Shown here: piece by piece, positions 1-64,000 of the stretch | Numbering within the stretch: the stretch's first letter is position 1 | Layout of the letters: each line of letters opens with the position of its first letter | Notes under the pieces: generated by a model | What the model was told of the DNA's origin: nothing | The model's input: only the letters and a program-made list of their open reading frames with translations | Databases searched by the model: none | Assembly (NCBI RefSeq): GCF_025677645.1 | Contig: NZ_CP106879.1 | Span: 3,162,001-3,226,000, forward strand | Reading direction: 5' to 3' | Source: Curtobacterium poinsettiae | Lineage (GTDB): Bacteria > Actinomycetota > Actinomycetes > Actinomycetales > Microbacteriaceae | Length of the DNA: 64,000 bases | Made by a program: the position numbers and the translations under genes

Positions 1-940
1 GCGCGGACGGGTGTGGGCACGACGGCCGCGGCGGCTCCGGGAGCGACTCCGGGCCGGACGGGTGCGGTCGCGACCGGCACCGACGGGACGGGCCCGGCGG
101 ACGGGTTCGAGCCGCCGCCCACCGGGAGCGTGGGGACGTCGACGACGGGGTCCGTGCCTCCTGGCAGGGTGCCGCCGACGGCCGGGACGACGCCCTCGAC
201 CACGTCGGGGACGGCGCCCACGGTCGTGCCGACCGAGCCGAGCGTGTCGTCGACCAGGCCCGTGACCGGGCCGGTCACGGTGCCGAGCGTGTCGTCACCG
301 AGGACCGTGCCGACCACCGGCACGCTGCCGACCACGTCGTCGACGGTGTCGACGACCGCGGTCACGGGGCGCGCGTCGGTGACGTGCTCCACGGTGCCGG
401 TGACGGGGCGCAGGACGTTCGCGACGGTGTCCGTGACCGGCCGGGAGGCGCTGCTCACCTCGTCGACGACCGGTCGCACCGGGCGCGTGGCCGGGTGGGC
501 CGCCGGGGCGGACGTGGTCGGTTGGACAGCCGGTGTGGTCGTGGCCGGAGCGGGGCTCGACGGCGCGGGGGCTGCGGGAGCCGGAGCGGGGGCTGCCGGT
601 GCCGGTGCGACCGCTGCGGGCGCCGGAGCAGGTGCGGGCGCCGGAGCGGTCGCAGCAGGTGCCGGTGCGGGCGCCGGCGCGACGGCCTTGCGGACGGATC
701 CGTCACGCCGCCGAGGACCTTGCCGACCTCATCGGTCGCGCCCTGCACGGTGCCACCGACGCCGTCGACGACGCTGCCGACGAGTCCGCGCTGCTCGCTC
801 GGTGCGGCCGAGGTCGTCGCCGCGGAGGCCGGTCGCGCGCCGAGGAGCAGGGACAGCAGCACGAGGGCGGCGAGGGTCCCGACGCCCAGCAGGACGATGC
901 GGAGTGCGGCGCGCCAGGGTGCGCGCAACGGGTGGTCCAT
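1..940 (-). pseudogene. Pro/Ala-rich exported or membrane-anchored protein, frameshifted, 3' end outside window
   Basis: The start codon at 940 has a strong ribosome site (AGGAGGTGAG). Codons 1-80 encode a short basic N-terminus, a hydrophobic segment around residues 13-32 ending in ASAA (signal peptide or anchor), then a repetitive Val/Gly/Asp/Thr stretch (GSVVDGVGGTV). Near 691-698 the reading frame with sense coding moves by -1. Downstream the other frame gives a long Pro/Ala repeat (APAPAPA), then many VTG/VVG/DDTLG repeats, and stays open to the window edge. Continuing in the original frame gives an Arg/Pro/His-rich tail ending near 455. A third CGGA copy at 691-698 would restore one frame. 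I read it as a broken or slippage-variable repeat-rich surface or cell-wall protein. A sequencing error is possible. No enzymatic domain is visible. Confidence 0.55.
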
Positions 941-1051
941 GCGCTCACCTCCTGATCTCGGCTGCGCACGTAGAGTGGTTGACCGGCAATGTACGCCGAT
1001 CCGGTCCGGAACACACCCCGTTTCGGAAGAAATTCTCAGGAAGGGCCGTCC

Positions 1052-1483
1052 GTGGTCTCGATCTTCAACGCTCCGACCCGCAACCTGGACATCGTCACGC
1101 TGCACGAGATCCTGCGGCTCCGCCAGGACGTCTTCGTCGTCGAGCAGGAAGCCGCGTACGGCGACATCGACGGCCGTGACCTCGAGCCGGGCACCGTGCA
1201 GTTCTGGGCCGGCAACGGTTCGGTGGACGCGACGCTCCGCCTGCTCCGCGAGCCCGACGGCACCGAACGCATCGGCCGGGTCGCCACCGCGAAGCACGCC
1301 CGCGGCCAGGGGCTCGGCGCGCAGCTCATGGAGGCCGCGATCGCCGAGTCGCGCTCGCGGAGCATCGCCCTCGGTGCCCAGTCGCACCTGGAGCAGTGGT
1401 ACGGCCGGTTCGGCTTCGTGCGCTCGGGCGACGAGTACCTGGAGGACCGCATCCCGCACATCCCGATGACCCGGAAGCGCTGA
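1052..1483 (+). CDS. ElaA-like GNAT family N-acetyltransferase
   Basis: About 143 residues from a GTG start preceded by AGGAAGGG at a 6-base spacing. An in-frame ATG lies upstream at 989 but lacks a comparable ribosome site. The N-terminus has the ElaA-type signature LRQDVFVVEQ followed by YGDIDGRD. The acetyl-CoA binding loop RVATAKHARGQGLGAQLM fits the V-x-x-x-x-R-x-x-G-x-G/A motif of GNAT enzymes, and WYGRFGF near the C-terminus is the usual GNAT motif B region. It probably transfers an acetyl group from acetyl-CoA to a small amine or a protein. The substrate cannot be read from the sequence. The neighbours (a repeat protein and an Lrp regulator) do not suggest one. Confidence 0.85.
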   Translation: MVSIFNAPTRNLDIVTLHEILRLRQDVFVVEQEAAYGDIDGRDLEPGTVQFWAGNGSVDATLRLLREPDGTERIGRVATAKHARGQGLGAQLMEAAIAESRSRSIALGAQSHLEQWYGRFGFVRSGDEYLEDRIPHIPMTRKR

Positions 1484-1496
1484 CCCGTTCCGCGCG

Positions 1497-2024
1497 TCAG
1501 GCCCGCCAGCGCCGCAGTTCGTCGAAGGAGCGGCCCTGGGTGGCCCGGTCGGCGACGAGGCGTTCGAACACGATGTTCGTCTGCGTCGTCGCCACCGAGG
1601 GGTCACCGCTGAGTTCGTCGGCGACGAAGTCCCGGAGCTGCTCGGTCGACTCGCACGCGATGTGCACGAGGAAGTCCTTGTCCCCCGCCAGGAACGACAC
1701 GTCCTGCACGACGGGTACCCGCAGCAGGCGCTTGGCGAAGTCCCGCAGTTCGTGGCGGGCCGCGGCGTGCACCCTGACGGACACCATCGCCTCGATCGAG
1801 AACCCGAGCCGAGCGACGTCCACGTCGGCCCGGTAGCCGCGGATCACCCCGGCGTCCTCGAGCGCACGGACCCGTGCCAGGCAGGTCGACGGCGCGATGC
1901 CGACGGCGGCCGCGAGTCGGTTGTTCGGGATCCGGGCGTCGGCCGACAGGGTCCAGAGGATGCGCTCGTCGACCTCGTCGAGGCGCGGAGCGGGGTCGGG
2001 GCGACGTGCGGGACGGTCGGACAC
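1497..2024 (-). CDS. Lrp/AsnC family transcriptional regulator
   Basis: 175 residues. Residues about 14-75 form the Lrp winged helix-turn-helix (LDEVDERILWTL, then GIAPSTCLARVRALEDAGVI), and residues about 85-160 the ligand-binding RAM/ACT-like domain, including the loop FLAGDKDFLVHIAC. Lrp proteins typically sense amino acids and act as octamers on nearby amino-acid transport or metabolism genes. The gene ends in convergent orientation to the acetyltransferase and lies 9 bases downstream of the tetR stop on the same strand, so it may be co-transcribed with tetR. Its effector and targets cannot be inferred from this window. Confidence 0.9.
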   Translation of the reverse strand: MSDRPARRPDPAPRLDEVDERILWTLSADARIPNNRLAAAVGIAPSTCLARVRALEDAGVIRGYRADVDVARLGFSIEAMVSVRVHAAARHELRDFAKRLLRVPVVQDVSFLAGDKDFLVHIACESTEQLRDFVADELSGDPSVATTQTNIVFERLVADRATQGRSFDELRRWRA

Positions 2025-2033
2025 GGCTCGACG

Positions 2034-2600
2034 CTACCGCGGCGGTGCGAGCAGGGCTCGGAGCGCGTCCTCGAGCGCGGCCGACACGACGGCGTCGTCG
2101 GCGGATGCCAGCGGTTCCACCGCGGTGGACTGCCGGAGCATCGACATCCCGAGCACGACCGCCAACGCGATCTCGGCACGGACGAGCAGTTCCTCGGACC
2201 CCGCGCCGCCGACCGTGCCCGCGAGCCGTTCGGCGTACCGGCGCAACGTCTCACGGCGGATGGCGTCGGCGCCGTCGTCGCCGGAGGACCGCAGCAGGAG
2301 CATCAGCTGCAGGGAGTCGTCGTCGGTGGGGGCCCGCACGATGTGCCTGATGATGCCCGTCAGCGCCCGTTCGAGGCCCTGCTCACTCGTCTCCTCGGCC
2401 CCCAGGTCGCGCACGACGCGGTCGAGGCAGGCGCGGAAGAGCCCCTCCTTCGAGCCGAAGTACCGGTTGATCAGGGCGACGTTCACCCCGGCGTCCCCGG
2501 CGATGTCGCGCACGGTCGTCGCGCGGTACCCGTCGAAGGCGAACCGACGCCGGGCGGCCTGCACGAGCAGGAGTCGGGTGGCCGCGGCGTCCTTGCTCAT
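2034..2600 (-). CDS. TetR/AcrR family repressor, probable regulator of the divergent efflux pump
   Basis: 188 residues from the ATG at 2600. An in-frame ATG at 2648 would add 16 residues but lies inside the presumed operator, so I prefer 2600; neither has an ideal ribosome site. The N-terminal helix-turn-helix reads GYRATTVRDIAGDAGVNVALINRYFGSK, here split as the HTH around residues 25-55 with the TetR hallmark YFGSKEGLF. The remaining all-helical part is the effector-binding and dimer domain. The divergent neighbour is a DHA2 drug-efflux gene, and two matching palindromes sit over its promoter, the classic arrangement of a repressor controlling its own pump. The inducer is unknown. Confidence 0.88.
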   Translation of the reverse strand: MSKDAAATRLLLVQAARRRFAFDGYRATTVRDIAGDAGVNVALINRYFGSKEGLFRACLDRVVRDLGAEETSEQGLERALTGIIRHIVRAPTDDDSLQLMLLLRSSGDDGADAIRRETLRRYAERLAGTVGGAGSEELLVRAEIALAVVLGMSMLRQSTAVEPLASADDAVVSAALEDALRALLAPPR

Positions 2601-2629
2601 GAAGCGCAGCCTAGCGGTCCTCACAGGGA

Positions 2630-2647
2630 TGTAAGCAAGCGTTGACA
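2630..2647. promoter_or_regulatory. Candidate TetR operator O1
   Basis: The site TGTAAGCAAGCGTTGACA is an imperfect palindrome with 7-4-7 layout (TGTMARC, 4 bases, GYTKACA). It overlaps the -35 hexamer of the pump promoter. The same half-sites recur at 2675-2692. Confidence 0.6.
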
Positions 2648-2669
2648 TACCCCTCCGAGCGCGTACGCT
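2642..2669 (+). promoter_or_regulatory. Promoter of the DHA2 efflux gene
   Basis: A perfect -35 hexamer TTGACA (2642-2647) is followed by a 16-base spacer and the -10 hexamer TACGCT (2664-2669). Transcription would begin near 2676, giving a leader of about 44 bases. This is one of the few consensus-like vegetative promoters in the window. Confidence 0.6.
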
Positions 2670-2674
2670 CGTGA

Positions 2675-2692
2675 TGTCAGCAACTGTTTACA
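2675..2692. promoter_or_regulatory. Candidate TetR operator O2
   Basis: TGTCAGCAACTGTTTACA has the same 7-4-7 palindromic layout as O1, and its flanks extend the dyad to 2672-2695 (TGATGT...ACATCA). It covers the predicted transcription start, so binding would block initiation. The centres of O1 and O2 are 45 bp apart. Confidence 0.6.
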
Positions 2693-2719
2693 TCAACGAC
2701 CACGACGACACGGAGCACG

Positions 2720-4195
2720 ATGACCGACACCATGCAGAGCCCACGGACCGGCTCGCACCCCACCACGGACGGGCACCGGCCGAACAGCACGGCGATCATC
2801 GTCTACCTGTCCCTCGGCGGCCTGTCCTTCGCGGTGCTGCAGTCGCTGGTCGCCCCGGCACTGTCGACCATCGGGCAGGACCTCGGCGCCTCCACCAGCG
2901 CGACGAGCTGGGTGCTCACTGCCTACCTGCTGTCCGCCTCGGTGCTCACGCCGATCCTCGGTCGCCTCGGCGACATGATCGGCAAGCGCAAGGTCCTGAT
3001 CGTCGTGCTGTCGATCCTGCTCGTGGGCGCCGTGCTCGCCGCCCTCGCCCCGAACCTCGGAGTGCTGATCGTCGGACGGGCACTGCAGGGCGCCGCCGGA
3101 GCCGTGATGCCGCTGTCGATCGGCATCGTGCGTGACGAGCTGCCGAAGGAGAAGGTCAGCGTCACGATCGGCCTGCTGTCCGCGATCTTCGGCATCGGTG
3201 CCGGTGTCGGCATCGTCGCCGCCGGACCCATCGTCGAGCACCTGTCGTGGCACTGGCTGTTCTGGCTCCCCGCCGTGCTCGTCGTCATCGCACTGCTCGG
3301 CGCGGTCTTCGGCATGCCGGAGTCCCCGGTGCGGAAGCCCGGCCGTCTCGACACGGCCGGCACGTTCGTCCTCGCGGTGTCGCTCGTCTCGATCCTGCTC
3401 GCCGTCAGCGAGGGCGAGACCTGGGGGTGGGGCAACGGCAAGACCATCGGCCTGCTGGTCCTCGGCGCCGTGGCACTGGTCGTGTTCGTCCTGGTCGAAC
3501 TCCGGGTCGCCGAGCCGCTCATCGACGTCCGGCTCTTCGCGGTCCGCGGTGTCTGGACCGCCCACGTCGTCGCCCTCGTCTTCGGGTTCGCGATGTTCGG
3601 CACCTTCGTCCTCGTGCCGACCCTCCTGCAGCTCCCGACGGCGCTCGGCTACGGCTTCGGCAAGGACGTCACCCAGGCCGGTCTCTTCCTGCTGCCGACC
3701 GTCGTGATGATGGTCGTCGCCGGGCCCATCGCGGGCATCCTGGTGCGCAAGGTCGGCCCGAAGCCGCCGATGCTCATCGGCGGGTTCGCCATCGTCGCCG
3801 CGTTCGTGCTGCCGGCGATCGCACACGCCGAGCTGTGGCAGGTGGTGGCCTCCGGCGTCCTGACCGGCATCGGCATCGGCATGGCCCTCGCCGCCTGCTC
3901 GAACGCGATCATCGAGAGCGTCCCCGCGAACCAGACCGGTGAGGCCATCAGCGCCAACACGGTCGTCCGGACCATCGGCTCGAGCGTCGGCACCGCCGTC
4001 ATCGCAGCGCTGATCACCTCGCACAGCACGCCGCAGGGGCTGCCGACAGACGACGCCTTCACGATCGGGTTCTGGGCGTGCACGGGTGTGGCGGTCGCGG
4101 CCGTGCTCGCCGCCCTCGCCGCGCCGTCGCTGCGTGCCCGCCGCGCAGCGGCCGCCGCCCGCGGGATCGACGACCTCGAGGAGATCGCCGAGTAG
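2720..4195 (+). CDS. DHA2-family MFS drug efflux transporter
   Basis: 491 residues with about 14 hydrophobic segments, the usual size of the 14-helix DHA2 (EmrB/QacA-like) proton-coupled exporters. The cytoplasmic loop motif A is visible as GRLGDMIGKRK, and the motif C region lies near GAGVGIVAAGPIVEHL after the RALQGAAGA helix. It should sit in the cytoplasmic membrane and export hydrophobic or cationic compounds in exchange for protons. It is divergent from tetR, whose presumed operators overlap its promoter. The start ATG at 2720 has a GGAG ribosome site 6-7 bases upstream. Substrates are unknown. Confidence 0.9.
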   Translation: MTDTMQSPRTGSHPTTDGHRPNSTAIIVYLSLGGLSFAVLQSLVAPALSTIGQDLGASTSATSWVLTAYLLSASVLTPILGRLGDMIGKRKVLIVVLSILLVGAVLAALAPNLGVLIVGRALQGAAGAVMPLSIGIVRDELPKEKVSVTIGLLSAIFGIGAGVGIVAAGPIVEHLSWHWLFWLPAVLVVIALLGAVFGMPESPVRKPGRLDTAGTFVLAVSLVSILLAVSEGETWGWGNGKTIGLLVLGAVALVVFVLVELRVAEPLIDVRLFAVRGVWTAHVVALVFGFAMFGTFVLVPTLLQLPTALGYGFGKDVTQAGLFLLPTVVMMVVAGPIAGILVRKVGPKPPMLIGGFAIVAAFVLPAIAHAELWQVVASGVLTGIGIGMALAACSNAIIESVPANQTGEAISANTVVRTIGSSVGTAVIAALITSHSTPQGLPTDDAFTIGFWACTGVAVAAVLAALAAPSLRARRAAAAARGIDDLEEIAE

Positions 4196-4216
4196 GGCAC
4201 TCGGCCCGATCACCCG

Positions 4217-4255
4217 GGAGGCCCGTCCTGCGTCGTCGACGCGGGGCGGGCCTCC
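4217..4255 (+). terminator. Rho-independent-like hairpin after the efflux gene
   Basis: 18-bp arms (GGAGGCCCG... and ...CGGGCCTCC) with two pairs that become G-U in RNA, and a 3-base loop (gtc). It lies 21 bases after the stop codon of the pump gene. There is no clear U tract, as is common in high-GC actinobacteria. Confidence 0.65.
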
Positions 4256-4369
4256 AGTCCGTTGCGCAACCTGGGAACGCACCGGACGCACGCCGGTCAG
4301 CGTGACGATCATCGGACCGGTCGCGTCCCGTCAGGGGACGCGGACCGCCGCGCCCGGACAGGAGACCCC

Positions 4370-4810
4370 ATGAGCAGCACCGACCACGACGACACCACCG
4401 CTCCCGGACGACCGTCGTTCCGCGACACGGTGACCGCCGGACTCGTGCAGAAGGCCCTCGAGCCGGTGCTGCGCGCCGTGCGTGAGGAGGTCGCCTCGGC
4501 TCGGCGCGAGATCAGCGAGCGGGCGAACGGAGCGAAGACCGGGCTGGTGCTCACGGGCGCCGCAGTGGCCTTCGCGCTGACCACCCTCGTGCTGCTGGCC
4601 GGCCTCGTGGTGGCGCTCCTCGCCCTGGCGCTGCCGGTCTGGGCCGCGATCGGGATCACCTTCGTCGTGTTCGCCGTCGTCACCGCGATCCTGTTCGTGG
4701 TCGGGCTCCGTGGCATCCGACGGGGTGTGCCGCCGGTGCCGAAGGACACCATCCGCGCTGCGAAGGACCGCGTCACGCACACGGGCGACGCGACGACCCG
4801 GGCCGACTGA
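4370..4810 (+). CDS. Actinobacterial phage-holin-family (holin-X-like) membrane protein
   Basis: 146 residues from the ATG at 4370, preceded by GGAGAC. The layout is a polar N-terminus, an amphipathic charged helix (residues about 20-55, EEVASARREISERAN), two transmembrane helices (about 62-88 and 92-115, separated by a short turn), then a basic tail GIRRGVPPVPKDTI. This matches the family annotated as putative actinobacterial holin-X or phage holin family, which is common in actinobacterial chromosomes and is not evidence of a prophage. Function is unproven; a membrane or cell-envelope role is likely. Confidence 0.75.
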   Translation: MSSTDHDDTTAPGRPSFRDTVTAGLVQKALEPVLRAVREEVASARREISERANGAKTGLVLTGAAVAFALTTLVLLAGLVVALLALALPVWAAIGITFVVFAVVTAILFVVGLRGIRRGVPPVPKDTIRAAKDRVTHTGDATTRAD

Positions 4811-4821
4811 GCTCCGCGGCG

Positions 4822-5328
4822 CTACATCGCCAGGGTCATGCCGACCACGGCGACCGTCATCGCGAAGACCTCGCCGCTGCGGACGGCCCGCCGGTCCTCA
4901 CGACCCCACTCGTACCGCAGCAGCCAGCCGCTGAAGGCGCAGTAGCCGATGACGCCGGCGCCGAGCACCGCGGACAGTGCGATGCCGTGCCCGGCGTGGT
5001 CTCCGGCGACGCCCGAGGCATGGCCCATCAGCAGCATCCCGGCCATCACGACGGCGGAGAGCGCACGGTGGACGTCCATCGGCTCCGCACGGCGACCGTC
5101 GGCGCGGCGGCGACGCATCACGGGCAACGGCGCGAGCAGGAGCAGGAGGGTCGCGGCGAACAGGGTCCACACCGCTCCGGCGTCGACGACGGGCATGAGC
5201 ATCGCGACGAGCATCACGCCCGCCGGCACGATCACGCCCGGACGCGGGCGGTAGCGGTCACCGACGATGCAGCACACCGACGCGAACTGCGGCACGACGA
5301 GCATGGCGTCGGCGACGGTCTCGTGCAC
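4822..5328 (-). CDS. Small multi-pass membrane protein, His/Met-rich, function unknown
   Basis: About 168 residues if the GTG at 5328 is used (VHETVADAML); no good ribosome site is visible, and the downstream ATG of MLVVPQ is an alternative. Five or so hydrophobic helices alternate with short loops. The loop MRRRRADGRR is strongly basic and cytoplasmic. Helix ends carry a His/Met cluster (MGHASGVAGDHAGHG) that could bind metal. It resembles the DUF5134-type actinobacterial membrane proteins in layout, but I cannot confirm that. Neighbours on either side are unrelated. Confidence 0.6.
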   Translation of the reverse strand: MHETVADAMLVVPQFASVCCIVGDRYRPRPGVIVPAGVMLVAMLMPVVDAGAVWTLFAATLLLLLAPLPVMRRRRADGRRAEPMDVHRALSAVVMAGMLLMGHASGVAGDHAGHGIALSAVLGAGVIGYCAFSGWLLRYEWGREDRRAVRSGEVFAMTVAVVGMTLAM

Positions 5329-5381
5329 GTGGGGCGTCCTCGGTGCGGCGGAGTGGTGCGGCGGAGTGGTGCGGGGTGGTG

Positions 5382-5777
5382 TCAGTCCGCGGCGCGGGCA
5401 GCGGCCTTGGCGGCGCGCTCCTGCTTCACGCGGGCGTTCTCGGCGTGCACGGCTGCCTGCGTCGCACGCTCGCGGACGAGCCACTCGGGCTTCTGCTCGA
5501 GCAGTGTCTTGATGTCCGCCGTCGTCAGGGTGTCGTCGATCCCGGCACGGCTCAGGCCGGAGATGGAGATGGAGATGCCGAGCTTCTGCGCCACGACGGG
5601 CCGCGGGTGCGGGCCGTCGCGTCGGAGGTCCTCGAGCCAGGTCGGGGGTTCGGTCCGGAGCTCGTCGAAGGCGGTCCGCGTGAGGGGAGCGCTCTGGAAG
5701 GACTCCGGAGCAGCCGTCAGCAAGATGCCGAGCTTCTTCGCAGCCGTTTCGGGCTTCATGGTCTGTTCCTGCGCCAT
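5382..5777 (-). CDS. DUF5997 family protein
   Basis: 131 residues from the ATG at 5777. A second ATG (MKPETAAKKLG) 6 codons later matches the common N-terminus of this family, so the true start may be there. Visible features are the conserved opening KPETAAKKLGILL, a central segment ending in VAQKLGISISISGL, and a charged, helical Ala/Lys/Arg C-terminus (RVKQERAAKAAARAAD). The function of the family is unknown. It is divergent, with only 33 bases between starts, from the LysR-type substrate-binding protein gene, a pairing I recall from other actinobacteria, so the two may act together. Confidence 0.75.
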   Translation of the reverse strand: MAQEQTMKPETAAKKLGILLTAAPESFQSAPLTRTAFDELRTEPPTWLEDLRRDGPHPRPVVAQKLGISISISGLSRAGIDDTLTTADIKTLLEQKPEWLVRERATQAAVHAENARVKQERAAKAAARAAD

Positions 5778-5810
5778 GAGGACAAGGGTACGGCCCCTAT
5801 GCTCGTCTGC

Positions 5811-6617
5811 ATGACCGCGGCTCTCACCATCGCCTTCGTGCCGGGGGTCTCCCCCGCAAAGTGGGCCCGTGTCTGGCGGGAACGCTTCCCCTCCGTCGAG
5901 CTCCGGCTCCGGCCGATCGGCGCCGACGACGTCGACGACGCGCTGGCCGGCGAGGCCGACATGGTGTTCGCTCGCATGCCCGTGTCCGAGCAGCACAACG
6001 CCATCCCGCTCTGGACCGAGACGGCCGTCGTCGCGATGCCCAAGGACTCCCCCCTCGCCGAACTCGCCGAGGTCGACCTCGACGACGCCGAAGTCCACGT
6101 GATCGACGCCGGCCCGGTACCGGCCGACATCGACGGATCGCTCGACCTGGTCGAGGCGAACGTCGGCGTCGTCGTGCTCCCCCAGTCACTGTTCCGCGCC
6201 GCCAGCCGCAAGGACCTGGTGGGGCGTCCACTCATGCACGCCGAGGGCACGCGCATCGCGCTGGTCTGGCGGGACGAGGACGCGACCGAGACCACCGAGG
6301 AGTTCATCGGCGTGGTGCGCGGGCGGACCGCCAACAGTTCGCGCCAGCCGGGAGGCCCGGATCGCGACGGCGACGACGGCTCGCGTCCGGCTCGTGGCGG
6401 CGCCAAGGCCGGGTCGGGTGCCAAGGGTGCCTCGGCCGGGTCGGGTGGGTCGGGTTCCAGGGGCGGCTCCGCCGGGGCAGGCGGCAAGGCCAAGGCCAAG
6501 TCGCCCGGCAGCGGCAAGTCCGGCAGCGGCAAGAAGTCGAACACCGGCAAGGGCCCGACACCCGGACGCGGCAAGATGCGCGGCAAGCCGAGCCGGGGCT
6601 CCAAGGGCAACCGATGA
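5811..6617 (+). CDS. LysR-type substrate-binding-domain protein without DNA-binding domain, with a basic low-complexity tail
   Basis: 268 residues from the ATG at 5811 (an in-frame ATG at 5799 adds 4 residues). Residues 1-165 follow a LysR substrate-binding fold: TIAFVPGVSPAKWARVW, then DMVFARMPV, a central TAVVAMPKDSPLA and a late GVVVLPQSLFRAA. There is no helix-turn-helix, so it is not a normal LysR regulator. Residues about 175-268 are Gly/Ser/Lys/Arg-rich (KAKAKSPGSGKSGSGKKS), a disordered and highly basic tail that could bind nucleic acid or the membrane. The gene overlaps the following GNAT gene by 4 bases, so the two are translationally coupled. Confidence 0.75.
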   Translation: MTAALTIAFVPGVSPAKWARVWRERFPSVELRLRPIGADDVDDALAGEADMVFARMPVSEQHNAIPLWTETAVVAMPKDSPLAELAEVDLDDAEVHVIDAGPVPADIDGSLDLVEANVGVVVLPQSLFRAASRKDLVGRPLMHAEGTRIALVWRDEDATETTEEFIGVVRGRTANSSRQPGGPDRDGDDGSRPARGGAKAGSGAKGASAGSGGSGSRGGSAGAGGKAKAKSPGSGKSGSGKKSNTGKGPTPGRGKMRGKPSRGSKGNR

Positions 6618-7084
6618 CGGACACGCGGCTGGTCCTGATGCCGGCCACGCGCCTCCCGGCCTGGCTCCAGCGCACGATGGCCGAGTACGTCGAGTCGCGG
6701 ATGCAGTCGGGCGAGACCCGCGAGCAGGCCGAGGCGAACGAGCAGCAGTCGCGGGACCGGTGGTTCCCGGGCGGGTCTCCCGCTGACGGGCACCTCGTGT
6801 GGGACGTCACCGACCAGGACGACACCGTCATCGGGTACCTGTGGATCGGACCGTTCACACCGGGCGGCACCGATTGGTGGGTGTTCAACGTCGAGATCGA
6901 CGAGGCGCACCGGCGCCGCGGGCACGCACGTCGGGCGCTCGAGCTCGGGCACCGCGCCGCTGCGGAGCACGGTGCGACGAGCATCGGGCTGAACGTGTTC
7001 GGCTACAACACCGGGGCGCAGGAGCTCTACGCGGCGCTCGGGTACCAGGTGACGTCGGCGCAGATGCGCAAACCGCTGGTCTGA
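6614..7084 (+). CDS. GNAT family N-acetyltransferase
   Basis: 156 residues, starting inside the stop codon of the preceding gene (ATGA overlap). The acetyl-CoA loop is EIDEAHRRRGHARRAL and motif B is LNVFGYNTGAQELYAALGY, the pattern of single-domain small-molecule acetyltransferases. A charged N-terminal helical part (residues about 20-50) precedes the core. Translational coupling to the LysR-type substrate-binding protein suggests shared regulation, but no substrate is apparent. Confidence 0.85.
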   Translation: MTDTRLVLMPATRLPAWLQRTMAEYVESRMQSGETREQAEANEQQSRDRWFPGGSPADGHLVWDVTDQDDTVIGYLWIGPFTPGGTDWWVFNVEIDEAHRRRGHARRALELGHRAAAEHGATSIGLNVFGYNTGAQELYAALGYQVTSAQMRKPLV

Positions 7085-7312
7085 CGCAGGACGGCTGCGG
7101 CGGCGCGGGACGACTGCGGCGGCGCGGGTGCGTGCTGCGGCGGCGCGGGCCACCGCCCGGTCACAACACCCCGCGTGCATGGCCCCGAGCGGTCACGAAG
7201 TGTCGACTGGCCGCGCCCGGAACGACGTTTCGTGACCACTCGGCGGAGACCGGCGGGGATTCGTGACCGTCCGCAGGTCCGCGTCAGCGCAGGACGGCTG
7301 CGGCGGCGCGGG
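7085..7312. repeat. 25-bp direct repeats flanking a 62-bp palindromic element
   Basis: A 25-bp sequence beginning CGCAGGACGGCTGC occurs at 7085-7109 and identically at 7288-7312, the second copy being the 3' end of the DJ-1 gene. Its core CTGCGGCGGCGCGGG recurs at 7114 and 7135. Between the copies, 7185-7246 is a palindromic element: CCGAGCGGTCACGAA (7185-7199) pairs with TTCGTGACCACTCGG (7229-7243) with one mismatch. The same element occurs inside the tandem array at 26.9-27.7 kb. Confidence 0.75.
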
Positions 7313-7964
7313 TCACCTTCGCGCCGCGGGCTTCCTCGGCTGCTGCGCGAGCCCGGGTGACGACGACGGCGTCGGCGCGCTCGGCGGACCCGTTGTCGAA
7401 CGGTGGCCGGGGGTCGTACTCGATCTGCAGCTGGATCGCCTCGGCCGCGGGCTGTCCGGCGAGCTCGGCCGCGAGCCACAGCGCCATGTCGATGCCCGCG
7501 CTCACCCCGGCGGCGGTCACGACGGCGCCGTCCCGGGCGATCCGGCCGTCCGTCGGCTGCGCGCCGAAGGCCTCGAGCATCGGCTTCGACGCCCAGTGGG
7601 TGGTCGCGCGCCGGCCGGCGAGCAGCCCGGCGGCGCCGAGCACGAAGGCGCCCGTGCACACCGAGGTGACCCACGTCGCGTGCTCGGCCTGGCGCCGCAC
7701 GAAGGCCACGACGCCCGGGTCGAGCATCGCGTCGAAGGCACCGTCACCACCGGGCACCACGAGGACGTCCGCGGGGCCCGCATCCTCGATCGTCACGGTG
7801 GGGACGAGCGCGAGGCCGCAGTCGCTCGGCACCGGGTCGAGTGTCGCCGCGACGTACTCGACGTGTGCACCCGGCACCCGGCTGAGGACCTGCGCCGGAC
7901 CGGTCAGGTCGAGCTGGGTCAGGTGCGGGAACAGCAGGAACGCGATCCGGATGTCGTCGGCCAT
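7284..7964 (-). CDS. DJ-1/PfpI family protein (isonitrile-hydratase-like)
   Basis: 226 residues from the ATG at 7964. The N-terminus IAFLLFPHLTQLDLTGP and the nucleophile elbow SVCTGAFVLGAAGLLAGR with a central Cys (about residue 103), followed by ATTHW, are typical of the isonitrile-hydratase-like or AraC-N-terminal branch of the DJ-1/PfpI superfamily. No AraC DNA-binding domain follows, so it is a stand-alone enzyme-like protein. A cytosolic hydrolase, hydratase or stress role is likely. The C-terminus is Ala-rich (TRAAAAVLR) and lies inside the 25-bp repeat described nearby. Confidence 0.85.
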   Translation of the reverse strand: MADDIRIAFLLFPHLTQLDLTGPAQVLSRVPGAHVEYVAATLDPVPSDCGLALVPTVTIEDAGPADVLVVPGGDGAFDAMLDPGVVAFVRRQAEHATWVTSVCTGAFVLGAAGLLAGRRATTHWASKPMLEAFGAQPTDGRIARDGAVVTAAGVSAGIDMALWLAAELAGQPAAEAIQLQIEYDPRPPFDNGSAERADAVVVTRARAAAEEARGAKVTRAAAAVLR

Positions 7965-8056
7965 GTCGTGACCATAGTCCCGGCGTTGTCGTACTCGTGG
8001 GCTTGCCTGCTCGTGTTCCTGGGCTGGGCTGGGCCGGGATGGGCTGGGCCCGCCCG

Positions 8057-8677
8057 TCAGCTCCAGACGCCGGAGGTCCCGCGCCGGTGGCTGCCGACCA
8101 GGTGGGTGTCGACGATGCCGAGCGCTTCCATCAGGGCGTACATCGTGGTCGGTCCGACGAAGGCGAACCCGCGCTTCCGCAGCGCCTTCGACAGGGCGAG
8201 GGACTCGTCCGACTTGGTCGGCACCTCGGCGGACGACCGTGGCTCGGGCGTGGTCGCCGGCTGGAACGACCACACGAAGTCGGCGAGCCCGCCGTCCTGC
8301 CGCAGGGCGATCGTGGCGTTCGCGTTGGTGATCGTCGCGAGGATCTTCGCGCGGTTCCGGACGATCCCGGCGTCGGCCATCAGCCGTGCGACGTCGTCCT
8401 CGCCGAAGGCCGCGACGGTCTCGGCGTCGAAGTCCGCGAAGGCTGCACGGAACGCCGGTCGTTTCGCGAGGATCGTGCGCCACGACAGACCCGACTGGAA
8501 CGCCTCGAGCGAGAGCCGCTCGAACACCCCGCGTTCGTCGCGGACGGGCATGCCCCACTCCGTGTCGTAGTACTCGCGCAGGAGCGCGTCCGACGACGCC
8601 CAGACCGGCCGGGCGAGGCCGTCGTCGCCGGTGACGAGGTCGGGCACGGGCGGGGCGTCGACGGGCTCGGTGCTCAT
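8057..8677 (-). CDS. tag: DNA-3-methyladenine glycosylase I
   Basis: 206 residues, close to the usual Tag length. Family markers are the N-terminal YYDTEWGMPVRDERGVFERL, then LEAFQSGLSWRTILAKR, the IVRNRAKILATI region and the late FVGPTTMYALMEALGIVDTH, matching the Tag alkylation-repair fold. The zinc snap of E. coli Tag cannot be fully matched: the N-terminal Cys is absent and only the C-terminal His (GSHRRG) is plausible. The enzyme removes 3-methyladenine from DNA by base excision. It appears to be transcribed alone, downstream of the VOC gene on the same strand. Confidence 0.92.
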   Translation of the reverse strand: MSTEPVDAPPVPDLVTGDDGLARPVWASSDALLREYYDTEWGMPVRDERGVFERLSLEAFQSGLSWRTILAKRPAFRAAFADFDAETVAAFGEDDVARLMADAGIVRNRAKILATITNANATIALRQDGGLADFVWSFQPATTPEPRSSAEVPTKSDESLALSKALRKRGFAFVGPTTMYALMEALGIVDTHLVGSHRRGTSGVWS

Positions 8678-8714
8678 GCGACCATCCTGGCGGGCGCCGC
8701 CGACAGCGCCTGGC

Positions 8715-9131
8715 TCACTCGGCGGGCGGGCCGTCCTGCGTCGCCTGCTCGTCCATCCACACGTACTCCCAGCGGTGTCCGTCCGGGTCGGTGAAGCTCC
8801 GCTGGTACATGAAGCCGAGGTCCATCTCCGGCCGGTCCTCGATGCCCCCGGCGGCGACCGCGGCGTCGACGACCCGGTGGACGTCCTCCTTCGACGGGGC
8901 GCTGAGCGAGTTGATGACCTCGATCGTGTCGGCGTCGGCGATCGTCTTGTCGGTGAACTCGGCGAACTTCGCCGTCGTCAGGATCATGACGTAGATCGAC
9001 TCGGACACCACCACGCACGCCGCGGTGTCGTCGCTGAAGGCCGGGTTGATCGAGTACCCGAGTGCCTCGTAGAACGCCTTCGAGCGCTCGAGGTCCGTGA
9101 CGGGCAGGTTGATGAAGACCATCGTGTCCAT
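8715..9131 (-). CDS. VOC/glyoxalase family protein
   Basis: 138 residues from the ATG at 9131, preceded by GAAAGGAA at a good distance. It has the two beta-alpha-beta-beta-beta modules of the vicinal oxygen chelate fold: MVFINLPVTDLERSKAFYEALGY and, in the second half, FTDPDGHRWEYVWMD. The latter GHxWE is the common second-module metal or substrate site. It resembles glyoxalase-like proteins of unknown substrate. It lies 37 bases upstream of tag on the same strand and may share its transcript. Confidence 0.85.
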   Translation of the reverse strand: MDTMVFINLPVTDLERSKAFYEALGYSINPAFSDDTAACVVVSESIYVMILTTAKFAEFTDKTIADADTIEVINSLSAPSKEDVHRVVDAAVAAGGIEDRPEMDLGFMYQRSFTDPDGHRWEYVWMDEQATQDGPPAE

Positions 9132-9232
9132 GGCGGTTCCTTTCGTCACGCTCAACCTGGACCCACCTGGACCAGCGCGCAACCGTTTCGTGAGGGAACC
9201 AACCGGTCAAGGTGTGTGCAGCCCAGCCCGGA

Positions 9233-9272
9233 AACGACGAAGTCGCTGTCGTCCGACAGCGACTTCGTCGTT
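9233..9272 (-). terminator. Hairpin terminator of the symporter operon
   Basis: Perfect 19-bp arms (AACGACGAAGTCGCTGTCG and its complement) with a 2-base loop. It lies 35 bases after the stop codon of the small membrane protein on the minus strand, so it most likely ends the symporter transcript and also shields the VOC gene. Confidence 0.75.
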
Positions 9273-9307
9273 CCGCGTCAGGCCGGGGACGCCCGACCCG
9301 AGCGGCC

Positions 9308-9643
9308 TCAGGCCAACTCGCGCCCCTCGCCCGCGGCACGCTGGTGCGACTCGGCCTCGGCCTGGCCGATGATGTCCTCGGCGGGCACCGGGTTCAGGCG
9401 GTCCCAGAGGAAGAACAGGCCGCCGCCGATGAGCAGCGAGATCCCAACCCACAGGTTGATGTGGATCCCGCCGGTCTTCTCGGGGTCGGTGTTCCAGTGC
9501 ACGATCCCGACGATGGTCGTGATCACGCCGTAGAGCACGAACAGGCCGCCGAGGATGCGGCGCAGGTCGAGTCGGCGGGTGGAGCGGACGAGGGCTGCCT
9601 TCTGCTCCTCGGTCATCGCGCCGGGGGTGGTGGTGTCACTCAT
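9308..9643 (-). CDS. Small two-helix membrane protein, partner of the SSS symporter
   Basis: 111 residues, ATG at 9643 preceded by GAAGGAGA. The polar N-terminus (residues 1-28) is followed by a first helix around residues 30-48 (ILGGLFVLYGVITTIVGIV), a short loop containing NTDPEKTGG, a second helix around residues 61-78, and a charged tail. It begins 22 bases after the symporter stop on the same strand and the pair ends at the hairpin at 9233-9272. A small accessory subunit of the transporter is a fair guess from position and co-expression only. I do not recognise a named family. Confidence 0.7.
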   Translation of the reverse strand: MSDTTTPGAMTEEQKAALVRSTRRLDLRRILGGLFVLYGVITTIVGIVHWNTDPEKTGGIHINLWVGISLLIGGGLFFLWDRLNPVPAEDIIGQAEAESHQRAAGEGRELA

Positions 9644-9665
9644 GAGAAGTGGTCTCCTTCGCGGA

Positions 9666-11336
9666 TCAGAGGAACGGGAGGTACAGGACGACGCACAGCA
9701 CGAGCGCGACGGTACCGAGCAGGGCGGGCGAGCGGTACCAGGCGGTGTCCGTCGCGACCGAGTCGCCGTGCAGGTCGATCTTGCCGACGCCGTAGACGAG
9801 CCCACCGAGCTCCTTCTCGTCCTTCGGCTTGGTGAGCATCGAGACGACGAAGCCGACGACCAGCACGGTGACGAACGAGATGATCGCGCCGTACAGGGTC
9901 TCCGCGGTCGCGGTGGCGAACAGGTCCGGGTTGACCAGGTAGGCGATCCAGGTGATCGTCGGGGTCACGATGCCGAGGACGTAGCCCCAGAGCGCTCCCT
10001 GCGTCGTCATGCGCTTCCACAGCAGGCCGAGGATGAACACGGCGAACAGCGGTGCGTTGAAGAACGAGAACAGCGTCTGCATGTACGTCATGATGTTCGA
10101 CGCCTGGGCCGCGATGAACGCGGTCGCGATACCGACCACGACGCCGACGACGGTGACCCAGCGGCCGGTCTTCAGGTAGTGCAGGTCGGGCATGTTCGGG
10201 CGGATGTAGCGCTGCCAGATGTCGTAGGTGAAGACGGTGTTGAACGACGAGACGTTCGCCGCCATGCCGGCCATGAAGGACGCCAGCAGGCCGGTCACCG
10301 CGATGCCGAGCACACCGGTCGGCAGGTACATCTGGATGAGCTTCGGGATCGCGTCGTTGTAGGTCAGCGTGCCGTCGGCGAACTGGTTGCCCACCACGGC
10401 CGCGGCGATGAGGCCCGGGATCACGACGATGGCCGGGATGAAGAGCTTCGGGATCGCGGCGATGAGCGGGGTGCGGCGGGCCGCGGACATGTTCTTCGCC
10501 GAGAACGCACGCTGCACCTCGGTGAAGTTCGTGGTCCAGTAGCCGAACCCGAGCACGAAGCCCAGGCCGAGCACGATGGCGAGCCAGTTGGCGCCGATCG
10601 GGTTGGTGACGTCGCCGAAGCCGGTGCCGGCCCAGGCCTGCAGGTGCTGCACGCCCTGGGTCTCGGTGATGGCCTTCGACAGGCCGTCCCAGCCGCCGAC
10701 GCGGTGCAGACCGACGATCGTCAGCGGGATGAGCCCCGCGATGATCACGAAGAACTGCATGACCTCGTTGTAGATCGCGCTCGAGAGCCCGCCGAGGGTG
10801 ATGTAGACGAGCACGAAGCCGGCGGAGACGATGATCGCCAGCCACTCCGGCCAGCCGAGCATGGCCTCGATGACGATGGCCATCGCGTAGAGGTTGATGC
10901 CCGCGATGAGCACGTTCGACACCGCGAACGCGATCGCGTTCACCAGGTGCGGCGCCTTGCCGAAGCGGCGCAGCATGAACTCCGGCACGGAGCGGACCTT
11001 CGAGCCGTAGTAGAACGGCATCATCACGAGGCCGAGGAACACCATCGCGGGCACGGCGCCGACGAGGTAGTAGTGCAGGGTGGACATGCCGATCTGGGCA
11101 CCGTTGGCCGCCATGCCGAGGATCTCGGTGGCGCCGAGGTTCGCGGACACGAACGCCAGGCCGGTGATCCACGCCGGCATCGAGCGCCCGGACAGGAAGA
11201 AGTCCATGCTCGTCCGGACCTGCTTGCGGGCGGTGAACCCGATCCCGATGACGACCGCGAAGTACACGATGATCATCAGGTAGTCGACCCAGCCCAAGTC
11301 GAGCCGGATCCCTTCGTTCGCTGCAGCGAGAACCAT
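9666..11336 (-). CDS. Sodium:solute symporter (SSS family, SGLT-like)
   Basis: 556 residues with about 14 transmembrane segments, similar in length to bacterial SGLT proteins. Landmarks are FFLSGRSMPAWITGLAFVSA near residue 50, GATEILGMAANGAQ, and ITLGGLSSAIYNEVMQFF, the SSS signature around residue 185. It should use the sodium gradient to import a sugar or other small solute. The presence of GATE and the long C-terminal part point to the sugar-transporting branch rather than proline or pantothenate, but the substrate is uncertain. It is transcribed with the small membrane protein downstream; a candidate operator lies 69 bases upstream of its start. Confidence 0.88.
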   Translation of the reverse strand: MVLAAANEGIRLDLGWVDYLMIIVYFAVVIGIGFTARKQVRTSMDFFLSGRSMPAWITGLAFVSANLGATEILGMAANGAQIGMSTLHYYLVGAVPAMVFLGLVMMPFYYGSKVRSVPEFMLRRFGKAPHLVNAIAFAVSNVLIAGINLYAMAIVIEAMLGWPEWLAIIVSAGFVLVYITLGGLSSAIYNEVMQFFVIIAGLIPLTIVGLHRVGGWDGLSKAITETQGVQHLQAWAGTGFGDVTNPIGANWLAIVLGLGFVLGFGYWTTNFTEVQRAFSAKNMSAARRTPLIAAIPKLFIPAIVVIPGLIAAAVVGNQFADGTLTYNDAIPKLIQMYLPTGVLGIAVTGLLASFMAGMAANVSSFNTVFTYDIWQRYIRPNMPDLHYLKTGRWVTVVGVVVGIATAFIAAQASNIMTYMQTLFSFFNAPLFAVFILGLLWKRMTTQGALWGYVLGIVTPTITWIAYLVNPDLFATATAETLYGAIISFVTVLVVGFVVSMLTKPKDEKELGGLVYGVGKIDLHGDSVATDTAWYRSPALLGTVALVLCVVLYLPFL

Positions 11337-11404
11337 TCACATCTCCACGTCAGTGTGTTGCAGTCGACAACTCTGCCGACCCGGACGGAGACGTTACACC
11401 GATT

Positions 11405-11418
11405 TGTGATCGTTCACA
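11405..11418. promoter_or_regulatory. Palindrome upstream of the symporter gene
   Basis: TGTGATCGTTCACA is a perfect TGTGA-N4-TCACA palindrome, 69 bases upstream of the symporter start and 61 bases upstream of the aroQ start. The spacing is 2 bases shorter than an E. coli CRP site, so the binding protein is unknown. Confidence 0.45.
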
Positions 11419-11478
11419 TAGCCAGCACATGCATCACTCGAGCCGCGTAGCGCTCCCCCGGTTCGCTACGCTCGGCCC

Positions 11479-11922
11479 ATGACCGACGCGTCGCGCATCC
11501 TCGTCCTCAACGGCCCGAACCTCGACATCCTCGGCCGCCGTGACCCGGAGCAGTACGGCACCGTGACGCTCGCCGAGATCGAGGCGATCGTGCACACCGA
11601 GGCGGCCGTGCACGGGCTCGAGGCCGACTTCCGCCAGACGAACCGAGAGGGCGAGCTCGTCGAGTGGCTGCACGAGGCGCTCGACGGCTTCGCCGCGGTC
11701 GTCATCAACCCCGCCGCCTACGCGCACACCTCGGTCGCGCTGCACGACGCGGTGGAGGCCCTGTGGGTCCCCGTCGTCGAGGTGCACCTGTCGAACACGT
11801 GGAAGCGCGAGCCGTTCCGCCACGTCGACCACGTCGCCACCGCCGCGACGGCGGTCATCGCCGGCGCGGGCGCCGACGGCTACCGCCTGGCGGTCGCGCA
11901 CGTCGCGTCCCTGCTCAGCTGA
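11479..11922 (+). CDS. aroQ: Type II 3-dehydroquinate dehydratase
   Basis: 147 residues, the standard length of the small type II enzyme, which forms dodecamers in the cytosol and converts 3-dehydroquinate to 3-dehydroshikimate in the shikimate pathway. The expected active-site elements are present: LNGPNLDILGRRDPEQYG with the catalytic Arg and Tyr, the Asn in VINPAAYAHTS with its His, and EVHLSNTWKREPFRH with the catalytic His and the substrate-binding Arg. NPAAY replaces the more common NPGAY, a mild variant. It is monocistronic, with a strong hairpin just after the stop. Confidence 0.93.
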   Translation: MTDASRILVLNGPNLDILGRRDPEQYGTVTLAEIEAIVHTEAAVHGLEADFRQTNREGELVEWLHEALDGFAAVVINPAAYAHTSVALHDAVEALWVPVVEVHLSNTWKREPFRHVDHVATAATAVIAGAGADGYRLAVAHVASLLS

Positions 11923-11932
11923 GCTGACGACC

Positions 11933-11974
11933 GGACGGGAGGCCCGTGGCGGCGTCGCCACGGGCCTCCCGTCC
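11933..11974 (+). terminator. Hairpin terminator after aroQ
   Basis: 18-bp perfect arms (GGACGGGAGGCCCGTGGC and complement) with a 6-base loop, 10 bases after the aroQ stop. It is nearly the same sequence as the hairpin at 42111-42152, differing in the loop. Confidence 0.8.
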
Positions 11975-12032
11975 GCCTGCTGGTCACGCTGGGTCGCGCC
12001 CGTTCCTTCCCATGGCACGCGCGATGCCTGGT

Positions 12033-12101
12033 GGTTCCGGGCACACCTGGTGAGAAGTTCCGACCAGGTACGCCCGGAAGCGCCAGGTACGCCCGGAAGC
12101 G
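12033..12101. repeat. Palindrome with a duplicated right arm
   Basis: The left arm 12033-12051 (GGTTCCGGGCACACCTGGT) pairs with 12063-12081 with about 3 mismatches and an 11-base loop. The right-arm sequence is then repeated as an exact 19-bp tandem copy (CCAGGTACGCCCGGAAGCG at 12064-12082 and 12083-12101). It lies between the converging aroQ and FMN reductase genes. Confidence 0.7.
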
Positions 12102-12114
12102 CAGTGCGCGCGGA

Positions 12115-12711
12115 TCAGAACTCGGCGGGGCGCCGCACGTCGGTCAGGCCGGCGGTGGCGAAGCCGCCGCGGATGAGCGGCACGGCCCGGCGCACTGCCT
12201 GGTCGATGCGGAGCTCCAGGTCGACGCTCGCGATGTCGTAGCCACCCTCGCGCTTGGCGAAGTCCCGCTCGTTCCCGAACACCCCGAGCGGCAGGGTCGT
12301 GGACTGGAAGAACCCGAACAGCGGGCGCATCTGGTGCTCGACGAGCAGGGCGTGTCGGTCACTGCCGCCGGTGGCGGTCAGGAGCACCGGGGTGTCGACG
12401 AGGTCGTACTGGCCGACCCAGTCGAAGAACAGCTTGAAGGCGCCGGAGTAGGCCGCTCGGAAGGCCGGACTGCCGACGACGAGCACGTCCGCGGCCTCCA
12501 CCGTCTCGAGGGCCCGGCGGGTGCGCTCGGACATCGTCTCGCGACCCGAGGCCGCTCCGAGGTCGGCGAGCAGCGGGCCGATCTCGATCGTCTCGGTCCG
12601 GGCGCCGTCGATCTCCTCGGCCAGCCGGGCCACCGTCGCCGCGACCAGGGTCGAGGTCCGCGAGGGGTCCGATGGGCTGCCACTGACACCGACGACCAGT
12701 TCTCCGCTCAT
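12115..12711 (-). CDS. NAD(P)H-dependent FMN reductase (SsuE/MsuE-like)
   Basis: 198 residues from the ATG at 12711. The flavodoxin-like fold is recognisable: the first strand and phosphate loop read VVGVSGSPSDPSRTSTLV, the middle has VLVVGSPAFRAAYSGAFKLFFDWV (the G-S-P-x-x-x-x-x-Y-S-G motif of NADPH-dependent FMN reductases), and later LLTATGGSDRHALLVEHQMRPLFGFF. These enzymes supply reduced FMN to two-component flavin monooxygenases. LLM-type monooxygenases occur elsewhere in the window (33.4 and 63.2 kb) but are not adjacent. No strong ribosome site is seen. Confidence 0.85.
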   Translation of the reverse strand: MSGELVVGVSGSPSDPSRTSTLVAATVARLAEEIDGARTETIEIGPLLADLGAASGRETMSERTRRALETVEAADVLVVGSPAFRAAYSGAFKLFFDWVGQYDLVDTPVLLTATGGSDRHALLVEHQMRPLFGFFQSTTLPLGVFGNERDFAKREGGYDIASVDLELRIDQAVRRAVPLIRGGFATAGLTDVRRPAEF

Positions 12712-12799
12712 GCGGTCGATGCTCACACGCTGCCGGCGCGGGCGGCACGTTCGTGACGACATGTGTCGGGTGCCAGTCGGTCGGGGTAGCGTCCGCGCC

Positions 12800-13267
12800 A
12801 TGCAGACCTTCCTGCCGTACGCCGACTTCCGGGCATCCGCCGAGGTCCTCGACGACCGGCGGCTCGGCAAGCAGCGGGTCGAGACCCTGCAGGTGATGCG
12901 CGCCCTGACGCTCCCCGACTACGGCTGGCAGCACCACCCGGTGACGGCGATGTGGCGTGGCTACCGTCCGGCGCTGATGGCGTACCAAGAGGCCACGTGC
13001 CGCGTCTGGGCCGAGCGCGGGTACGCCGACACGTGCCTCGAGAAGACCCTGCTCGACCTGGGTCGTGTGCCGGAGGACCTGGCGGCGTACGAGCGCGGCA
13101 ACGTGCCGATCCCGCCGTGGAACGACGACGAGGCCCTGCACGTCTCGCACCGGTCGAAGCTCGTACAGAAGGCGCCGGAGCACTACCGGGAGCTGTTCCC
13201 GGACGTGCCCGACGACCTGGACTACGTCTGGCCCGGGACCCCCGAACCGGCGACCCGCGCCGTCTGA
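12800..13267 (+). CDS. MSMEG_6728-family protein (pyrimidine-dimer-glycosylase-like)
   Basis: 155 residues. The opening MQTFLPYADFRASAEVLDDRRLGKQRVE is characteristic of the actinobacterial MSMEG_6728 family, related to pyrimidine-dimer DNA glycosylases; only the first 20 residues carry the key pattern of FLP, L-D-x-x-R-L and K-Q-R-V-E. The rest includes the HHPVTAMWRGY and PPWNDDEALHVSHRSKL segments common in the family. A DNA-repair role is suggested by homology but is not proven for this branch. It is divergent from the FMN reductase with a short shared upstream region. Confidence 0.8.
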   Translation: MQTFLPYADFRASAEVLDDRRLGKQRVETLQVMRALTLPDYGWQHHPVTAMWRGYRPALMAYQEATCRVWAERGYADTCLEKTLLDLGRVPEDLAAYERGNVPIPPWNDDEALHVSHRSKLVQKAPEHYRELFPDVPDDLDYVWPGTPEPATRAV

Positions 13268-13289
13268 CCGTCGGGCGACCGCCTGGCCG

Positions 13290-13580
13290 TCAGGCGACCG
13301 GGATCCAGCGACCACCCTCACGCCGGGTGACGACGTCGGAGCGGATCTCGACCGCGTCCCGCAGTCCGTCGACCACGGCGTCGCGGACGGCCGCGGCGAC
13401 ACGGTCGTCGTCGGCCTCGAAGCGCACGACCGCGCACGGGACGCCACGGAGCAGCCGGACGTCCTCGGCCTCGACGACGGCGCGGTCGCGCACCAGTGCG
13501 GCCGCGGCGGGCAGGACGGCGTCCGGTGCCGTGCCGGGCGCGAGGGCACCGATCGCCAGGGTCACGCGGTACGAGGGCAC
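13290..13580 (-). CDS. Hypothetical protein, 96 residues
   Basis: Uses a GTG start at 13580 with no ribosome site, so translation may be leaderless. The sequence is a compact alpha/beta type: VTLAIGALAPG, then a helix DAVLPAAAALVRDR, then VPCAVVRFEADDDRVAAAVRDAVV and a C-terminal VTRREGGRWIPVA. This pattern suggests a small globular protein of the ferredoxin-like kind. I do not recognise the family. It is convergent with the MSMEG_6728 gene. Confidence 0.6.
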   Translation of the reverse strand: MPSYRVTLAIGALAPGTAPDAVLPAAAALVRDRAVVEAEDVRLLRGVPCAVVRFEADDDRVAAAVRDAVVDGLRDAVEIRSDVVTRREGGRWIPVA

Positions 13581-13589
13581 GCGACGACG

Positions 13590-13797
13590 CTACCGGGGAA
13601 CCGGACCCCGCCGTGGGCTGCAGGGGAACCGACGCCGCTCAGGGGTGCGGACGTCGACCCACGGCGGGATCGCGGTGTACGGCGGGACACGACGACAGGG
13701 GGAACGTCGCGCCCCGCGCCGGACGTCGATCAGGGGTCGACATCCGGTCTGGGTCCACCGCGCGGCTCGGTTCAGGGGAACCGCACGGTGGTGGACC
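13590..13797. repeat. Noncoding stretch with nested inverted repeats
   Basis: About 200 bases without a convincing gene. The motif GGGGAACC occurs three times. One dyad is CCCGCCGTGGG (13607-13617) with CCCACGGCGGG (13658-13668). Another is GTCCACC (13753-13759) with GGTGGAC (13790-13796), nesting CGGTTC (13768-13773) with GAACCG (13778-13783) and a 4-base loop. Folded RNA or a repeat-element remnant are both possible. Confidence 0.55.
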
Positions 13798-14064
13798 TCA
13801 AGGGTGTTCGGTGTCCTCTCGGTACCGGTCCGTCTCGGTCGGTGCGGGCATCGACCGGAGGGCGGCGGCTGGCCGGACCATCGGGAGCAGGGCACTCCCG
13901 GCGGTCGCGAGCGCTCCGACCACGGCGATGACCCCCAGCGGGGCCGTGCCGAGGTCGTGCTGCGCTGCCAGGGCGAGCGCGACGAGGGTGGCCGGCGCCG
14001 GCAGGAGCTGCACCGCTCGGAAGCGGTCGTCCCGTCGCGTCCGGGTCATCATCGCGTTCGCCAT
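13798..14064 (-). CDS. Small two-helix membrane protein, hypothetical
   Basis: 88 residues from the ATG at 14064 (MANAMMTRTRRDD); an upstream in-frame start at 14109 is possible. A basic N-terminus is followed by two hydrophobic helices around residues 20-36 (LPAPATLVALALAA) and 44-66 (PLGVIAVVGALATAGSALL), then a polar tail. Codon use and composition match its neighbours. No family is recognised and the neighbours give no clue. Confidence 0.55.
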   Translation of the reverse strand: MANAMMTRTRRDDRFRAVQLLPAPATLVALALAAQHDLGTAPLGVIAVVGALATAGSALLPMVRPAAALRSMPAPTETDRYREDTEHP

Positions 14065-14143
14065 GACGACACTCTGACGCAGATCGGTTGTCCGCAGAAG
14101 GGGGGACACGTACCCAGAGATGGAGTAGAACGTCTAGTACACC

Positions 14144-15283
14144 TCAGCCGAGAGCGCGGACGGTCGCCACGGCGTCGGCCACGGCCTCGACGACGACCGG
14201 GACGTCGTCAGCCGCGAGGGCCACGTCGAACGTCAGGCGGAGCGCGGTGCGGGCCACGTCCTCCGGGATCCCGAGCGCCGTGAGCACGTGGGAGGCCTCG
14301 GTGCTGCCCGCAGCACAGGCACTGCCCGACGACGACACCACGTCACGCTGCTCGAGCTCGAGCAGGACGGTCTCGCCGTTGACGCCCGGGAAGCAGAACG
14401 ACGCGTGCCCGGGCAGCCGGTGCTCCCGCGAACCGGTGACGAACGCGCCGGGGACCGCGGCGAGCACACCGTCGAGCACCGCGTCGCGCACGGTGATCGC
14501 CGCGCCCTCTCCCGACCGAACGGTCTCCGCCGCCAGCCCGAGGGCGGTCGCCACCGCCACGGCACCGGCCACGTCCTCGGTGCCGGACCGCCGCCCCCGT
14601 TCCTGTCCCCCGCCGTGCAGCAGCGGCTCGAGCGGGACGCCGGCGCGCACGGCCAGCACACCGGTGCCCTTCGGTGCGCCCAGCTTGTGCCCCGACAGCG
14701 ACAGCGCGTCGACCCCGAGGGGCCCCAGACCGATCGGCAGCCAGGGTGCGGACTGCACGGCGTCGGTGTGGAACCGCGCCCCGACCTCGTGCGCCACCGC
14801 CGCGAGCGCGGGGACGTCCTGCACGGTGCCGATCTCGTTGTCGGCGTGGGCGATCGAGACGAGCGTGGTGTCCGGCCGGAGTGCCGCGCGCAGCACCGCC
14901 GGGTCGACGCGGCCGTCCGGCCCGACGGGCAGCACCGTGACGTCGAAGTCGTGGAAGCGGGCGAGGTACGCGCAGCTCTCCAGCACCGCCTCGTGCTCGG
15001 TCGCGCTGGTGACGACGTGCCGACCGCGGGGCGTGGCGAGGGCGATCCCCTTGATCGCGGTGTTCGCCCCCTCGGTGCCGCCAGTGGTGAAGACGACCTC
15101 GGCGGGCCGGCACCCGAGCACCCCGGCGACGGCGGTCCGTGCGGCGGCGAGTCCCCGGGCGGCCTGGTCCCCGACCCCGTGCGTCGACGAGGGGTTGCCG
15201 AACACCCCCGTCAGGTAGGGCCACATCGCCTCGAGCACCTCGCGGCGAACCGGGGTGGTGGCGGAGCGGTCCAGGTAGAACAC
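14144..15283 (-). CDS. Cysteine desulfurase (NifS/IscS-like) of the NAD operon
   Basis: 379 residues from a GTG at 15283, just 2 bases after the nadC stop. PLP enzyme of the class V aminotransferase fold. The PLP lysine lies in LSLSGHKLGAPKG, the cofactor-stacking His in ATEHEAVL, the TGGTEGANTA loop binds the phosphate, and the mobile catalytic Cys is in SSSGSACAAGS. It releases sulfur from cysteine for iron-sulfur cluster assembly. As the last gene of an operon whose quinolinate synthase needs a [4Fe-4S] cluster, it likely serves NadA maturation, an arrangement known from several bacteria. Confidence 0.9.
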   Translation of the reverse strand: MFYLDRSATTPVRREVLEAMWPYLTGVFGNPSSTHGVGDQAARGLAAARTAVAGVLGCRPAEVVFTTGGTEGANTAIKGIALATPRGRHVVTSATEHEAVLESCAYLARFHDFDVTVLPVGPDGRVDPAVLRAALRPDTTLVSIAHADNEIGTVQDVPALAAVAHEVGARFHTDAVQSAPWLPIGLGPLGVDALSLSGHKLGAPKGTGVLAVRAGVPLEPLLHGGGQERGRRSGTEDVAGAVAVATALGLAAETVRSGEGAAITVRDAVLDGVLAAVPGAFVTGSREHRLPGHASFCFPGVNGETVLLELEQRDVVSSSGSACAAGSTEASHVLTALGIPEDVARTALRLTFDVALAADDVPVVVEAVADAVATVRALG

Positions 15284-15285
15284 GG

Positions 15286-16209
15286 CTAGTCCCGCACGGG
15301 CACCGCGACGTGCTCCGTCGGCGCCGCGTGCTCCGTCGGCACGGCGACGTCGATGTCGAGCCCGAGGTCGAGCGCCCGCGCCGAGTGGGTCAGCGCCCCG
15401 ACCGAGATGACGTCGACACCGGTGGCCGCGATGGCCGCGACGGTGTCGAGCGACACCCCGCCCGAGGCCTCGACGAGCGCGCGTCCGGCGACGATGCCGA
15501 CCCCGGTCACGAGTTCGTCCGGCGTGAAGTTGTCGAGCATGACCGTGTCGACCCCGGCCGCGACGACGGGTTCGATCTGGTCGATCCGGTCCACCTCGAC
15601 CTCCACGTGCACGGTGTGCCCGAGTCGCTGGCGGGCCTCGGTGATCGCGTCGCCGATGCCGATACCACCGGCCAGGAGCACCGCCAGGTGGTTGTCCTTG
15701 GCGAGCACGGCGTCGGAGAGCGAGGTGCGGTGGTTGTGTCCGCCCCCGCACCGGACGGCGTACCGCTCGAGTGCTCGGAGGCCGGGCGTCGTCTTCCGGG
15801 TGTCGACGATCCGCGCCGAGGTGCCCGCGGCGGCCGCGACGTGCGCCGCGGTGGTCGTCGCGATGCCCGACATCCGCTGCACCAGGTTGAGGGCGACCCG
15901 TTCGGCCCGCAGCACGGCCCACGCCGCCCCGGTCACGGTCGCGAGGACGTCGCCCGCCGCGAAGTGCGTGCCGTCGGCGACGTGCACCACGGCCTGGATC
16001 GACGGGTCGACGGCGTGCATCACGGCGACGAACACCGCCCCGCCGCTCAGCACGCCCGGCTCGCGCGCGCCGAGGGTCGCGGTCGCGGTCGCCTCCACGG
16101 GGATCAGGGTCTCGCTGGTGACGTCGCCCCAGGGCGCGTCCTCCTCGAGCGCGGTCTCGATCACGCGACGGAGCGCGTGCGGCGGGATGGTGCCGGGGTC
16201 GGTGGTCAT
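15286..16209 (-). CDS. nadC: Nicotinate-nucleotide diphosphorylase (carboxylating), quinolinate phosphoribosyltransferase
   Basis: 307 residues, with the usual two-domain structure. It condenses quinolinate with PRPP to give nicotinate mononucleotide, CO2 and pyrophosphate in the cytosol. Family motifs include ALEEDAPWGDVTSE near the N-terminus, NLVQRMSGIAT, DTRKTTPGLRALERYAVRCG (Thr-Arg-Lys and RxxE-x-x-A-V-x-x-G), GGGHNHR and the late VMLDNF and EASGGV strands of the barrel. Its ATG overlaps the nadB stop by 4 bases (ATGA), so it is translationally coupled. A short repeat EHAAPTEHVAVPV lies at the C-terminus. Confidence 0.96.
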   Translation of the reverse strand: MTTDPGTIPPHALRRVIETALEEDAPWGDVTSETLIPVEATATATLGAREPGVLSGGAVFVAVMHAVDPSIQAVVHVADGTHFAAGDVLATVTGAAWAVLRAERVALNLVQRMSGIATTTAAHVAAAAGTSARIVDTRKTTPGLRALERYAVRCGGGHNHRTSLSDAVLAKDNHLAVLLAGGIGIGDAITEARQRLGHTVHVEVEVDRIDQIEPVVAAGVDTVMLDNFTPDELVTGVGIVAGRALVEASGGVSLDTVAAIAATGVDVISVGALTHSARALDLGLDIDVAVPTEHAAPTEHVAVPVRD

Positions 16210-17942
16210 GCGGGTACCTCCTGCGGGACGACTGCGGAGCCGTCGGCGCGTTCGTCCGTGTGCTCGTCGGGGTGTGCGTCGGTGTGGTCGGCGACCCAGG
16301 CGTACGAGGCCGGGGCGGTGGGGTCGGTGTCGGGGTGGTCGGTGCGGGCGTGCGCCCCTCGGGACTCGGTGCGGGCCTCGGCGGCGAGCGCGACGAGTCG
16401 GGCCAGGTCGAGCAGCGCACGGTCCTCGTGCTCGCGAACGCCGCCGCCGGTCGGCGCGGTCAGCGCGTCGAGCTCGCGGCGCGCGCTCGCCAGCCCGAGG
16501 GCGTCACGGAGCAGCCCGACGCGGTCCGTCATGACGGACTGGACCGCCTGCCGGACGTCGCCGGCGTCGTCGAGGTGGGTCGCGCCTCCAGGCAGGGTCG
16601 GACTCGGCCCACGCCTGCCGGTTCCGGCGCGCTGCGGAGCCTGCGGAGCGGCGTGACGGCCGAGCAGGTGGGGAGAAGAACGGATCACGTCGGCCGCTCG
16701 GGGCACGCTGGTGACGTGGAGACCGGCGTCCCCGCGCAGGCGGAGCAGGCCGGGTCGCGGTGCGGCGACCGCGTCCGCTGCGCGGACCGCGAAGACGAGT
16801 CCCTCGAGCAGGGAGTTCGAGGCGAGCCGGTTGGCGCCGTGGACCCCGGTGCAGGCGGCTTCGCCGACGGCGAGCAGGCCGGGCAGGCTGGTGCGGCCCT
16901 CGGCGTCGGTGGCGATGCCGCCCATCGAGTAGTGCGCGGCCGGTGCGACGGGGACGCCTTCGCGGGTCCAGTCGAACCCGGCGGCGCGGGTGGCCCGGGT
17001 GAGTCCGGGGAACCGCGTGGCCAGGAACGCGGCGTCGAGGCCGGTGGCGTCGAGGAGCACGGGTGCGCCGCCCTGGTCGCGCACCGCGGCGGCGATCCCC
17101 CGGGCGACGACGTCACGCGGAGCGAGCTCGGCGTCCGGGTGCACGTCGGTCATGAAGCGGTGTCCGGCCGCGTCGCGGAGGACGGCGCCCTCACCGCGCA
17201 CGGCCTCGGACACCAGGCCGCCGCCGGGGACGGCCAGCCGGGTCGGGTGGAACTGGACGAACTCCAGGTCGGCGAGGACGGCACCGGCGCGCCAGGCGGC
17301 GGCGACCCCGTCACCGGTCGCCACCAGGGGGTTCGTCGTCTCGCGGTACAGGTGTCCGGCTCCCCCGGACGCGATGACGACGGCGTCGGCGTCGATCCGG
17401 CGGGGTTCCCCGAGCAGGTCGAGGACGTCGACGCCGACCACCACCCCGTCGCGGACGACGAGGTCGGTCAGGCTCGTGCGCTCCAGGATCGTGACGTGCC
17501 GTCGGTGCAGTGCCGCGATGAGGGTGCGTTCGATGGCGGCCCCGGTCGCGTCACCGTCGGCGTGCACGACGCGCCACCGGCCGTGCGCGGCTTCGCGACC
17601 GCGGGCGAGGTCGTCGCCGTACCGGTCGAGTGTCGCCCGGTCCGACGACCGGTCGAAGGGCACCCCGAGGGCGAGCAGGTCGCGGACGCGGGCCGGGCCG
17701 TCGGTGCACAGGACCTCGACGGCCCGGGCGTCGGCGCTGCCCGCCGCGGCGACGTGGGTGTCGGCCTGGTGCAGTGCCGCGGAGTCGTCGGCGCCGAGCG
17801 CCACCGCGATGCCGCCCTGGGCGTACGCGGTGGCGCTGTCGGCGAGCGCCCCCTTCGTCACCAGGGTGACGTCGTGCAGGGCACTGGCGCGGATCGCTGC
17901 GGTCAGCCCGGCGATGCCGGAGCCGACGATGACGACGTGCAC
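16206..17942 (-). CDS. nadB: L-aspartate oxidase
   Basis: 578 residues from a GTG with AGGGAG 6 bases upstream. It oxidises L-aspartate to iminoaspartate using FAD, feeding NadA. The FAD-binding GSGIAGLTAA is at residues 7-16, the family loop ATAYAQGGIAVAL follows, and the catalytic region reads EFVQFHPTRL and AAHYSMGGIATD. ANRLASNSLLEGLVF closes the FAD domain. The linker between that domain and the C-terminal helical domain (DVRQAVQSVMTDRVGLLRDA) is unusually long, about 65 residues and Pro/Arg/His-rich; the C-terminus also ends in an Asp/His-rich tail. nadC overlaps its stop. Confidence 0.95.
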   Translation of the reverse strand: MHVVIVGSGIAGLTAAIRASALHDVTLVTKGALADSATAYAQGGIAVALGADDSAALHQADTHVAAAGSADARAVEVLCTDGPARVRDLLALGVPFDRSSDRATLDRYGDDLARGREAAHGRWRVVHADGDATGAAIERTLIAALHRRHVTILERTSLTDLVVRDGVVVGVDVLDLLGEPRRIDADAVVIASGGAGHLYRETTNPLVATGDGVAAAWRAGAVLADLEFVQFHPTRLAVPGGGLVSEAVRGEGAVLRDAAGHRFMTDVHPDAELAPRDVVARGIAAAVRDQGGAPVLLDATGLDAAFLATRFPGLTRATRAAGFDWTREGVPVAPAAHYSMGGIATDAEGRTSLPGLLAVGEAACTGVHGANRLASNSLLEGLVFAVRAADAVAAPRPGLLRLRGDAGLHVTSVPRAADVIRSSPHLLGRHAAPQAPQRAGTGRRGPSPTLPGGATHLDDAGDVRQAVQSVMTDRVGLLRDALGLASARRELDALTAPTGGGVREHEDRALLDLARLVALAAEARTESRGAHARTDHPDTDPTAPASYAWVADHTDAHPDEHTDERADGSAVVPQEVPA

Positions 17943-17974
17943 GGTGGTCTCCCTCGTTCGGTCGGGTCCGCGTC

Positions 17975-19246
17975 TCAGCCGCGGGGCTTGGCCGCGAGCA
18001 TGCGCTCGAGCGCGACCTTGGCGTCCGCCTGCACGTCGGCGGGGACGACGATCTCGTTGAGGACCTCGCCCCGGACGAGTGCCTCGAGCACCCAGGCGAG
18101 GTAGCCCGGGTGGATCCGGTACATCGTCGAGCAGGGGCAGACGACCGGGTCGAGGCAGAAGATCGTGTGCTGCGGGTACTCGGCGGCGAGCCGGTTCACC
18201 ATGTTGATCTCGGTGCCGATCGCGAAGGTCGTCGGCTCGGTGGCCGCGGCGACGGTCTTCCGGATCAGGTCGGTGCTGCCGGCGTGGTCTGCGGCGTCGA
18301 CGACGGCCATCGGGCACTCGGGGTGCACGATGACCTGCACGCCCGGGTGCTCGCGACGGGCCTGGTCGATCTGGTCGACGGTGAAGCGGCGGTGCACGGA
18401 GCAGAAGCCGTGCCAGAGGATGACCTTCGCCTCGAGCAGGTCGGCGGCGGTGTTGCCCCCGCCCGGCAGGCGCGGGTTCCACATGGGCATCAGGTCGGTG
18501 CTGATGCCCATCGCCTTCGCGGTGTTGCGGCCGAGGTGCTGGTCGGGGAAGAACAGGACCCGCTGCCCGCGCTCGAAGGCCCACTCGAGCACCGTCGCGG
18601 CGTTCGACGAGGTGCAGACGATGCCGCCGTTGCGACCGCAGAAGGCCTTGAGGTCGGCGGCGGAGTTCATGTAGGTGACCGGGATCACGGGGACACGGCC
18701 GTCGGCGTCGGGCTCGGTGCCGTACACGGCCGTCAGCTCCGCCCACGCGGCCTCGACGCTGTCGATGTCGGCCATGTCCGCCATCGAGCAGCCGGCGGCC
18801 AGGTTCGGCAGGATCACGCGCTGGTCGTCACGCGCCAGGATGTCGGCGGTCTCGGCCATGAAGTGCACGCCGCAGAACACGATCGCCTCGGCGTCGGGCT
18901 TCGTCAGGGCGGCGTTCGCGAGCTGGAACGAGTCGCCGAGGAAGTCCGCGTGCCGGACGACCTCGTCGCGCTGGTAGAAGTGCCCGAGGACGACGACCCG
19001 GTCGCCGAGGGTGGCCTTCGCCCGCTCGATGCGCTCGTGGAGCTCGTCGGTCGGGGCCGTCTTGTACTCGTCGGGCAGGACACCCTGGCGCGGGGCACTC
19101 GTCGGGATGACGTCGGACATCGACGAACCCGGGCCGTACCCGGGGCGGGAGTCGAAGTCCCAGGTCGGCATCGCGAGGTCGGGCGTGCAGGTGCTGCCGC
19201 CGGCCTTGCCGTTGGAGATGAGTTCGATCGTCGTGGCGATGGACAC
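17975..19246 (-). CDS. nadA: Quinolinate synthase
   Basis: 423 residues from a GTG at 19246 with AGGAAG just upstream. It condenses iminoaspartate with dihydroxyacetone phosphate to quinolinate using a [4Fe-4S] cluster. The three cluster cysteines are visible in IVFCGVHFMAETA, in GGIVCTSSNA and in the C-terminal VCPCSTMYRIHPG. Other markers are VVLGHFYQRDEV, DFLGDSFQLA and LFFPDQHLGRNTA. The N-terminal 40 residues (including PTWDFDSRPGYG) are typical of the longer actinobacterial form. It is second in the operon after nrtR, 8 bases after that gene's stop, and 32 bases before nadB. Confidence 0.95.
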   Translation of the reverse strand: MSIATTIELISNGKAGGSTCTPDLAMPTWDFDSRPGYGPGSSMSDVIPTSAPRQGVLPDEYKTAPTDELHERIERAKATLGDRVVVLGHFYQRDEVVRHADFLGDSFQLANAALTKPDAEAIVFCGVHFMAETADILARDDQRVILPNLAAGCSMADMADIDSVEAAWAELTAVYGTEPDADGRVPVIPVTYMNSAADLKAFCGRNGGIVCTSSNAATVLEWAFERGQRVLFFPDQHLGRNTAKAMGISTDLMPMWNPRLPGGGNTAADLLEAKVILWHGFCSVHRRFTVDQIDQARREHPGVQVIVHPECPMAVVDAADHAGSTDLIRKTVAAATEPTTFAIGTEINMVNRLAAEYPQHTIFCLDPVVCPCSTMYRIHPGYLAWVLEALVRGEVLNEIVVPADVQADAKVALERMLAAKPRG

Positions 19247-19254
19247 GGGGCTTC

Positions 19255-19962
19255 CTATCGGTTCCGCTGCTGGTGCTGATCTGCCCCGGTCTGCAGCGGG
19301 CCGTTGTCCGCGTAGGCCAGGTCGGGGTTCGAGCGGTACAGCCGGGCCGGACGGTGCCGGCCCCCGCTCGTGGTCTCGTCGGTCGGCAGGACCGCGTCGG
19401 TCTTCTCGACCTGCCGACGGAAGTTCGCGGGGTCGAGTGCTCGGCCGAGCACCGCCTCGTACACGCCCCGGAGTTCGGTGAGGGTGAAGCGGTCGCCGAG
19501 GAACGCCTGCGCGATCCGCGAGTACGACATCTTGTTGCGCAGTCGCCACAGCGCGTACTCCACGATGCGGTCGTGGTCGAAGGCGAGCGGCGGGTGCTCG
19601 TCGGCCAGGAACCACCGGACGTTCCAGTCGTCGGGCACGACGTTCGCCTCGTCCGGGTGCACGAGCGCCCAGTACACGATCGACACGACGCGGTTCGGGG
19701 AGCGTCCGACGTCGCCGAACGCGTAGAGCTGCTCGAGGTACCGCGGCTGGACGTTCGTCGTCTCGCGCAGTCGGGCGGCCGCGGAGTCCTCGAGGCCCTC
19801 GTCGTCGCCGACCCAGCCGCCGGGGAGCGCCCAGGATCCCTCGAACGGTTCGGCGACACGACGGATGAGCGGCATCCACAGCGCCGGGGCCCCGGTGTCG
19901 GGGTGCGGGCGCAGTGCGACGATCACGGTGGAGACCGCGACGCGGATGCCTGCTTCGTCCAT
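19255..19962 (-). CDS. nrtR: NrtR: Nudix-type repressor of NAD biosynthesis
   Basis: 235 residues. The N-terminal half is a Nudix domain (ALPGGWVGDDEGLEDSAAA), but the catalytic REUxEE motif is degenerate (RETTNV), as expected of a sensor rather than a hydrolase. The C-terminal half is a winged helix (residues about 145-205: FTLTELRGVYEAVLG, then NFRRQVEKTD), the hallmark of NrtR. NrtR binds ADP-ribose-type metabolites and represses NAD genes. It is the first gene of the nadA-nadB-nadC-desulfurase operon, and the palindrome at 19969-20015 lies directly before its start, implying autoregulation of the whole operon. No ribosome site is visible, so translation may be leaderless. Confidence 0.9.
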   Translation of the reverse strand: MDEAGIRVAVSTVIVALRPHPDTGAPALWMPLIRRVAEPFEGSWALPGGWVGDDEGLEDSAAARLRETTNVQPRYLEQLYAFGDVGRSPNRVVSIVYWALVHPDEANVVPDDWNVRWFLADEHPPLAFDHDRIVEYALWRLRNKMSYSRIAQAFLGDRFTLTELRGVYEAVLGRALDPANFRRQVEKTDAVLPTDETTSGGRHRPARLYRSNPDLAYADNGPLQTGADQHQQRNR

Positions 19963-19968
19963 GGTGGA

Positions 19969-20015
19969 GATAGTGTCAATCTGACTCGAAGTGTTCGGGT
20001 TGAGATGACACTATC
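19969..20015. promoter_or_regulatory. Candidate NrtR operator of the NAD operon
   Basis: Perfect inverted 10-mers GATAGTGTCA (19969-19978) and TGACACTATC (20006-20015) are separated by 27 bases, with centres 37 bp apart. They lie 7 bases upstream of the nrtR start. The half-site resembles NrtR-type sites, but the wide spacing suggests two dimers or looping. Confidence 0.7.
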
Positions 20016-20106
20016 ACTGCCGTCGCGGTGTGCTCGTCACGAGCCGGAAACAGATCGTCACGGGGCCGAAAACTCCCACGGGGCAGCCGCGGTTAGCGTG
20101 GAGGAC

Positions 20107-20388
20107 ATGACGACGGTGACGAGGGTGCATGCCGTGGTGTCGGGGACGGTCCAGGGGGTCGGCTTCCGGTACTGGACCGCTCGGAAGGCGGACGGGCTCG
20201 ACCTCGTCGGCTACGCGAGGAACCTCTGGGACGGCACGGTGGAGGTCGAGGCGGAGGGACCCTCGGTCGCCGTCGACTCGTTGGTCGAGTGCCTGCGCAC
20301 CGGGCCGCCGTCGGCGACCGTGACCGACGTCAGCCTGCGTTCGGTCGTGCCGCACGGTGACGCCGACGGGTTCGCGATCCTGCACTGA
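20107..20388 (+). CDS. acyP: Acylphosphatase
   Basis: 93 residues, the standard size. The phosphate-binding loop is GTVQGVGFRYWTARKA, with the essential Arg (FRY), and the catalytic Asn is in GYARNLWDGTVEVEAEG. It hydrolyses acyl phosphates such as acetyl or carbamoyl phosphate in the cytosol. The ATG at 20107 follows GTGGAGGA. It is divergent from nrtR and followed by its own hairpin, so it is probably monocistronic. The upstream stretch at 20035-20085 carries the small palindrome GCTCGTCACGAGC. Confidence 0.93.
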   Translation: MTTVTRVHAVVSGTVQGVGFRYWTARKADGLDLVGYARNLWDGTVEVEAEGPSVAVDSLVECLRTGPPSATVTDVSLRSVVPHGDADGFAILH

Positions 20389-20402
20389 GCGGACGTGCGT
20401 GG

Positions 20403-20438
20403 GATCGGTGCCGGCGCGCGTCGCGCTCGGCACCGATC
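20403..20438 (+). terminator. Hairpin after acyP
   Basis: GATCGGTGCCG (20403-20413) pairs perfectly with CGGCACCGATC (20428-20438) around a GC-rich 14-base centre that can extend the stem with one bulge. It begins 15 bases after the acyP stop. Confidence 0.65.
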
Positions 20439-20556
20439 GTCCACCTGCGGATGTCACGAGCGAAGCGGAATAATCGCATCCACTCAGGGAGTTGGCCTGT
20501 CTGCGCGTCCTGCGCCACACCCGTTCCACCCGTCGTGACCCACCAGGAGCACCCGC

Positions 20557-22038
20557 ATGACCCAGGCCGTCGATTCCGCCCCCCGCACGGGAAGCGTCTC
20601 GCAGCCGTCCGCTGCCGAGACCCGACTCGTGATCGGGCTGCTGCTCGTCTCCGCGTTCGTCGTCATCCTCAACGAGACCATCATGGGCGTGGCCCTGCCC
20701 CGGCTCATGGACGACCTGGACATCAGCGCCGCGACCGGCCAGTGGCTGACCACCGGCTTCCTGCTCACCATGGCCGTCGTCATCCCGATCACCGGGTTCC
20801 TGCTGCAGCGCTTCAACACCCGACCGGTGTTCGTCTGGGCGATGGGCCTGTTCTCGGTCGGCACGCTGATCGCCCTGCTCGCGCCGGGCTTCACCGTCCT
20901 GCTCGTCGGCCGCATCGTGCAGGCCAGCGGCACCGCCATCATGATGCCGCTGCTCATGACGACGGTCCTGACCCTCGTCGACCCCGCGCACCGTGGTCGC
21001 ATCATGGGCAACATCTCGATCGTCATCTCGGTCGCTCCGGCCGTCGGCCCGACGATCTCCGGCCTGATCCTCAACGCGTTCTCGTGGCGGTGGCTGTTCG
21101 GCTTCGTGCTGCCCATCGCGATCGCGGCGCTCGTCCTCGGCATGGTCAAGGTGCAGAACGTCTCGACGCCGCGCAAGGCGCCGATCGACGTCGTCTCGGT
21201 CGTCCTCTCCGCCTTCGCGTTCGGCGGCATCGTCTACGGCCTGTCCAGCATCGGTGAGGCCGGCGCGACCGGTCCGCTCGTCCCGGTGACCGCCCTGGTC
21301 GTCGGCGCCGTCGCCCTCGCGGTGTTCATCGTCCGGCAGACGCGCCTGCAGCGCACCGACAGCGCCCTGCTCGACCTCCGCACCTTCCGCACCCGTGGCT
21401 TCACGGTGCCGATCGTCGCGATGGGCCTGAGCTTCATGGCGATGTTCGGCACGCTCATCCTGCTGCCGATCTACCTGGAGCGCGTGCTCGGCCTCGAGGT
21501 CCTGCAGGTCGGCCTGCTGCTGCTCCCCGGCGGTCTGCTGATGGGCCTGCTCTCCCCCATCGTCGGTCGCATCTACGACCGCCGTGGCCCGCGCGTGCTG
21601 CTCATCCCCGGATCGATCATCGTCAGCGCCGTGCTCTGGGCGCTCTCCACCGTCGGCGTCGACACCAGCGTGTGGTTCGTCCTCGGTGCGCACGTGGTGC
21701 TGAGCATCGGCCTGGCCCTGACCTTCACGCCGCTGTTCACCGCAGCGCTCGGCGGGCTGCCCCCGAAGCTGTACTCGCACGGCAGCGCGGTGCTCGGCAC
21801 GGCGCAGCAGCTCGCCGGTGCGGCGGGCACCGCCCTGTTCGTCACGCTGCTGACGATCGGTGCGGCCACCGCCGCCGAGGGCTCCGGTGCCCGTGGGGTC
21901 CAGGTGGCCACCGCATCGGGCGTCGGCACAGCCTTCACGGTCGGCGCGATCATCTCGCTGTTCGGCATCCTGGCGTCGGTGTTCGTCCGCCGGCCGGAGG
22001 TGCCCGAAGGCGCGCCGACGCCCCCGCCCGTGCACTGA
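20557..22038 (+). CDS. DHA2-family MFS multidrug transporter
   Basis: 493 residues and about 14 membrane helices. The first helix contains FVVILNETIMGVALPRLMDD, the classic N-terminal signature of EmrB/QacA-like exporters (usually L-D-x-T-I/V-x-x-x-A-L-P; here Asn-Glu replaces Leu-Asp). Motif A-like residues are seen in GFLLQRFNTRPVF and the motif C region in SVAPAVGPTISG. It should pump drugs or metabolites out in exchange for protons. No dedicated regulator is adjacent. It follows acyP by a long gap, has its own upstream region, and has an ATG at 20557 after CCAGGAGCACC. Confidence 0.9.
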   Translation: MTQAVDSAPRTGSVSQPSAAETRLVIGLLLVSAFVVILNETIMGVALPRLMDDLDISAATGQWLTTGFLLTMAVVIPITGFLLQRFNTRPVFVWAMGLFSVGTLIALLAPGFTVLLVGRIVQASGTAIMMPLLMTTVLTLVDPAHRGRIMGNISIVISVAPAVGPTISGLILNAFSWRWLFGFVLPIAIAALVLGMVKVQNVSTPRKAPIDVVSVVLSAFAFGGIVYGLSSIGEAGATGPLVPVTALVVGAVALAVFIVRQTRLQRTDSALLDLRTFRTRGFTVPIVAMGLSFMAMFGTLILLPIYLERVLGLEVLQVGLLLLPGGLLMGLLSPIVGRIYDRRGPRVLLIPGSIIVSAVLWALSTVGVDTSVWFVLGAHVVLSIGLALTFTPLFTAALGGLPPKLYSHGSAVLGTAQQLAGAAGTALFVTLLTIGAATAAEGSGARGVQVATASGVGTAFTVGAIISLFGILASVFVRRPEVPEGAPTPPPVH

Positions 22039-22146
22039 CCGACGGGCCTCGCGCACTGACCGACGAGCCGGGCCGGGCACCGAACCCGTGACGGGAGCGG
22101 CGCCCGGCCCGCGCCCGTCTCGCGACCGCGTGGCAGGGTGGGCGCC

Positions 22147-23394
22147 ATGCGGTCGACGACGAGCGAGCTCAACTGGTCCGGCACGGTCACGTACACGGCC
22201 GAACGGGTCGTCCGCCCGTCGTCGATCGACGAGGCCGCCCGGGTCGTGGCCGACGCCGATCGGGTGCACGGCCTCGGAACCCGACACTCGTTCAACGACG
22301 TCGCCGACACCGCGGGCACCCTGCTCGACCTGACCGGCATCCCCACCGACCTGGTCGTCGACGCCGAGCACCGCACCGTCACGCTCGGGGCCGGCACCCG
22401 CTACGGCGACGTCGCGGCCGACATCGACCGTGCCGGGTTCGCCCTGCACAACACGGGATCCTTGCCGCACATCTCGGTCGGCGGTGCGGTCGCGACGGGT
22501 ACCCACGGCTCCGGGACGACACTGGGCTCGCTCGCCACCGCGGTGCGCGCGTTCGAGGTGCTCGGTCCGGACGGCACCGCCCGGACGGTCGACCGGACGG
22601 ACCCCGCGTTCGACGGTGCCGTGCTGCACCTCGGACTGCTCGGCATCGTGACCCGGGTGACCCTCGACGTCGAACCGGCCTACCGGATGCGTCAGGACGT
22701 CTACGGCGCGATCCCCTGGGACACCTTCACGGCGAACGTCGCCGAGGTGCACGCCGCCGCGTACTCGGTGTGCGCCTACACGGTGTTCGGCGACGCGATC
22801 ACCGAGGTCCTGGTGAAGTCGCGCGTGCCCGAGGGCGCCGAGGACGTCCCGGTGCCGGAAGCGCTCGCCGACGCACGCCGTCTGCCCGGCACCCCCGGCG
22901 ACGACCACCGGACCGCGCGCGACGGCTCGGTCGGCCCGTGGTGGGACCGCCTGCCGCACTTCCCGATCGGGTCCGTCCCGAGTCACGGGTCGGAGGTGCA
23001 GAGCGAGCACTTCGTGCCGCTCCGGCACGCGGCGGCGGCCCTCGACGCGCTCCGGGGGCTGGCCGACCGCATCCAGCCGCACCTGCACGTGTGCGAACTC
23101 CGGACGATGGCCGCCGACGACCTCTGGCTCAGCCCGACCCAGGGCGAGGACGTCCTCTGCATCGCGTTCACCTGGAAGAAGCACCCGACCGAGGTCGCCG
23201 CGCTCCTGCCCGACCTGGAGTCCCGGCTCGCTGCCTTCGACGGCCGACCGCACTGGGGCAAGATGAGCTCGCTCGACCACGCGGCGATCGCCGGGCTGTA
23301 CCCGCGGCTGGCGGACTTCCGCGACCTCGTCGCCCGGGCCGACCCGGAGCGGACGTTCGCATCCGCGTTCGGCGAGCGGGTGCTCGGGACCTGA
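22147..23394 (+). CDS. aldO: Alditol oxidase (FAD-linked, AldO-like)
   Basis: 415 residues, matching the length of Streptomyces alditol oxidase, which oxidises the terminal carbon of xylitol or sorbitol with O2 to give H2O2. The FAD-binding domain has LGTRHSFNDVA, whose His is the expected covalent flavin attachment site, GAGTRYGDVA, and VGGAVATGTHGSGTTLGSL. The C-terminal substrate domain has SEVQSEHFVPLRHA, CELRTMAADDLWLSP, and RPHWGKMSS, all recalled from AldO. It is a cytosolic enzyme without signal peptide. The polyol source is not evident, though an SSS symporter lies 11 kb away. Confidence 0.88.
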   Translation: MRSTTSELNWSGTVTYTAERVVRPSSIDEAARVVADADRVHGLGTRHSFNDVADTAGTLLDLTGIPTDLVVDAEHRTVTLGAGTRYGDVAADIDRAGFALHNTGSLPHISVGGAVATGTHGSGTTLGSLATAVRAFEVLGPDGTARTVDRTDPAFDGAVLHLGLLGIVTRVTLDVEPAYRMRQDVYGAIPWDTFTANVAEVHAAAYSVCAYTVFGDAITEVLVKSRVPEGAEDVPVPEALADARRLPGTPGDDHRTARDGSVGPWWDRLPHFPIGSVPSHGSEVQSEHFVPLRHAAAALDALRGLADRIQPHLHVCELRTMAADDLWLSPTQGEDVLCIAFTWKKHPTEVAALLPDLESRLAAFDGRPHWGKMSSLDHAAIAGLYPRLADFRDLVARADPERTFASAFGERVLGT

Positions 23395-23417
23395 CCCGGG
23401 CCTCCAGGCCGCGCCCG

Positions 23418-23927
23418 CTAGTCGGTCGTGAACGCGAGCGGCGTGATCGTCCGCGTCTCGCCGTCCCAGTGCCGGACGCCGCCGACCTCGAGCGTCTCCG
23501 GCAGCGGCACGGTGCGCAGTGCAGCAACGGCGCGCGGCAGGTCCTCGTCACGCACCCGGCGGGCCAGCGTGACGTGCGGTGACCAGTGCCCGGGCACCGA
23601 CGTCCCGACGCCGCCGGGCGCGACCGCGTGCACCTCGCCGTGGAAGGTCGTGAGCGCCGCGTCGACGACCACCGCGCGCACGAGGACCGACCGGCCGGCA
23701 CCCGCGGGGAAGAGCAGCAACCCGCCGAGCCGGATCGCGGTCGGCACCGACGTGCGGAACCCCGCCGGCACCGGCAGCGTGTCCCCTGCGGCCAGGGTGA
23801 CGTGCGGGGCGTTCGACGGCGACGGGTGTCGACCGAGGCTCGGCAGGTCGGCGTCGATCAGGGCCTGCCAGGCGGACCGCACGGCGGCGTCCGACTCCGG
23901 ACCGAGGACGAGTTCGATGCTGCGCAC
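23418..23927 (-). CDS. 2'-5' RNA ligase / cyclic phosphodiesterase-like protein
   Basis: 169 residues from a GTG at 23927. The 2H-phosphoesterase superfamily is defined by two H-x-T/S-L motifs, present here as PHVTLAAGD and PHVTLARRV, separated by about 85 residues. Such enzymes act on 2',3'-cyclic phosphates or 2'-5' linkages of RNA or small nucleotides. The N-terminus IELVLGPESDAAVRSAWQAL is typical of the actinobacterial single-domain versions. It is convergent with aldO, with a gap of about 20 bases. Confidence 0.85.
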   Translation of the reverse strand: MRSIELVLGPESDAAVRSAWQALIDADLPSLGRHPSPSNAPHVTLAAGDTLPVPAGFRTSVPTAIRLGGLLLFPAGAGRSVLVRAVVVDAALTTFHGEVHAVAPGGVGTSVPGHWSPHVTLARRVRDEDLPRAVAALRTVPLPETLEVGGVRHWDGETRTITPLAFTTD

Positions 23928-24095
23928 GATCCGAGTCAACCAAGTCGTGTCGGGACGCGTCCCGCGACGCAGGTCGAGTGCTGCGTAACACGACGGAACG
24001 GAACTCGCACCGGGGGTGGACCGCACGTCACACTCGTCTCCACGCCGCGGACCACCGCGGCTCCCCCACACGCACGGCCCACGAGGAGCACCAGC

Positions 24096-25046
24096 ATGTC
24101 CGCAGCCCCCGCACTGCCCGAGAAGCCGAAGGGCAAGCGCCCGATCGGCTGGATCGTCGCCGCCGCGATCGTCGTCGTGGCGATCGTCGTCGCCGTGATC
24201 GTCGGAGCCGTCCGCTCCGGGAGCAACGACGCCGGTGCCGCAGGTGACGCCGCCCCGAAGACCGTCACGATCGGTGTCGCGGACAAGTCGCTCGGCTACT
24301 GGAGCACGTACACGAAGCTCGCGAAGGACAAGCTCGACGTCACGGTCAAGCTGACGAACTTCTCGGACTACTCGCTGCCGAACCCCGCCCTCAAGGACGG
24401 CCAGCTGGACATCAACCAGTTCCAGCACATCCAGTACCTGGCGGACTACAACGTCACCTCGGACGACGACCTGCAGCCGATCGGCTCGACCGCCGTGTAC
24501 CCGCTGCCGCTCTACGCGACGAAGTACGACAAGCCGTCCGAGCTGCCCGCGAACGCGAAGGTCGCGATCCCGAACGACTCGATCAACCAGGCCCGTGCAC
24601 TCCTGATCCTGCAGGCTGCCGACCTGATCACCCTGAAGGACGGCGGCTCGGCGTTCTCCACCGCGGACGACATCGAGACGAAGAAGGTCGACGTCCAGCC
24701 CCTCGACGCCTCGCAGACCGCGAACGCGCTGCAGCAGGGCTCCGTCGCCGCCGCCGTCGTGAACAACAACTTCGCCACCGCCGCCGGCCTGCCGATCTCG
24801 GACGCGATCTACCAGGACGACCCCTCGAGCGCGAGCGCCGCCCCGTACGTGAACGTGTTCGCCGTCCGCGACGAGGACAAGGACAACAAGACCTACCTCG
24901 ACCTGGCGGAGCTGTTCCAGGACGACGCCGTGCAGCAGGCCTTCGCGAAGGACCTGCCCGAGGCCGTCGCCCGCGACGAGAGCGCCGCGGAGCTGCAGGA
25001 CGAGCTCGCCCAGGTCGAGCAGGACGCGAAGGCGGCCAAGCAGTAG
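24096..25046 (+). CDS. metQ: MetQ/NlpA-family substrate-binding protein with a transmembrane anchor
   Basis: 316 residues; ATG at 24096 with GAGGAGC upstream. Residues about 18-42 form a membrane helix (WIVAAAIVVVAIVVAVIVGA), but no lipobox cysteine follows, unlike usual NlpA lipoproteins, so it is probably membrane-tethered. The mature part has the NlpA pattern: KLTNFSDYSLPNPALKDG, DINQFQHIQYL, VAIPNDSINQARALLILQAA, and VNNNFATAAG near the end. It should bind D/L-methionine or a related amino acid and deliver it to the MetN-MetI transporter encoded directly downstream. Its stop codon overlaps the metN GTG by 1 base. Confidence 0.88.
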   Translation: MSAAPALPEKPKGKRPIGWIVAAAIVVVAIVVAVIVGAVRSGSNDAGAAGDAAPKTVTIGVADKSLGYWSTYTKLAKDKLDVTVKLTNFSDYSLPNPALKDGQLDINQFQHIQYLADYNVTSDDDLQPIGSTAVYPLPLYATKYDKPSELPANAKVAIPNDSINQARALLILQAADLITLKDGGSAFSTADDIETKKVDVQPLDASQTANALQQGSVAAAVVNNNFATAAGLPISDAIYQDDPSSASAAPYVNVFAVRDEDKDNKTYLDLAELFQDDAVQQAFAKDLPEAVARDESAAELQDELAQVEQDAKAAKQ

Positions 25047-26155
25047 TGCCGGTCCTCGTCGAACTCCGCGGCGTCTCGAAGCACTACCGCCGCGCCGACA
25101 CCGGCGAGACCGTGGTGGCCGTCGAGGACGTCTCCCTGGACGTGCACCAGGGAGAGGTCCTCGGCGTCATCGGGTACTCCGGTGCCGGCAAGTCCACCCT
25201 GGTCCGCCTGGTCAACGCGCTGGAACTGCCGAGCTCCGGCACGGTGACCGTCGCAGGCCGCGAGCTGACGGCGATCCCCGAGCGGGACCGCCGTCTGGCG
25301 CGTCGCAACATCGGGATGATCTTCCAGCAGTTCAACCTGTTCCGGTCCCGCACGATCGCCGGCAACGTCGCGTACCCGCTCAAGGTCGCCGGTGTGCCGA
25401 AGGCCGAGCGGAACCGTCGCGTCGCCGAGCTGCTCGACTTCGTCGGCCTGCTCGAGCGTGCCCACGCCTACCCGGAGCAGCTGTCCGGCGGGCAGAAGCA
25501 GCGCGTCGGCATCGCCCGCGCCCTCGCCGCGTCGCCCGACCTGCTGCTCGCCGACGAGGCGACCAGCGCCCTCGACCCGGAGACCACGTCCGAGGTGCTC
25601 GCGCTGCTCCGCCGGGTCAACCGGGAGCTCGGCGTCACCATCATCGTCATCACGCACGAGATGGACGCCGTCCGGCAGATCGCCGACCGGGTCGCCGTGA
25701 TGGAGCAGGGGCGGGTCGTCGAGGTCGGGGACGTCTACGACGTGTTCTCGACGCCGAAGACCGGCGCCGCGCAGCGCTTCGTCCGCACCGCGCTGCACGA
25801 CCGGCCCTCCCCCGAGACGCTCCGGCGCCTGCGGGACCGCCACCCCGGTCGACTCGTCACGGTGCAGATCACCGACGAGGCCGGGCTGCAGAACCGCATC
25901 GACGCCGCCTTCCGCGCCGCCGGGGTCACCGCCGAGCTCGTCTACGGCGGGGTCGGCGAGATCCGGGAACGTCGGATCGGTTCGCTCACCTACGAGCTGA
26001 GCGACGCCGGCGGCGGGTCCGGTGCGTCGGGCGGATCCGGTGCGTCGGGCGGATCCGGTGCGTCCGGCGGGTCCGGTGCGTCCGGTGCCATCGACGCCGC
26101 GATCGCCGCACTCCGCGCCGACGGCGTCACGACCGACGAGGAGGCCGCCGCGTGA
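25046..26155 (+). CDS. metN: Methionine-type ABC transporter ATP-binding protein
   Basis: 369 residues. Walker A is GYSGAGKST (about residue 40), the Q loop FQQFNLF, the ABC signature LSGGQKQR, Walker B LLLADEATSALDP and the H loop ITHEMDAV. It energises import from the cytosolic side. The C-terminal NIL domain (residues about 265-365), which in MetN binds methionine and inhibits transport, is present but interrupted before its last helix by four copies of a Gly-Gly-Ser-Gly-Ala-Ser linker. Start GTG overlaps the metQ stop; the end overlaps the metI start (GTGA). Confidence 0.92.
   Translation: MPVLVELRGVSKHYRRADTGETVVAVEDVSLDVHQGEVLGVIGYSGAGKSTLVRLVNALELPSSGTVTVAGRELTAIPERDRRLARRNIGMIFQQFNLFRSRTIAGNVAYPLKVAGVPKAERNRRVAELLDFVGLLERAHAYPEQLSGGQKQRVGIARALAASPDLLLADEATSALDPETTSEVLALLRRVNRELGVTIIVITHEMDAVRQIADRVAVMEQGRVVEVGDVYDVFSTPKTGAAQRFVRTALHDRPSPETLRRLRDRHPGRLVTVQITDEAGLQNRIDAAFRAAGVTAELVYGGVGEIRERRIGSLTYELSDAGGGSGASGGSGASGGSGASGGSGASGAIDAAIAALRADGVTTDEEAAA
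26012..26083 (+). repeat. Four 18-bp coding repeats in metN
   Basis: Units of GGCGGNTCCGGTGCGTCN begin at 26012, 26030, 26048 and 26066 and encode GGSGAS repeats. They are in frame and nearly identical at the DNA level, which implies recent expansion. Confidence 0.9.
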
Positions 26156-26826
26156 ACAACAACTCGTTCCAGAGCGTGATCGACACGTTCGACGTCTTCC
26201 TCGCCGCCATCCGCGACACCATCGTGATGTCGCTGATCTCGCTGGTCATCGCCGGGGTCATCGGTCTCGCGCTCGGCCTGCTGCTCTACGCGACGCGGCC
26301 GGGCAACGTGCTCGGCAACCGCACCGCGTACACGGTGCTCAACGTGTTCGTGAACCTGATCCGCCCGATCCCGTTCGTGATCTTCCTCGCCGCGATCGCG
26401 CCGCTGTCGCGGGTCGTCGTGCAGACCACGATCGGTGTCCCCGCGGTGACCTTCGCGATCTCGTTGGCCGCGGCCTTCGCGGTGTCCCGGATCGTCGAGC
26501 AGAACCTGCTGTCGGTCGACCCGGGCGTCGTCGAGGCAGCGCGGGCCTCGGGTGCGCATCCGGTCTCGATCCTGCTGACCGTGCTCATCCCCGAGGGCCT
26601 CGGCCCCCTGATCCTCGGGTACACGTTCATCTACATCGGCATCGTCGACATGACGGCGCAGGGTGCGCTGATCGGTGGCGGCGGGCTCGGTGAGTACGCG
26701 ATCACCTACGGCTCGCAGCGCTACGACTGGTGGGTGGTCTACGTCTCGGTGGCGGCGATCGTCGTCATCGTGCAGCTCGGCCAGTTCATCGGCAACCGCT
26801 TGGCGCGGGCGACGCTGCGTCGCTGA
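26152..26826 (+). CDS. metI: Methionine-type ABC transporter permease
   Basis: 224 residues from a GTG overlapping the metN stop. Five or six membrane helices. The EAA loop that contacts the ATPase reads VEAARASGAHPVSILLTVLIPEG, with Glu-Ala-Ala-x-x-x-Gly conserved. Other MetI landmarks are NLIRPIPFVIFLAAI and GGGGLGEYAITYGSQRY. It forms the membrane channel of the importer with MetN and MetQ. A strong hairpin at 26859-26899 ends the operon. No SAM-type riboswitch was found upstream of metQ. Confidence 0.92.
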   Translation: MNNNSFQSVIDTFDVFLAAIRDTIVMSLISLVIAGVIGLALGLLLYATRPGNVLGNRTAYTVLNVFVNLIRPIPFVIFLAAIAPLSRVVVQTTIGVPAVTFAISLAAAFAVSRIVEQNLLSVDPGVVEAARASGAHPVSILLTVLIPEGLGPLILGYTFIYIGIVDMTAQGALIGGGGLGEYAITYGSQRYDWWVVYVSVAAIVVIVQLGQFIGNRLARATLRR

Positions 26827-26858
26827 TGCGGGCTCGCGGGCTCTGCGGGCGACCGCCT

Positions 26859-26899
26859 GGAGGCCCGGTGCCGGTCCGCGAGACCGGCACCGGGCCTCC
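26859..26899 (+). terminator. Hairpin terminator of the met operon
   Basis: Perfect 18-bp arms (GGAGGCCCGGTGCCGGTC and complement) with a 5-base loop, 32 bases after the metI stop. Confidence 0.8.
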
Positions 26900-26920
26900 G
26901 GTGCGTCGCCGCGCCCCGTC

Positions 26921-27679
26921 GGACGCGCCCAGCGTCGTCCGCCGAGCGGTCACGACTCCCCGCTCACCTCCGCCGAGGTCACACGAACCGTCGCCCGACG
27001 CCCTCGCAACCGACAGTTCCCGACCACTCGACCCCGCGCACGCGGCATGTCGTCCCACCTCGGCACGAGCTACCGACGCGCCCGACGGCTCGCCGCCGAG
27101 CGGTCACGACTCCCCGCTCACCTCCGCCGAGGTCGCTTGAACTGTCGCCAGGCACCCCCGCAACCGACAGTTCCCGACCACTCAACGCCGCGCACGCGGC
27201 ATGTCGTGCAACCTCGGCACGAGCCGCCAACGCGCCCGACGGCCCGCTGCCGAGCGGTCACGACTCCCCACTCATCTCCGCCGAGGTCACACGAACCGTC
27301 GCCCGACACCCCTGCAACCGACAGTTCGTGACCACTCGATGCCGCGCACGCGGCATGTCGAGCAACCTCGGCACGAGCCGCCAACGCGCCCGACGGCCCG
27401 CTGCCGAGCGGTCACGACTCCCCGCTCACCTCCGCCGAGGTCGGACCAAGTGTCGGCCGGCGCCCCCGCAACCGACAGTTCGTGACCACTCGGCGGCACC
27501 CCCGCGGCACGTCGTGCGACCTCGGCACGCGCCGCCGACGCGCCCGACGGCCCCCTGCCGAGCGGTCACGACTCCCGCGCACCTCCGCCGAAGTCGCACG
27601 AGTCGTCGCCCTACGCCCCCGCAACCGACAGTTCGTGACCACTCGGCGGCACCCCCGCGGCACGTCGTGCGACCTCGGT
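26921..27679. repeat. Tandem array of a 154-bp unit, about 4.9 copies
   Basis: Copies of the start motif GCCGAGCGGTCACGAC lie at 26941, 27095, 27249, 27403 and 27557, each exactly 154 bp apart. A 20-bp piece of the unit end precedes the first, and the last copy stops at about 27679 after 123 bp. Each unit contains the palindromic element also seen alone at 7185-7246: CCGAGCGGTCACGA facing a TTCGTGACCACTCGG-like arm about 60 bases on, and a second part rich in CGCGCACGCGGCATGTCG. Since 154 is not a multiple of 3 and no frame is open across all units with normal composition, I regard the array as noncoding. It lies between the met operon and the converging EEP gene. Confidence 0.9.
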
Positions 27680-27708
27680 GCCGATCAGCCAGCGGCCGAT
27701 GACGCGGG

Positions 27709-28485
27709 TCAGGCTGCGGGAGCCTCGACGGTGGTGACGGCGCCGGTCTCGCCGGGGTGCTCGTAGTGGGCACGGACCAGGATCGGACGGTGGTCGGAGA
27801 TGCCGGCCGGCAGGGTCTCGACGCCGGCGATGTGCAGGCCGACGCTCGTCGCGAAGTCGAAGTGGCCCGTGAACTTGCGGTAGCGCAGGTACGTCGGCTG
27901 GTCGGACAGCGACAGGGCGAAGCCGTGCTGCTCGATCTTGCGGCGCAGGTTCGTCTGGAACCACGGGTAGTTGAAGTCACCGACCATGACGGCGGGGACG
28001 TCCTTCGCCAGCTCGCGCAGGAACTGGTGCGCCGCCTCGATCTGCTTGCGGCGCAGGGAGTTCGTCGCGGTGAGCGGCGAGGCGTGGAACGAGGCGACGA
28101 CGACCTCGGCATCGGCCTCGGTGTCGCGCAGGTGCATCGCGATGAGCCGCTCGTGCGCGGGGGCGAGGACCCGGTCGTGCAGCGACTTCTGCAGCGAGTG
28201 GATGCTGAAGTCCTGCACCTCGAAGCGGTCGTCGCGCTTGTAGATCGCGAGCCCGAGTCGGTTGGTGCGGGTCGACGCGGCGAGCGAGAGGCCGCCGATC
28301 GACGGTGCGAGGTCGTTGCTGTCGCACTCCTGCACGCACAGGACGTCGGCTCCGGACGCCTCGGCCAGTGCGGCGAGCTCGCTGTTCGCGGTGTGCTCGC
28401 GGAGGTTGTAACTGACGACACGGAGCTGCGTGGGCTGCACGGTCTGCTCTGGTGCGATCGTGCTCTGCTGCTCTGGCGCGGCCAT
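27709..28485 (-). CDS. Endonuclease/exonuclease/phosphatase (EEP) family protein
   Basis: 258 residues from the ATG at 28485 with AGGAAGG upstream; a longer in-frame extension lacks a ribosome site. EEP-fold landmarks: RVVSYNLREHTANSEL, DVLCVQECDSND (metal-binding Glu), SFHASPLTA, VMVGDFNYPWFQ (Asp-x-Asn) and the C-terminal GISDHRPILV (Ser-Asp-His). It should be a Mg2+-dependent phosphodiesterase; DNA, RNA, lipid or nucleotide substrates are all possible. No signal peptide is evident, so it is probably cytosolic. Orientation is convergent with the met operon across the 154-bp array. Confidence 0.87.
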   Translation of the reverse strand: MAAPEQQSTIAPEQTVQPTQLRVVSYNLREHTANSELAALAEASGADVLCVQECDSNDLAPSIGGLSLAASTRTNRLGLAIYKRDDRFEVQDFSIHSLQKSLHDRVLAPAHERLIAMHLRDTEADAEVVVASFHASPLTATNSLRRKQIEAAHQFLRELAKDVPAVMVGDFNYPWFQTNLRRKIEQHGFALSLSDQPTYLRYRKFTGHFDFATSVGLHIAGVETLPAGISDHRPILVRAHYEHPGETGAVTTVEAPAA

Positions 28486-28618
28486 GCTGCCTTCCTGTCC
28501 GGGTGTTCCGGTCACCCTGCCGCGGTCACCGTACTCGGGTACCGCGGACGGTTGCTGAGACTGTAACGCCTGCCGGGTTTCGTCCGTGTGACCGTGACGG
28601 AAACGGACAGCGGCGGGA

Positions 28619-30028
28619 TCAGGCGCGGACACGGCGGACCGGGCGGACGGTGTCGCCCGCTGTGCGACTCATCAGGATGCCCTCGACGCAGGCGACCACG
28701 AGCAGGGCGGCGATGACCCAGAACGCGGCCGTGTACGGTCCGTCGCCGCCCAGCCCGGAGGCCGCACGGATGACCACGGCGGCGACGGCGACACCGAAAC
28801 CCGCGGCGGTCTGCTGCAGCGTCGACGACAGCGTGTTCGCGGGGGTCATGTCGGCCTGTTCGACGTCGGCGAAGGCGATCGTGTTGTACGCCGTGAAGCC
28901 CACGGATCGGGCCGCACCGCTGACGACGAGCAGCACGGCGAGCAGCCAGAACGGGGTGTCCTCGGTCATGAACGCCATCGCGACCACGGTCAGAGCGGCG
29001 ACGGCCGACGACACGATGATCACCGGGCGGTACCCGAACCAGCGGAGGAACGGCGTCGTCATCGGCTTGATGCCGAGGTTGCCGACGAACACCCAGAGCA
29101 CCGCGGAACCGGCGAGCACGGCGCTCCAGCCCCAGGCGTCCTGGAACAGCAGCGGCAGCACGAACGGCACCGCGGACACCGCCAGGCGGAACAGGCTGCC
29201 GCCGGCGTGCGACACCCGGAAGGTCTCGAGTCGGAACGCGTCGAGCCCCATGATCGGGTGCGGAGCGCGGCGGAAGTGCCGGATCGCGAGCCAGCAACAC
29301 ACCGCGCCGAGGACCCCGGAGACGACGACCGCGGTGACCGGCACGATCTCCAGCGCGAGCAGCGAGGCCATCACCACGAGCGAGCCGAGCCCGACGCAGG
29401 CGAGCAGCGACCCGAACCAGTCGAAGGGCACGCGCTGTGCGGCACGCTCCTGCGGCACGAGCACCAGGGCGGCGACGAAGGCGACGACGCCGAGAGGGAT
29501 GTTGATGAGGAAGATCCAGTGCCACGTCAGCGTCTCGACGAGGACCCCGCCGATGAACGGCGCGATGATCGGTGCGGCGAGGGCCGGCCAGGTCAGGATG
29601 GCGATGGCGGTGACGAGTTGTTCACGCCCGGCGCTCCGGAGCACGACGAGCCGGCCGACGGGCACCATGAGCGCTCCGCCGAGGCCCTGCAGGATGCGCC
29701 ACAGCGTCAGCTCGACCAGCCCGGTGGACAGCGCGCACAGGGCGGACGCGATCGTGAACAGCGCGATGGCTCCGGCGAACACCGTCCGGGAGCCGATCCG
29801 GTCGGTGAGCCAGCCGGAGACCGGGATGAACACCGCGAGGGTCACGAGGTACGCGGTGATCGCGACGCCCACGGCGGCGGAGTCGACCCCGAGGTCACGC
29901 CCCATCGCCGGGGCGGCGGTCGCCAGGATCGTGCCGTCCAGGAGCTCCATGAAGAAGGTCCCGGCCACCAGCACGGCGACCGCCGTGCTGCCGGTCCGTC
30001 GTCTGGGTGTCGTCGCCGTCGTCGTCAT
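28619..30028 (-). CDS. MFS transporter, DHA2-like
   Basis: 469 residues, 12-14 membrane helices. The first helix reads FFMELLDGTILATAAPAMGRDL, with the conserved Leu-Asp-Gly-Thr-Ile of DHA2 exporters, and motif A is GWLTDRIGSRTVF; IPLGVVAFVAAL and the central PFDWFGSLLA match the family. Probably a drug or metabolite exporter driven by protons. It lies alone, with the EEP gene downstream and a divergent glycosyltransferase-like gene upstream. No local regulator is seen. Confidence 0.88.
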   Translation of the reverse strand: MTTTATTPRRRTGSTAVAVLVAGTFFMELLDGTILATAAPAMGRDLGVDSAAVGVAITAYLVTLAVFIPVSGWLTDRIGSRTVFAGAIALFTIASALCALSTGLVELTLWRILQGLGGALMVPVGRLVVLRSAGREQLVTAIAILTWPALAAPIIAPFIGGVLVETLTWHWIFLINIPLGVVAFVAALVLVPQERAAQRVPFDWFGSLLACVGLGSLVVMASLLALEIVPVTAVVVSGVLGAVCCWLAIRHFRRAPHPIMGLDAFRLETFRVSHAGGSLFRLAVSAVPFVLPLLFQDAWGWSAVLAGSAVLWVFVGNLGIKPMTTPFLRWFGYRPVIIVSSAVAALTVVAMAFMTEDTPFWLLAVLLVVSGAARSVGFTAYNTIAFADVEQADMTPANTLSSTLQQTAAGFGVAVAAVVIRAASGLGGDGPYTAAFWVIAALLVVACVEGILMSRTAGDTVRPVRRVRA

Positions 30029-30267
30029 CGCCCACCGAGACTATGCCCGCGGACGTCCGCTCCGTCACGGACGGGACGCCCACCGGACGGGACACCGGGC
30101 GCGGCACCGGCCGCCCACCGGACGCCGCACCGGCCGCCCACCGGGCGCGACGCGGCCAGCACGACGCGGGACGGGCCTCCAGGCGCGGTTCCGTGCGATC
30201 CTCATGCTCGGGCCGACTACCCTGGCCGGGTGCCGACCCGACCACCCGAACGCCGAGGAACTCGCGC

Positions 30268-31515
30268 GTGAGCCGCACCGACAGCGCCGGCGTGGTCGCC
30301 GCGGGCACGGCCAGCGGTCGACGACGTGTGCTGGACACCGTGGCCTCCCTGCCGGCGTGGGCGGCGGTCCTGCTCGTCTGGACGGGCGGCCGGGTCCTGT
30401 CGACCCTGTGGCTCGCGCTCGCGTACCCGCTCACCGATCGTGCACTGCCGGGCAACGCGATCTGGGGCAACGAGCACGGGTTCGGTGCGTTCCTGGTCGC
30501 GTGGGACGGGCAGTACTACGAGCAGATCTCGCTGCACGGCTACCCCGATGCGCTGCCGCTCGACGCCGCCGGCAACGTCGCGCAGAACGCCTGGGCCTTC
30601 CTGCCGGCGTTCCCCTTCACGATCCGGGCGCTGACCGCCTCCACCGGGGTGCCGTTCGAACTCGGCGCCCCGCTCGTCGCGATCGTCGCCGGGCTGCTCG
30701 CCACCTACCTGCTGCACCGCCTGGTGCTGGACCGCGCCGGGCACGCCGCCGCGATGTGGGCGGTCTTCTTCTTCAGCTGCGGTCCGCTGTCGTTCCTGCT
30801 GCAGGTCGGGTACGCGGAGAGCATGTTCCTCGCGCTGTCGTTCGGAGCGCTGCTCGCCCTGGAGCGTCGGCGCTACGGGCTCCTGACGGCGCTCGGTGTC
30901 GCCGCGGCGTTCACCCGCCCCGGTGCCCTGGCGATCCCGCTCGTGCTCGGCGTCGTCGCACTCGTCCGGTGGGTGCGTGCGCGGCGCGAGACGGGCCGGG
31001 TGCTCGAGGCCTTCCCGCTCCGCGAGCAGGTCCGGGTCGTCGCTGCGGGCCTGACCATGGTCCTCGCCGGGCTCGCCTGGCCGGTGATCGCCTCGCACGC
31101 CACCGGGACGCCGAACGCCTACCTGGAGACCGAGATGTCCTGGTGGGTGAACTTCATCGGCCGGGTGGACTTCGTGCCGCTGACGCCGTGGTTCCTGATC
31201 GCGGGTCGCTGGCTCGGCGTGGGCGGGATCCTGATCGTGGTGTTCCTGCTCGTCACGTACCCGATCTGGCTGCTCCGCCGGTCGACGCTGCGGCTCGGGC
31301 CCACGACGGTGCTCTACTCGGCCGCGTACGCGCTGTACATCTTCGCGGTGTCGCTGCCGATGGCCTCGACCCCGCGGCTGCTCATGCCGCTCGCGCCGCT
31401 GTTCGGGTCGCCCGAGCTGGTCGCGAAGCCCTGGATGCGGTGGACCTTCGTGACGGCCGCGTTGGCCGGGCAGCCGGTGCTGGTCGCGGTGCTGTGGCTG
31501 CTCGGGCCGCCGTGA
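30268..31515 (+). CDS. PIG-V-like membrane glycosyltransferase (GT-C type)
   Basis: 415 residues from a GTG with GAGGAA upstream. About 10-12 membrane helices. After the first helix there is a luminal/periplasmic WDGQYYEQISLHGYP, the Trp-Asp-Gly motif typical of PIG-V-type mannosyltransferases, and later AFLPAFPFTIRAL and GYAESMFLALSFGALLALER, also recurrent in this family. GT-C enzymes use lipid-linked sugars on the outer face of the membrane. It may mannosylate glycolipid or protein. It stands alone, with a bidirectional terminator at 31577-31619. Sugar donor and acceptor are unknown. Confidence 0.8.
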   Translation: MSRTDSAGVVAAGTASGRRRVLDTVASLPAWAAVLLVWTGGRVLSTLWLALAYPLTDRALPGNAIWGNEHGFGAFLVAWDGQYYEQISLHGYPDALPLDAAGNVAQNAWAFLPAFPFTIRALTASTGVPFELGAPLVAIVAGLLATYLLHRLVLDRAGHAAAMWAVFFFSCGPLSFLLQVGYAESMFLALSFGALLALERRRYGLLTALGVAAAFTRPGALAIPLVLGVVALVRWVRARRETGRVLEAFPLREQVRVVAAGLTMVLAGLAWPVIASHATGTPNAYLETEMSWWVNFIGRVDFVPLTPWFLIAGRWLGVGGILIVVFLLVTYPIWLLRRSTLRLGPTTVLYSAAYALYIFAVSLPMASTPRLLMPLAPLFGSPELVAKPWMRWTFVTAALAGQPVLVAVLWLLGPP

Positions 31516-31576
31516 GCGACTGACACGCAGCCCTCGCAGGCGGCGGCACCGCGCGCCGCGCACGCGCACCGCGCCC

Positions 31577-31619
31577 CGACACGGCGCCGCCGTCCGGACA
31601 GGACGACGGCGCCGTGTCG
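31577..31619. terminator. Bidirectional hairpin between convergent genes
   Basis: 19-bp arms starting CGACACGGCGCCG with one mismatch and a 5-base loop. It lies between the stops of the glycosyltransferase (31515) and the PNPOx-like gene (31638), so it can end both transcripts. Confidence 0.75.
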
Positions 31620-31637
31620 CGCGTCAGGCGTCTCGCC

Positions 31638-32129
31638 TCAGAGTTCGATCGTGCCGTGGTCGCCGGTGTCCGGCTGGCTCTGCTTGCCGAGCGCCGCCTT
31701 GAACATCTGCACCAGACTGCCGACCGGACCGGTGTCCTGGGTCCAGTACTCGACCGAGACCCCCTCGACCGTCAGCAGCCGGATCGACGGGTCCTGACGG
31801 CCCTCGGGGAACCAGGCCTCGGCGAACGGGGACCACAGCTCGTCGACGACCGAGTCGTCCTGGGTCACGGTCGCGGTCCCGGCGATGGACAGGTACCCGC
31901 CCTGCGACTCGATCGAGACGTTGACGTGCGGGTTCCGCGCGATGTCCTCGACCTTCTCGCTACCGTCCTGCACCAGGAACCGCAGGGTCCCGTGGAACGC
32001 CTTGTCCTGCACCGCGAGGGGCCTGGCGTGCAGGTTCCCGTCCTCGCTCACCGTGGTGAGCAGTGCCGTGTGGGCGCCGTGGACGATGTCCGAGATGGCG
32101 GCGCGCTGGTCCGTCTGTGTGTCGGTCAT
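31638..32129 (-). CDS. Pyridoxamine 5'-phosphate oxidase-like general stress protein
   Basis: 163 residues from the ATG at 32129, preceded by AAAGGAG. Split-barrel flavin fold: ALLTTVSEDGNLHARPLAVQ, then LRFLVQDGSEKVEDIARNPHVNVSI, and SIAGTATVTQDD. The pattern matches GSP26-type proteins, which bind FMN or related cofactors but are rarely true PdxH enzymes. The C-terminal part GSLVQMFKAALGKQSQPDTG is typical of the longer stress-protein version. A redox or stress role in the cytosol is likely. Confidence 0.85.
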   Translation of the reverse strand: MTDTQTDQRAAISDIVHGAHTALLTTVSEDGNLHARPLAVQDKAFHGTLRFLVQDGSEKVEDIARNPHVNVSIESQGGYLSIAGTATVTQDDSVVDELWSPFAEAWFPEGRQDPSIRLLTVEGVSVEYWTQDTGPVGSLVQMFKAALGKQSQPDTGDHGTIEL

Positions 32130-32333
32130 GGTGCTCCTTTGCGTCATGCGCCCCGCTCCGCTCGACGTGCGACCGTCGGTGCACGGGGCCGTACCGTTCC
32201 GACCAGTGTGCCCCTCCGGCGCTGGACGCGTCAGCCCGGCGCGTCGACGTGGCCGGGTCGCGGTCGGCCTGGAGGCCCGGCGCACGCCCGCCACGCCGCC
32301 CCCGCCCGGCGGGCGCCGGCCTCCGAGCCGTGC

Positions 32334-32475
32334 ATGCGTGTGCAGGAAGCGACAGCACACGCGTCGATCGACAGGTGGAACGTCGTTGCATGCACACGCA
32401 CCGGATGCGTGTGCATCGAGCGACCGGACACGAGTCGATCGACGCGCGGATCGTCGGAACATGCGCCCGCACGGA
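32334..32475. repeat. Tandem pair of a 71-bp palindromic element
   Basis: Two diverged copies start at 32334 and 32405 (each begins ATGCGTGTGCA). Shared blocks include AGCGAC, ACACG and the perfect palindrome GTCGATCGAC. The end of copy 1 and start of copy 2 form an 11-bp hairpin: ATGCACACGCA, loop CCGGA, TGCGTGTGCAT. It fills much of the 368-base gap upstream of the PNPOx-like gene. The rest of that gap (32130-32333) shows nothing recognisable apart from one GGAGGCCC motif. Confidence 0.8.
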
Positions 32476-32497
32476 ATCGACTCCAGGGAGGCCGAGG

Positions 32498-33160
32498 TCA
32501 GGCGGGTTCGCGGATGGTGGTCTCGACGTCGACGACCTGCGGGATCTTCGGCATCGAGGCGAAGCCGAACGCCACGGGCGGGTCGAGCGGCGCCAGGTCC
32601 CCGAGGGACTCCCCCGCCCAGCTCCCCCGCACGCCGGTGACGTCGTGCGCCCCGGTCACGCCGTAGTACTCGCGCTGGCCGTTGCCCGCCGAGCCCGCGG
32701 TGCCGGATCCCGGCGCGAGCAGCCGTGCCACGGGGTCGATCGCAGCGAGCCAGCGCGGGTCGCGGGCGATCGGCTTCGGGACGATGCGCAGGATCCGGCC
32801 GAGCGGTGAGATGCCGCCGACGTCGATCGAGGCCTGCAGTGCCCCGGCGGACAGCTCGAGGCCGCTGGCGGTGCGCCGGGCGCGGACGTCGACGACCGAG
32901 ACGGTGTCGAAGCGGTAGGTGCCGGACACGTACGCGGCGACGATCTCGTCGGGTGCGAGCAGCACGCTGGTGCCGTCGGGGAGCTCGAGGAACACGTCCG
33001 TGAACGGCCCGAACGGCGAACGGTCCCACATGCCGACGACGATCCGGACGCCCGAGGTCGTGCCGACGCCCATGATCCGGCCGCGGAACCGGCGCTCCAC
33101 GACGGGGTCGGGGGCGTGACCAGCAGCGGGACCGGAGGCGTGGTCGGGGCGTGACGACAT
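32498..33160 (-). CDS. Hypothetical protein, beta-rich, 220 residues
   Basis: Start ATG at 33160 (MSSRPDHASG) is chosen as the first reasonable start; no strong ribosome site is seen. The sequence is rich in beta strands and small loops: FRGRIMGVGTTSGVRIVVGMW, then PFGPFTDVFLELPDG and VLLAPDEIVAAYVSGTYRFD. The middle and C-terminal parts have ISPLGRILRIVPKPIARDPRW and FGFASMPKIPQVVDVETT. No signal peptide or membrane helix is visible. I recall similar uncharacterised proteins in Microbacteriaceae but no function. It lies downstream of a repeat-bearing gap from the LLM enzyme gene. Confidence 0.65.
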   Translation of the reverse strand: MSSRPDHASGPAAGHAPDPVVERRFRGRIMGVGTTSGVRIVVGMWDRSPFGPFTDVFLELPDGTSVLLAPDEIVAAYVSGTYRFDTVSVVDVRARRTASGLELSAGALQASIDVGGISPLGRILRIVPKPIARDPRWLAAIDPVARLLAPGSGTAGSAGNGQREYYGVTGAHDVTGVRGSWAGESLGDLAPLDPPVAFGFASMPKIPQVVDVETTIREPA

Positions 33161-33256
33161 GCCCTGGACCGTACCCGCGGCCCCCGTGAGCCGATCTCGG
33201 CGGCCGCCCCGGGCCTCCCGGCCGCTGCCCGCGCGCCGCACGGACCGGAACCTGGA

Positions 33257-33328
33257 CGCAGAACACCGGTGTCCACGCTCCGAACACCCGCGAAGGGTGG
33301 TGTGGAGCGCGAACACCGGTGTTTTGCG
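33257..33328. repeat. 72-bp palindromic element, copy 1
   Basis: One long imperfect hairpin of about 33-bp arms. CGCAGAACACCGGTGT at the left pairs with ACACCGGTGTTTTGCG at the right, and CGCTCC with GGAGCG inside, around a short GCGAA loop. The second copy at 45535-45606 has the same length and design. Both contain the 12-bp palindrome AACACCGGTGTT or a close variant at each end. Confidence 0.8.
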
Positions 33329-33362
33329 GACCGGACCGGACCCGGGCCCGGACCCGCGTCCG

Positions 33363-34472
33363 TCAGGCGACGGGGACGGGCTGCGCCAGCAGCTCGCGCA
33401 CGCGGGGTGCGACCTCGGTGCCGTAGAGCTCGATCGAGCGCATCATGTTGGCGTGCGGCAGGCGACCCGTGGCGTACCGCATGTCGAAGCGCGAGGCGCC
33501 GAGGATCCGCATGTTGCGTGCGACCTTGCGGGCGACGGTCTCCGGCGACCCGACGTAGAGCGACCCGCCGGCCGACAGGCTCGCGCGGTACCCGGCGACG
33601 TCGAGGGGTGGCCAGCCGCGCTCCCGGCCGAGCTGGTCGGTGACGGCCTTGTGGTAGGGCCAGTAGCGCTCGGCGGCCTCTTCGTCGGTGGCCGCCACGA
33701 AGCCGGGCGAGTGCATCGCGATGGGCTGCTGCGGCAGATCGAGCTGCGCGAGGGCCTGGCGGTACAGGCGGGAGAACGGGGCGAACTGAGCCGGCTGTCC
33801 GCCGATGATGGCGAGGAACAGCGGGAGGCCGTACGACGCGGCACGGATGACCGACTGCGGCGAGCCGCCGACGCCGATCCACGTCGGGATGGCGCCGTGC
33901 TCGAGCTTCGGGAAGACGTCCTGGTCGACCAGACCCGCGCGCTTCGTGCCAGACCAGGTGACGGCGTCGCCGCCGCGCAGGGCCGCCCAGAGCTGGAGCT
34001 TCTCCTCGAACAGGACCTCGTAGTCGCTCAGCTCGTAGCCGAACAGGGGGAACGACTCGGTGAAGGAGCCACGACCCAGGATGACCTCGGCGCGACCGTT
34101 CGACAGGGCGTCGACGGTTGCGAAGCGCTCGTAGACACGGACGGGGTCGTCGGAGGACAGCACGGTGACCGCGGAGCCCATCCGGATGCGCTCGGTGCGG
34201 GCGGCGATCGCGGCGAGGACGACCTCGGGGGCGCTCACGACGAAGTCGGCGCGGTGGTGTTCCCCGACGCCGATGAAGTCGACGCCGACCTGGTCGGCGA
34301 GGACGGCCTGGTCGACGACGTCGCGGATGCTCTGCGCGTCGGACTGCAGGCTGCCGTCGGCGCGCTCGGTGACGTCACCGAAGGTGTCGAGGCCGAGCTG
34401 CAGCGGCCCGATCCGCTCGGGTGCGGGCGGCGGGACGTCCGAGGGACGGTCGGTGCCGAATGCGTTGCTCAT
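33363..34472 (-). CDS. LLM-class flavin-dependent oxidoreductase
   Basis: 369 residues; ATG at 34472 with AGGAGGA. Luciferase-like barrel: LQLGLDTFGDVTERAD at the N-terminus, then GVDFIGVGEHHRADFVVSAP, the characteristic Gly-Glu-His-His after the second strand, VTVLSSDDPVRVYERFATVD, and AEVILGRGSFTESFPLFGY, with TWIGVGGSPQSV as the phosphate-binding strand. These enzymes use FMN or F420; the GEHH branch is usually FMN-dependent. The substrate is unknown. A palindromic candidate operator lies just upstream. A flavin reductase that could supply FMNH2 lies at 12.1 kb. Confidence 0.88.
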   Translation of the reverse strand: MSNAFGTDRPSDVPPPAPERIGPLQLGLDTFGDVTERADGSLQSDAQSIRDVVDQAVLADQVGVDFIGVGEHHRADFVVSAPEVVLAAIAARTERIRMGSAVTVLSSDDPVRVYERFATVDALSNGRAEVILGRGSFTESFPLFGYELSDYEVLFEEKLQLWAALRGGDAVTWSGTKRAGLVDQDVFPKLEHGAIPTWIGVGGSPQSVIRAASYGLPLFLAIIGGQPAQFAPFSRLYRQALAQLDLPQQPIAMHSPGFVAATDEEAAERYWPYHKAVTDQLGRERGWPPLDVAGYRASLSAGGSLYVGSPETVARKVARNMRILGASRFDMRYATGRLPHANMMRSIELYGTEVAPRVRELLAQPVPVA

Positions 34473-34489
34473 GGTGTCCTCCTGGTCGC

Positions 34490-34515
34490 ACTTCCATGCG
34501 TTTGCATCAACATAG
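34490..34515 (-). promoter_or_regulatory. Palindromic site and -10-like element before the LLM gene
   Basis: On the minus strand TATGTT, a -10-like hexamer, is followed by GATGCAAACGCATGG, which contains the dyad ATGC-AAAC-GCAT. The site lies about 20-40 bases upstream of the start codon and could be a repressor site at the transcription start. Confidence 0.35.
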
Positions 34516-34617
34516 CACGGCGGCGGCTTGCGCGCACGGGGTCAGCGGCCGGAACGGGCCCGGGCCCGAGCCGCGCGCGGCCAGGGTCGACCAGCCCGGA
34601 CGAGTACGGTCACCCGC

Positions 34618-35556
34618 ATGCCGAACCTTCCCGACCAGACCGGACGCCGCATCGTCGTCACCGGGTCCAACAGCGGCACCGGACGGGAGGCCGCCCTGCG
34701 CCTCGCCGGAGCCGGCGCCAGCGTCGTGCTCGCCGTCCGCAGCACCGAGAAGGGCGAGACCGCAGCCGCCGGCATCCGGGCCGCCCACCCCGCAGCCGAC
34801 GTGGAGGTCCGCGAACTCGACCTCGCCGACCTGGCGAGCGTCCGACGCTTCGCCAGCGGCATCGTCGACGAGGAACGTCCGATCGACGTCCTCGTCAACA
34901 ACGCCGGTGTGATGGCCCCGCCGGAGCGCTTCGAGACCGTCGACGGCTTCGAGCTGCAGTTCGGCACGAACTTCCTCGGCCCGTTCGCCCTGACGAACCT
35001 GCTGCTGCCGTCGCTGCTGCGCGCCCGAGCGCCCCTCGCCGACGGCCCTGTGGCCCAGGCTCCGCGGGTCGTCACCATGTCGAGCCTCGCCGCGATCCCC
35101 GGTCGGATCCGCTTCGCCGACCTGCAGTGGGAGCGCGGCTACAACGGTTGGCGCGCCTACGCGCAGTCGAAGCTCGCCGACCTGCTCCTCGCACTGCACC
35201 TGCACCGCCTGACGGTCGAGGCCGACGTGCCCCTGGTCAGCACCGCCGCACACCCCGGCTACACGCGGACCAACCTGCAGGCCGCGGGACGATCGCTCGG
35301 TCGGTCGAAGCCGGTACGGTCGAGCAACCGCGCGCTGCCCTTCACCCAGGCCGTCGAGCAGGGTACCGAGCCGCTGCTGTACGCGGCGGTCGGGCCGAAC
35401 GCCGTGGGCGGCGCGTACTACGGCCCCTCCGGTCCGTTCGGCATGACCGGGCCGACCACCACCGTGTCGATCCCCGGGTCCGCGCGGAGCGCCGACCTCG
35501 CCCGCTCCCTCTGGGCCGTCGCGGAGGACCTCACCGGGACGCGCCCGCCGCTCTAG
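34618..35556 (+). CDS. Short-chain dehydrogenase/reductase
   Basis: 312 residues. Rossmann cofactor motif TGSNSGTGREAALRLA at residues about 14-30, NNAG motif in VLVNNAGVMAPP, and the catalytic Ser-Tyr-Lys in TMSSLAAI and YAQSKLADLLLAL. The length and the 'retinol-dehydrogenase-like' opening IVVTGSNSGTG point to the branch acting on larger substrates (protochlorophyllide/retinol/WW-oxidoreductase-like). NADP(H) is likely from the Arg in VLAVRSTEKG. It is divergent from the LLM gene by 145 bases. Substrate unknown. Confidence 0.9.
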   Translation: MPNLPDQTGRRIVVTGSNSGTGREAALRLAGAGASVVLAVRSTEKGETAAAGIRAAHPAADVEVRELDLADLASVRRFASGIVDEERPIDVLVNNAGVMAPPERFETVDGFELQFGTNFLGPFALTNLLLPSLLRARAPLADGPVAQAPRVVTMSSLAAIPGRIRFADLQWERGYNGWRAYAQSKLADLLLALHLHRLTVEADVPLVSTAAHPGYTRTNLQAAGRSLGRSKPVRSSNRALPFTQAVEQGTEPLLYAAVGPNAVGGAYYGPSGPFGMTGPTTTVSIPGSARSADLARSLWAVAEDLTGTRPPL

Positions 35557-35624
35557 CCGGGACGCGAGCGCGGGGCGCGGGGCGCGGCCGGGAGGCCCGG
35601 GGCGGCTCCGTGGCGTGGCCAGCG

Positions 35625-36416
35625 TCAGGCGCGGTGCAGCTCCAGCGACCCGTCAAGCCGACCGGGTTCGGTCAGGCGGGCGTGCTGCAGGACGGTGCGG
35701 CCCGGCGCGATCGCCGCGGCGACGATCGACAGGGTCGTCATGTGGCCCTCGGCCTCGTGCACGTCGCGGAGGATCGCGTCAGGGTGGTCGCTCGGCAGCG
35801 CTGCGGACTCCGCCAGCACGCCGAACCAGCCACCCCAGCCGTCCCCGGCGTCGCCACCGGAGTCCACGGTGCGGAGTTCGTCGAACGGGCCGAGCACCGG
35901 CGGGCCGGACGGGGCATCGACGGCACGGAAGGCCTCGAGCCACCGACCGATGCGCGGCGACGCGGGATCGTCGGCCGCACCGTGCGTGACCATGTGGACA
36001 CCGGGGCCCAGGTCGGTGGTACGGACCTGTTCGCCGTCCCAGGTCAGCACCGAGGCGCCCTCGGCCGTGGCGCGCACCAGGTTGAAGGCCCGCGTCGTCG
36101 GCAGGGTGCCGTCGTGTCCGGGCAGCAGGTCGTCGGCGACGGCGTCCACCGGCACCACGCCACGGGTCGTCCACGTGCCGTCGACGCTCGTCACGGGTTC
36201 GGCGCGGTTGAGCACCACGGCCAGGCCAGCTCGGTCGGACGCGGCGAGCCACGCACCACCGGCGGACCGGTCACGGACACCACGGAGGTCCGGGTCCCGG
36301 TCCGGCCACCAGGCAGCGGGCGGGTCCCACGGGCGTTCGGGCGACTCGTCCCGCAGGGCGAGCACGGTGACGGGCCACGCGGAACCGGGGTCGACGCGGA
36401 CGACGACGGTGCACAT
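35625..36416 (-). CDS. NRDE family (TANGO2-like) protein
   Basis: 263 residues from the ATG at 36416, chosen because the family begins with Met-Cys-Thr. MCTVVVRVDPG is followed by ALRDESPERPW, the family's N-R-D-E motif here as L-R-D-E. Further conserved parts are WLAASDRAGLAVVLNR, AFNLVRATAEG and HMVTHGAADD. The Cys at position 2 would be an Ntn-type nucleophile after removal of Met. The function of NRDE proteins is not settled; heme trafficking and metabolism roles have been proposed for TANGO2. It is divergent from coaBC with about 40 bases between starts. Confidence 0.82.
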   Translation of the reverse strand: MCTVVVRVDPGSAWPVTVLALRDESPERPWDPPAAWWPDRDPDLRGVRDRSAGGAWLAASDRAGLAVVLNRAEPVTSVDGTWTTRGVVPVDAVADDLLPGHDGTLPTTRAFNLVRATAEGASVLTWDGEQVRTTDLGPGVHMVTHGAADDPASPRIGRWLEAFRAVDAPSGPPVLGPFDELRTVDSGGDAGDGWGGWFGVLAESAALPSDHPDAILRDVHEAEGHMTTLSIVAAAIAPGRTVLQHARLTEPGRLDGSLELHRA

Positions 36417-36456
36417 GCCGTCGATCCTCGCACGTGGCCCCGGTAGCGTGAGCCAG

Positions 36457-37749
36457 GTGAACGCAGCAGCAGAGCGCGCCCTGACCGTCATCGTGGGGAT
36501 CACCGGGGGCATCGCCGCCTACAAGGCCGTCGGGGTCGTGCGCGACCTCGTCAAGCGCGGGCACGACGTGCACGTCGTCCCGACCGAGGGCGCCCTGCGC
36601 TTCGTCGGACTGCCGACGCTCGAGGCCCTCAGCCGCAACCCCGTCACCACGAGCGTGTGGGACGACGTCGCCGAGGTGCGCCACGTCGCGCTCGGTCGCC
36701 GGGCGGACCTGGTCGTCATCGCACCCGCCACCGCGGACTCGCTGGCCCGGATGGCGCACGGCCTGGCGAGCGACCTGCTCGGCACGACGCTGCTCGCCAC
36801 CGAGGCACCAGTCGTGGTCGCCCCCGCGATGCACCCGCAGATGTGGGAGCACCCCGCGACCCGTGCGAACGTCGCCACGCTGCGCGACCGCGGCGTCCAC
36901 ATGGTCGGCCCGGTCGTCGGTGCACTCACCGGCAACGACGCGGGCATCGGTCGGATGGCGGAGCCCGAGGACATCGTCGCCGCCGCGCTCGCCGTGCTCG
37001 ACCAGCACCCCGCACCGGCCGGCCGCCGCAGTGCGGACACCGGCGCCGCGGCCAGCACCGGGGCCCGCGGTGAGCTGGGCGACCTCGCGGGCGTCCGCGT
37101 CGTCGTCAGCGCGGGCGGCACCCGCGAGCCCTTCGACCCGGTGCGGTTCGTCGGCAACCGCTCGAGCGGCCGGCAGGGCATCGCGATCGCCGCCGACGCG
37201 GTCCGTCGGGGTGCGTCCGTGACCCTCGTCGCCGCGAACGTGGAGGGCTCGTTGACCGCCGGGCTGGACGCGACCCTGGTGCCCGTCGGGTCGGCGCTCG
37301 AACTCGCCGAGGCCGTGCACACCGCCGCAGCAGCAGCCGACGTCGTCGTGATGACCGCCGCCGTCGCCGACTACCGTCCGGCCGAGGTGCTCACCGAGAA
37401 GCTCAAGAAGGACGCGCAGGGCGAGCGCATGACGCTCGAGCTGGTGCGGAACCCGGACGTGCTCGCCGACCTCGTGGCGGCACGTCGGACGGGGCAGATC
37501 ATCGTCGGGTTCGCCGCCGAGACCGAACCCGACCGCGACGCGCGGATCGAGCTCGGGCGCGCCAAGATCAGCCGGAAGCCCGCGGACCTGCTCGTCGTGA
37601 ACCACGTCGGCTGGTCGGCCGGCTTCGAGCGCGAGGAGAACGCGATCGAGGTCCTGGTGCCCGGTGGCGAGGTGGTCCGCGAGACCTCCGGCACGAAGGC
37701 CGAGGTGGCGACGGCGGTCCTCGACCTCGTCGCGACCGCCCTCACGTGA
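36457..37749 (+). CDS. coaBC: Bifunctional phosphopantothenoylcysteine decarboxylase / phosphopantothenate-cysteine ligase
   Basis: 430 residues from a GTG at 36457 (a GTG at 36448 is also possible). CoaC domain (residues 1-185): VIVGITGGIAAYKAVGVVRDL, the active-site His in RHVALGRRADLVVIAPATAD, and PAMHPQMWEHPATRAN. CoaB domain (residues 205-430): RVVVSAGGTREPFDPVRFVGNRSSG, DVVVMTAAVADYRP with the AAVADY motif and IVGFAAET, then KKADLL-like KPADLLVVNHV. It converts 4'-phosphopantothenate to 4'-phosphopantetheine in coenzyme A synthesis. Placement next to unrelated small genes gives no further clue. Confidence 0.95.
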   Translation: MNAAAERALTVIVGITGGIAAYKAVGVVRDLVKRGHDVHVVPTEGALRFVGLPTLEALSRNPVTTSVWDDVAEVRHVALGRRADLVVIAPATADSLARMAHGLASDLLGTTLLATEAPVVVAPAMHPQMWEHPATRANVATLRDRGVHMVGPVVGALTGNDAGIGRMAEPEDIVAAALAVLDQHPAPAGRRSADTGAAASTGARGELGDLAGVRVVVSAGGTREPFDPVRFVGNRSSGRQGIAIAADAVRRGASVTLVAANVEGSLTAGLDATLVPVGSALELAEAVHTAAAAADVVVMTAAVADYRPAEVLTEKLKKDAQGERMTLELVRNPDVLADLVAARRTGQIIVGFAAETEPDRDARIELGRAKISRKPADLLVVNHVGWSAGFEREENAIEVLVPGGEVVRETSGTKAEVATAVLDLVATALT

Positions 37750-37786
37750 ACCGGCACTGACCTGGTTCCGAGGACCGGCGAGCACG

Positions 37787-38194
37787 ATGGGGCGCATGCG
37801 ACGACGTGAACGGGTCCGACGTGCGAACCGCACGGCCACCCTCCTGGCGGTGATCCTCGGCACGGCCGGTGTCACGCACTTCCTGCGCCCCCGCGGGTAC
37901 GACCGGATCGTGCCCGACGCGCTGCCCCCGCGGCTGACCACGCTGGCCTCCGGCGTGGCCGAGCTCGGCATCGCCGCCGGGCTGGCGTTCCCCGCGACCC
38001 GCCGCGCCTCGGGGTGGGCCGCCGCGGCGCTGTTCGCCGCGGTGTTCCCGGCCAACGTGAAGATGGCGAACGACCTGCTCGACCACCCTCGCTCGAGCCG
38101 GGCGATGCGGCTGGTCTCGGTGCTGCGGCTCCCGCTGCAGGCCCCGTTGGTGCTGTGGGGCGTGCGCGTCGGTCGGCACGCACCGAAGCCGTGA
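37787..38194 (+). CDS. DoxX-like small membrane protein
   Basis: 135 residues from the ATG at 37787; the ATG at 37796 is equally possible. The first helix is followed by GVTHFLRPRGYDRIVPDALP, the H-F-x-x-P-x-x-Y/F-x-x-I-V-P motif of DoxX-like membrane proteins, then two or three further helices (LASGVAELGIAAGLAF, GWAAAALFAAVFPANVKMA). The membrane function is unknown; thiol-redox or quinone partners are known for DoxX relatives. It is first of three small genes whose ends overlap (GTGA), so translation of the DUF2071 and DUF1810 genes downstream is coupled to it. Confidence 0.8.
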   Translation: MGRMRRRERVRRANRTATLLAVILGTAGVTHFLRPRGYDRIVPDALPPRLTTLASGVAELGIAAGLAFPATRRASGWAAAALFAAVFPANVKMANDLLDHPRSSRAMRLVSVLRLPLQAPLVLWGVRVGRHAPKP

Positions 38195-38982
38195 CCCAGC
38201 CGTCGTGGACCCGCGCGGCGGTGCCGTTGCTGCACCGACCGGTCACCCAGCACGCCTGGGAGGACATCGTGTTCGCGCACTGGCGGCACGACCCGGCGTC
38301 GCTGCAGCGGCTCGTCCCCCGTGGAACCCGTCCGGACGTCGTCGACGGCAGCGCCTGGGTGGGGCTGTCGGCGTACGTGTTCCGGGAGACCCGGGTGCCG
38401 CCGTTCCCGTCCGCCGGGCGGCTCGGCACCATGACCGAGGTCACGATCGAGGTGCTCACGGTGGACGACCAGGGACGTCGCGGGGTGACCTACCGCACGG
38501 TCGACACCGCGAACGTGCCCGCCATCGTGGCCGCGCACGCACTGCTCGGTGTGCCGTACACGTTCGCGCACGCACGTTCCCGTCGCCGCGGCGACGCGGT
38601 GGCGCACCGGTCCGTCCGGCACCCGGCCCGCGCGCTGCACCCGGTGCGGTGGGCGCGGTCGCTCCGGCAGGAACGCCCGACCGGTGCGGCGCGGCCGAAG
38701 CACGCGGCTTCGGTGCGGGTGACCGCCGGCGAGGTCGTCGACACACCGCTGGCCGCCGAGCTCACCACCCGCACCGGCATCCACGCGCGGTACCTGGCGC
38801 AGACCCTGTTCTGGCAGCGGCAGCACCCGGTGCTCACCACCCGTTCGGCCACGCTCGACCGACTCGAGGGCGACCTGCCCGACGCCGTCGGCATGCCGGG
38901 GTTGTTCGACCGGGCCCCGGACTCGCTGCTCGTGGTCGACGGCACGACCGTCCGGTACGGCTGGGGCGGGGTGGTCCGGTGA
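38191..38982 (+). CDS. YqjF/DUF2071 family protein
   Basis: 263 residues from a GTG overlapping the preceding stop. Family markers: VFAHWRHDPASLQRLVPRGTRPDVVDGSAWVGLS in the N-terminal part, here noted as FAHWRHDPASLQRLVPRGTR, then TMTEVTIEVLTVDD and RYLAQTLFWQR. DUF2071 proteins have a beta-barrel-like fold and no proven activity. The polar central stretch HARSRRRGDAVAHRSVRHP is basic. The coupling with DoxX-like and DUF1810 proteins suggests joint expression; no pathway is evident. Confidence 0.83.
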   Translation: MTQPSWTRAAVPLLHRPVTQHAWEDIVFAHWRHDPASLQRLVPRGTRPDVVDGSAWVGLSAYVFRETRVPPFPSAGRLGTMTEVTIEVLTVDDQGRRGVTYRTVDTANVPAIVAAHALLGVPYTFAHARSRRRGDAVAHRSVRHPARALHPVRWARSLRQERPTGAARPKHAASVRVTAGEVVDTPLAAELTTRTGIHARYLAQTLFWQRQHPVLTTRSATLDRLEGDLPDAVGMPGLFDRAPDSLLVVDGTTVRYGWGGVVR

Positions 38983-39446
38983 CGGACGCACAGCCCCACG
39001 CACAGGCCGGCGACCCGTTCGACCTCGACCGCTTCGTCCGGGCCCAGCAGGGCGTGCACGACGTCGCGCTCGACGAACTCCGCCGCGGCCGGAAGTCGTC
39101 GCACTGGATGTGGTTCGTGTTCCCGCAGCTGGCCGGCCTGGGGCGGAGCGCCACCGCCGTGCGCTACGCGATCACCGGCGCGGACGAAGCCCGTGCCTAC
39201 CTGGCACACCCGGTGCTCGGGTCCCGACTGCTCACGGCCACCGAGGTCGTGGCGGCAGCCCCCGCCCGCTCCGCCGACGCCCTGCTCGGGGACGTCGACG
39301 CGGTGAAGCTCCGGTCGTCGATGACGCTCTTCGCCCGGATCGCAGCCGACCGGCGACCGTTCGTCGCCGTGCTCGACCGCTGGTACGAGGGCGCCGAGGA
39401 CCCGGCCACGCTCCGCCTGCTCGGCGAGCGCTCGGGACGCGAGTGA
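38979..39446 (+). CDS. DUF1810 family protein
   Basis: 155 residues from a GTG overlapping the DUF2071 stop. The family pattern is clear: DPFDLDRFVRAQQGVHDVAL, then GRKSSHWMWFVFPQLAGLG and VLGSRLLTATEVVAA. Proteins of this group are small, cytosolic and of unknown function (an old label 'calpastatin' is not meaningful here). It is the last gene of the DoxX-DUF2071-DUF1810 set; a 10-bp inverted repeat with a 21-base spacer (39471-39480 and 39502-39511) follows and may end the transcript. Confidence 0.85.
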   Translation: MTDAQPHAQAGDPFDLDRFVRAQQGVHDVALDELRRGRKSSHWMWFVFPQLAGLGRSATAVRYAITGADEARAYLAHPVLGSRLLTATEVVAAAPARSADALLGDVDAVKLRSSMTLFARIAADRRPFVAVLDRWYEGAEDPATLRLLGERSGRE

Positions 39447-39470
39447 CGCATGCGACGCACGCAACGCACG

Positions 39471-39511
39471 GCGCGTGTCACCGGCATCTGAACGTCGACA
39501 CTGACACGCGC
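39471..39511. terminator. Inverted repeat after the DUF1810 gene
   Basis: GCGCGTGTCA (39471-39480) and TGACACGCGC (39502-39511) are perfect 10-bp arms with a 21-base spacer. It lies 25 bases after the DUF1810 stop. It could end that transcript or act as an operator for the GntR gene about 110 bases downstream. Confidence 0.4.
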
Positions 39512-39623
39512 TGAGCCGATCGGAACGCCGTTGTCATATCAGGTACGGTGATGCGAGCACGAGCGATGCCGACCGTGCCCGTTCGCCCGGCGTCCCGACG
39601 CCACCGCCCCCGAAGGAGAACGC

Positions 39624-40274
39624 ATGCCGGTCCCCCGCAGCGCCCCGACCGAGCACCAGCTGCTCCGTGACACCGTCCGCCACAAGATCCACGACGCGAT
39701 CATGGACGGCACGCTCCTGCCCGGCGAACGACTGAACGACGACGAGCTCATCGCCTGGCTCGGCGTCTCCCGGACACCCATCCGCGAGGCTCTGAGCCAG
39801 CTGTCGCGCGCCGGCCTGATCGAGATGGCACCGAACCGGTACACCCGCGTCACCACGCCGGACCCCGCCGAGGTCATCGAGGCGATGCAGACCCTCGGCG
39901 TGCTGTTCGGTGGCGTGGTTCGACTCGCGGTCCCGCGCCTCGGTTCGGCGGCCCGGAAGAAGATCCTCGCGCAGCTCGACAAGACGATCACCGAGCTCGA
40001 GGCGCACGAGGTCGCCGCCGTCAACCACGACGCCCTCGACGTCTTCGCCCTGTACGTCGCCGAGTGCGGCAACGAGAACCTGCAGCGCGTCTGCCGCGAC
40101 ACCATGGACGGCCTGGCGTTCCGGTTGCGCCTGCCGAACCTCGACGAGCTGGTCGACTGGGACCGGATGACCGAGGACTTCCGGCGCCTCCGGGCGGCGA
40201 CCGAGTCCGGCGACAACGTCGCGGCCGAGCTCGCGACCGAGGCGATCCACCAGCTGCCCGGCGAGAAGCACTGA
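39624..40274 (+). CDS. GntR family (FadR-type) transcriptional regulator
   Basis: 216 residues with GAAGGAGA upstream of the ATG. The winged helix of the GntR family is at residues about 12-75: KIHDAIMDGTLLPGERLNDDELIAWLG, here seen as GERLNDDELIAWLGVSRTP, then REALSQLSRAGLI. The C-terminal all-helical part with VFALYVAECGNENLQRVC is the FCD-type effector domain, shorter than usual. Such regulators often bind carboxylic acids and repress nearby catabolic genes. No obvious target is adjacent, as the next gene is a MarR regulator. Confidence 0.87.
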   Translation: MPVPRSAPTEHQLLRDTVRHKIHDAIMDGTLLPGERLNDDELIAWLGVSRTPIREALSQLSRAGLIEMAPNRYTRVTTPDPAEVIEAMQTLGVLFGGVVRLAVPRLGSAARKKILAQLDKTITELEAHEVAAVNHDALDVFALYVAECGNENLQRVCRDTMDGLAFRLRLPNLDELVDWDRMTEDFRRLRAATESGDNVAAELATEAIHQLPGEKH

Positions 40275-40298
40275 GTCCACCTGTACCCGCGTACAGGA

Positions 40299-40330
40299 AC
40301 CGCCCGTCTCGCCGACGCGAGGCGGGCGGT
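40299..40330 (+). terminator. Hairpin after the GntR gene
   Basis: ACCGCCCGTCTCG (40299-40311) pairs with CGAGGCGGGCGGT (40318-40330) with a single G-U-capable mismatch and a 6-base loop, 24 bases after the stop. Confidence 0.7.
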
Positions 40331-40450
40331 CGACGTCTGACGGGCCTCCCGGGCGGTGACCCGACCACGCGCGTGACGCTCCCAGTCCCGGGGCCGCGCG
40401 GACCGATAGCATCGCTGGCGACCACCTGAACCAGGCACCCGGAGCAGCAC

Positions 40451-40906
40451 ATGAACCCCCGCCCGACGGACCGTACCGAGGTCGCCGCACGCCTGGCCGC
40501 CGCCGTCGGTCGGATCAACCGACGGGCCCGCACCGACTCGGCCTCGCTCGGGTACGGCATCGTGTCGGCGCTCGCGTCGATCCAGCGGCACGGACCCCTG
40601 CGCCCCGGCGACCTGTCGCGGATCGAGGTGGTGACGAAGCCCACGATGACGCGCATCCTGACCGAGCTCGAGCAGCGCGGCTTCATCCAGCGCGAGGCAG
40701 ACCCGCGCGACGGCCGGGCGTTCATGGTGACGGCCACGCCGGAGGGCATCGAGGCGGTCGAGCAGGCCCGCGCGAACCGCACCGGGATCGTCGCCGGTCT
40801 CATCGCCGAGCTCGACGAGTCGGACGTCCAGGCGATCGCCGGGGCCCTGGCAGCGCTCGAGCGTGTCGCGCAGGGCGAGCACGCCCAGGAACCTCACACC
40901 TTCTAG
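40451..40906 (+). CDS. MarR family transcriptional regulator
   Basis: 151 residues, ATG at 40451 with CCCGGAGCAG upstream. The winged helix shows LGYGIVSALASIQRHGPLRPGDLSRI, followed by the recognition helix VTKPTMTRILTELEQRGFIQRE and the wing ADPRDGRAFMVTAT, with Asp-x-R-D-x-R conserved. The dimer helices come from both ends of the chain. MarR proteins usually respond to phenolic compounds or oxidants and repress efflux or stress genes. Its targets here are unclear; the secreted lytic-transglycosylase-like gene is 297 bases downstream. Confidence 0.9.
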   Translation: MNPRPTDRTEVAARLAAAVGRINRRARTDSASLGYGIVSALASIQRHGPLRPGDLSRIEVVTKPTMTRILTELEQRGFIQREADPRDGRAFMVTATPEGIEAVEQARANRTGIVAGLIAELDESDVQAIAGALAALERVAQGEHAQEPHTF

Positions 40907-41203
40907 TCGCCGATCGACCGTTACCGAACCGTTACCAAGCGGTGGACGGACCGTTCTGCCAGCGTTCCTGGACGCGCTGCCCAGTCTGACCGGTCATGGT
41001 GTCGGCTCCGCCTGACCGCGGCCACCCCACGGCTGCCCCGGCGGACGGACGGGCCCCACACCACCGTCCGGTCCTCACCGGCTCGAGGACTCCTCGTCGT
41101 CGCCGACGGTGTCACCGACACCGTCAGCCTCCGACGTGCCAGCACGGCCTCGGTCGCGCGAGCACGAGTCCCTCCCCCACCGAGCCGCCGACCCGCGGAA
41201 CCG
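40907..41203 (+). promoter_or_regulatory. Long leader of the secreted cell-wall protein with 11-bp-spaced direct repeats
   Basis: No gene is visible in these 297 bases. Near the start the 9-mer ACCGTTACC occurs at 40917 and 40928, 11 bp apart, and the related ACCGTTCTGCC occurs near 40949. One-turn spacing of direct repeats is typical of response-regulator (PhoP- or SARP-like) binding. The rest is GC-rich, with several small hairpins (for example GGTGTCACCGACACC) but no match that I can confirm to a known riboswitch. Confidence 0.4.
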
Positions 41204-42079
41204 ATGCGACACACCCCTGAGCTCCCCACCACCACCACCGCCCCGACCCGACGTGAGGCCCTGAACACCCCCACCCGCCGGATGCGCCGGGCCCTGCGGC
41301 ACCGCGCGACGCTGATCGCCGGCGGAGCGGCGGTCCTCGCCGTCGCCGGAGGCGCCCTGACCGTCGGCACGCAGCCCGCCATCGGCGAAGCCCTCGGCAT
41401 GCCGACCAGCACCGCGAGCGCCTCGGCGACCGCGGAGCCCGCCCTGCGCGGCACCGCGCTCGACCGTGCCCAGGCCGCCGCCACGATCACCACGGCGAAG
41501 ACCGTCATGCAGACCGCGAACGACAAGGTCGACACCTCGGCACTCGAACAGCGCGTCGACGCCCTGAGCGACTACCCGGACCTGTCCGGCGCTGCGCTGA
41601 CGAACCGGATCTCGACGACGGTCGCGTCGGCCACCGACGTCGCGCAGGCCAGCGCCACGCAGGACAAGCGGGACGTCGACGCGAAGGCCGCGGCCGCAGC
41701 GAAGGCCGCAGCCGAGCGGCAGGCGGCCGCCGAGGCCGCCGAGGCGGCTCGGAAGCTCGCCGCCGGCAACACCGTCGCCGGTGCCAAGGCCACGGCGAGC
41801 TCGCTCGCGTCGTCGGAGTACGGCTGGGGTGCCGACCAGTTCCAGTGCCTCGACAACCTGTGGACCAAGGAGTCGGGCTGGAACTACCAGGCCGTCAACG
41901 CGAACGGCGGCGCGACCGGCATCCCGCAGGCGCTCCCCGGCTCGAAGATGGCCACGATCGCCGCGGACTGGCGCACCAACGCCACCACGCAGATCACCTG
42001 GGGCCTGCAGTACATCAGCTCGGCGTACGGCACCCCGTGCGCGGCGTGGGCGCACTCGCAGGCGAACAACTTCTACTGA
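41204..42079 (+). CDS. Secreted lytic-transglycosylase-like (aggregation-promoting-factor C-terminal-like) protein
   Basis: 291 residues. A basic N-terminus and one hydrophobic helix (residues about 36-54, LIAGGAAVLAVAGGALTVG) mark a signal peptide or anchor. Residues about 85-185 are helical and Ala-rich (AAAAAKAAAERQAAAEAAEA), a coiled-coil-like stalk. The C-terminal 85 residues form the lysozyme-like domain, with ADQFQCLDNLWTKESGWNYQ (the catalytic Glu in KES-G-W) and ANGGATGIPQALPGSKMA. It should act outside the cell on peptidoglycan. The long leader may carry phosphate- or envelope-stress regulation. A perfect terminator follows. Confidence 0.88.
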   Translation: MRHTPELPTTTTAPTRREALNTPTRRMRRALRHRATLIAGGAAVLAVAGGALTVGTQPAIGEALGMPTSTASASATAEPALRGTALDRAQAAATITTAKTVMQTANDKVDTSALEQRVDALSDYPDLSGAALTNRISTTVASATDVAQASATQDKRDVDAKAAAAAKAAAERQAAAEAAEAARKLAAGNTVAGAKATASSLASSEYGWGADQFQCLDNLWTKESGWNYQAVNANGGATGIPQALPGSKMATIAADWRTNATTQITWGLQYISSAYGTPCAAWAHSQANNFY

Positions 42080-42110
42080 TCGGCGCGGGTCGCGACGGCG
42101 ACCGGCAGAC

Positions 42111-42152
42111 GGACGGGAGGCCCGTGGCGGATCCGCCACGGGCCTCCCGTCC
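42111..42152. terminator. Perfect 42-bp palindromic terminator
   Basis: A completely self-complementary 42-bp sequence (GGACGGGAGGCCCG at the left end, GGATCC at the centre). It sits between converging genes (stops at 42079 and 42168) and shares its outer 18 bp with the aroQ terminator at 11933-11974. Confidence 0.85.
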
Positions 42153-42167
42153 GTTTCGTGGTCGCGG

Positions 42168-42476
42168 TCAGCCCACCCGCGCGACGCGCACGTCGACGCG
42201 GCTGAGCGCCAGGCCGCGTGCCGCGGCGGTCGCCAGGGCGACGTCGTGGACGGCGCGCGCGACCTCGGGGGCCGGGCGGAAGCCGTCCGTGCCGATGACG
42301 ACGCGCAGTGCGTCTTCGTCGACGACGATCCGGAGTGGTCCGGTGCTCGTGGCGATGCTGCGGACCGCCTGCACGGCGCTCGCGACCGTCGGTCGGGAGC
42401 GGTACAGGTCAGTGACCCCGGGGACCTCGAGGACGGCGGCCTCGATCTCGGCGAGGGTCTCCTCGGTGGTGCTCAT
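42168..42476 (-). CDS. Small Asp23-like protein, third gene of the sigma operon
   Basis: 102 residues. The start ATG overlaps the stop of the preceding Asp23 gene (ATGA). The sequence resembles a short Asp23/Gls24 domain: IEAAVLEVPGVTDLY (the helix with val-Pro-Gly-Val), then a strand VVDEDALRVVIGTDG and a helix PEVARAVHDVALATAA, ending in strands RVDVRVARVG. It may form heteromers with the larger Asp23 protein or regulate it. The family assignment is by pattern only. Confidence 0.65.
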   Translation of the reverse strand: MSTTEETLAEIEAAVLEVPGVTDLYRSRPTVASAVQAVRSIATSTGPLRIVVDEDALRVVIGTDGFRPAPEVARAVHDVALATAAARGLALSRVDVRVARVG

Positions 42477-43126
42477 CGGGCCCCCTCGGGGTCGGTGCCG
42501 GGCTCGGGGTCCGGCAACAGGTCGCGGACGACGACGTCGATCGCCTCGACGAGCAGGTCGGTCTGCTCGGCCAGGGTGCCGGCCACGGCGGCGCGGACCA
42601 ACTCGGCGGTCGCGGGGATCGACGGGCCGGACGCGATCGCGATCTCGACGACGACCCGGATCGGGGACGCGAGTTCGGTGACGTCACCGTCGAGGTGGCG
42701 GCAGCGGGCCACGAGCACGCCGGGGACCTCGTCACCGGTGCGCCGGATGAGGGAACGGATAGCGCCCTCGGTCATCACGGGGCGCTCGGTCTCGGACTGG
42801 GGGCGGAGGGGGACGTCGCGCCCGGAGCGGGACTCGATCGAGATGTTCGCCAGGACGCCGCTGATCCAGGACTCGTCGGCCGGGGCCTCGTCGCGTGCGG
42901 CCGCCTCGAGCGAGCGCAGCGACGCGTGCCGGACGCGGATGATCGCGGCCAGGGCGTTCTGGCAAGCGGGCGAGTCGTCGATGCTCGGGTCCGCCGGCTG
43001 CATGCCGGCGTCGAGGTAGTCGGTGAGCTCGTCGATCGAGTGGCCGTCCAGGTCACCGGGTTCGAGGGCGTCGAGTGCTTCGGGGCTGTCGGGCAGGTCC
43101 GGCCGGATGCCGTCGTGGTCGGTCAT
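42473..43126 (-). CDS. Asp23/Gls24-type protein with an anti-sigma-like N-terminus
   Basis: 217 residues. The ATG at 43126 is chosen because GGAGGG lies 7 bases upstream; it overlaps the sigma factor stop (ATGA). Residues about 30-70 read like a zf-HC2 anti-sigma module: ELTDYLDAGMQPADP, then SPACQNALAAI, but the usual H-x3-C-x2-C zinc ligands are missing except for a single Cys (about residue 55). Residues about 117-203 form the Asp23 domain, with EGAIRSLIRRTGDEVPGVLV and paired strands around RVVVEIAIASG. Asp23 proteins sit at the cell envelope. The position after an ECF sigma factor suggests a membrane-stress regulatory role. Confidence 0.78.
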   Translation of the reverse strand: MTDHDGIRPDLPDSPEALDALEPGDLDGHSIDELTDYLDAGMQPADPSIDDSPACQNALAAIIRVRHASLRSLEAAARDEAPADESWISGVLANISIESRSGRDVPLRPQSETERPVMTEGAIRSLIRRTGDEVPGVLVARCRHLDGDVTELASPIRVVVEIAIASGPSIPATAELVRAAVAGTLAEQTDLLVEAIDVVVRDLLPDPEPGTDPEGAR

Positions 43127-43677
43127 CGCCATCCCTCCATGAGTCGGATCATGTTCTTCCTCGCTCGGGACAGCAGTCCCCGGACCGTCGAGGGCGGCAG
43201 GTCGAGTTCGGCGGCGATCTCGTCGTACCGGTACTCGAGCACCTCCTTCATGATCCAGCACCGTCGTTGGGCTTCGGGCAGTTCGGCCAGCGCACGCTCG
43301 GCCGCGTCCTCGCGCGAGCGCGCCTCGGCGACCCGGTCGGGTGCGTCATCTGCCGGCGCGGCGACCTCGAGCTCGGTGACGTCGTCGTGGACGCGCCGCG
43401 CGCGGATGCGGTCGAGGCACTTCCGGCTCAGGATGCGCATCAACCACGACTTCACGCGCGCGAGGTCCTCGAGGGAGTCGAGGCGGTCCCACGCGGTGAT
43501 GAAGGTCTCCTGCACGACGTCGTCGAGTTCGTCAGTGGAACCGAGGGTCCGACGGGCGTAGGCGCGGAGCAGCGGGGTGTGGCGACGGATCAGGACCTCG
43601 AAGGCCCGGACGTCGCCGTCGGACGACCGGCCGGCGAGGACCGCGTCGTCGAGCTCGGCGAGGGACTGGTGGTGCAC
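43123..43677 (-). CDS. ECF-type sigma-70 family RNA polymerase sigma factor
   Basis: 184 residues from a GTG with GAAGGAAC upstream. Region 2 (residues about 20-95) includes FEVLIRRHTPLLRAYARRTLG, DDVVQETFITAWDRLDSL and SWLMRILSRKCLDRIRARR, the -10 recognition part. Region 4 (residues about 125-180) has ALAELPEAQRRCWIMKEVLEYRYDEIA, noted here as LPEAQRRCWIMKEVLEY, and LDLPPSTVRGLLSRARK for the -35. Region 3 is absent, as in extracytoplasmic-function factors. It is followed at once by an Asp23 protein with an anti-sigma-like module, and preceded by a 49-codon gene. Confidence 0.92.
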   Translation of the reverse strand: MHHQSLAELDDAVLAGRSSDGDVRAFEVLIRRHTPLLRAYARRTLGSTDELDDVVQETFITAWDRLDSLEDLARVKSWLMRILSRKCLDRIRARRVHDDVTELEVAAPADDAPDRVAEARSREDAAERALAELPEAQRRCWIMKEVLEYRYDEIAAELDLPPSTVRGLLSRARKNMIRLMEGWR

Positions 43678-43686
43678 GCGTTCCTT

Positions 43687-43836
43687 CTACTGGTGGTGGA
43701 TGGAGAACGGCTGGGTGCGCCGGCGTGCCGGCACGACCCTGAACGGTCCGACCGGCCGGGCGGCGAGCGACCGGACCCGCGCCAGGGCGAGCACGTGCGC
43801 GGGGGCGTTCCTGGGGACTGCGACGGTGCGGGTCAT
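43687..43836 (-). CDS. 49-residue basic protein upstream of the ECF sigma factor
   Basis: ATG at 43836 preceded by GAGGAG at a 6-base spacing, stop TAG at 43687, only 9 bases before the sigma GTG. The product opens MTRTVAVPRNAPAHVLALAR and is rich in Arg, Pro and Val, with no hydrophobic helix. It could be a small regulator, a leader peptide controlling translation of the sigma factor, or a ribosome-loading element. Its last residues (IHHQ) mirror the first of sigma (MHHQ), both from GTGGTG-type repeats, which may be chance. Not homologous to anything I recognise. Confidence 0.5.
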   Translation of the reverse strand: MTRTVAVPRNAPAHVLALARVRSLAARPVGPFRVVPARRRTQPFSIHHQ

Positions 43837-44031
43837 GTCGACTCCTCGTGGTGTGGTCGACGATGGGACGTGGGTCGCACCGGTTTCGTCACACAGGACG
43901 TCGAGAGGCGACCCGCACGGTCCCGGTGCGCTCCGGGTCCGATCACCGTGGTCGCGAGGGTGGCCCCGCCGTCAGCACCAGCTACCGGTCGGGGTCCGGC
44001 GCACCGACCCCGGTGCGCCAGACTTGCCTCC

Positions 44032-44661
44032 ATGTCGCTCGTCACCGCCGTCTGCCGCGTCGACCGCCTGCTGCCGGACTCCGGCATCATCGGCGTCACC
44101 GCCATCGACAAGCGCCCGGTCACCGGGAGCGTCCGGGTCCGGCCGCTCGGCCTGCGCGCCGACGTGCAGGCGAACCGCAAGTACCACGGTGGTGTGGACC
44201 AGGCCGTGTACGCCTACGCCGACGAGGACGCCGCGTACTTCGCCGACCTGCTCGACCGCGAGGTCCCGCCCGGCCTGTTCGGCGAGAACCTCCGCACCAG
44301 CGGCATCGACGTCACCGGGGCCATCACCGGGGAACGCTGGCGGATCGGCGACACCCTCGTGCTCGAGGTGACCGTCCCCCGGACACCCTGCGGCACCTTC
44401 GCCCGGCGCATGGGCATCGACGGGTGGGTGAAGCGGTTCGCCGACGAAGGGCGGCCCGGGGCGTACCTGCGGGTGGTCAAGTCCGGTTCGGTCGCCGCGG
44501 GTGACCCCGTCGAGGTGACGCACCGGCCGGAACACGGGGTGACGATCGGCGAGATCTTCGGCGACCTGGCGCCCGATCGTGCGCGGGCCGTGCTCGAGTC
44601 GGGGGAACGGCTGGCGCCGAAGGTCGTCCAGGACCTGTCGAAGGTCGCCGCGCGAGTCTGA
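44032..44661 (+). CDS. MOSC domain protein (YiiM-like)
   Basis: 209 residues from the ATG at 44032; no strong ribosome site is seen (CTTGCCTCC). MOSC landmarks: DVQANRKYHGGVDQAVYAYA, then PPGLFGENLRTSGID, RWRIGDTLVLEVTVPRTPCG with the conserved Cys that binds molybdenum cofactor-type sulfur, and GTFARRMGIDGWVKRF. These proteins transfer sulfur or reduce N-hydroxylated bases (YiiM). It is divergent from the sigma-associated small gene. No molybdenum enzyme is nearby. Confidence 0.88.
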   Translation: MSLVTAVCRVDRLLPDSGIIGVTAIDKRPVTGSVRVRPLGLRADVQANRKYHGGVDQAVYAYADEDAAYFADLLDREVPPGLFGENLRTSGIDVTGAITGERWRIGDTLVLEVTVPRTPCGTFARRMGIDGWVKRFADEGRPGAYLRVVKSGSVAAGDPVEVTHRPEHGVTIGEIFGDLAPDRARAVLESGERLAPKVVQDLSKVAARV

Positions 44662-44685
44662 TGCCGACGAGCCTGCCGAGCCCGA

Positions 44686-45069
44686 TCAGCCCGGCAGCAC
44701 GCCCCTCGACGGGTCGAGCGGACGCTTCGCCGCCGGCAGCCCTGCGACCACCAGGTCGTAGGCGTTCGCCACGAGGTCCTCGACCAGGGTCTCGTCGATG
44801 CCGACACCCGGCGTCAGCGTGATCCAGTGCCGCTTGTTCATGTGCCACCCGGGCGTGATCTCGTCGTGGTCACGCACGAGCGCCGCCCCGTGCGGCGGCG
44901 CGCACTTGAGGTTCACGATCGGGGTCCCACGCACCTCGGTCACCATCACGAACATCTTGCCGACGACCTTGTAGACCACGGAGCCCTCGCCGAACGGCTG
45001 GGTCTCGACGGCCGCCGGCAGCCCCAGTGCCGTGCGGCTCGCGATGTCGTGCAGCTGCTGGCCGTCCAT
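44686..45069 (-). CDS. MmcQ/YjbR family DNA-binding-like protein
   Basis: 127 residues. The family pattern is clear: the N-terminal helix GLPAAVETQPFGEG, then VYKVVGKMFVMVTEVRGTPIVNLKC and HMNKRHWITLTPG with the conserved K-R-H-W. MmcQ/YjbR proteins have a CyaY-like or DNA-binding fold and no settled role. It is convergent with the MOSC gene by 24 bases and divergent from the Excalibur gene. Start ATG at 45069; no clear ribosome site. Confidence 0.85.
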   Translation of the reverse strand: MDGQQLHDIASRTALGLPAAVETQPFGEGSVVYKVVGKMFVMVTEVRGTPIVNLKCAPPHGAALVRDHDEITPGWHMNKRHWITLTPGVGIDETLVEDLVANAYDLVVAGLPAAKRPLDPSRGVLPG

Positions 45070-45210
45070 GTGACCAGGATGCCGCAGGCCGCCGACAGCG
45101 CACCCCGTTCGGGGGCAGGTCCTGAGTGTCGATCACGTCGTAGGATCACCACGCCGCGCACCCGACGCGGCGGTCGCTCGCGCGATCACCACCAGTTCCA
45201 GGGGGAACCC

Positions 45211-45510
45211 GTGCGCATCATCCGTACCCTCGGCATCGCCGCCGCCACCGCCGTCCTCGCGACCACCGTCGTCGTCGGCGGGACCTCGACCGCGCAGGCC
45301 GCGCCGAAGTCCTACGCCAACTGCACCGCGGTGCACAAGGTGTACTCCGGCGGCATCGCCAAGAAGTCCGTCACGAAGAACAAGGTCGTCTCCGGCGGCA
45401 AGACCACCTACCGTGCGCTCAAGGGCACGGTGAAGAAGGACGACGCCCTGTACAAGGCGAACACCAAGCTCGACCGCGACAAGGACGGCATCGCCTGCGA
45501 GAAGAGCTGA
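45211..45510 (+). CDS. Secreted Excalibur calcium-binding domain protein
   Basis: 99 residues from a GTG at 45211 with AGGGGGAA upstream. A signal peptide of about 31 residues ends in AQA-AP. The mature 68 residues carry the Excalibur motif with a calcium-binding D-x-D-x-D-G-x-x-C-E at the end (LDRDKDGIACEK) and the partner Cys in NCTAVHKVYSGGI. The family name comes from extracellular calcium-binding regions. The rest, KKSVTKNKVVSGGKTTY, is Lys-rich and suited to the cell wall. It probably acts outside the cell, perhaps with nucleases or wall enzymes; role unknown. Confidence 0.88.
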   Translation: MRIIRTLGIAAATAVLATTVVVGGTSTAQAAPKSYANCTAVHKVYSGGIAKKSVTKNKVVSGGKTTYRALKGTVKKDDALYKANTKLDRDKDGIACEKS

Positions 45511-45534
45511 CGCTCCCTCCCGCTTGGTGACACC

Positions 45535-45606
45535 GGCAAGACACCGGTGTTCGCGTCCTGAACACCCGCACGCCGGGGTGCGATGCGCGAACACCGGTGT
45601 CTTGCG
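45535..45606. repeat. 72-bp palindromic element, copy 2
   Basis: Same length and plan as 33257-33328: GGCAAGACACCGGTGTTCGCG at the left (positions 45535 onward; key block ACACCGGTGTTC) pairs with GCGAACACCGGTGTCTTGCG at the right end. The inner parts GAACACCC and GGGGTGC form the tip. It separates the converging Excalibur and cysE genes and may end both transcripts. Confidence 0.8.
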
Positions 45607-45648
45607 ATCACGGCGCGACGCGGTGCGACGCGCCGCGGTGCAACTCGC

Positions 45649-46233
45649 TCAGAGCGTCGGGACGCCCTCGTGCCCGGAACGGGGACGCGGAGTCCCGGCG
45701 ACGCCCGTGACGACCGACCCCGCCGGCACGTCCTTCGTGACGACCGTGTTGGCGCCGACGACGGAGTCCGGACCGATCGTGATCGCCCCGATCAAGGACG
45801 ACCCGGCGCCGAGCACCACGCGGTCCCCCACCACCGGGTGCCGTCGGGCTCCAGGGCCGTGGTCTCCGCCGCGTCCGCCCAGGGTGACGCCGTGGAACAC
45901 GAGCACGTCGTCGCCGATGACCGCGGTCTCCCCGATGACGACACCCATGCCGTGGTCGATGAAGAACCGACGGCCGATGCGCGCGCCGGGGTGGATCTCG
46001 ATGCCGGTGACGGACCGTGCGATCTGCCCGAGCAGGCGGGCCGCGAACCGGGACCCGGGCAGCCCCTGCGCGTTCCAGAGGCGATGGGTCAGGCGGTAGG
46101 TCCAGATGGCGTGCAGACCCGAGTAGACGATCGCGTTCTCCAGGTCGCCCCGGGCAGCGGGGTCACCGCGGCGTGCTGCGGACAGGTCCTCCCGGATGGT
46201 CCGCAGCACGCCTCGTCGGAGGGGACGACTCAC
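45649..46233 (-). CDS. cysE: Serine O-acetyltransferase
   Basis: 194 residues from a GTG at 46233 that overlaps the cysK stop (GTGA); this is the short EpsC-type form. It acetylates L-serine with acetyl-CoA to O-acetylserine, the CysK substrate. The left-handed beta-helix hexapeptide repeats run from [20 protein letters not shown] through [23 protein letters not shown] to [11 protein letters not shown], with the catalytic His in FIDHG and HGVTLGG. The N-terminal [16 protein letters not shown] is typical. The short C-terminus [14 protein letters not shown] lacks a clear CysK-binding terminal Ile. Confidence 0.93.
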
Positions 46234-47168
46234 GCAGTGAGCCCCTCGAAGAGCACCGTCGACAGGTAGCGCTCTCCCGTGTCGCACACGATGGCGACGA
46301 TCCGCTTGCCGGCGTTCTCGGGGCGAGCGGCGATCTCGAGGGCCGCGTGGATGATCGCGCCGGACGAGATGCCCGACAGGATGCCCTCCTGCGTCGCCAG
46401 GGCACGGGCAACGCGCAGCGCGTCGTCGAGCTCGACGTCGAACACCTCGTCGATGACGCTCTGGTCGAGGACCTCGGGCACGAAGTTCGCGCCGATGCCC
46501 TGGATCTTGTGCGGACCGGCCTTACCCTCGGTGAGCAGGGGCGAGTCCTTCGGCTCGACGGCGACGATCTGCACGCCGGGCACGCGCTCCTTGAGCACCT
46601 GCCCGACACCGGTGATCGTGCCGCCGGTGCCGACGCCCGCGACGAACACGTCGACGTGCTCCTCGGTGTCGCGGAGGATCTCCTCCGCCGTGGTCTTCCG
46701 GTGGATCTCGGCGTTCGCGGCCGTCTCGAACTGGTGGGCGAGGATCGCGCCGGGGGTCTCCGCGACGATCGACTCGGCCTTCGCGACCGCACCCTTCATG
46801 CCCTCGGGCCCGGGGGTCAGGACGATCTCGGCCCCGTACGCGCGGATGACCGCACGGCGCTCGACGCTCATGGTCTCGGGCATGGTGATGACGACCCGGT
46901 ACCCACGGGCGGCACCGACCAGCGCGAGGGCGATGCCGGTGTTCCCGGACGAGCCCTCGACGATGGTGCCACCGGGCTGCAGCGCGCCGGAGGCCTCGGC
47001 CGCGTCGATGATCGCGACGCCGAGACGGTCCTTGACGCTGGCGCCCGGGTTGTAGAACTCGAGCTTCGCGAGCACCTCGGCCCCGCCTGCCTTCGGCAGC
47101 CGGTTCAGCTTGACGAGGGGGGTGTTGCCGAACGCCTGGGAGATGTTCTCGTAGATGGTGCCGCTCAT
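46230..47168 (-). CDS. cysK: Cysteine synthase A (O-acetylserine sulfhydrylase)
   Basis: 312 residues; ATG at 47168 preceded by AAGGACGGA. PLP lysine in [16 protein letters not shown], phosphate-binding loop later as [10 protein letters not shown], substrate loop [20 protein letters not shown], here cited as the SSGNTG motif, and a C-terminal [12 protein letters not shown]. It makes L-cysteine from O-acetylserine and sulfide in the cytosol. It is coupled to cysE by a 4-base overlap, forming a two-gene cysteine operon, which also feeds the cysteine desulfurase of the NAD operon elsewhere in the window. Confidence 0.96.
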
Positions 47169-47318
47169 CCGGTCCGTCCTTCGCAGCTCAGGTCGCGCAT
47201 CGCTCTTCCTGGAGGCGCGGTGTGCGCCCGATCCTAGCGACCGGAACCCGGTCGGTCCTGTCCGTGACGGCGCATGCGCTCGGACGCGAGTCGCGCCTCC
47301 AGACCCGGCTCCCGGACT

Positions 47319-47369
47319 GCGAGAGCGACAGACACCCGCGGAAGATCGACGGCATTCTGTCGCTGTCGC
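47319..47369. repeat. Inverted repeat between cysK and the dipeptidase gene
   Basis: GCGAGAGCGACAGA (47319-47332) pairs with TCTGTCGCTGTCGC (47356-47369) with one mismatch and a 23-base spacer. It lies upstream of cysK and downstream of the dipeptidase stop, so it may end the dipeptidase transcript. Confidence 0.6.
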
Positions 47370-47427
47370 GGGGGTGAGGACGACCGGCGCCGAGGAGAGT
47401 CGCTTCCGAGGCGTTCGCCCCACCGCG

Positions 47428-48465
47428 TCAGCGCACGAACGCCGTCCGGGCGAACCGCTCGTCGGTCGCCTCCAGCACCCGCAGCACGTTGCCTCCGGCC
47501 AACGCCCGCAGGTCCGACTCACCCCAGCCGCGCCGGACGAGCTCCGCCGCGAGCACCGGGTACCGCGACACGTCCCGCAGGTCCGGCGGCAGCACCGGGG
47601 TGCCGTCGTAGTCACCGCCGAGGCCGAGGTGCGCGACACCGGCGACGTCACGGGCGTGCTCGACGTGGTCGGCGACGTCCGACACCGTGACCAGGGGCGG
47701 TTCGCCGGACATCCCCGACTCCTCCCAGTCCGCCCACGCCCGCGACACGAACTTCGGCACGAAGGTGATCATCACGACGCCGCCGTTGTCGGCCAACCGG
47801 GCGAGGACGTCGTCAGGCACGTTCCGCGGGTGGTCGTCGATCGTGACGGTCGACGAGTGGCTGAACACGACGGGCCGGGTCGCCACGTCGAGCGTGTCCC
47901 GCATGGTGCCCGGTGCGGTGTGGGAGAGGTCGACGAGCATGCCGATCCGCTCCATCTCGGCGACGACCTGCCGCCCGCGGTCGGTCAGGCCGCCGTGTGC
48001 CCGTTCTCCGGTCGCGGAGTCGGCCCAGGGGGTGTCGTCGTTGTGGGTGAGCGTCATGTAGCGGACGCCGAGCCGCGCGAGGGTGCGGAGGACCGCGAGG
48101 TCGTCACCGATCGAGTGCCCGCCCTCGGCGCCGAGCAGCGACGCGATCCGGCCGGAGTCGACGGCGGTACGGACCTCGGCGGCGGTGCGGGCGAGCGCGA
48201 GGTCGTCGGGGTAGCGCTCGATGATCCGGTGTGCGAGGTCGACCTGCTGCAGCGTCGTCGTCACGGGGTCCGGGTCGTCCGCGGGCACGAACACCGACCA
48301 GAACTGCCCGACGACGCCGCCGGCACGGAGCTTCGGGATGTCGGTGTGCAGTGAGTCGGTCTCGGTGTCGATGCCCTCGACGCCGGAGTCGTGGCTGTCA
48401 CGGCGCTCCCAGGGCAGGTCGTTGTGGCCGTCGATGACCGGGAACAGGAGCGCGTCGAACGTCAT
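47428..48465 (-). CDS. M19 family membrane dipeptidase
   Basis: 345 residues. TIM-barrel zinc peptidase of the renal dipeptidase family. Metal ligands are expected in [11 protein letters not shown] (His-x-Asp), the bridging Glu in [12 protein letters not shown], and His residues in [11 protein letters not shown] and [16 protein letters not shown]. Other family elements are [16 protein letters not shown] and LGLGGDYDG. It hydrolyses dipeptides, perhaps including D-residues of the wall. No signal peptide is present, so it is probably cytosolic. It stands alone, divergent from the GNAT gene, with a 43-base gap. Confidence 0.9.
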
Positions 48466-48508
48466 CCCCCGACGCTACCGCCCGCGCCCTCGTGGCTAGG
48501 CTCGAACC

Positions 48509-49084
48509 GTGCAACCCGTCACCCTCCGCACCGAGCGACTGGTGCTCTCGATCCCCGAGCTCGGCGACGCCGACGACGTGGTGGCCTACGCCAACGACCC
48601 CGACGTCATCGCGTCCACCCCGGTGCCGGTGCCGTACGGGCACGCCGAGGCGCGGTACTGGATCTCGGACGTCGTCGGTGCCGGATGGGCCGCGGACACC
48701 CGGTACGAGTTCGGCATCCGGCGCGCGGACGACCTCCGGCTGCTCGGCACGGTCGGCCTGTTCGCCTTCGCCGACGGGGCCGCCGAGATCGGGTACGCCG
48801 TGCACCCGGACGGTCGGGGCTCCGGCATCATGACCGAGGCCGCCGAGCGCGTGCTGCAGTGGGCCTTCGCCGGTCCGCCCGAGGGACTCGGTCTCGTCCG
48901 GGTGCAGTGGCGCGCGATCGCCACGAACACCGCGTCGGCCGCGGTCGCACAGCGGCTCGGTCTTCGGTTCGAAGGACGCACGCGGTCGAGCGTGCTGCAC
49001 CGCGGCAGCCGGCACGACCAGTTGCTCGCCGCAGCGTTGCACGACGACGATCGGTCCGCCCCGACGGTCTGGCCGACGTCGTGA
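48509..49084 (+). CDS. GNAT acetyltransferase, RimJ/RimL-like
   Basis: 191 residues from a GTG at 48509. The opening VTLRTERLVLSIPELGDADD is typical of the RimJ/RimL/Acetyltransf_3 group that modifies N-terminal amino groups or small amines. The acetyl-CoA loop is EIGYAVHPDGRGSGIMTEAAERVLQWAF, with the R-G-x-G here as RGSGIM, and the Asn of IATNTASAAVAQRLGL precedes the C-terminal strand. Its stop overlaps the next GTG by 4 bases, so it is coupled to the SRPBCC protein. Substrate unknown. Confidence 0.88.
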   Translation: MQPVTLRTERLVLSIPELGDADDVVAYANDPDVIASTPVPVPYGHAEARYWISDVVGAGWAADTRYEFGIRRADDLRLLGTVGLFAFADGAAEIGYAVHPDGRGSGIMTEAAERVLQWAFAGPPEGLGLVRVQWRAIATNTASAAVAQRLGLRFEGRTRSSVLHRGSRHDQLLAAALHDDDRSAPTVWPTS

Positions 49085-49590
49085 CCGTCTCGTTCCGGGT
49101 CGTGACGGACCTGCCGGTTCCGCCGGAGCGCGCCTTCGCGCTGTCGCTCGACATCGGCGCGCACGAGCGATCGATGGCCGCGACCGACGAACGCGCCGTC
49201 GCCGGCACGACGGCCGGCATGATCGGCCTGGGCGAGTCCGTCACCTGGCGTGCGCGGCACTTCGGGATCGTCTGGCGGATGACGAGCAGGATCACCGCCC
49301 TGGAGGCGCCCCACCGGTTCGTCGACGAACAGGTGCGTGGGCCGTTCGCCCGGTTCCACCACGAGCACCGGTTCGAGCCGTCGGCCGGAGGCACGCGCAT
49401 GGTCGACACCATCACGTTCCGCGCACCGCTCGGCCCCCTGGGCCGCCTGGCCGAGGTGCTCGCGCTGGCCCGGTACCTGCCGCGGCTCATCGCCGACCGC
49501 AACGCCTCGCTCGACGCCGAACTGCGTGCCGAGGAGCGCGCCGGATCCGACGGCGATCAGGGCGCGGCGAGCTCCCCCAGCGCGTCGTAG
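49081..49590 (+). CDS. SRPBCC family ligand-binding protein
   Basis: 169 residues, GTG at 49081 overlapping the GNAT stop. Helix-grip fold: VSFRVVTDLPVPPERAFALS (strand and first helix), GLGESVTWRARHFGIVWRM, and the C-terminal PLGRLAEVLALARYLPRLIADRN helix, the arrangement seen in polyketide-cyclase/coQ10-like or Bet v 1-like proteins annotated as cell-division inhibitors in some actinobacteria. It probably binds a hydrophobic ligand. Its 3' end overlaps the 3' end of the converging RpiR gene by 34 bases. Confidence 0.82.
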   Translation: MTVSFRVVTDLPVPPERAFALSLDIGAHERSMAATDERAVAGTTAGMIGLGESVTWRARHFGIVWRMTSRITALEAPHRFVDEQVRGPFARFHHEHRFEPSAGGTRMVDTITFRAPLGPLGRLAEVLALARYLPRLIADRNASLDAELRAEERAGSDGDQGAASSPSAS

Positions 49591-50390
49591 GCGGCGGCGA
49601 CGGCGTCGACCCGCACCCGGCCACCCGGGCCCGAGGCGTCGTAGACGTCGTTCGTGATCGCGGCGACGACGGCGAACAGCGCGGCCATCGAGTCGAACGC
49701 CGACGGTGAGTCGACCGGGCAGAGGATCGCGGTGGCGGCGGGAGCGGCGATGACCGCGGCCGTCGGGTCGCCGAGGACGATGACGTCCGCCCCGGAGTCG
49801 ACGCAGTGCCGGACGATCCGTTCGACCCCGGCGGTGTGCCGACGCACGGTCACCAGGATCACGAGGTCGTGCCGGTCGAGGTCGGCGACCTCTTCGCCGA
49901 GCCGCTGCCCGGGCGACGGACCGACCCGGACGTCGGACCGCACCTGCGCCAGCTGGGACCGCAGCTGCAGCGCGATCGGGTACGCGCCGCGTTCACCGAG
50001 GACGAGCACCCGGCGGGCCCGGACGATCCGACGGGCCAGTCGCGGGCGGTCCGCTCGGCCGAGGGATGCGAAGGCCGCGTCGAGGTTCCGCGCCTCGACC
50101 GCACGCTGGTCGACGTGGGCGGCGTCCTCGGCGACCCACGGCAGGCCCGAGCCCCGTGCGGACATCAGGTTCTGCCGGACCTCTGCGGCGTCCTGGAACC
50201 CCAACGACCGCACGAGTCGCGAGACCGTGGCCTTCGAGGTCCCCGACTCGGCCGCGAGTTCGGCGGAGGTGCCGACGAGCAGGAGTTCCGGGTCGTGGCG
50301 GACCATGGCGGCGACCCGTCGTTCGGCCGGCGAGAGCCGCTCCCACACGGAGTCGATCCGGGCGCGGACGTCGGGGCCGGCGGTGCTCAT
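49557..50390 (-). CDS. RpiR/MurR family regulator of the allantoin cluster
   Basis: 277 residues. N-terminal helix-turn-helix (residues 1-77): LSPAERRVAAMVRHDPELLL, then SAELAAESGTSKATVSRLVRSLGFQ. C-terminal SIS domain (about residues 105-270) with ARRVLVLGERGAYPIALQLRSQLAQ and the ligand loop VILVTVRRHTAG. RpiR proteins usually sense phosphosugars, but several control purine or allantoin catabolism. Its ATG overlaps the allC stop (ATGA), so it is the last gene of the allantoin operon and probably its regulator. Candidate sites are at 52930 and 56919. Confidence 0.9.
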   Translation of the reverse strand: MSTAGPDVRARIDSVWERLSPAERRVAAMVRHDPELLLVGTSAELAAESGTSKATVSRLVRSLGFQDAAEVRQNLMSARGSGLPWVAEDAAHVDQRAVEARNLDAAFASLGRADRPRLARRIVRARRVLVLGERGAYPIALQLRSQLAQVRSDVRVGPSPGQRLGEEVADLDRHDLVILVTVRRHTAGVERIVRHCVDSGADVIVLGDPTAAVIAAPAATAILCPVDSPSAFDSMAALFAVVAAITNDVYDASGPGGRVRVDAVAAAYDALGELAAP

Positions 50391-51646
50391 GCGCGGGCCA
50401 CCCGGTCGACGGCGACGGCCAGGGCATCGAGGCCGAGGGCGATGTCCGGCGTCGACACGAACTCGTCCGGGTGGTGGCTGATGCCGTCGGGGTTGCGGAG
50501 GAACAGCATCGCCACGTCGGTCACGAGCCCGAGTGACATCGCGTCGTGGCCGGCTCGCGAGAACAGCTCCATCGGCGCGATCTCACCCGTCGAGACGATC
50601 CCGGCGCGGACGGCGTCCATCAGCCGGGGCGAGCAGAACACCGCGGGCGCCCGGTGCACCTCGGTCGGGGTGACGCTCACCCCGCGCCGTTCACCGATGA
50701 GCGTGAAGGCCTTGGTGAGTTCGTCCCAGACCTCGTCCCGCTCGTCGTCGAACTCGCCGCGCAGGTCGACGGAGAACCGTGCGAGCCCGGGGACGACGTT
50801 GACGGCTCCGGGTTCGACCGTCATCGTGCCGACCGTGCCGACCTGGTGCGATGCCCGGCAGATCCGTTCCACCGCGAGCGCGGCCTCGGCGGCGGCGAGC
50901 AGGGCGTCGTGCCGGCGCTCGTAGGGGGTGCCACCGGCGTGCCGGGCCTCTCCCACGGCCTCGACCGAGAACCGGCGGGCGCTCGCGATGCTCGTGACGA
51001 CCCCGAGGGCCTGCCCGGCCTGCTCGAGGTACGGCCCCTGCTCGATGTGCGCCTCGAGGTAGCCGACCACCGACGCAGGGTCGACCGCGGCGTCGCCGAC
51101 GCACTCCGGGTCGAGGCCGAAGTCGGTGAAGGCCTGTCGGAGCGTGACGCCGTCACCGTCGGCCAGGTCCCACCAGGCGTCGTCCCAGACCCCGGCCACC
51201 GCGGACGACCCGAGCAGGGCCTTGCCGAAGCGCGTGCCCTCTTCGTCGGAGAACGCGATGACCTCGAGCGCGACGGGCAGCGGGCCGTCGGCGGTGAGCC
51301 GGGCGGCGGTGCGGATAGCCATGAGCACCCCGACGACGCCGTCGTACCGTCCGGCGTCCACCACGGTGTCCAGGTGCGAGCCGAGCAGCAGCACGGGCGC
51401 GTCGGGCGTCGCGCCCGCGGCCCGGCCGTGCAGGTTGCCGGCGGCGTCCTGCCAGGTGGACAGTCCGGCGTCCTGCATCCAACCCGCGACGAGGGCGTTG
51501 GCCCGGGCGTGCTCGGGCGACAGGTAGACACGGGTGATGCGGCACGGTTCGGCGCTGAGGGCGGCGAGCTCGTCGCACCAGCGGGCGACGAGTTCGGCGT
51601 CGGCGGTGCCCACGGCGGTCGCGTTCAGGACGGGCACGGCGCTCAC
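50387..51646 (-). CDS. allC: Allantoate amidohydrolase (M20 family)
   Basis: 419 residues from a GTG preceded by GGAGGTG and overlapping the pucG stop. Di-metal M20 peptidase fold: metal ligands in LLLGSHLDTVVDAGRYDG (His, Asp), IAFSDEEGTRFGK (Glu-Glu), LEAHIEQGPYLE (His) and the C-terminal SRAGHDAMSLG. It hydrolyses allantoate to ureidoglycine, CO2 and ammonia; ureidoglycolate or N-carbamoyl amino acid hydrolase activity is a possible alternative, but position between pucG and RpiR supports allantoate. Cytosolic. Confidence 0.9.
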   Translation of the reverse strand: MSAVPVLNATAVGTADAELVARWCDELAALSAEPCRITRVYLSPEHARANALVAGWMQDAGLSTWQDAAGNLHGRAAGATPDAPVLLLGSHLDTVVDAGRYDGVVGVLMAIRTAARLTADGPLPVALEVIAFSDEEGTRFGKALLGSSAVAGVWDDAWWDLADGDGVTLRQAFTDFGLDPECVGDAAVDPASVVGYLEAHIEQGPYLEQAGQALGVVTSIASARRFSVEAVGEARHAGGTPYERRHDALLAAAEAALAVERICRASHQVGTVGTMTVEPGAVNVVPGLARFSVDLRGEFDDERDEVWDELTKAFTLIGERRGVSVTPTEVHRAPAVFCSPRLMDAVRAGIVSTGEIAPMELFSRAGHDAMSLGLVTDVAMLFLRNPDGISHHPDEFVSTPDIALGLDALAVAVDRVARA

Positions 51647-52896
51647 GCGAGCACCTCCGCCCCGGCGGGAGCGACCGCTGCGGTGTCGTCGCGGAAGACG
51701 TCGAGGGCGGCGTCGACACCACCGCCGTGCGGGACCGCGTGCCCGGCCCGACGCAGGGTGTGCTCGAGCGCGGCCAGGGTCGTGACGACGGTGTCCTTCC
51801 GGGCGTTGTAGCCCATCGTGCCGATGCGCCAGACCCGACCGTGCAGCGGCCCGAACGAGGTGCCGATCTCGATCCCGTGGTCGTCGAGCATCGCGCCGCG
51901 CACCTGGTCGCCGACGACGTCGGACGGGATCTCGACGGCGACGACGTTGTGCATCTTGTGGGCGACGTCGCCGAAGACCGGGAGCCCGAGGGCCTGCACC
52001 CCGGCGAGCATCGCGCGCCCGGCGGTCTCGTGGCGGGCGACGACGGCGTCGCGGCCTTCTTCGAGCAGGATGCGGGCGCACTCGTGCGCGGCGTAGAGCA
52101 TCGAAGCAGCCTCGGTGTGGTGGTTCAGGCGGCGGGGGCCCCAGTAGTCGAGGATCATCGCGAGGTCGAGGTAGTTCGAGCGGATCGGTTCGTCGGCGAC
52201 GTCGTCACCGGGTTCGCGGATGCCGGCCTCGACGCTCCGCCGCTCGTCGAGCACGGCCACGGCCTTGGGCGACAGCGTGACGGGTGCGCTGCCGGACGGG
52301 CCGCCGAGGCACTTCTGCAGCCCGGCGCTCACGGCGTCGATCCCCCAGGCGTCGACCTCGAGCGGGTTGCCGCCGACCGTCGCGGTGGCGTCGGTGTAGA
52401 GCAGGACGCCGTACCGCTCGCAGATCGCACCGAGTTCGTCGAGCGGCTGGTTCATCGTGGTCGAGGTGTCGCCCTGCACGACCGCCAGCACCTTCGGACG
52501 GACGCGGGCGATCGCCGCCTCGATGGCGGACGGTGTGAAGACCTGGCCCCAGTCGGTCTCGATGGTGTGGACCTCGGCCCCGGCACGGCCTGCGATCTCG
52601 GCGAGCAGGTGCCCGAACCGACCGAACACCGGCACGAGCACGCGGTCCCCCGGGGCGAGCAGCGACACCAGCACCGCTTCGATCCCCGCGCGCGAGGTGC
52701 CGTCCACGAGCAGCGTCGCATCGTTGCGGGTGCCGAACACGCGGCGGTAGAGCGCCTGCGTCTCGTTCATCGTCGAGGTCATCCAGGGGTCGTACTGGCC
52801 GACGAGCGGCGTCGACAGCGCACGGAGCACGCGCGGGTCGGCGTTGATCGGACCGGGCCCCATGAGGAGACGAGCGGGTGGATTCACTGGGAGCAT
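51643..52896 (-). CDS. pucG: (S)-ureidoglycine-glyoxylate transaminase
   Basis: 417 residues, the usual PucG length; ATG at 52896 with GGAAGGA. Class V PLP aminotransferase: LLMGPGPINADPRVLRALS, TLLVDGTSRAGIEAVL, VVQGDTSTTMNQPLDELG, and the PLP Lys in VSAGLQKCLGGPSG. It transfers the amino group of ureidoglycine to glyoxylate, giving glycine. It follows allB on the same strand after 43 bases that hold a candidate operator and possible -10 box. The allC GTG overlaps its stop. Alanine-glyoxylate aminotransferase is the nearest alternative. Confidence 0.92.
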   Translation of the reverse strand: MLPVNPPARLLMGPGPINADPRVLRALSTPLVGQYDPWMTSTMNETQALYRRVFGTRNDATLLVDGTSRAGIEAVLVSLLAPGDRVLVPVFGRFGHLLAEIAGRAGAEVHTIETDWGQVFTPSAIEAAIARVRPKVLAVVQGDTSTTMNQPLDELGAICERYGVLLYTDATATVGGNPLEVDAWGIDAVSAGLQKCLGGPSGSAPVTLSPKAVAVLDERRSVEAGIREPGDDVADEPIRSNYLDLAMILDYWGPRRLNHHTEAASMLYAAHECARILLEEGRDAVVARHETAGRAMLAGVQALGLPVFGDVAHKMHNVVAVEIPSDVVGDQVRGAMLDDHGIEIGTSFGPLHGRVWRIGTMGYNARKDTVVTTLAALEHTLRRAGHAVPHGGGVDAALDVFRDDTAAVAPAGAEVLA

Positions 52897-52943
52897 GGTG
52901 GTTCCTTCCGTTCCTGATCTTACGATACCGGAACGATCGTTAC
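52897..52943 (-). promoter_or_regulatory. allB-pucG intergenic site with palindrome GGAACGATCGTTAC
   Basis: The 43 bases before pucG hold TAAGAT, a -10-like hexamer on the minus strand, preceded by TGTAAC at 16 bases. The palindrome-containing GGAACGATCGTTAC lies at 52930-52943, overlapping the allB stop. A related GGAACGAGCGTTCC is upstream of the permease at 56919, so both may bind the RpiR regulator. Confidence 0.5.
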
Positions 52944-54316
52944 AGGGGTGTTCCCGCCGCGAGCACGGGCCGTCCGGCCAGCTGCCCCTCGACGCCGACC
53001 ACACCGCCGTCCGCCGTGGCAATGCGACGACCGCGGAGCCAGGTCTCGGTGACGCTGCCGCGCACGCGGAGCCCGTCGAACGCGGACACCGGGTTGCGGT
53101 GCTCGAGCCCGGCGACGTCGACGACGGACTCGGCGGACGGGTCGAACACGGCGAAGTGCGCCAGGGCACCGGGAGCGATCACCCCACGGTCCCGCAGCCC
53201 GACCAGGGCGGCCGGACCGGTCGTGAACAGCGGCAGCAGCGCCTCGAGCGGGACCCCGCGACGCTCGGCCTCGGTCCACACCGCGCGGAACCCGACCTGC
53301 AGGCCGGCGACCCCACCCCAGGCCAGGCCCCAGTCGTCGGTCTTCAGGTCGGCGGTGGAGGGCGAGTGGTCCGACACGACGAGGTCGATCGTGCCGTCGA
53401 GCACGCCGGCCCACAGTGCGTCGCGGTTGGCGTCGTCGCGGATCGGTGGGCAGCACTTGTAGGCGGTCGCGCCGTCCGGGATCGTGCCCGCCTCGAACGA
53501 CAGGTAGTGCGGGCACGTCTCGACCGTGATCCGGACGCCGTCGTCCTTCGCGGCGCGGAGCATCGGCAGCGCGCCCGCGTCGGACAGGTGCAGCACGTGC
53601 ACCCGCGCACCGGTCGCCCGCGCGCCGTCGATGACCTGCGCGATCGCGGACCGTTCGGCGGCGACGGGCCGGGTGGCCAGGAAGTCGGCGTACCGACCGC
53701 CGAGCGCCTGGTGCGGCACGAGGTGCTCCGGGTCCTCGGCGTGCACGATCAGCAGGGCGTCGATCCGGGCGACCTCGGTGATCGCGGCGCGGAGCTGCTC
53801 GGGGTCGAGGTGCGGGAACTCGTCGACACCGCTCGGCGCCGTGAAGCACTTGAAGCCGAAGACGCCGGCGTCGTGCAGTGCGTCGAGCGCCCCGAGGCTC
53901 GCGGGGACGGCGCCGCCCCAGAAGCCGACGTCGACCGCCACCCGGCCCTCGGCACTCGCACGCTTGACGGCGAGCGCTTCGACCGTGGTGGTCGCGGGGA
54001 TCGAGTTGAGCGGCATGTCCACGATCGTGGTAACGCCGCCCATCGCAGCGGCCCGGGTCGCGGACGCGAAGCCCTCCCACTCGCTGCGGCCGGGCTCGTT
54101 GACGTGCACGTGGGTGTCGACGAGTCCGGGGAGCAGCACCTGCCCGTCCGGCACGGTGTGGTCCTGCACGGCGTCGACGACCGCGTCGACGGACAGGACG
54201 CCGGTGACCCGGCCGTCGTGGACGACGACCGCGGCCGGGCGGAAGGCGCCGTCGACCCAGGCTCGCTGCGCGCGGACGACCAGGTCTGCCGTGTCGCCCG
54301 CCGGGAGGCCCGTCAC
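52940..54316 (-). CDS. allB: Allantoinase
   Basis: 458 residues from a GTG overlapping the racemase stop (GTGA). Amidohydrolase-superfamily barrel with a binuclear metal centre: DTHVHVNEPGRSEWEG (His-x-His), carboxylated Lys in GVFGFKCFTAPSG, IVHAEDPEHL, RVHVLHLSDAGAL and the Asp in DLVVSDHSPSTADLK. These match cyclic amidohydrolases (allantoinase, dihydropyrimidinase); CFTAPSGVDEF and the neighbours point to allantoinase. It opens allantoin to allantoate in the cytosol. Confidence 0.93.
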   Translation of the reverse strand: MTGLPAGDTADLVVRAQRAWVDGAFRPAAVVVHDGRVTGVLSVDAVVDAVQDHTVPDGQVLLPGLVDTHVHVNEPGRSEWEGFASATRAAAMGGVTTIVDMPLNSIPATTTVEALAVKRASAEGRVAVDVGFWGGAVPASLGALDALHDAGVFGFKCFTAPSGVDEFPHLDPEQLRAAITEVARIDALLIVHAEDPEHLVPHQALGGRYADFLATRPVAAERSAIAQVIDGARATGARVHVLHLSDAGALPMLRAAKDDGVRITVETCPHYLSFEAGTIPDGATAYKCCPPIRDDANRDALWAGVLDGTIDLVVSDHSPSTADLKTDDWGLAWGGVAGLQVGFRAVWTEAERRGVPLEALLPLFTTGPAALVGLRDRGVIAPGALAHFAVFDPSAESVVDVAGLEHRNPVSAFDGLRVRGSVTETWLRGRRIATADGGVVGVEGQLAGRPVLAAGTPL

Positions 54317-55077
54317 GCGCTCGCCCCTGCCGTCGCGACCGTCGCCGGGTGGCGTTCGAAGCCCGCCAGCAGCCCCGACACCGCCTTCACGGGCGGCAGG
54401 GCGTACTCGCCGCGCTTGCCCGTGGACAAGCCGAGGCGGACGAGTGACTCCGCCAGGACCGTGGCCGCCGCGACGCCGTCGACGACCGGTGCCCCGATCG
54501 CCAGCGAGACCTCGGCGCAGAAGTCGGCCATGCCGGCGCACCCGAGCACGACGGCATCGGCTCCTCCGTCGATGACCGCTCGGCACTCCTCGATCACGAG
54601 CGCACGGGCACCGGACTCGGGGTCGTCGAGCTCGAGCACCGGGACCTCGCACGCCCGGATCTCCGTGACGAGCGGGGCGAAGCCGTAGCGCTCGGCGAGC
54701 TCGTGGGCGCGGCCGGTCGTGCGCGCCAGGGTGGTGACGACGCCGAACCGACGGCCGAGCATCGCGGCGGCGTGGAACCCGGCCTCGGCGATCCCGATCA
54801 CCGGCACCGTCGCGAGCTCCCGCGCGGCGTCGAGCCCCGGGTCCCCGAAGCACGCCACGACGAAGGCGTCCACCCCGTCCTGCTCACCGCGGGCGATCTG
54901 CTCGAGCAACCCGGGCACGGCCAGGGCCTCTTCGTAGTGGCTCTCGATCGAGGCCGGCCCCATCGAGGGCTCGACCGCTTCGACCAGCGTGCCGGGAGCG
55001 GCGACGGCCTGGGCCGCGATGCCGATCGCCCGCGTCATCGACGCGGTGGTGTTGGGGTTGACGACGCGGATGCGCAT
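54313..55077 (-). CDS. Allantoin/hydantoin racemase (Asp/Glu racemase family)
   Basis: 254 residues; ATG at 55077 with GGAAGGAC. Two catalytic Cys are expected, in DAFVVACFGDPGLDAAREL and in ADAVVLGCAGMADF, as in HyuE and HpxA. The N-terminal MRIRVVNPNTTASMTRAIG is the family hallmark (V-N-P-N-T). It would interconvert (R)- and (S)-allantoin so that both can be used, a standard member of allantoin clusters. Its stop overlaps the allB start. Confidence 0.88.
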   Translation of the reverse strand: MRIRVVNPNTTASMTRAIGIAAQAVAAPGTLVEAVEPSMGPASIESHYEEALAVPGLLEQIARGEQDGVDAFVVACFGDPGLDAARELATVPVIGIAEAGFHAAAMLGRRFGVVTTLARTTGRAHELAERYGFAPLVTEIRACEVPVLELDDPESGARALVIEECRAVIDGGADAVVLGCAGMADFCAEVSLAIGAPVVDGVAAATVLAESLVRLGLSTGKRGEYALPPVKAVSGLLAGFERHPATVATAGASA

Positions 55078-55236
55078 CGGGGTCCTTCCGGTGGAGCGAG
55101 TGGAGCGGTGGAACCGGTGGTGCTGGGTGGTGACCATCGTGGCGGGGGCGGGGCGGGCCTCCCGGCCGTGGTGTGGATCTGTGGACGACCGAGCGCCGCG
55201 GCCCGCCCTGTGGAGGACGGGCCACGACGCGGGTGG

Positions 55237-56802
55237 TCAGACGCGACCGACGGCCGCGCCGTCGTCGACCGAGGGGTCCTCCGCGTCGAGCACGGGCATG
55301 CTCGGCCGGACACGCTCGAGCGCCCAGAAGACGACGAGGCCCAGGCCGCACCCGATGAACCAGCTGTAGCTCGCCAGCCACGGCAGCACGCCGAGTGCCG
55401 GGGGCAGGACCGCGCTCGCCACCGAGATCGCGCCGGTGACCACGAGGGTCCAGATGGCGTTCGGGTTGAACCCGCCGCGGTACCAGTACCGCGCGGTGCG
55501 GCTGGTGGAGTACATGTCGTCGATCGCGATGCGCTGCTTGCCGACGATGTAGTAGCCCGCGATGAGGATGCCGAACAGCGGGCCGATCAGCGCACCGAGC
55601 ACCCCGAGCGTGTACAGGATCGCCTGGTCGTTGCCGTACCAGTTCCACGGGGTGAGGAGCACGGAGCCGACCGCGGCGATCATGCCACCGGCCCGCCACG
55701 AGATCTTCCGGGGTGCCACGTTCGAGAAGTCGAACGCGGGGCTGATGAAGTTCGCCACGATGTTGATGCCGACGGTCGCGGTGACGAAGGTCAGGCCACC
55801 GAGCAGGATCGCGAAGGGTGCTCCGATGGCCTGCACGGTCTCGATCGGGTCGGTGATGAGCTTGCCGAACACCGGCACCGTCGCACTGGCGCAGAGCACC
55901 GTCAGGACCGAGAAGAACAGGAAGTTGATCGGCAGTCCCCAGAAGTTGCCGCGCTTGACCGCGCGGAACGACCGGCCGTAGCGCGAGAAGTCACCGAAGT
56001 TCAGCATCGGGCCGGAGAAGTAGCTGACCACCAGGGCGACCGCGGACAGCATCACCGGGATCGACGCCCCGAACGACAGCGGCTCGCCGGCCGACAGGGT
56101 GAACGAGATGTTGCCGATGCCCGCCTGGCTGACCAGGTAGACCGCGAGCACGATCATCACCACGTAGACCGCCGGTCCGGCCCAGTCGATGAACCGCTTG
56201 ATGGCCTCCATGCCCATCCAGAACAGCGCGCCCTGTGCCACCCACAGGATCGCGTACGAGATCCACCCCAGGGCCGACAGCCCGAGGAACGAGTGGTCGA
56301 GCAGCCCCGCCGACGCCGGGATGAACTTGAGGAAGACGATGTTCAGCGACTGGGCGGCGAGGAAGGTCTGCACGCCGTACCAGGCCATCGCGATGAGGCC
56401 ACGGATGATGGCGGGGACGTTCGCGCCGAGCACCCCGAACACCGCGCGGTTGATCACCGGGTACGGCACACCGGTGCGCTGCGACGGCTTCGCGACCAGG
56501 TTGGCGAAGACCTGCACGATGAGGATGCCGACCACCAGGGCGATGAGCACCTGCCAGCTCGCGATCCCGAGGGCGAAGAGCGACCCGGCGGTGACGTAGC
56601 CGCCGACGGAGTGCACGTCGGACATCCAGAAGGCGAAGAAGTTGTAGCTCGTCCAGCGCTGCTCGCGCAGCGGGGCGAGGTCCTCGTTCGTGAGCGCCGG
56701 GTCGTACCCGGGCTTGACGACACCGGCACCCGCTGGGGCGGGAGCGGCGGTCGTGGTGGGGGCGTGGGGCGCGGCGACTGGTGTCGCGATGTCGGTAGCC
56801 AT
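55237..56802 (-). CDS. NCS1 family allantoin/purine permease
   Basis: 521 residues and about 12 helices. Nucleobase-cation-symport-1 pattern: APLREQRWTSYNFFAFWMSD, VHSVGGYVTAGSLFALGI, then GWISYAILWVAQGALFW and FSGPMLNFGDFSRYG. Similar to PucI/allantoin permeases and Mhp1-like hydantoin transporters, which bind the substrate between helices 1 and 6 and use H+ or Na+. First gene of the allantoin set; the racemase gene begins 159 bases downstream. The first 30 residues are Ala/Pro/Thr-rich and variable. Candidate operator at 56919-56932 lies 116 bases upstream. Confidence 0.9.
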   Translation of the reverse strand: MATDIATPVAAPHAPTTTAAPAPAGAGVVKPGYDPALTNEDLAPLREQRWTSYNFFAFWMSDVHSVGGYVTAGSLFALGIASWQVLIALVVGILIVQVFANLVAKPSQRTGVPYPVINRAVFGVLGANVPAIIRGLIAMAWYGVQTFLAAQSLNIVFLKFIPASAGLLDHSFLGLSALGWISYAILWVAQGALFWMGMEAIKRFIDWAGPAVYVVMIVLAVYLVSQAGIGNISFTLSAGEPLSFGASIPVMLSAVALVVSYFSGPMLNFGDFSRYGRSFRAVKRGNFWGLPINFLFFSVLTVLCASATVPVFGKLITDPIETVQAIGAPFAILLGGLTFVTATVGINIVANFISPAFDFSNVAPRKISWRAGGMIAAVGSVLLTPWNWYGNDQAILYTLGVLGALIGPLFGILIAGYYIVGKQRIAIDDMYSTSRTARYWYRGGFNPNAIWTLVVTGAISVASAVLPPALGVLPWLASYSWFIGCGLGLVVFWALERVRPSMPVLDAEDPSVDDGAAVGRV

Positions 56803-56918
56803 GGCGTCCTCCGAGGGAGTGGGAAGCGGGGCGGTGCGTGCTTGAGCACGAAGCTACGGAGCGACTTCGCCCCCGCCGTTTCCCTCGTGTAACGGTCGTG
56901 TGTCCCGGACCCCGTCCT

Positions 56919-56932
56919 GGAACGAGCGTTCC
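56919..56932. promoter_or_regulatory. Candidate RpiR operator upstream of the permease
   Basis: GGAACGAGCGTTCC is a palindrome with 6-bp arms (GGAACG, 2 bases, CGTTCC). It matches 12 of 14 positions of GGAACGATCGTTAC at 52930-52943. A second related block, TGTAACGGTCGTG, lies near 56888. Confidence 0.5.
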
Positions 56933-57063
56933 GGGATGGTGGTGAAGACCGGCGCCGACCGCACCCGGAGCCGCGCTGCGGCTTGCCGCATCGATCGGCG
57001 CCGACCCCGCACGGACCCCGCCACGACCCGAGCCGCGGGGACCGCCGGTGGTACGAATCGACC

Positions 57064-57627
57064 ATGAGCAGGGGAATCAGGATCGACCACGTGGGCGTCA
57101 CGGTGCCGGACATCGACGCAGCCACGCAGTTCTTCGAGGCGGCGTTCGACGCCGTCGTCCTGTACGACATGCGGCGTCGTGACGAGACGCCGAACAGCAG
57201 TTCCGAGGCGCACGGCTACCTCGGCATCCCGAGCACCATGGCGCAGGGGGCCATGCGGATGCTCGCGCTGCCGGAGGGGCCGGGGCTCGAGCTGTTCGAG
57301 TACCTGGGGCCCGAGCAGCGGAACGCCGCACACCCGTCCGACCTGGGGTGGCAGCACCTGGCGATGTACGCCGACGACCTGGACGAGACGCTCGCCCGGG
57401 TCGAGTCAGCCGGCGGGACCCGGAACTCCGACCCGCGCGACCTGCGTGGTGACGAGGCGGGGGCCGGTAACCGGTTCGTCTACACGCGCACGCCGTGGGG
57501 GTCGACGCTCGAGCTCGTCAGCTACCCGACGCCGCAGCCGTACCTGGTGTACGCGCCGCGGCCGAAGTGGGCGCCGTGGCCGATGCCGGACGACGTCTAC
57601 CCGGTGCCGGCACCCGCCGTGCACTGA
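57064..57627 (+). CDS. VOC family protein (glyoxalase-like)
   Basis: 187 residues from the ATG at 57064. The N-terminal module begins RIDHVGVTVPDIDAATQFFEAAF, with the metal His in DHVG, followed by PGLELFEYLGPEQ; the second has LGWQHLAMYADDLDETLARV and YTRTPWGSTLELVSYP with the usual Glu ligand. The C-terminus PQPYLVYAPRPKWAPWPMPD is Pro/Trp-rich, as in a subgroup of glyoxalase-like dioxygenase/isomerase proteins. It is divergent from the permease. Substrate unknown, but expression near the allantoin genes suggests a nitrogen-metabolite role. Confidence 0.85.
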   Translation: MSRGIRIDHVGVTVPDIDAATQFFEAAFDAVVLYDMRRRDETPNSSSEAHGYLGIPSTMAQGAMRMLALPEGPGLELFEYLGPEQRNAAHPSDLGWQHLAMYADDLDETLARVESAGGTRNSDPRDLRGDEAGAGNRFVYTRTPWGSTLELVSYPTPQPYLVYAPRPKWAPWPMPDDVYPVPAPAVH

Positions 57628-57631
57628 CGAC

Positions 57632-58363
57632 TCAGTGGCGGGGCACCTGCCCCGTCCGCCGCACGGCCCGTTCGAGCAGTTCGACGTCGATCCCGACGTG
57701 CTGCCGGGCGATCACGCCCGCCTCGGGCGCCCGCCCCGAACACACCGCGTCCACCAGCAGTTCGTGCTCGCGGAGCGCACGGGTCTCCATCTCCGCCATG
57801 CCCTCGGCCGTGCCCCACAAGTGCGCCGGAGCGGCGATGGAGATCTGCGCCTCCAACCCGGCGAGCGCGGTCCGCAGGGCGTCGTTCCGGGCGGCGTCGA
57901 TGATCGTCCGGTGCAGCACGGCGTCGGCTCGCTGCTTCTCGAGACCCGAGGTGGCGTCGCGGAACACCTCGAGCCGTGCACGGATCAGGGCGGCGTCCTC
58001 CGGGGTGACCCGTTCCGCGGCGGCCGTCGCGAGCGCCCCGTGCAACAGCGCGATGGCGTCAGCGGTGTCCTGGATCGCCTCCCACCGGGCGAGCAGCACC
58101 CGTCCGACGGCGTCCGATGAGCTGTCCGGCCACTCGGTGCGGACGAACGTGCCACCGCCCCGGCCTCGACGGGTCTCGAGCAGCCCCCGTTCGACGAGTC
58201 GCGCGATCGCGCCCCGCACGGTGACCCGGGCCACGCCGAGCAGGCCGGCGAGTTCGCGTTCCGGCGGCAGGTTCGCGCCGGGCAGGTACTCGCCCACGGC
58301 GACGGCGGTCACGAGGCGGTCCTCGACCTCGTCGACGCGCGTCTCGGTCGCACGATCGGACAC
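57632..58363 (-). CDS. GntR family (FadR/FCD-type) regulator of the amide-scavenging genes
   Basis: 243 residues. Winged helix (residues about 10-75): GEYLPGANLPPERELAGLLG, then VARVTVRGAIARLVERGLLE and TRRGRGGGTFV. The FCD effector domain follows, with DAIALLHGALATAAAERVTP, VLHRTIIDAARNDALRTAL and the metal-type His in ALREHELLVDAVCSGRA. It probably binds a small carboxylate or amide. It is divergent from the iminopeptidase-like gene, and a palindrome lies between them at 58406-58429. It is convergent with the VOC gene, separated by 4 bases. Confidence 0.9.
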   Translation of the reverse strand: MSDRATETRVDEVEDRLVTAVAVGEYLPGANLPPERELAGLLGVARVTVRGAIARLVERGLLETRRGRGGGTFVRTEWPDSSSDAVGRVLLARWEAIQDTADAIALLHGALATAAAERVTPEDAALIRARLEVFRDATSGLEKQRADAVLHRTIIDAARNDALRTALAGLEAQISIAAPAHLWGTAEGMAEMETRALREHELLVDAVCSGRAPEAGVIARQHVGIDVELLERAVRRTGQVPRH

Positions 58364-58405
58364 ACGGACCCCCTTCGCGGTGTTACGACCACGTTAAGGC
58401 AGCAG

Positions 58406-58429
58406 AAAAGGTATTGCGTGGGACCTTTT
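58406..58429. promoter_or_regulatory. Candidate GntR operator
   Basis: Perfect inverted AAAAGGT (58406-58412) and ACCTTTT (58423-58429) with a 10-base spacer. It is AT-rich within very GC-rich surroundings and lies between the GntR start (58363) and the hydrolase start (58438), so it could control both. Confidence 0.55.
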
Positions 58430-58437
58430 TCCACTCC

Positions 58438-59355
58438 ATGCTGACCCCCATGTCCAGCATCACCGCATCCACGATGCCGTTCCGCGACGGCGAGACCTGG
58501 TACCGGGTCACCACGCCCGACAGCCCGGTCGCCGGCGCACTGCCCCTCGTCGTCCTGCACGGCGGGCCCGGCATGGCCCACGACTACCTCCGGAACCTCG
58601 CGGCCCTGGCCGACGAGACCGGCCGGACCGTCGTCCACCACGACCAGTTCGGCTGCGGCCGGAGCAGCCACCGCCCCGACGCACCGGTCGACACCTGGCA
58701 GCCACAGCTGTTCGTCGACGAGTACGCCGCCCTGGTCGAGCACCTCGGGCTCGGCGACCACCACGTGCTCGGACAGTCGTGGGGCGGCATGCTCGGCGCC
58801 GAGATCGCGGTGCAGCAGCCCGCGGGGCTCCGGTCACTGGCGATCTGCAACTCCCCCGCGTCGATGCAGCTCTGGGTCGACGGCGCCGCCGAGCTGCGCG
58901 CGCAGCTGCCCGCCGACGTGCAGGACGCCCTGACCCGGCACGAGACGGCCGGCACCGTCGACGACCCCGAGTACCTGGCGGCGACGCAGGTCTTCTACGA
59001 GCGGCACGTCTGCCGCGTGGTCCCGAGCCATCCGGACTTCGTCGACTCCGAGGAGCAGATGGAGCGCGAGCCGACTGTCTACCACACGATGAACGGCCCG
59101 AACGAGTTCCACGTCATCGGCACGATGCGTGACTGGACCATCGTCGACCGGCTCGACCGCATCGCCGTGCCGACGCTCGTCGTCGCCGGCGAGTACGACG
59201 AGGCCACGCCCGCCACGTGGGCGCCGTTCGTCGAGCGGATCGCCGACGTCCGGCAGCACGTCTTCCCCGGCGCGAGCCACTGCTCGCACCTGGAGCAGCC
59301 GGCGGAGTTCCGCCGGGTCGTCGCGACCTTCCTGGCCGCGCACGACGACGCCTGA
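58438..59355 (+). CDS. Proline iminopeptidase-like alpha/beta hydrolase
   Basis: 305 residues from the ATG at 58438; the ATG at 58450 (MSSITASTMPF) is an equal alternative, and neither has a clear ribosome site. Oxyanion hole LVVLHGGPGMAHDYL, nucleophile GQSWGGMLGAEIA, and the catalytic His in FPGASHCSHLEQP; the Asp is expected near VAGEYDEATP. The pattern matches S33-family proline iminopeptidases, which remove N-terminal proline, but the lid is small and amide hydrolysis is possible. It leads the set with the permease and acetamidase downstream. Confidence 0.87.
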   Translation: MLTPMSSITASTMPFRDGETWYRVTTPDSPVAGALPLVVLHGGPGMAHDYLRNLAALADETGRTVVHHDQFGCGRSSHRPDAPVDTWQPQLFVDEYAALVEHLGLGDHHVLGQSWGGMLGAEIAVQQPAGLRSLAICNSPASMQLWVDGAAELRAQLPADVQDALTRHETAGTVDDPEYLAATQVFYERHVCRVVPSHPDFVDSEEQMEREPTVYHTMNGPNEFHVIGTMRDWTIVDRLDRIAVPTLVVAGEYDEATPATWAPFVERIADVRQHVFPGASHCSHLEQPAEFRRVVATFLAAHDDA

Positions 59356-59373
59356 CCCGGCCACCTCCGGTCT

Positions 59374-59405
59374 GGAGGCGCGGGACGGGCCCGCCCCGCG
59401 CCTCC
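59374..59405 (+). terminator. Hairpin after the iminopeptidase-like gene
   Basis: GGAGGCGCGGG (59374-59384) pairs perfectly with CCCGCGCCTCC (59395-59405); the 10-base centre contains CGGGCCCG. It starts 19 bases after the stop, so the permease may have its own promoter in the next 115 bases. Confidence 0.65.
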
Positions 59406-59520
59406 GGTCCGGAAGTCCCCACCCCCACGGCCGCACCCGCCTTCCCCGACGACACCACCCGCTCCCCTTCCCCGGCACCGCCCCCTCTGCACCGTCCCTC
59501 CACCCGAAACGGAACCCGAC

Positions 59521-60927
59521 ATGTCGCAGCAGCACAGTGAGCTCTCCGCACAGCAGCAGCTCGAGGCCTACGGCTACAAGCAGGAGCTCAAGCGCTCCGT
59601 CTCCACCACCGACCTGCTCATCTACGGCCTGGTCTTCATGGTCCCGATCGCCCCCTGGGCGATCTTCGGGACCGTCTACAACGCCTCCAGCGGCATGGTG
59701 CCGCTGGTGTACCTCGTCGGCCTCGTCGCGATGATCTTCACCGCCCTGGCCTACGCGCAGATGGCGAAGTCGATCCCCCTCGCCGGCAGCGTGTTCTCGT
59801 ACGTCGGCCGCGGCATCCACCCCACCGCCGGGTTCTTCGCCGGCTGGGCGATCCTGCTCGACTACCTGCTCGTCCCGACGCTGCTCTACGTGTTCGCCGC
59901 CGAGAGCATGGTCGGGATCTTCCCGGGCACGCCCCGCTGGCTGTGGGCACTCGTGTTCGTCGCGATCAACACCGTCATCAACCTGGCCGGGGTGTCCTCG
60001 CTCAAGCTCGCGAACCGCGTCTTCCTGCTCATCGAGCTCGTCTTCGTCGCGATCTTCGTCGTCATCGCCATCGTCGCGCTGACCGGTGGGACGATCCCCG
60101 ACGCGTCCTTCGGCACCGAGCAGATCTGGGACCCGGCCAAGGTGTCGGCGCCGCTCATCGCCTCGGCCCTGTCGATCGCGGTGCTGAGCTTCCTGGGCTT
60201 CGACGGCATCTCGACGCTGTCCGAGGAGTCCACCGGCCGTCGTGGCGGGGCTGGCACGGCGATGATCCTGGCGCTCGTCATCGTCGCGTTCCTGTTCATC
60301 CTGCAGACCTGGCTCGCGTCCGCCCTGGCCGCGGGGCGGGACTCGTTCTCGGACAGCGAGGCCGGCAACGCCTTCTTCACCATCGTCGAACAGGCCTCGT
60401 CGAGCGGGTGGGCCACCGCGTTCTTCGCCGTCAACGTGCTCGCCGTCGGCATCGCGAACGCCATGGCCGCGCAGGCCGCGACGAGCCGCCTGCTCTTCTC
60501 GATGAGCCGCGACCGTCAGCTGCCCGCGTTCCTGCACAAGCTCAACGGGCGCCAGGTGCCGCAGAACGCGATCATCATCGTCTCGGTGCTCTCCGCGATC
60601 CTGGTGCTGTTCTTCGTCGGGCAGATCGACACGATCTCGTCGCTCGTGAACTTCGGCGCGCTGTTCGGCTTCATGCTCCTGCACGTCTCCGTCTTCGTGC
60701 ACCACGTCGTCAAGGGGAAGTCGCGCAACTGGCTGCTGCACCTGGTCGTCCCGCTGGTCGGGTTCCTGATCATCGGGTACGTCCTGCTCAACGCCGCGGT
60801 CGAGGCGAAGGTCGGCGGGATCGTCTGGCTGATCGTCGGCGCGGCCGTGTTCCTGTACTACCGACGCACCGGCCGTTCCACCGAGGTCGGCTCCGAAGCA
60901 GAACCGACGACGGAGGACGCACGATGA
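59521..60927 (+). CDS. APC family amino acid permease
   Basis: 468 residues with about 12 helices. The N-terminus includes LKRSVSTTDLLIYGLVFMVP, the consensus GAIIG-like helix here as GLVFMVPIAPWAIFG, then VGLVAMIFTALAYAQMAK and PLAGSVFSYVGRGIHPTAGF, typical of the basic/aromatic APC (amino acid-polyamine-organocation) group. The helix LSFLGFDGISTLSEEST is the conserved G-F-D segment before the cytoplasmic loop. It probably imports amino acids or amides with H+. The coupling with acetamidase suggests that the substrate is an amide or amine. Its stop overlaps the acetamidase ATG. Confidence 0.88.
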   Translation: MSQQHSELSAQQQLEAYGYKQELKRSVSTTDLLIYGLVFMVPIAPWAIFGTVYNASSGMVPLVYLVGLVAMIFTALAYAQMAKSIPLAGSVFSYVGRGIHPTAGFFAGWAILLDYLLVPTLLYVFAAESMVGIFPGTPRWLWALVFVAINTVINLAGVSSLKLANRVFLLIELVFVAIFVVIAIVALTGGTIPDASFGTEQIWDPAKVSAPLIASALSIAVLSFLGFDGISTLSEESTGRRGGAGTAMILALVIVAFLFILQTWLASALAAGRDSFSDSEAGNAFFTIVEQASSSGWATAFFAVNVLAVGIANAMAAQAATSRLLFSMSRDRQLPAFLHKLNGRQVPQNAIIIVSVLSAILVLFFVGQIDTISSLVNFGALFGFMLLHVSVFVHHVVKGKSRNWLLHLVVPLVGFLIIGYVLLNAAVEAKVGGIVWLIVGAAVFLYYRRTGRSTEVGSEAEPTTEDAR

Positions 60928-61853
60928 CCCCGGACCACTTCCTGCCGAACACCCTCGGCCGCCCCGGGTTCTCCGCGGATCGGGAGCCCGTGCTGCGGGT
61001 CCGCCCCGGTACCGGCGAGACCATCGGCTTCGAGACCACCGACGCCGTCTACGCCGAACTCGACCAGCACCACGACATGGCGCAGCTGCAGGCCCCGATC
61101 AACCCGGTGACCGGTCCGGTGTTCGTCGAGGGGGCAGAACCCGGCGACACCCTCGTGGTGACCATCCACGCCATCGAGCTGACCACGCACGGGTGGTCGG
61201 TGTCCCTGCCCGGCTCCGGAGCCCTGCAGCACGTGATGGGCGACCGGGTCTTCGCCCGCCGCTGCCCGATCTCGGACGGCACGGTGCAGGTGTCCGACCG
61301 GCACCGGTTCCCCGTCCGGCCGATGATCGGGTGCATCGGGACGGCCCCGGCCGAGGGTGAGAACTCGACGATCATGCCGGCCTACCCGGAGGGCGGCAAC
61401 ATGGACGTCACCGAGGCCCGCCCCGGCTCGACCGTTTCCCTGCCCGTCCGGGTCCCCGGTGCGCTGCTGTCGATCGGCGACATCCACGCGCTCATGGCCG
61501 AGGGCGAGTCGTCGTTCGTCGCCATCGAGGCCCAGGGCACCGCGATCGTCTCCGTCGACCTGGTCAAGGGCGGCCCGGTGCTCCGCGCACCCCGCATCGA
61601 GACCGCCGACGACTGGCTGTTCGTCGGCCTCGGCGACCCCGTGCAGGAGAGCGTCCGGCGCGGGTACGAGGACGCCTTCGCGTTCCTCGTCGACGAGCAC
61701 GGCTGGAGTGCCGAGGACGCCTACGCGGTGCTGAGCGCGGTCGGTGACTCGAAGCTCGGCGGGCCGACCGGCTCCACCGCCCCGGACCCGTTGCACCCCT
61801 TCGCGGCCGTCGGCGCGGTCACCCTGCACCGGGTGCCGAAGGCGGTGCTGTGA
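60924..61853 (+). CDS. Acetamidase/formamidase family protein
   Basis: 309 residues; ATG overlaps the permease stop (ATGA). Family features: PINPVTGPVFVEGAEPGDTL with the NP-V-T-G-P-V motif, then VSLPGSGALQHVMGDRV, FPVRPMIGCIGTAPAEGE and EGGNMDVTEARPGSTV, here in short pieces, with metal-binding residues expected near GDIHALMAEGE. It hydrolyses formamide or short aliphatic amides to ammonia and acid in the cytosol. Expression with the APC permease and the GntR regulator suggests a nitrogen-scavenging operon. Confidence 0.9.
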   Translation: MTPDHFLPNTLGRPGFSADREPVLRVRPGTGETIGFETTDAVYAELDQHHDMAQLQAPINPVTGPVFVEGAEPGDTLVVTIHAIELTTHGWSVSLPGSGALQHVMGDRVFARRCPISDGTVQVSDRHRFPVRPMIGCIGTAPAEGENSTIMPAYPEGGNMDVTEARPGSTVSLPVRVPGALLSIGDIHALMAEGESSFVAIEAQGTAIVSVDLVKGGPVLRAPRIETADDWLFVGLGDPVQESVRRGYEDAFAFLVDEHGWSAEDAYAVLSAVGDSKLGGPTGSTAPDPLHPFAAVGAVTLHRVPKAVL

Positions 61854-61877
61854 GGGTTCGCCGATGCTGACGAGCCC

Positions 61878-61934
61878 TTCGTGAGCAGGGATGGTCGGGT
61901 GCCGAACGGTGACCCGACCATCCCTGCGCACGAA
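61878..61934. repeat. Long hairpin with 23-bp arms after the acetamidase gene
   Basis: The left arm 61878-61900 and right arm 61912-61934 match with one mismatch (TTCGTG/CACGAA ends, GCAGGGATGGTCGGGT core), leaving an 11-base loop gccgaacggtg. It starts 25 bases after the stop. It is too strong and long to be chance; it could be the terminator or a mobile repeat element. Confidence 0.85.
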
Positions 61935-61995
61935 GCGCACGACGCTCGCTCCGCCCGCCGGGAACCTGCACAGGGGTGTGCACGATGATGGGCGC

Positions 61996-62751
61996 ATGCA
62001 CGAGACCATCCGCTACGTCGCGATCGGCGACAGCTTCTCGGAGGGGATCGGCGACGCCGGTCCCGCTCCCCTCCCCGGCTGGACCGGACGACTCGCGAGC
62101 GCGATGGCGGCTGCGTCGGACGCCGACGTCTCGTACGCCAACCTCGCGGTGCGCGGACGGCTGCTCGCCGGGGTCCTCGACGGGCAGCTCGACGCGGCGC
62201 TCGACCTCGACCCGGCCCCGACGCTCATCACGTTCTGCGCCGGCGGGAACGACCTGCTCCGCCCCCGCTTCGACGTCGACGCCCTCATCCGCCGGGTCGA
62301 GTCCGCCGTCGACCGGGTCGAGGCGCGCGGCGCGCGGATGGCACTGCTCAGCCCTGCCGACCCGAGCGCGCGGCTGCCCCTCGGATCGCTCATCAACCGT
62401 CGCGGTGACGCCTGGGCCGGAGCGCTCGGCGAGTTGGCCCAGCGCCGCGGCCTGCCGTTCGTCGACGTGTCCCGCGACCCGCACCTGCGCCGTGCGGAGT
62501 TCTGGTCCGAGGACCGCCTGCACATGAACGCGACCGGGCACCAGCGTGTCGCCGACCTGGCGCTGCACGCCGTCCTGGACGGCCCGGCGGCCGCCGACCC
62601 CGCGTCCGTGCACGCCGGTCGCACCGGCTTCCGGGCCGAGGCCCGCTACTACCGCGAGTACGTCCTACCGTGGGTCGGGCGGCGGGTCACCCGGCGCTCG
62701 TCCGGCGACGGCCGGTCAGCGACCTACCCGGCGTGGACGCCGGTCGCGTAG
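61996..62751 (+). CDS. SGNH/GDSL hydrolase
   Basis: 251 residues from the ATG at 61996. SGNH blocks: the catalytic Ser in YVAIGDSFSEGIGD, the Gly in YANLAVRGRLLAG, the Asn in ITFCAGGNDLLRP, and the Asp-x-x-His in WSEDRLHMNATGHQR. No signal peptide, so a cytosolic esterase or acyl hydrolase is likely, though family members act on lipids, carbohydrates or peptides. The C-terminal part RTGFRAEARYYREYVLPWVG is typical of actinobacterial forms. The 3' end overlaps the converging GNAT gene by 28 bases. Confidence 0.9.
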   Translation: MHETIRYVAIGDSFSEGIGDAGPAPLPGWTGRLASAMAAASDADVSYANLAVRGRLLAGVLDGQLDAALDLDPAPTLITFCAGGNDLLRPRFDVDALIRRVESAVDRVEARGARMALLSPADPSARLPLGSLINRRGDAWAGALGELAQRRGLPFVDVSRDPHLRRAEFWSEDRLHMNATGHQRVADLALHAVLDGPAAADPASVHAGRTGFRAEARYYREYVLPWVGRRVTRRSSGDGRSATYPAWTPVA

Positions 62752-63227
62752 ACCCGCGTCGTCCCACCGGTCAGGGCGTGGGCGAACTCGTCGCCCGTCG
62801 CCACGAAGCCGCCCGCCTCGTACAGCCGCACCGCCCGGTCGTTGTCGCCGAGCACGTGCAGCGCCACGCGGGGGTGCCCGGCGGCCCGGGCGTCGTGCAC
62901 CGCCTCGGACAGCAGCGACCGTCCGACGCCGCGGGCCTGCACGCCGGGGCGCACCGCGAGCAACGACAGGTAGGCGGCGTCCGCCGGGTCCGTCGACCGA
63001 CCGGTGCCCGGTGCCGTGACGAGCACGAAGCCGTCCACCGCACCGTCCGGGCCTGCAGCCACCAGCCAGGCGACGTGCTCCGCCGCGAACTTCTGCCGCG
63101 CGCGCTCCCGCACCGCCGGGTCCTCGGCGGCACCGTCACGGGCGGCCACGGCCGCGGCCCACAGGTCGATGCAGGTGTCGGTCTCGTCCGGGGTCGCAGG
63201 ACGCACGACCACGGACGACTCGATCAC
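62724..63227 (-). CDS. GNAT family N-acetyltransferase
   Basis: 167 residues. The N-terminus VVVRPATPDETDTCIDLWA, the acetyl-CoA loop LAVRPGVQARGVGRSLLSEA and the motif B DNDRAVRLYEAGGFV are typical of small GNAT enzymes. Pro/Gly loops in the centre (VTAPGTGRSTDPADA) are variable. Start ATG at 63227; its ribosome site is not clear. Substrate unknown. It begins 4 bases after the stop of the monooxygenase upstream on the same strand, so the two may be co-transcribed. Confidence 0.88.
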   Translation of the reverse strand: MIESSVVVRPATPDETDTCIDLWAAAVAARDGAAEDPAVRERARQKFAAEHVAWLVAAGPDGAVDGFVLVTAPGTGRSTDPADAAYLSLLAVRPGVQARGVGRSLLSEAVHDARAAGHPRVALHVLGDNDRAVRLYEAGGFVATGDEFAHALTGGTTRVYATGVHAG

Positions 63228-63231
63228 CCGC

Positions 63232-64000
63232 TCAGCCTACGACCGCCCGGCTCCCGATCCTGAACGACGCCCCACGGTGCTCGTCGGGCAGCCGGTCCCC
63301 GCGGCCGTGCAGCTTCTGGCGGAGCGACCCCGACCCGTACTCCTCCGGGTAGGCCCCGCGGGCACGGAGCTCCGGGATCACGAACTCGATGACGTCCTCC
63401 CACGTGCCCGGGGTCACCGCGTACGCCAGGTTGAAGCCGTCGACGTCGGTCAGCTCCTGGATCTCCTGCAGCCGGTCGGCGATGGTCGCTCCCCCGCCGA
63501 CCGCCACCGGGCCGAGGCCGCCGATCGCGGTCTGCCGTGCCAGGTCGCGGATCGTCCACTTCGATCCGTCCTCCCCGGTCGCCGCCGCGATGTTCGCCGC
63601 CGCCGACTGGATCGCGTTCGACTCGACGTCACCCAGGGGCTGGTCCGGGTCCCACTGCGACAGGTCGACGCCCATCCAGCCGGAGTTGAGCACCAGCGCA
63701 CCGAGCTCCGACGCGTACGACAGGTAGTCCTCGTACTTCGCCTGGGCCAGCTCGTCGGTGGCGTCCGTGATCACGGTGAGCAACGTGTACACGCGAGCGG
63801 CGTACCGGTCGCGACCAGCTGCCTCCAGGGCGTCGCGGACCTTCGCGACGGTCGACGCGAGCTGCTCCACGGTCGGCGCGCCCACGAAGACCGCTTCCGC
63901 GTTCTCCGCCGCGAAGCGGATGCCGCGCGGCGACGCGCCCGCCTGGTAGATGACGGGCGTGCGCTGCACCGACGGCTCGGACAGGTGGATGCCCGGCACG
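63232..64000 (-). CDS. LLM-class flavin monooxygenase (NtaA/SnaA/DszA-like), 5' part outside the window
   Basis: Only the last 255 or so residues are in the window; the frame is open at 64000 and the start lies beyond. Features: RTPVIYQAGASPRGIRFAAE (the Q-A-G-x-S strand of the NtaA group), then FVGAPTVEQLASTVAKVRDA and YASELGALVLNSGWMGVDLSQ, ending with VDGFNLAYAVTPGTWEDVIEF and SGSLRQKLHGRG. These are FMNH2-dependent oxygenases for aminopolycarboxylates, sulfur compounds or similar, needing a separate flavin reductase. The substrate cannot be told. Inner part of the gene only, so length is unknown. Confidence 0.85.
   Translation of the reverse strand, partial: VPGIHLSEPSVQRTPVIYQAGASPRGIRFAAENAEAVFVGAPTVEQLASTVAKVRDALEAAGRDRYAARVYTLLTVITDATDELAQAKYEDYLSYASELGALVLNSGWMGVDLSQWDPDQPLGDVESNAIQSAAANIAAATGEDGSKWTIRDLARQTAIGGLGPVAVGGGATIADRLQEIQELTDVDGFNLAYAVTPGTWEDVIEFVIPELRARGAYPEEYGSGSLRQKLHGRGDRLPDEHRGASFRIGSRAVVG

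Follow-up and report, generated by a model that had tools for sequence, protein, structure and literature searches.

The question raised by this locus is what kind of element is represented by a 154-bp tandem array placed between two convergent genes of Curtobacterium poinsettiae. TRF defines the array on the plus strand at 26941-27678 of the window (the whole 64,000-nucleotide stretch that was analysed) with a period of 154, 4.8 copies, 88% matches and a score of 1077, which exceeds every other TRF row in the window. The runner-up is a 71-bp tandem repeat at 32334-32472 (2 copies, 77% match, score 173). The five unit starts listed in the earlier note (26941, 27095, 27249, 27403 and 27557) are exact. 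TRF, the arm map and the unit identities describe a tandem array of a four-armed element having four full units with pairwise identities of 84-91% and a fifth unit cut at its 3' end, one base short. A coding repeat read in a single frame is excluded by the period, 154 not being divisible by 3.

The upstream flank is formed by an ABC transporter permease gene (PF00528, 26152-26826, plus strand), and convergent with it on the downstream side lies a gene of the endonuclease/exonuclease/phosphatase family (PF03372, 27709-28632, minus strand) with an uncertain start, the gene caller having begun at 28486. Between the permease stop codon and the array the sequence contains a strong terminator-like hairpin, GGAGGCCCGGTGCCGGTCC...GGCACCGGGCCTCC (26859-26899, plus strand). 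The PF03372 gene provides the anchor for the locus comparison and has a match in 65 of the 66 Curtobacterium genomes; from these 65 30 loci were examined and 16 intergenic regions were read. The terminator word GGAGGCCCGGT is present at 12 of 16 orthologous loci with a related word at the other four.

The internal arrangement of the array is illustrated by the arm map of unit 3. Arm L1 (type A, CCGAGCGGTCACGAC, 27250-27264, plus strand) is the same word in all five units and is followed by arm L2 (type B, CCGAGGTCACACGAA, 27281-27295, plus strand), with the other half formed by arm R1 (type A, reverse complement TCGAGTGGTCACGAA, 27325-27339, minus strand) and arm R2 (type B, reverse complement CCGAGGTTGCTCGAC, 27357-27371, minus strand). 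Two arm words take turns along the array, one near CCGAGYGGTCACGAM for L1/R1 and the other near CCGAGGTYGCACGAM for L2/R2, both approximate as the units vary. In the clearest units the inner left arm reads CCGAGGTCRCACGAA whereas its nested partner is CCGAGTGGTCACGAA, a different word, so the unit is not the plain repeat of a 62-bp palindrome that had initially been described. The solo core reported elsewhere in the window is real at 7185-7243, but its outer arms at 7153-7167 and 7260-7274 had been missed. The complete solo element (7153-7274, minus strand, arm map) has its four arms at 7153-7167, 7185-7199, 7229-7243 and 7260-7274 and sits between convergent genes identified with Pfam and the gene caller as a GNAT acetyltransferase (6614-7084, plus strand) and a DJ-1/PfpI-family member (7284-7964, minus strand). 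Within the window TTCGTGACC occurs 6 times against 0.63 expected, a count reached by 0 of 100 shuffles, and a 14-base arm allowed 3 mismatches is not enriched (42 matches compared with 51.2 expected); the window enrichment is limited to near-exact arms.

The full element is ∼123 bp long with four 15-bp arms, L1 and L2 being direct and R1 and R2 inverted, and the arm-to-arm spacing of 31/32-44-31/32 bp recurs across copies, in some of which an arm cannot be recognised. Each arm follows the 15-bp frame CCGAG-variable-CACGA, and by inspection the conserved positions are common to all four arms. The oriented consensus is approximately CCGAGCGGTCACGACaCCCCGCTCacgtCCG / CCGAGTGGTCACGAAC(C/T)GTCG / loop / CGAC(A/G)GTTCGTGACCACTCGGCG / GCGCGGcGtGTCGTGACCNCTCGGCG and was built on 27 of 32 elements, those at 1188043, 1464240, 2021668, 2128717 and 2059554 having been dropped as misaligned or as repeating an array. 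The GTCG and CGAC sequences flanking the loop are almost invariant. The outer arms L1 and R2, candidates for the terminal inverted repeats of a MITE, are inverted copies in most elements, with 264 of 405 positions matching over the 27 elements, and in the window array they differ in type. The spacers are also common to the copies as part of the ∼123-bp ancestor, which points to a common ancestral unit rather than to independently gathered sites. Three turns of DNA correspond to 31-32 bp, and the presence of the same motif in each of the like-oriented arms placed 31-32 bp apart fits a fixed helical spacing; the middle step of 44 bp does not correspond to an integral number of turns. The arm-plus-spacer module is itself found in tandem, as 4 copies at 31 bp in the relative G007 and, with the variant arm CCGAGGTTCCACGA, as 5 copies at 32 bp in G047. 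These runs were spotted by eye and later counted with exact words, and an automatic scan for the same 31/32-bp periodicity with a loosely defined arm found no such run in four loci.

A search of the core across the genome, one of the checks proposed for it, reveals a dispersed family. Exact copies of the 12-base arm GAGYGGTCACGA number 50 and are confined to C1, the larger contig, compared with 0 for the reversed control, and the whole array unit gives 70 matches at E<=1. Merging the exact arms with the unit matches at E<=1e-3 that fall within 1 kb leaves 38 sites, and two further sites located via relatives (C1:2059.5k and proB-proA at C1:1679k) bring the total to ∼40. The array in the window is an amplified member of this family, whose copies lie mostly just past gene ends. 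Other arrays are located at C1:2021286 (4 units, 175 bp), C1:2351.9k (5 units, 173-195 bp) and C1:2038581 (2 units, 228 bp), and the periods vary by site (154, 175, 173/195 and 228), taking in unrelated flank. Such site-specific periods, together with the variable unit number among relatives described below, would be produced by a passive, functionless tandem duplication via replication slippage at a GC-rich palindrome. This is very improbable as the full account, since it leaves unexplained why the family is dispersed, why the arm spacing is fixed and why the arms are near-identical at sites shared with a distant species.

The placement of the elements relative to genes was classed for 42 source-genome elements with a simple codon-based gene caller (one additional element had no locus): 18 are convergent, 15 tandem and 0 divergent, with 1 falling inside a weak gene call and another 8 lying at the edge of a locus. 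Thirty-three of the 34 classifiable elements are intergenic, and the 33 correspond to 31 sites as two sites were counted twice among the tandem ones. Finding 0 of 33 in divergent gaps has a P of about 5e-7 given the share of intergenic bases in the window, which is 30% convergent, 35% tandem and 35% divergent. When the species-genome collection was scanned with the inner-hairpin pattern, 46 stretches matched, belonging to Curtobacterium, Frigoribacterium, Agrococcus terreus, Luteimicrobium and one MAG, and the 38 elements classed in them are 17 convergent, 21 tandem and 0 divergent (P 0.004 on their own background, some records being from related strains); 7 elements at a locus edge were left unclassed and the MAG hit (L098), which sits inside a called gene, was left out of the counts. 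The neighbouring genes compared across genera include no family that is beside the element throughout, and the one four-gene run common to a Frigoribacterium and a Luteimicrobium locus has the element on opposite sides. No origin or terminus bias could be read from the first 6 kb of the contig, which have no long ORF or DnaA box, or from GC skew, which was uninformative with 19 samples.

A location beyond gene ends would suit a 3'-end RNA element, in which a transcribed hairpin terminates, stabilises or processes the messages of the preceding genes. Folding of single elements beats that of shuffles (z -2.2 to -5.8, 4 elements), and weak covariation is seen at three base pairs beside the inner arms in a set of 19 named Curtobacterium hairpins (27/5000 shuffles; 319/5000 for the same three pairs in the 27 source-genome elements). 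Several Frigoribacterium copies are near-perfect hairpins, which taken with the weak inner-pair covariation makes some hairpin constraint possible. Over all 11 inner pairs in 49 hairpins of four genera, covariation is not above within-genus shuffles (358/2000). The nested helix of the full element is not supported by covariation: in the 27 source-genome elements nested pairing is at shuffle level (76.2% compared with 76.4% of cells), two-sided changes are below shuffles (12 compared with 15.4), and RNAalifold retains just 7 pairs. Rfam has no match to the repeat, L2 and R1 of the window array are unlike each other, and the permease gene already has its separate strong hairpin downstream. The structured-RNA option of the earlier note is not favoured, given nested partners without covariation and the Rfam result, and a role for the repeat in the message is judged quite unlikely.

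Covariation is found at a different spacing from that expected of hairpin partners. From 562 raw hits, many in overlapping loci, 67 non-redundant Curtobacterium elements remain after removal at >80% identity; the set leaves aside loci L279 and later and non-Curtobacterium loci, was chosen with a profile built from the source genome, and includes related genomes with kinship uncorrected. The arms placed 76 bp apart (L1-R1 plus L2-R2) covary at variable positions 6-11 with a z of 4.05 (0/3000 shuffles), an interleaved pattern that was seen first and tested afterwards, and when the window-array site is removed the z is 3.36 (3/3000 shuffles). Adjacent arms covary weakly (z 2.38, 34/3000) and nested arms do not in the 67 elements (z -0.71). 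As adjacent arms covary too, the 76-bp signal may partly reflect homogenisation of the arms.

The range of the repeat is patchy. At least one exact arm is present in 63 of 66 Curtobacterium genomes, with 0-2 per strand for the reversed control, and the abundance is uneven, with 10-79 arms in 21 of the 66 genomes and 0-9 (median 3) in the other 45. Among 398 genomes of the family, plain enrichment outside the genus is seen in g35 (11, 13 and 30 arms in three genomes), which is Frigoribacterium, G357 and the F. endophyticum genome having their matches at identical places; g33 has 4-9 arms in four genomes with a control of 0, which may be a mild enrichment, and many other genera of the family have a background of a few arms. 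Luteimicrobium is outside the family in the NCBI taxonomy, and its copies, like those of Frigoribacterium, consist of the inner 58-60-bp pair only. The hairpin pattern is unmatched in viral contigs, and one array unit used as the query has no match in PLSDB plasmids or INPHARED phages.

This distribution, with at least 10 arms in 21 of 66 Curtobacterium genomes and carriers in Frigoribacterium, Agrococcus and Luteimicrobium, could have arisen from a non-autonomous mobile element (MITE- or REPIN-like) spread by a transposase that is now absent, the arms being terminal or subterminal transposase sites and the copies today decaying remnants with local tandem growth. A ∼123-bp ancestor common to the copies, spacers included, agrees with that history, and the missing nested covariation also fits the decay of a palindromic ancestor. 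At the Frigoribacterium site L084 the element is absent from 8 of 8 aligned relative loci, with a junction that is not clean; the left flank of L084 (685-762) contains a second ∼70-bp repeat, present on both strands and in many copies in at least 7 of 10 Frigoribacterium genomes. The check for REP-associated tyrosine transposases proposed earlier was run with Y1_Tnp and was negative in all 24 distinct carrier genomes, source genome included (25 genome entries, G357 being the genome of L081), with a positive control matching in 5 of 14 known genomes; mobilisation by a RAYT is rejected on this basis, which covers the Y1 family only. Target duplications of 3-9 bp at 20 solo copies show no excess over shuffled flanks, although old copies may have lost theirs. 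Further points against the mobile history are the 20 of 21 distinct sites that are common to close relatives, the viral, plasmid and phage collections without a match and the arms with 0-2 mismatches at sites common to the distant species G012, which oppose plain decay. A mobile origin of this kind is possible but rather unlikely; as an option of the earlier note it keeps the patchy range in its favour, and the site sharing and the lack of target duplication in solo copies give no sign of recent mobility.

Two other routes of mobilisation were considered and rejected. A DUF559-type nuclease was suggested by a 383-amino acid minus-strand ORF of the source genome, AbiEi/DUF559-like by eye, which lies between two elements at C1:81005-82087 and escapes codon-usage gene calling; the only PF04480 match in the genome is at C1:1098639, away from any copy. 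The elements do not appear to form the ends of a composite transposon at the G007 locus L209:2193-4719, where the 2.5 kb between two of them has no mobile gene recognisable by eye. This interval holds a large surface-protein-like ORF between the two repeats. In the source genome (G000) the same two sides are just 55 bp apart at C1:2398348-2398403, a gap that fits loss via recombination between the repeats in this one case.

Comparison with the close relatives G008 and G007 shows stable sites with variable unit numbers. The 24 loci compared correspond to 21 distinct sites, and G000 carries the repeat at 20 of these, some much diverged; at the exception, L194, the element is absent in G000 and in G008 lies between 28-bp direct repeats, one of which is kept in G000. 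At shared sites the unit number in the relative and in G000 is 6 compared with 1, 5 compared with 2 and 5 compared with 1. The window site has 5 units in G000, 3 in G008, 2 in G007 and 1 in G030, and paired arms are present there at 7 of the 30 loci examined (G003 being broken by a contig end). At G008 L165:5560-6720, presumed to be proB-proA, a composite tandem unit combines the element with a GGAGG...CCTCC terminator-like hairpin, and this joint unit has been amplified to 5 copies in G008 and 2 in G000.

Sites are also shared over a greater distance. Of 20 arm-bearing sites in the distant species G012, 7 are located in intergenic regions that also carry the repeat in G000 (6 matched by both flanks and 1 by one flank), where a rough estimate of the chance expectation is ∼0.6. 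The shared sites include the window site, at which G012 has its own array, and arms with 0-2 mismatches are present at sites common to both genomes. The other 13 G012 sites have no clear match in the partial set of G000 loci.

Several other species have, by eye, different palindromic repeats with a CCGAG-NNNN-CACGA-like frame at the window site, and from such single intergenic regions it appears that other species may carry their own versions. In 100-kb samples of the low-copy species G022, G031, G047 and G005, the terminator word GGGAGGC ranks high in every sample and no word resembling an arm was recognised. A paired-arm filter gave 2, 1, 4 and 6 hits compared with 1, 4, 0 and 2 for the control, and this filter is insensitive, giving 2 compared with 2 in 91 kb of G000 that does hold elements. 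The samples give no sign that such versions are abundant, a weak negative. In Frigoribacterium a palindrome, CACCCCGGAGTGGACGATGCACC...GGTGCATCGTCCACTCCGGGGTG, is found at intergenic positions occupied in F. endophyticum by the F1 element, with the exact arm word at L311, L315, L321 and L330 and by eye at L317 and L333. Its GAGTGG-ACGAT arm is approximately the F1 arm minus two short deletions. A palindromic family distinct from F1 occupies the sites of two F1 elements in several Frigoribacterium relatives.

With no Y1 transposase found in the carriers and no target duplication at the solo copies, the best reading is of REP/BIME-like phased double-stranded sites that grow by local tandem duplication. 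The array is thus interpreted, at a probability of roughly one in two, as a locally amplified member of a REP/BIME-like dispersed repeat made of helically phased, double-stranded putative protein sites. A single protein, of the host or of the element, would bind the arms as double-stranded sites and might assemble a nucleoprotein structure beyond gene ends. The dispersed copies are probably old, with slippage or unequal recombination likely building the tandem arrays. The nearest working analogue is the gyrase-binding BIME arrays at 3' ends in Escherichia coli, where BIMEs are bound by gyrase or IHF. Of the three options first put forward for the locus (a mobile element, a DNA-binding array and a structured RNA), the DNA-binding array fits best, its binding protein being putative. 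The accompanying guess of a REP/BIME- or MITE-like element agrees in layout, placement, genome-wide copy number and patchy distribution and fails on the tyrosine transposase.

Comparison with known repeats places the family close to BIME/REP, with differences. The palindromes of ∼120 bp such as ERIC/IRU are comparable in length, intergenic and near-palindromic; by description, the four-arm repeated sites and the tandem arrays set the Curtobacterium repeat apart from them. Like iteron-like arrays, the repeat has direct repeats at about three helical turns with one conserved arm profile. It differs from these in being present at ∼40 sites with inverted halves and is probably not tied to one replication origin. 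BIME/REP sequences of enterobacteria and Pseudomonas are short palindromic units that are dispersed and tandem, are downstream of coding regions and in some families are species-specific (PMC3733652, PMC2817692), and REPs are mainly between unidirectional and convergent genes (PMC3733652). The Curtobacterium repeat is likewise dispersed and tandem and is found beyond gene ends in tandem and convergent gene gaps. It is unlike BIME/REP in its 32-44-32 arm spacing, in having ∼40 sites compared with the usual >100 copies, in the 24 carriers without Y1_Tnp and in arms that covary at 76 bp rather than as hairpin partners. REP/BIME sequences with a RAYT have a 20-40-bp hairpin and an unpaired GTAG tag, whereas the Curtobacterium consensus reads without GTAG and has four 15-bp arms.

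The closest precedent for the missing transposase is the CGTC-tagged REPs, which apparently have no dedicated transposase and are described with 8-9-bp stems, 4-5-bp loops, a terminal CGTC tag and a CCA tail (PMC3733652). A REP lacking a RAYT is therefore not new in itself. The invariant GTCG/CGAC of the inner Curtobacterium element resembles this tag but is internal, beside the loop, and the Curtobacterium consensus, as read, does not follow the stem, loop and tail plan. A literature search found no paper on the repeat, subscription journals being mostly outside its coverage. That the family is a new class of dispersed repeat without a RAYT is a rather doubtful proposal; in this class the interleaved inverted pairs L1-R1 and L2-R2 (76 bp each, offset by three helical turns) would be read by a putative architectural protein, and the specificity word CCGAG-NNNN-CACGA would change between lineages, so that species differ at the same 3'-end intergenic sites.

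REP-like repeats are often put down to a RAYT transposase, with CGTC REPs already an exception. The repeat described here is an Actinomycetota REP-like family that has a regular four-site build, no Y1 transposase detectable in 24 carriers and arrays whose length differs from one close species to another. Two questions become testable, namely what disperses and maintains such repeats when a RAYT is lacking and whether proteins dock on them or they act as hairpins, and the variable arrays could serve as strain-typing loci.
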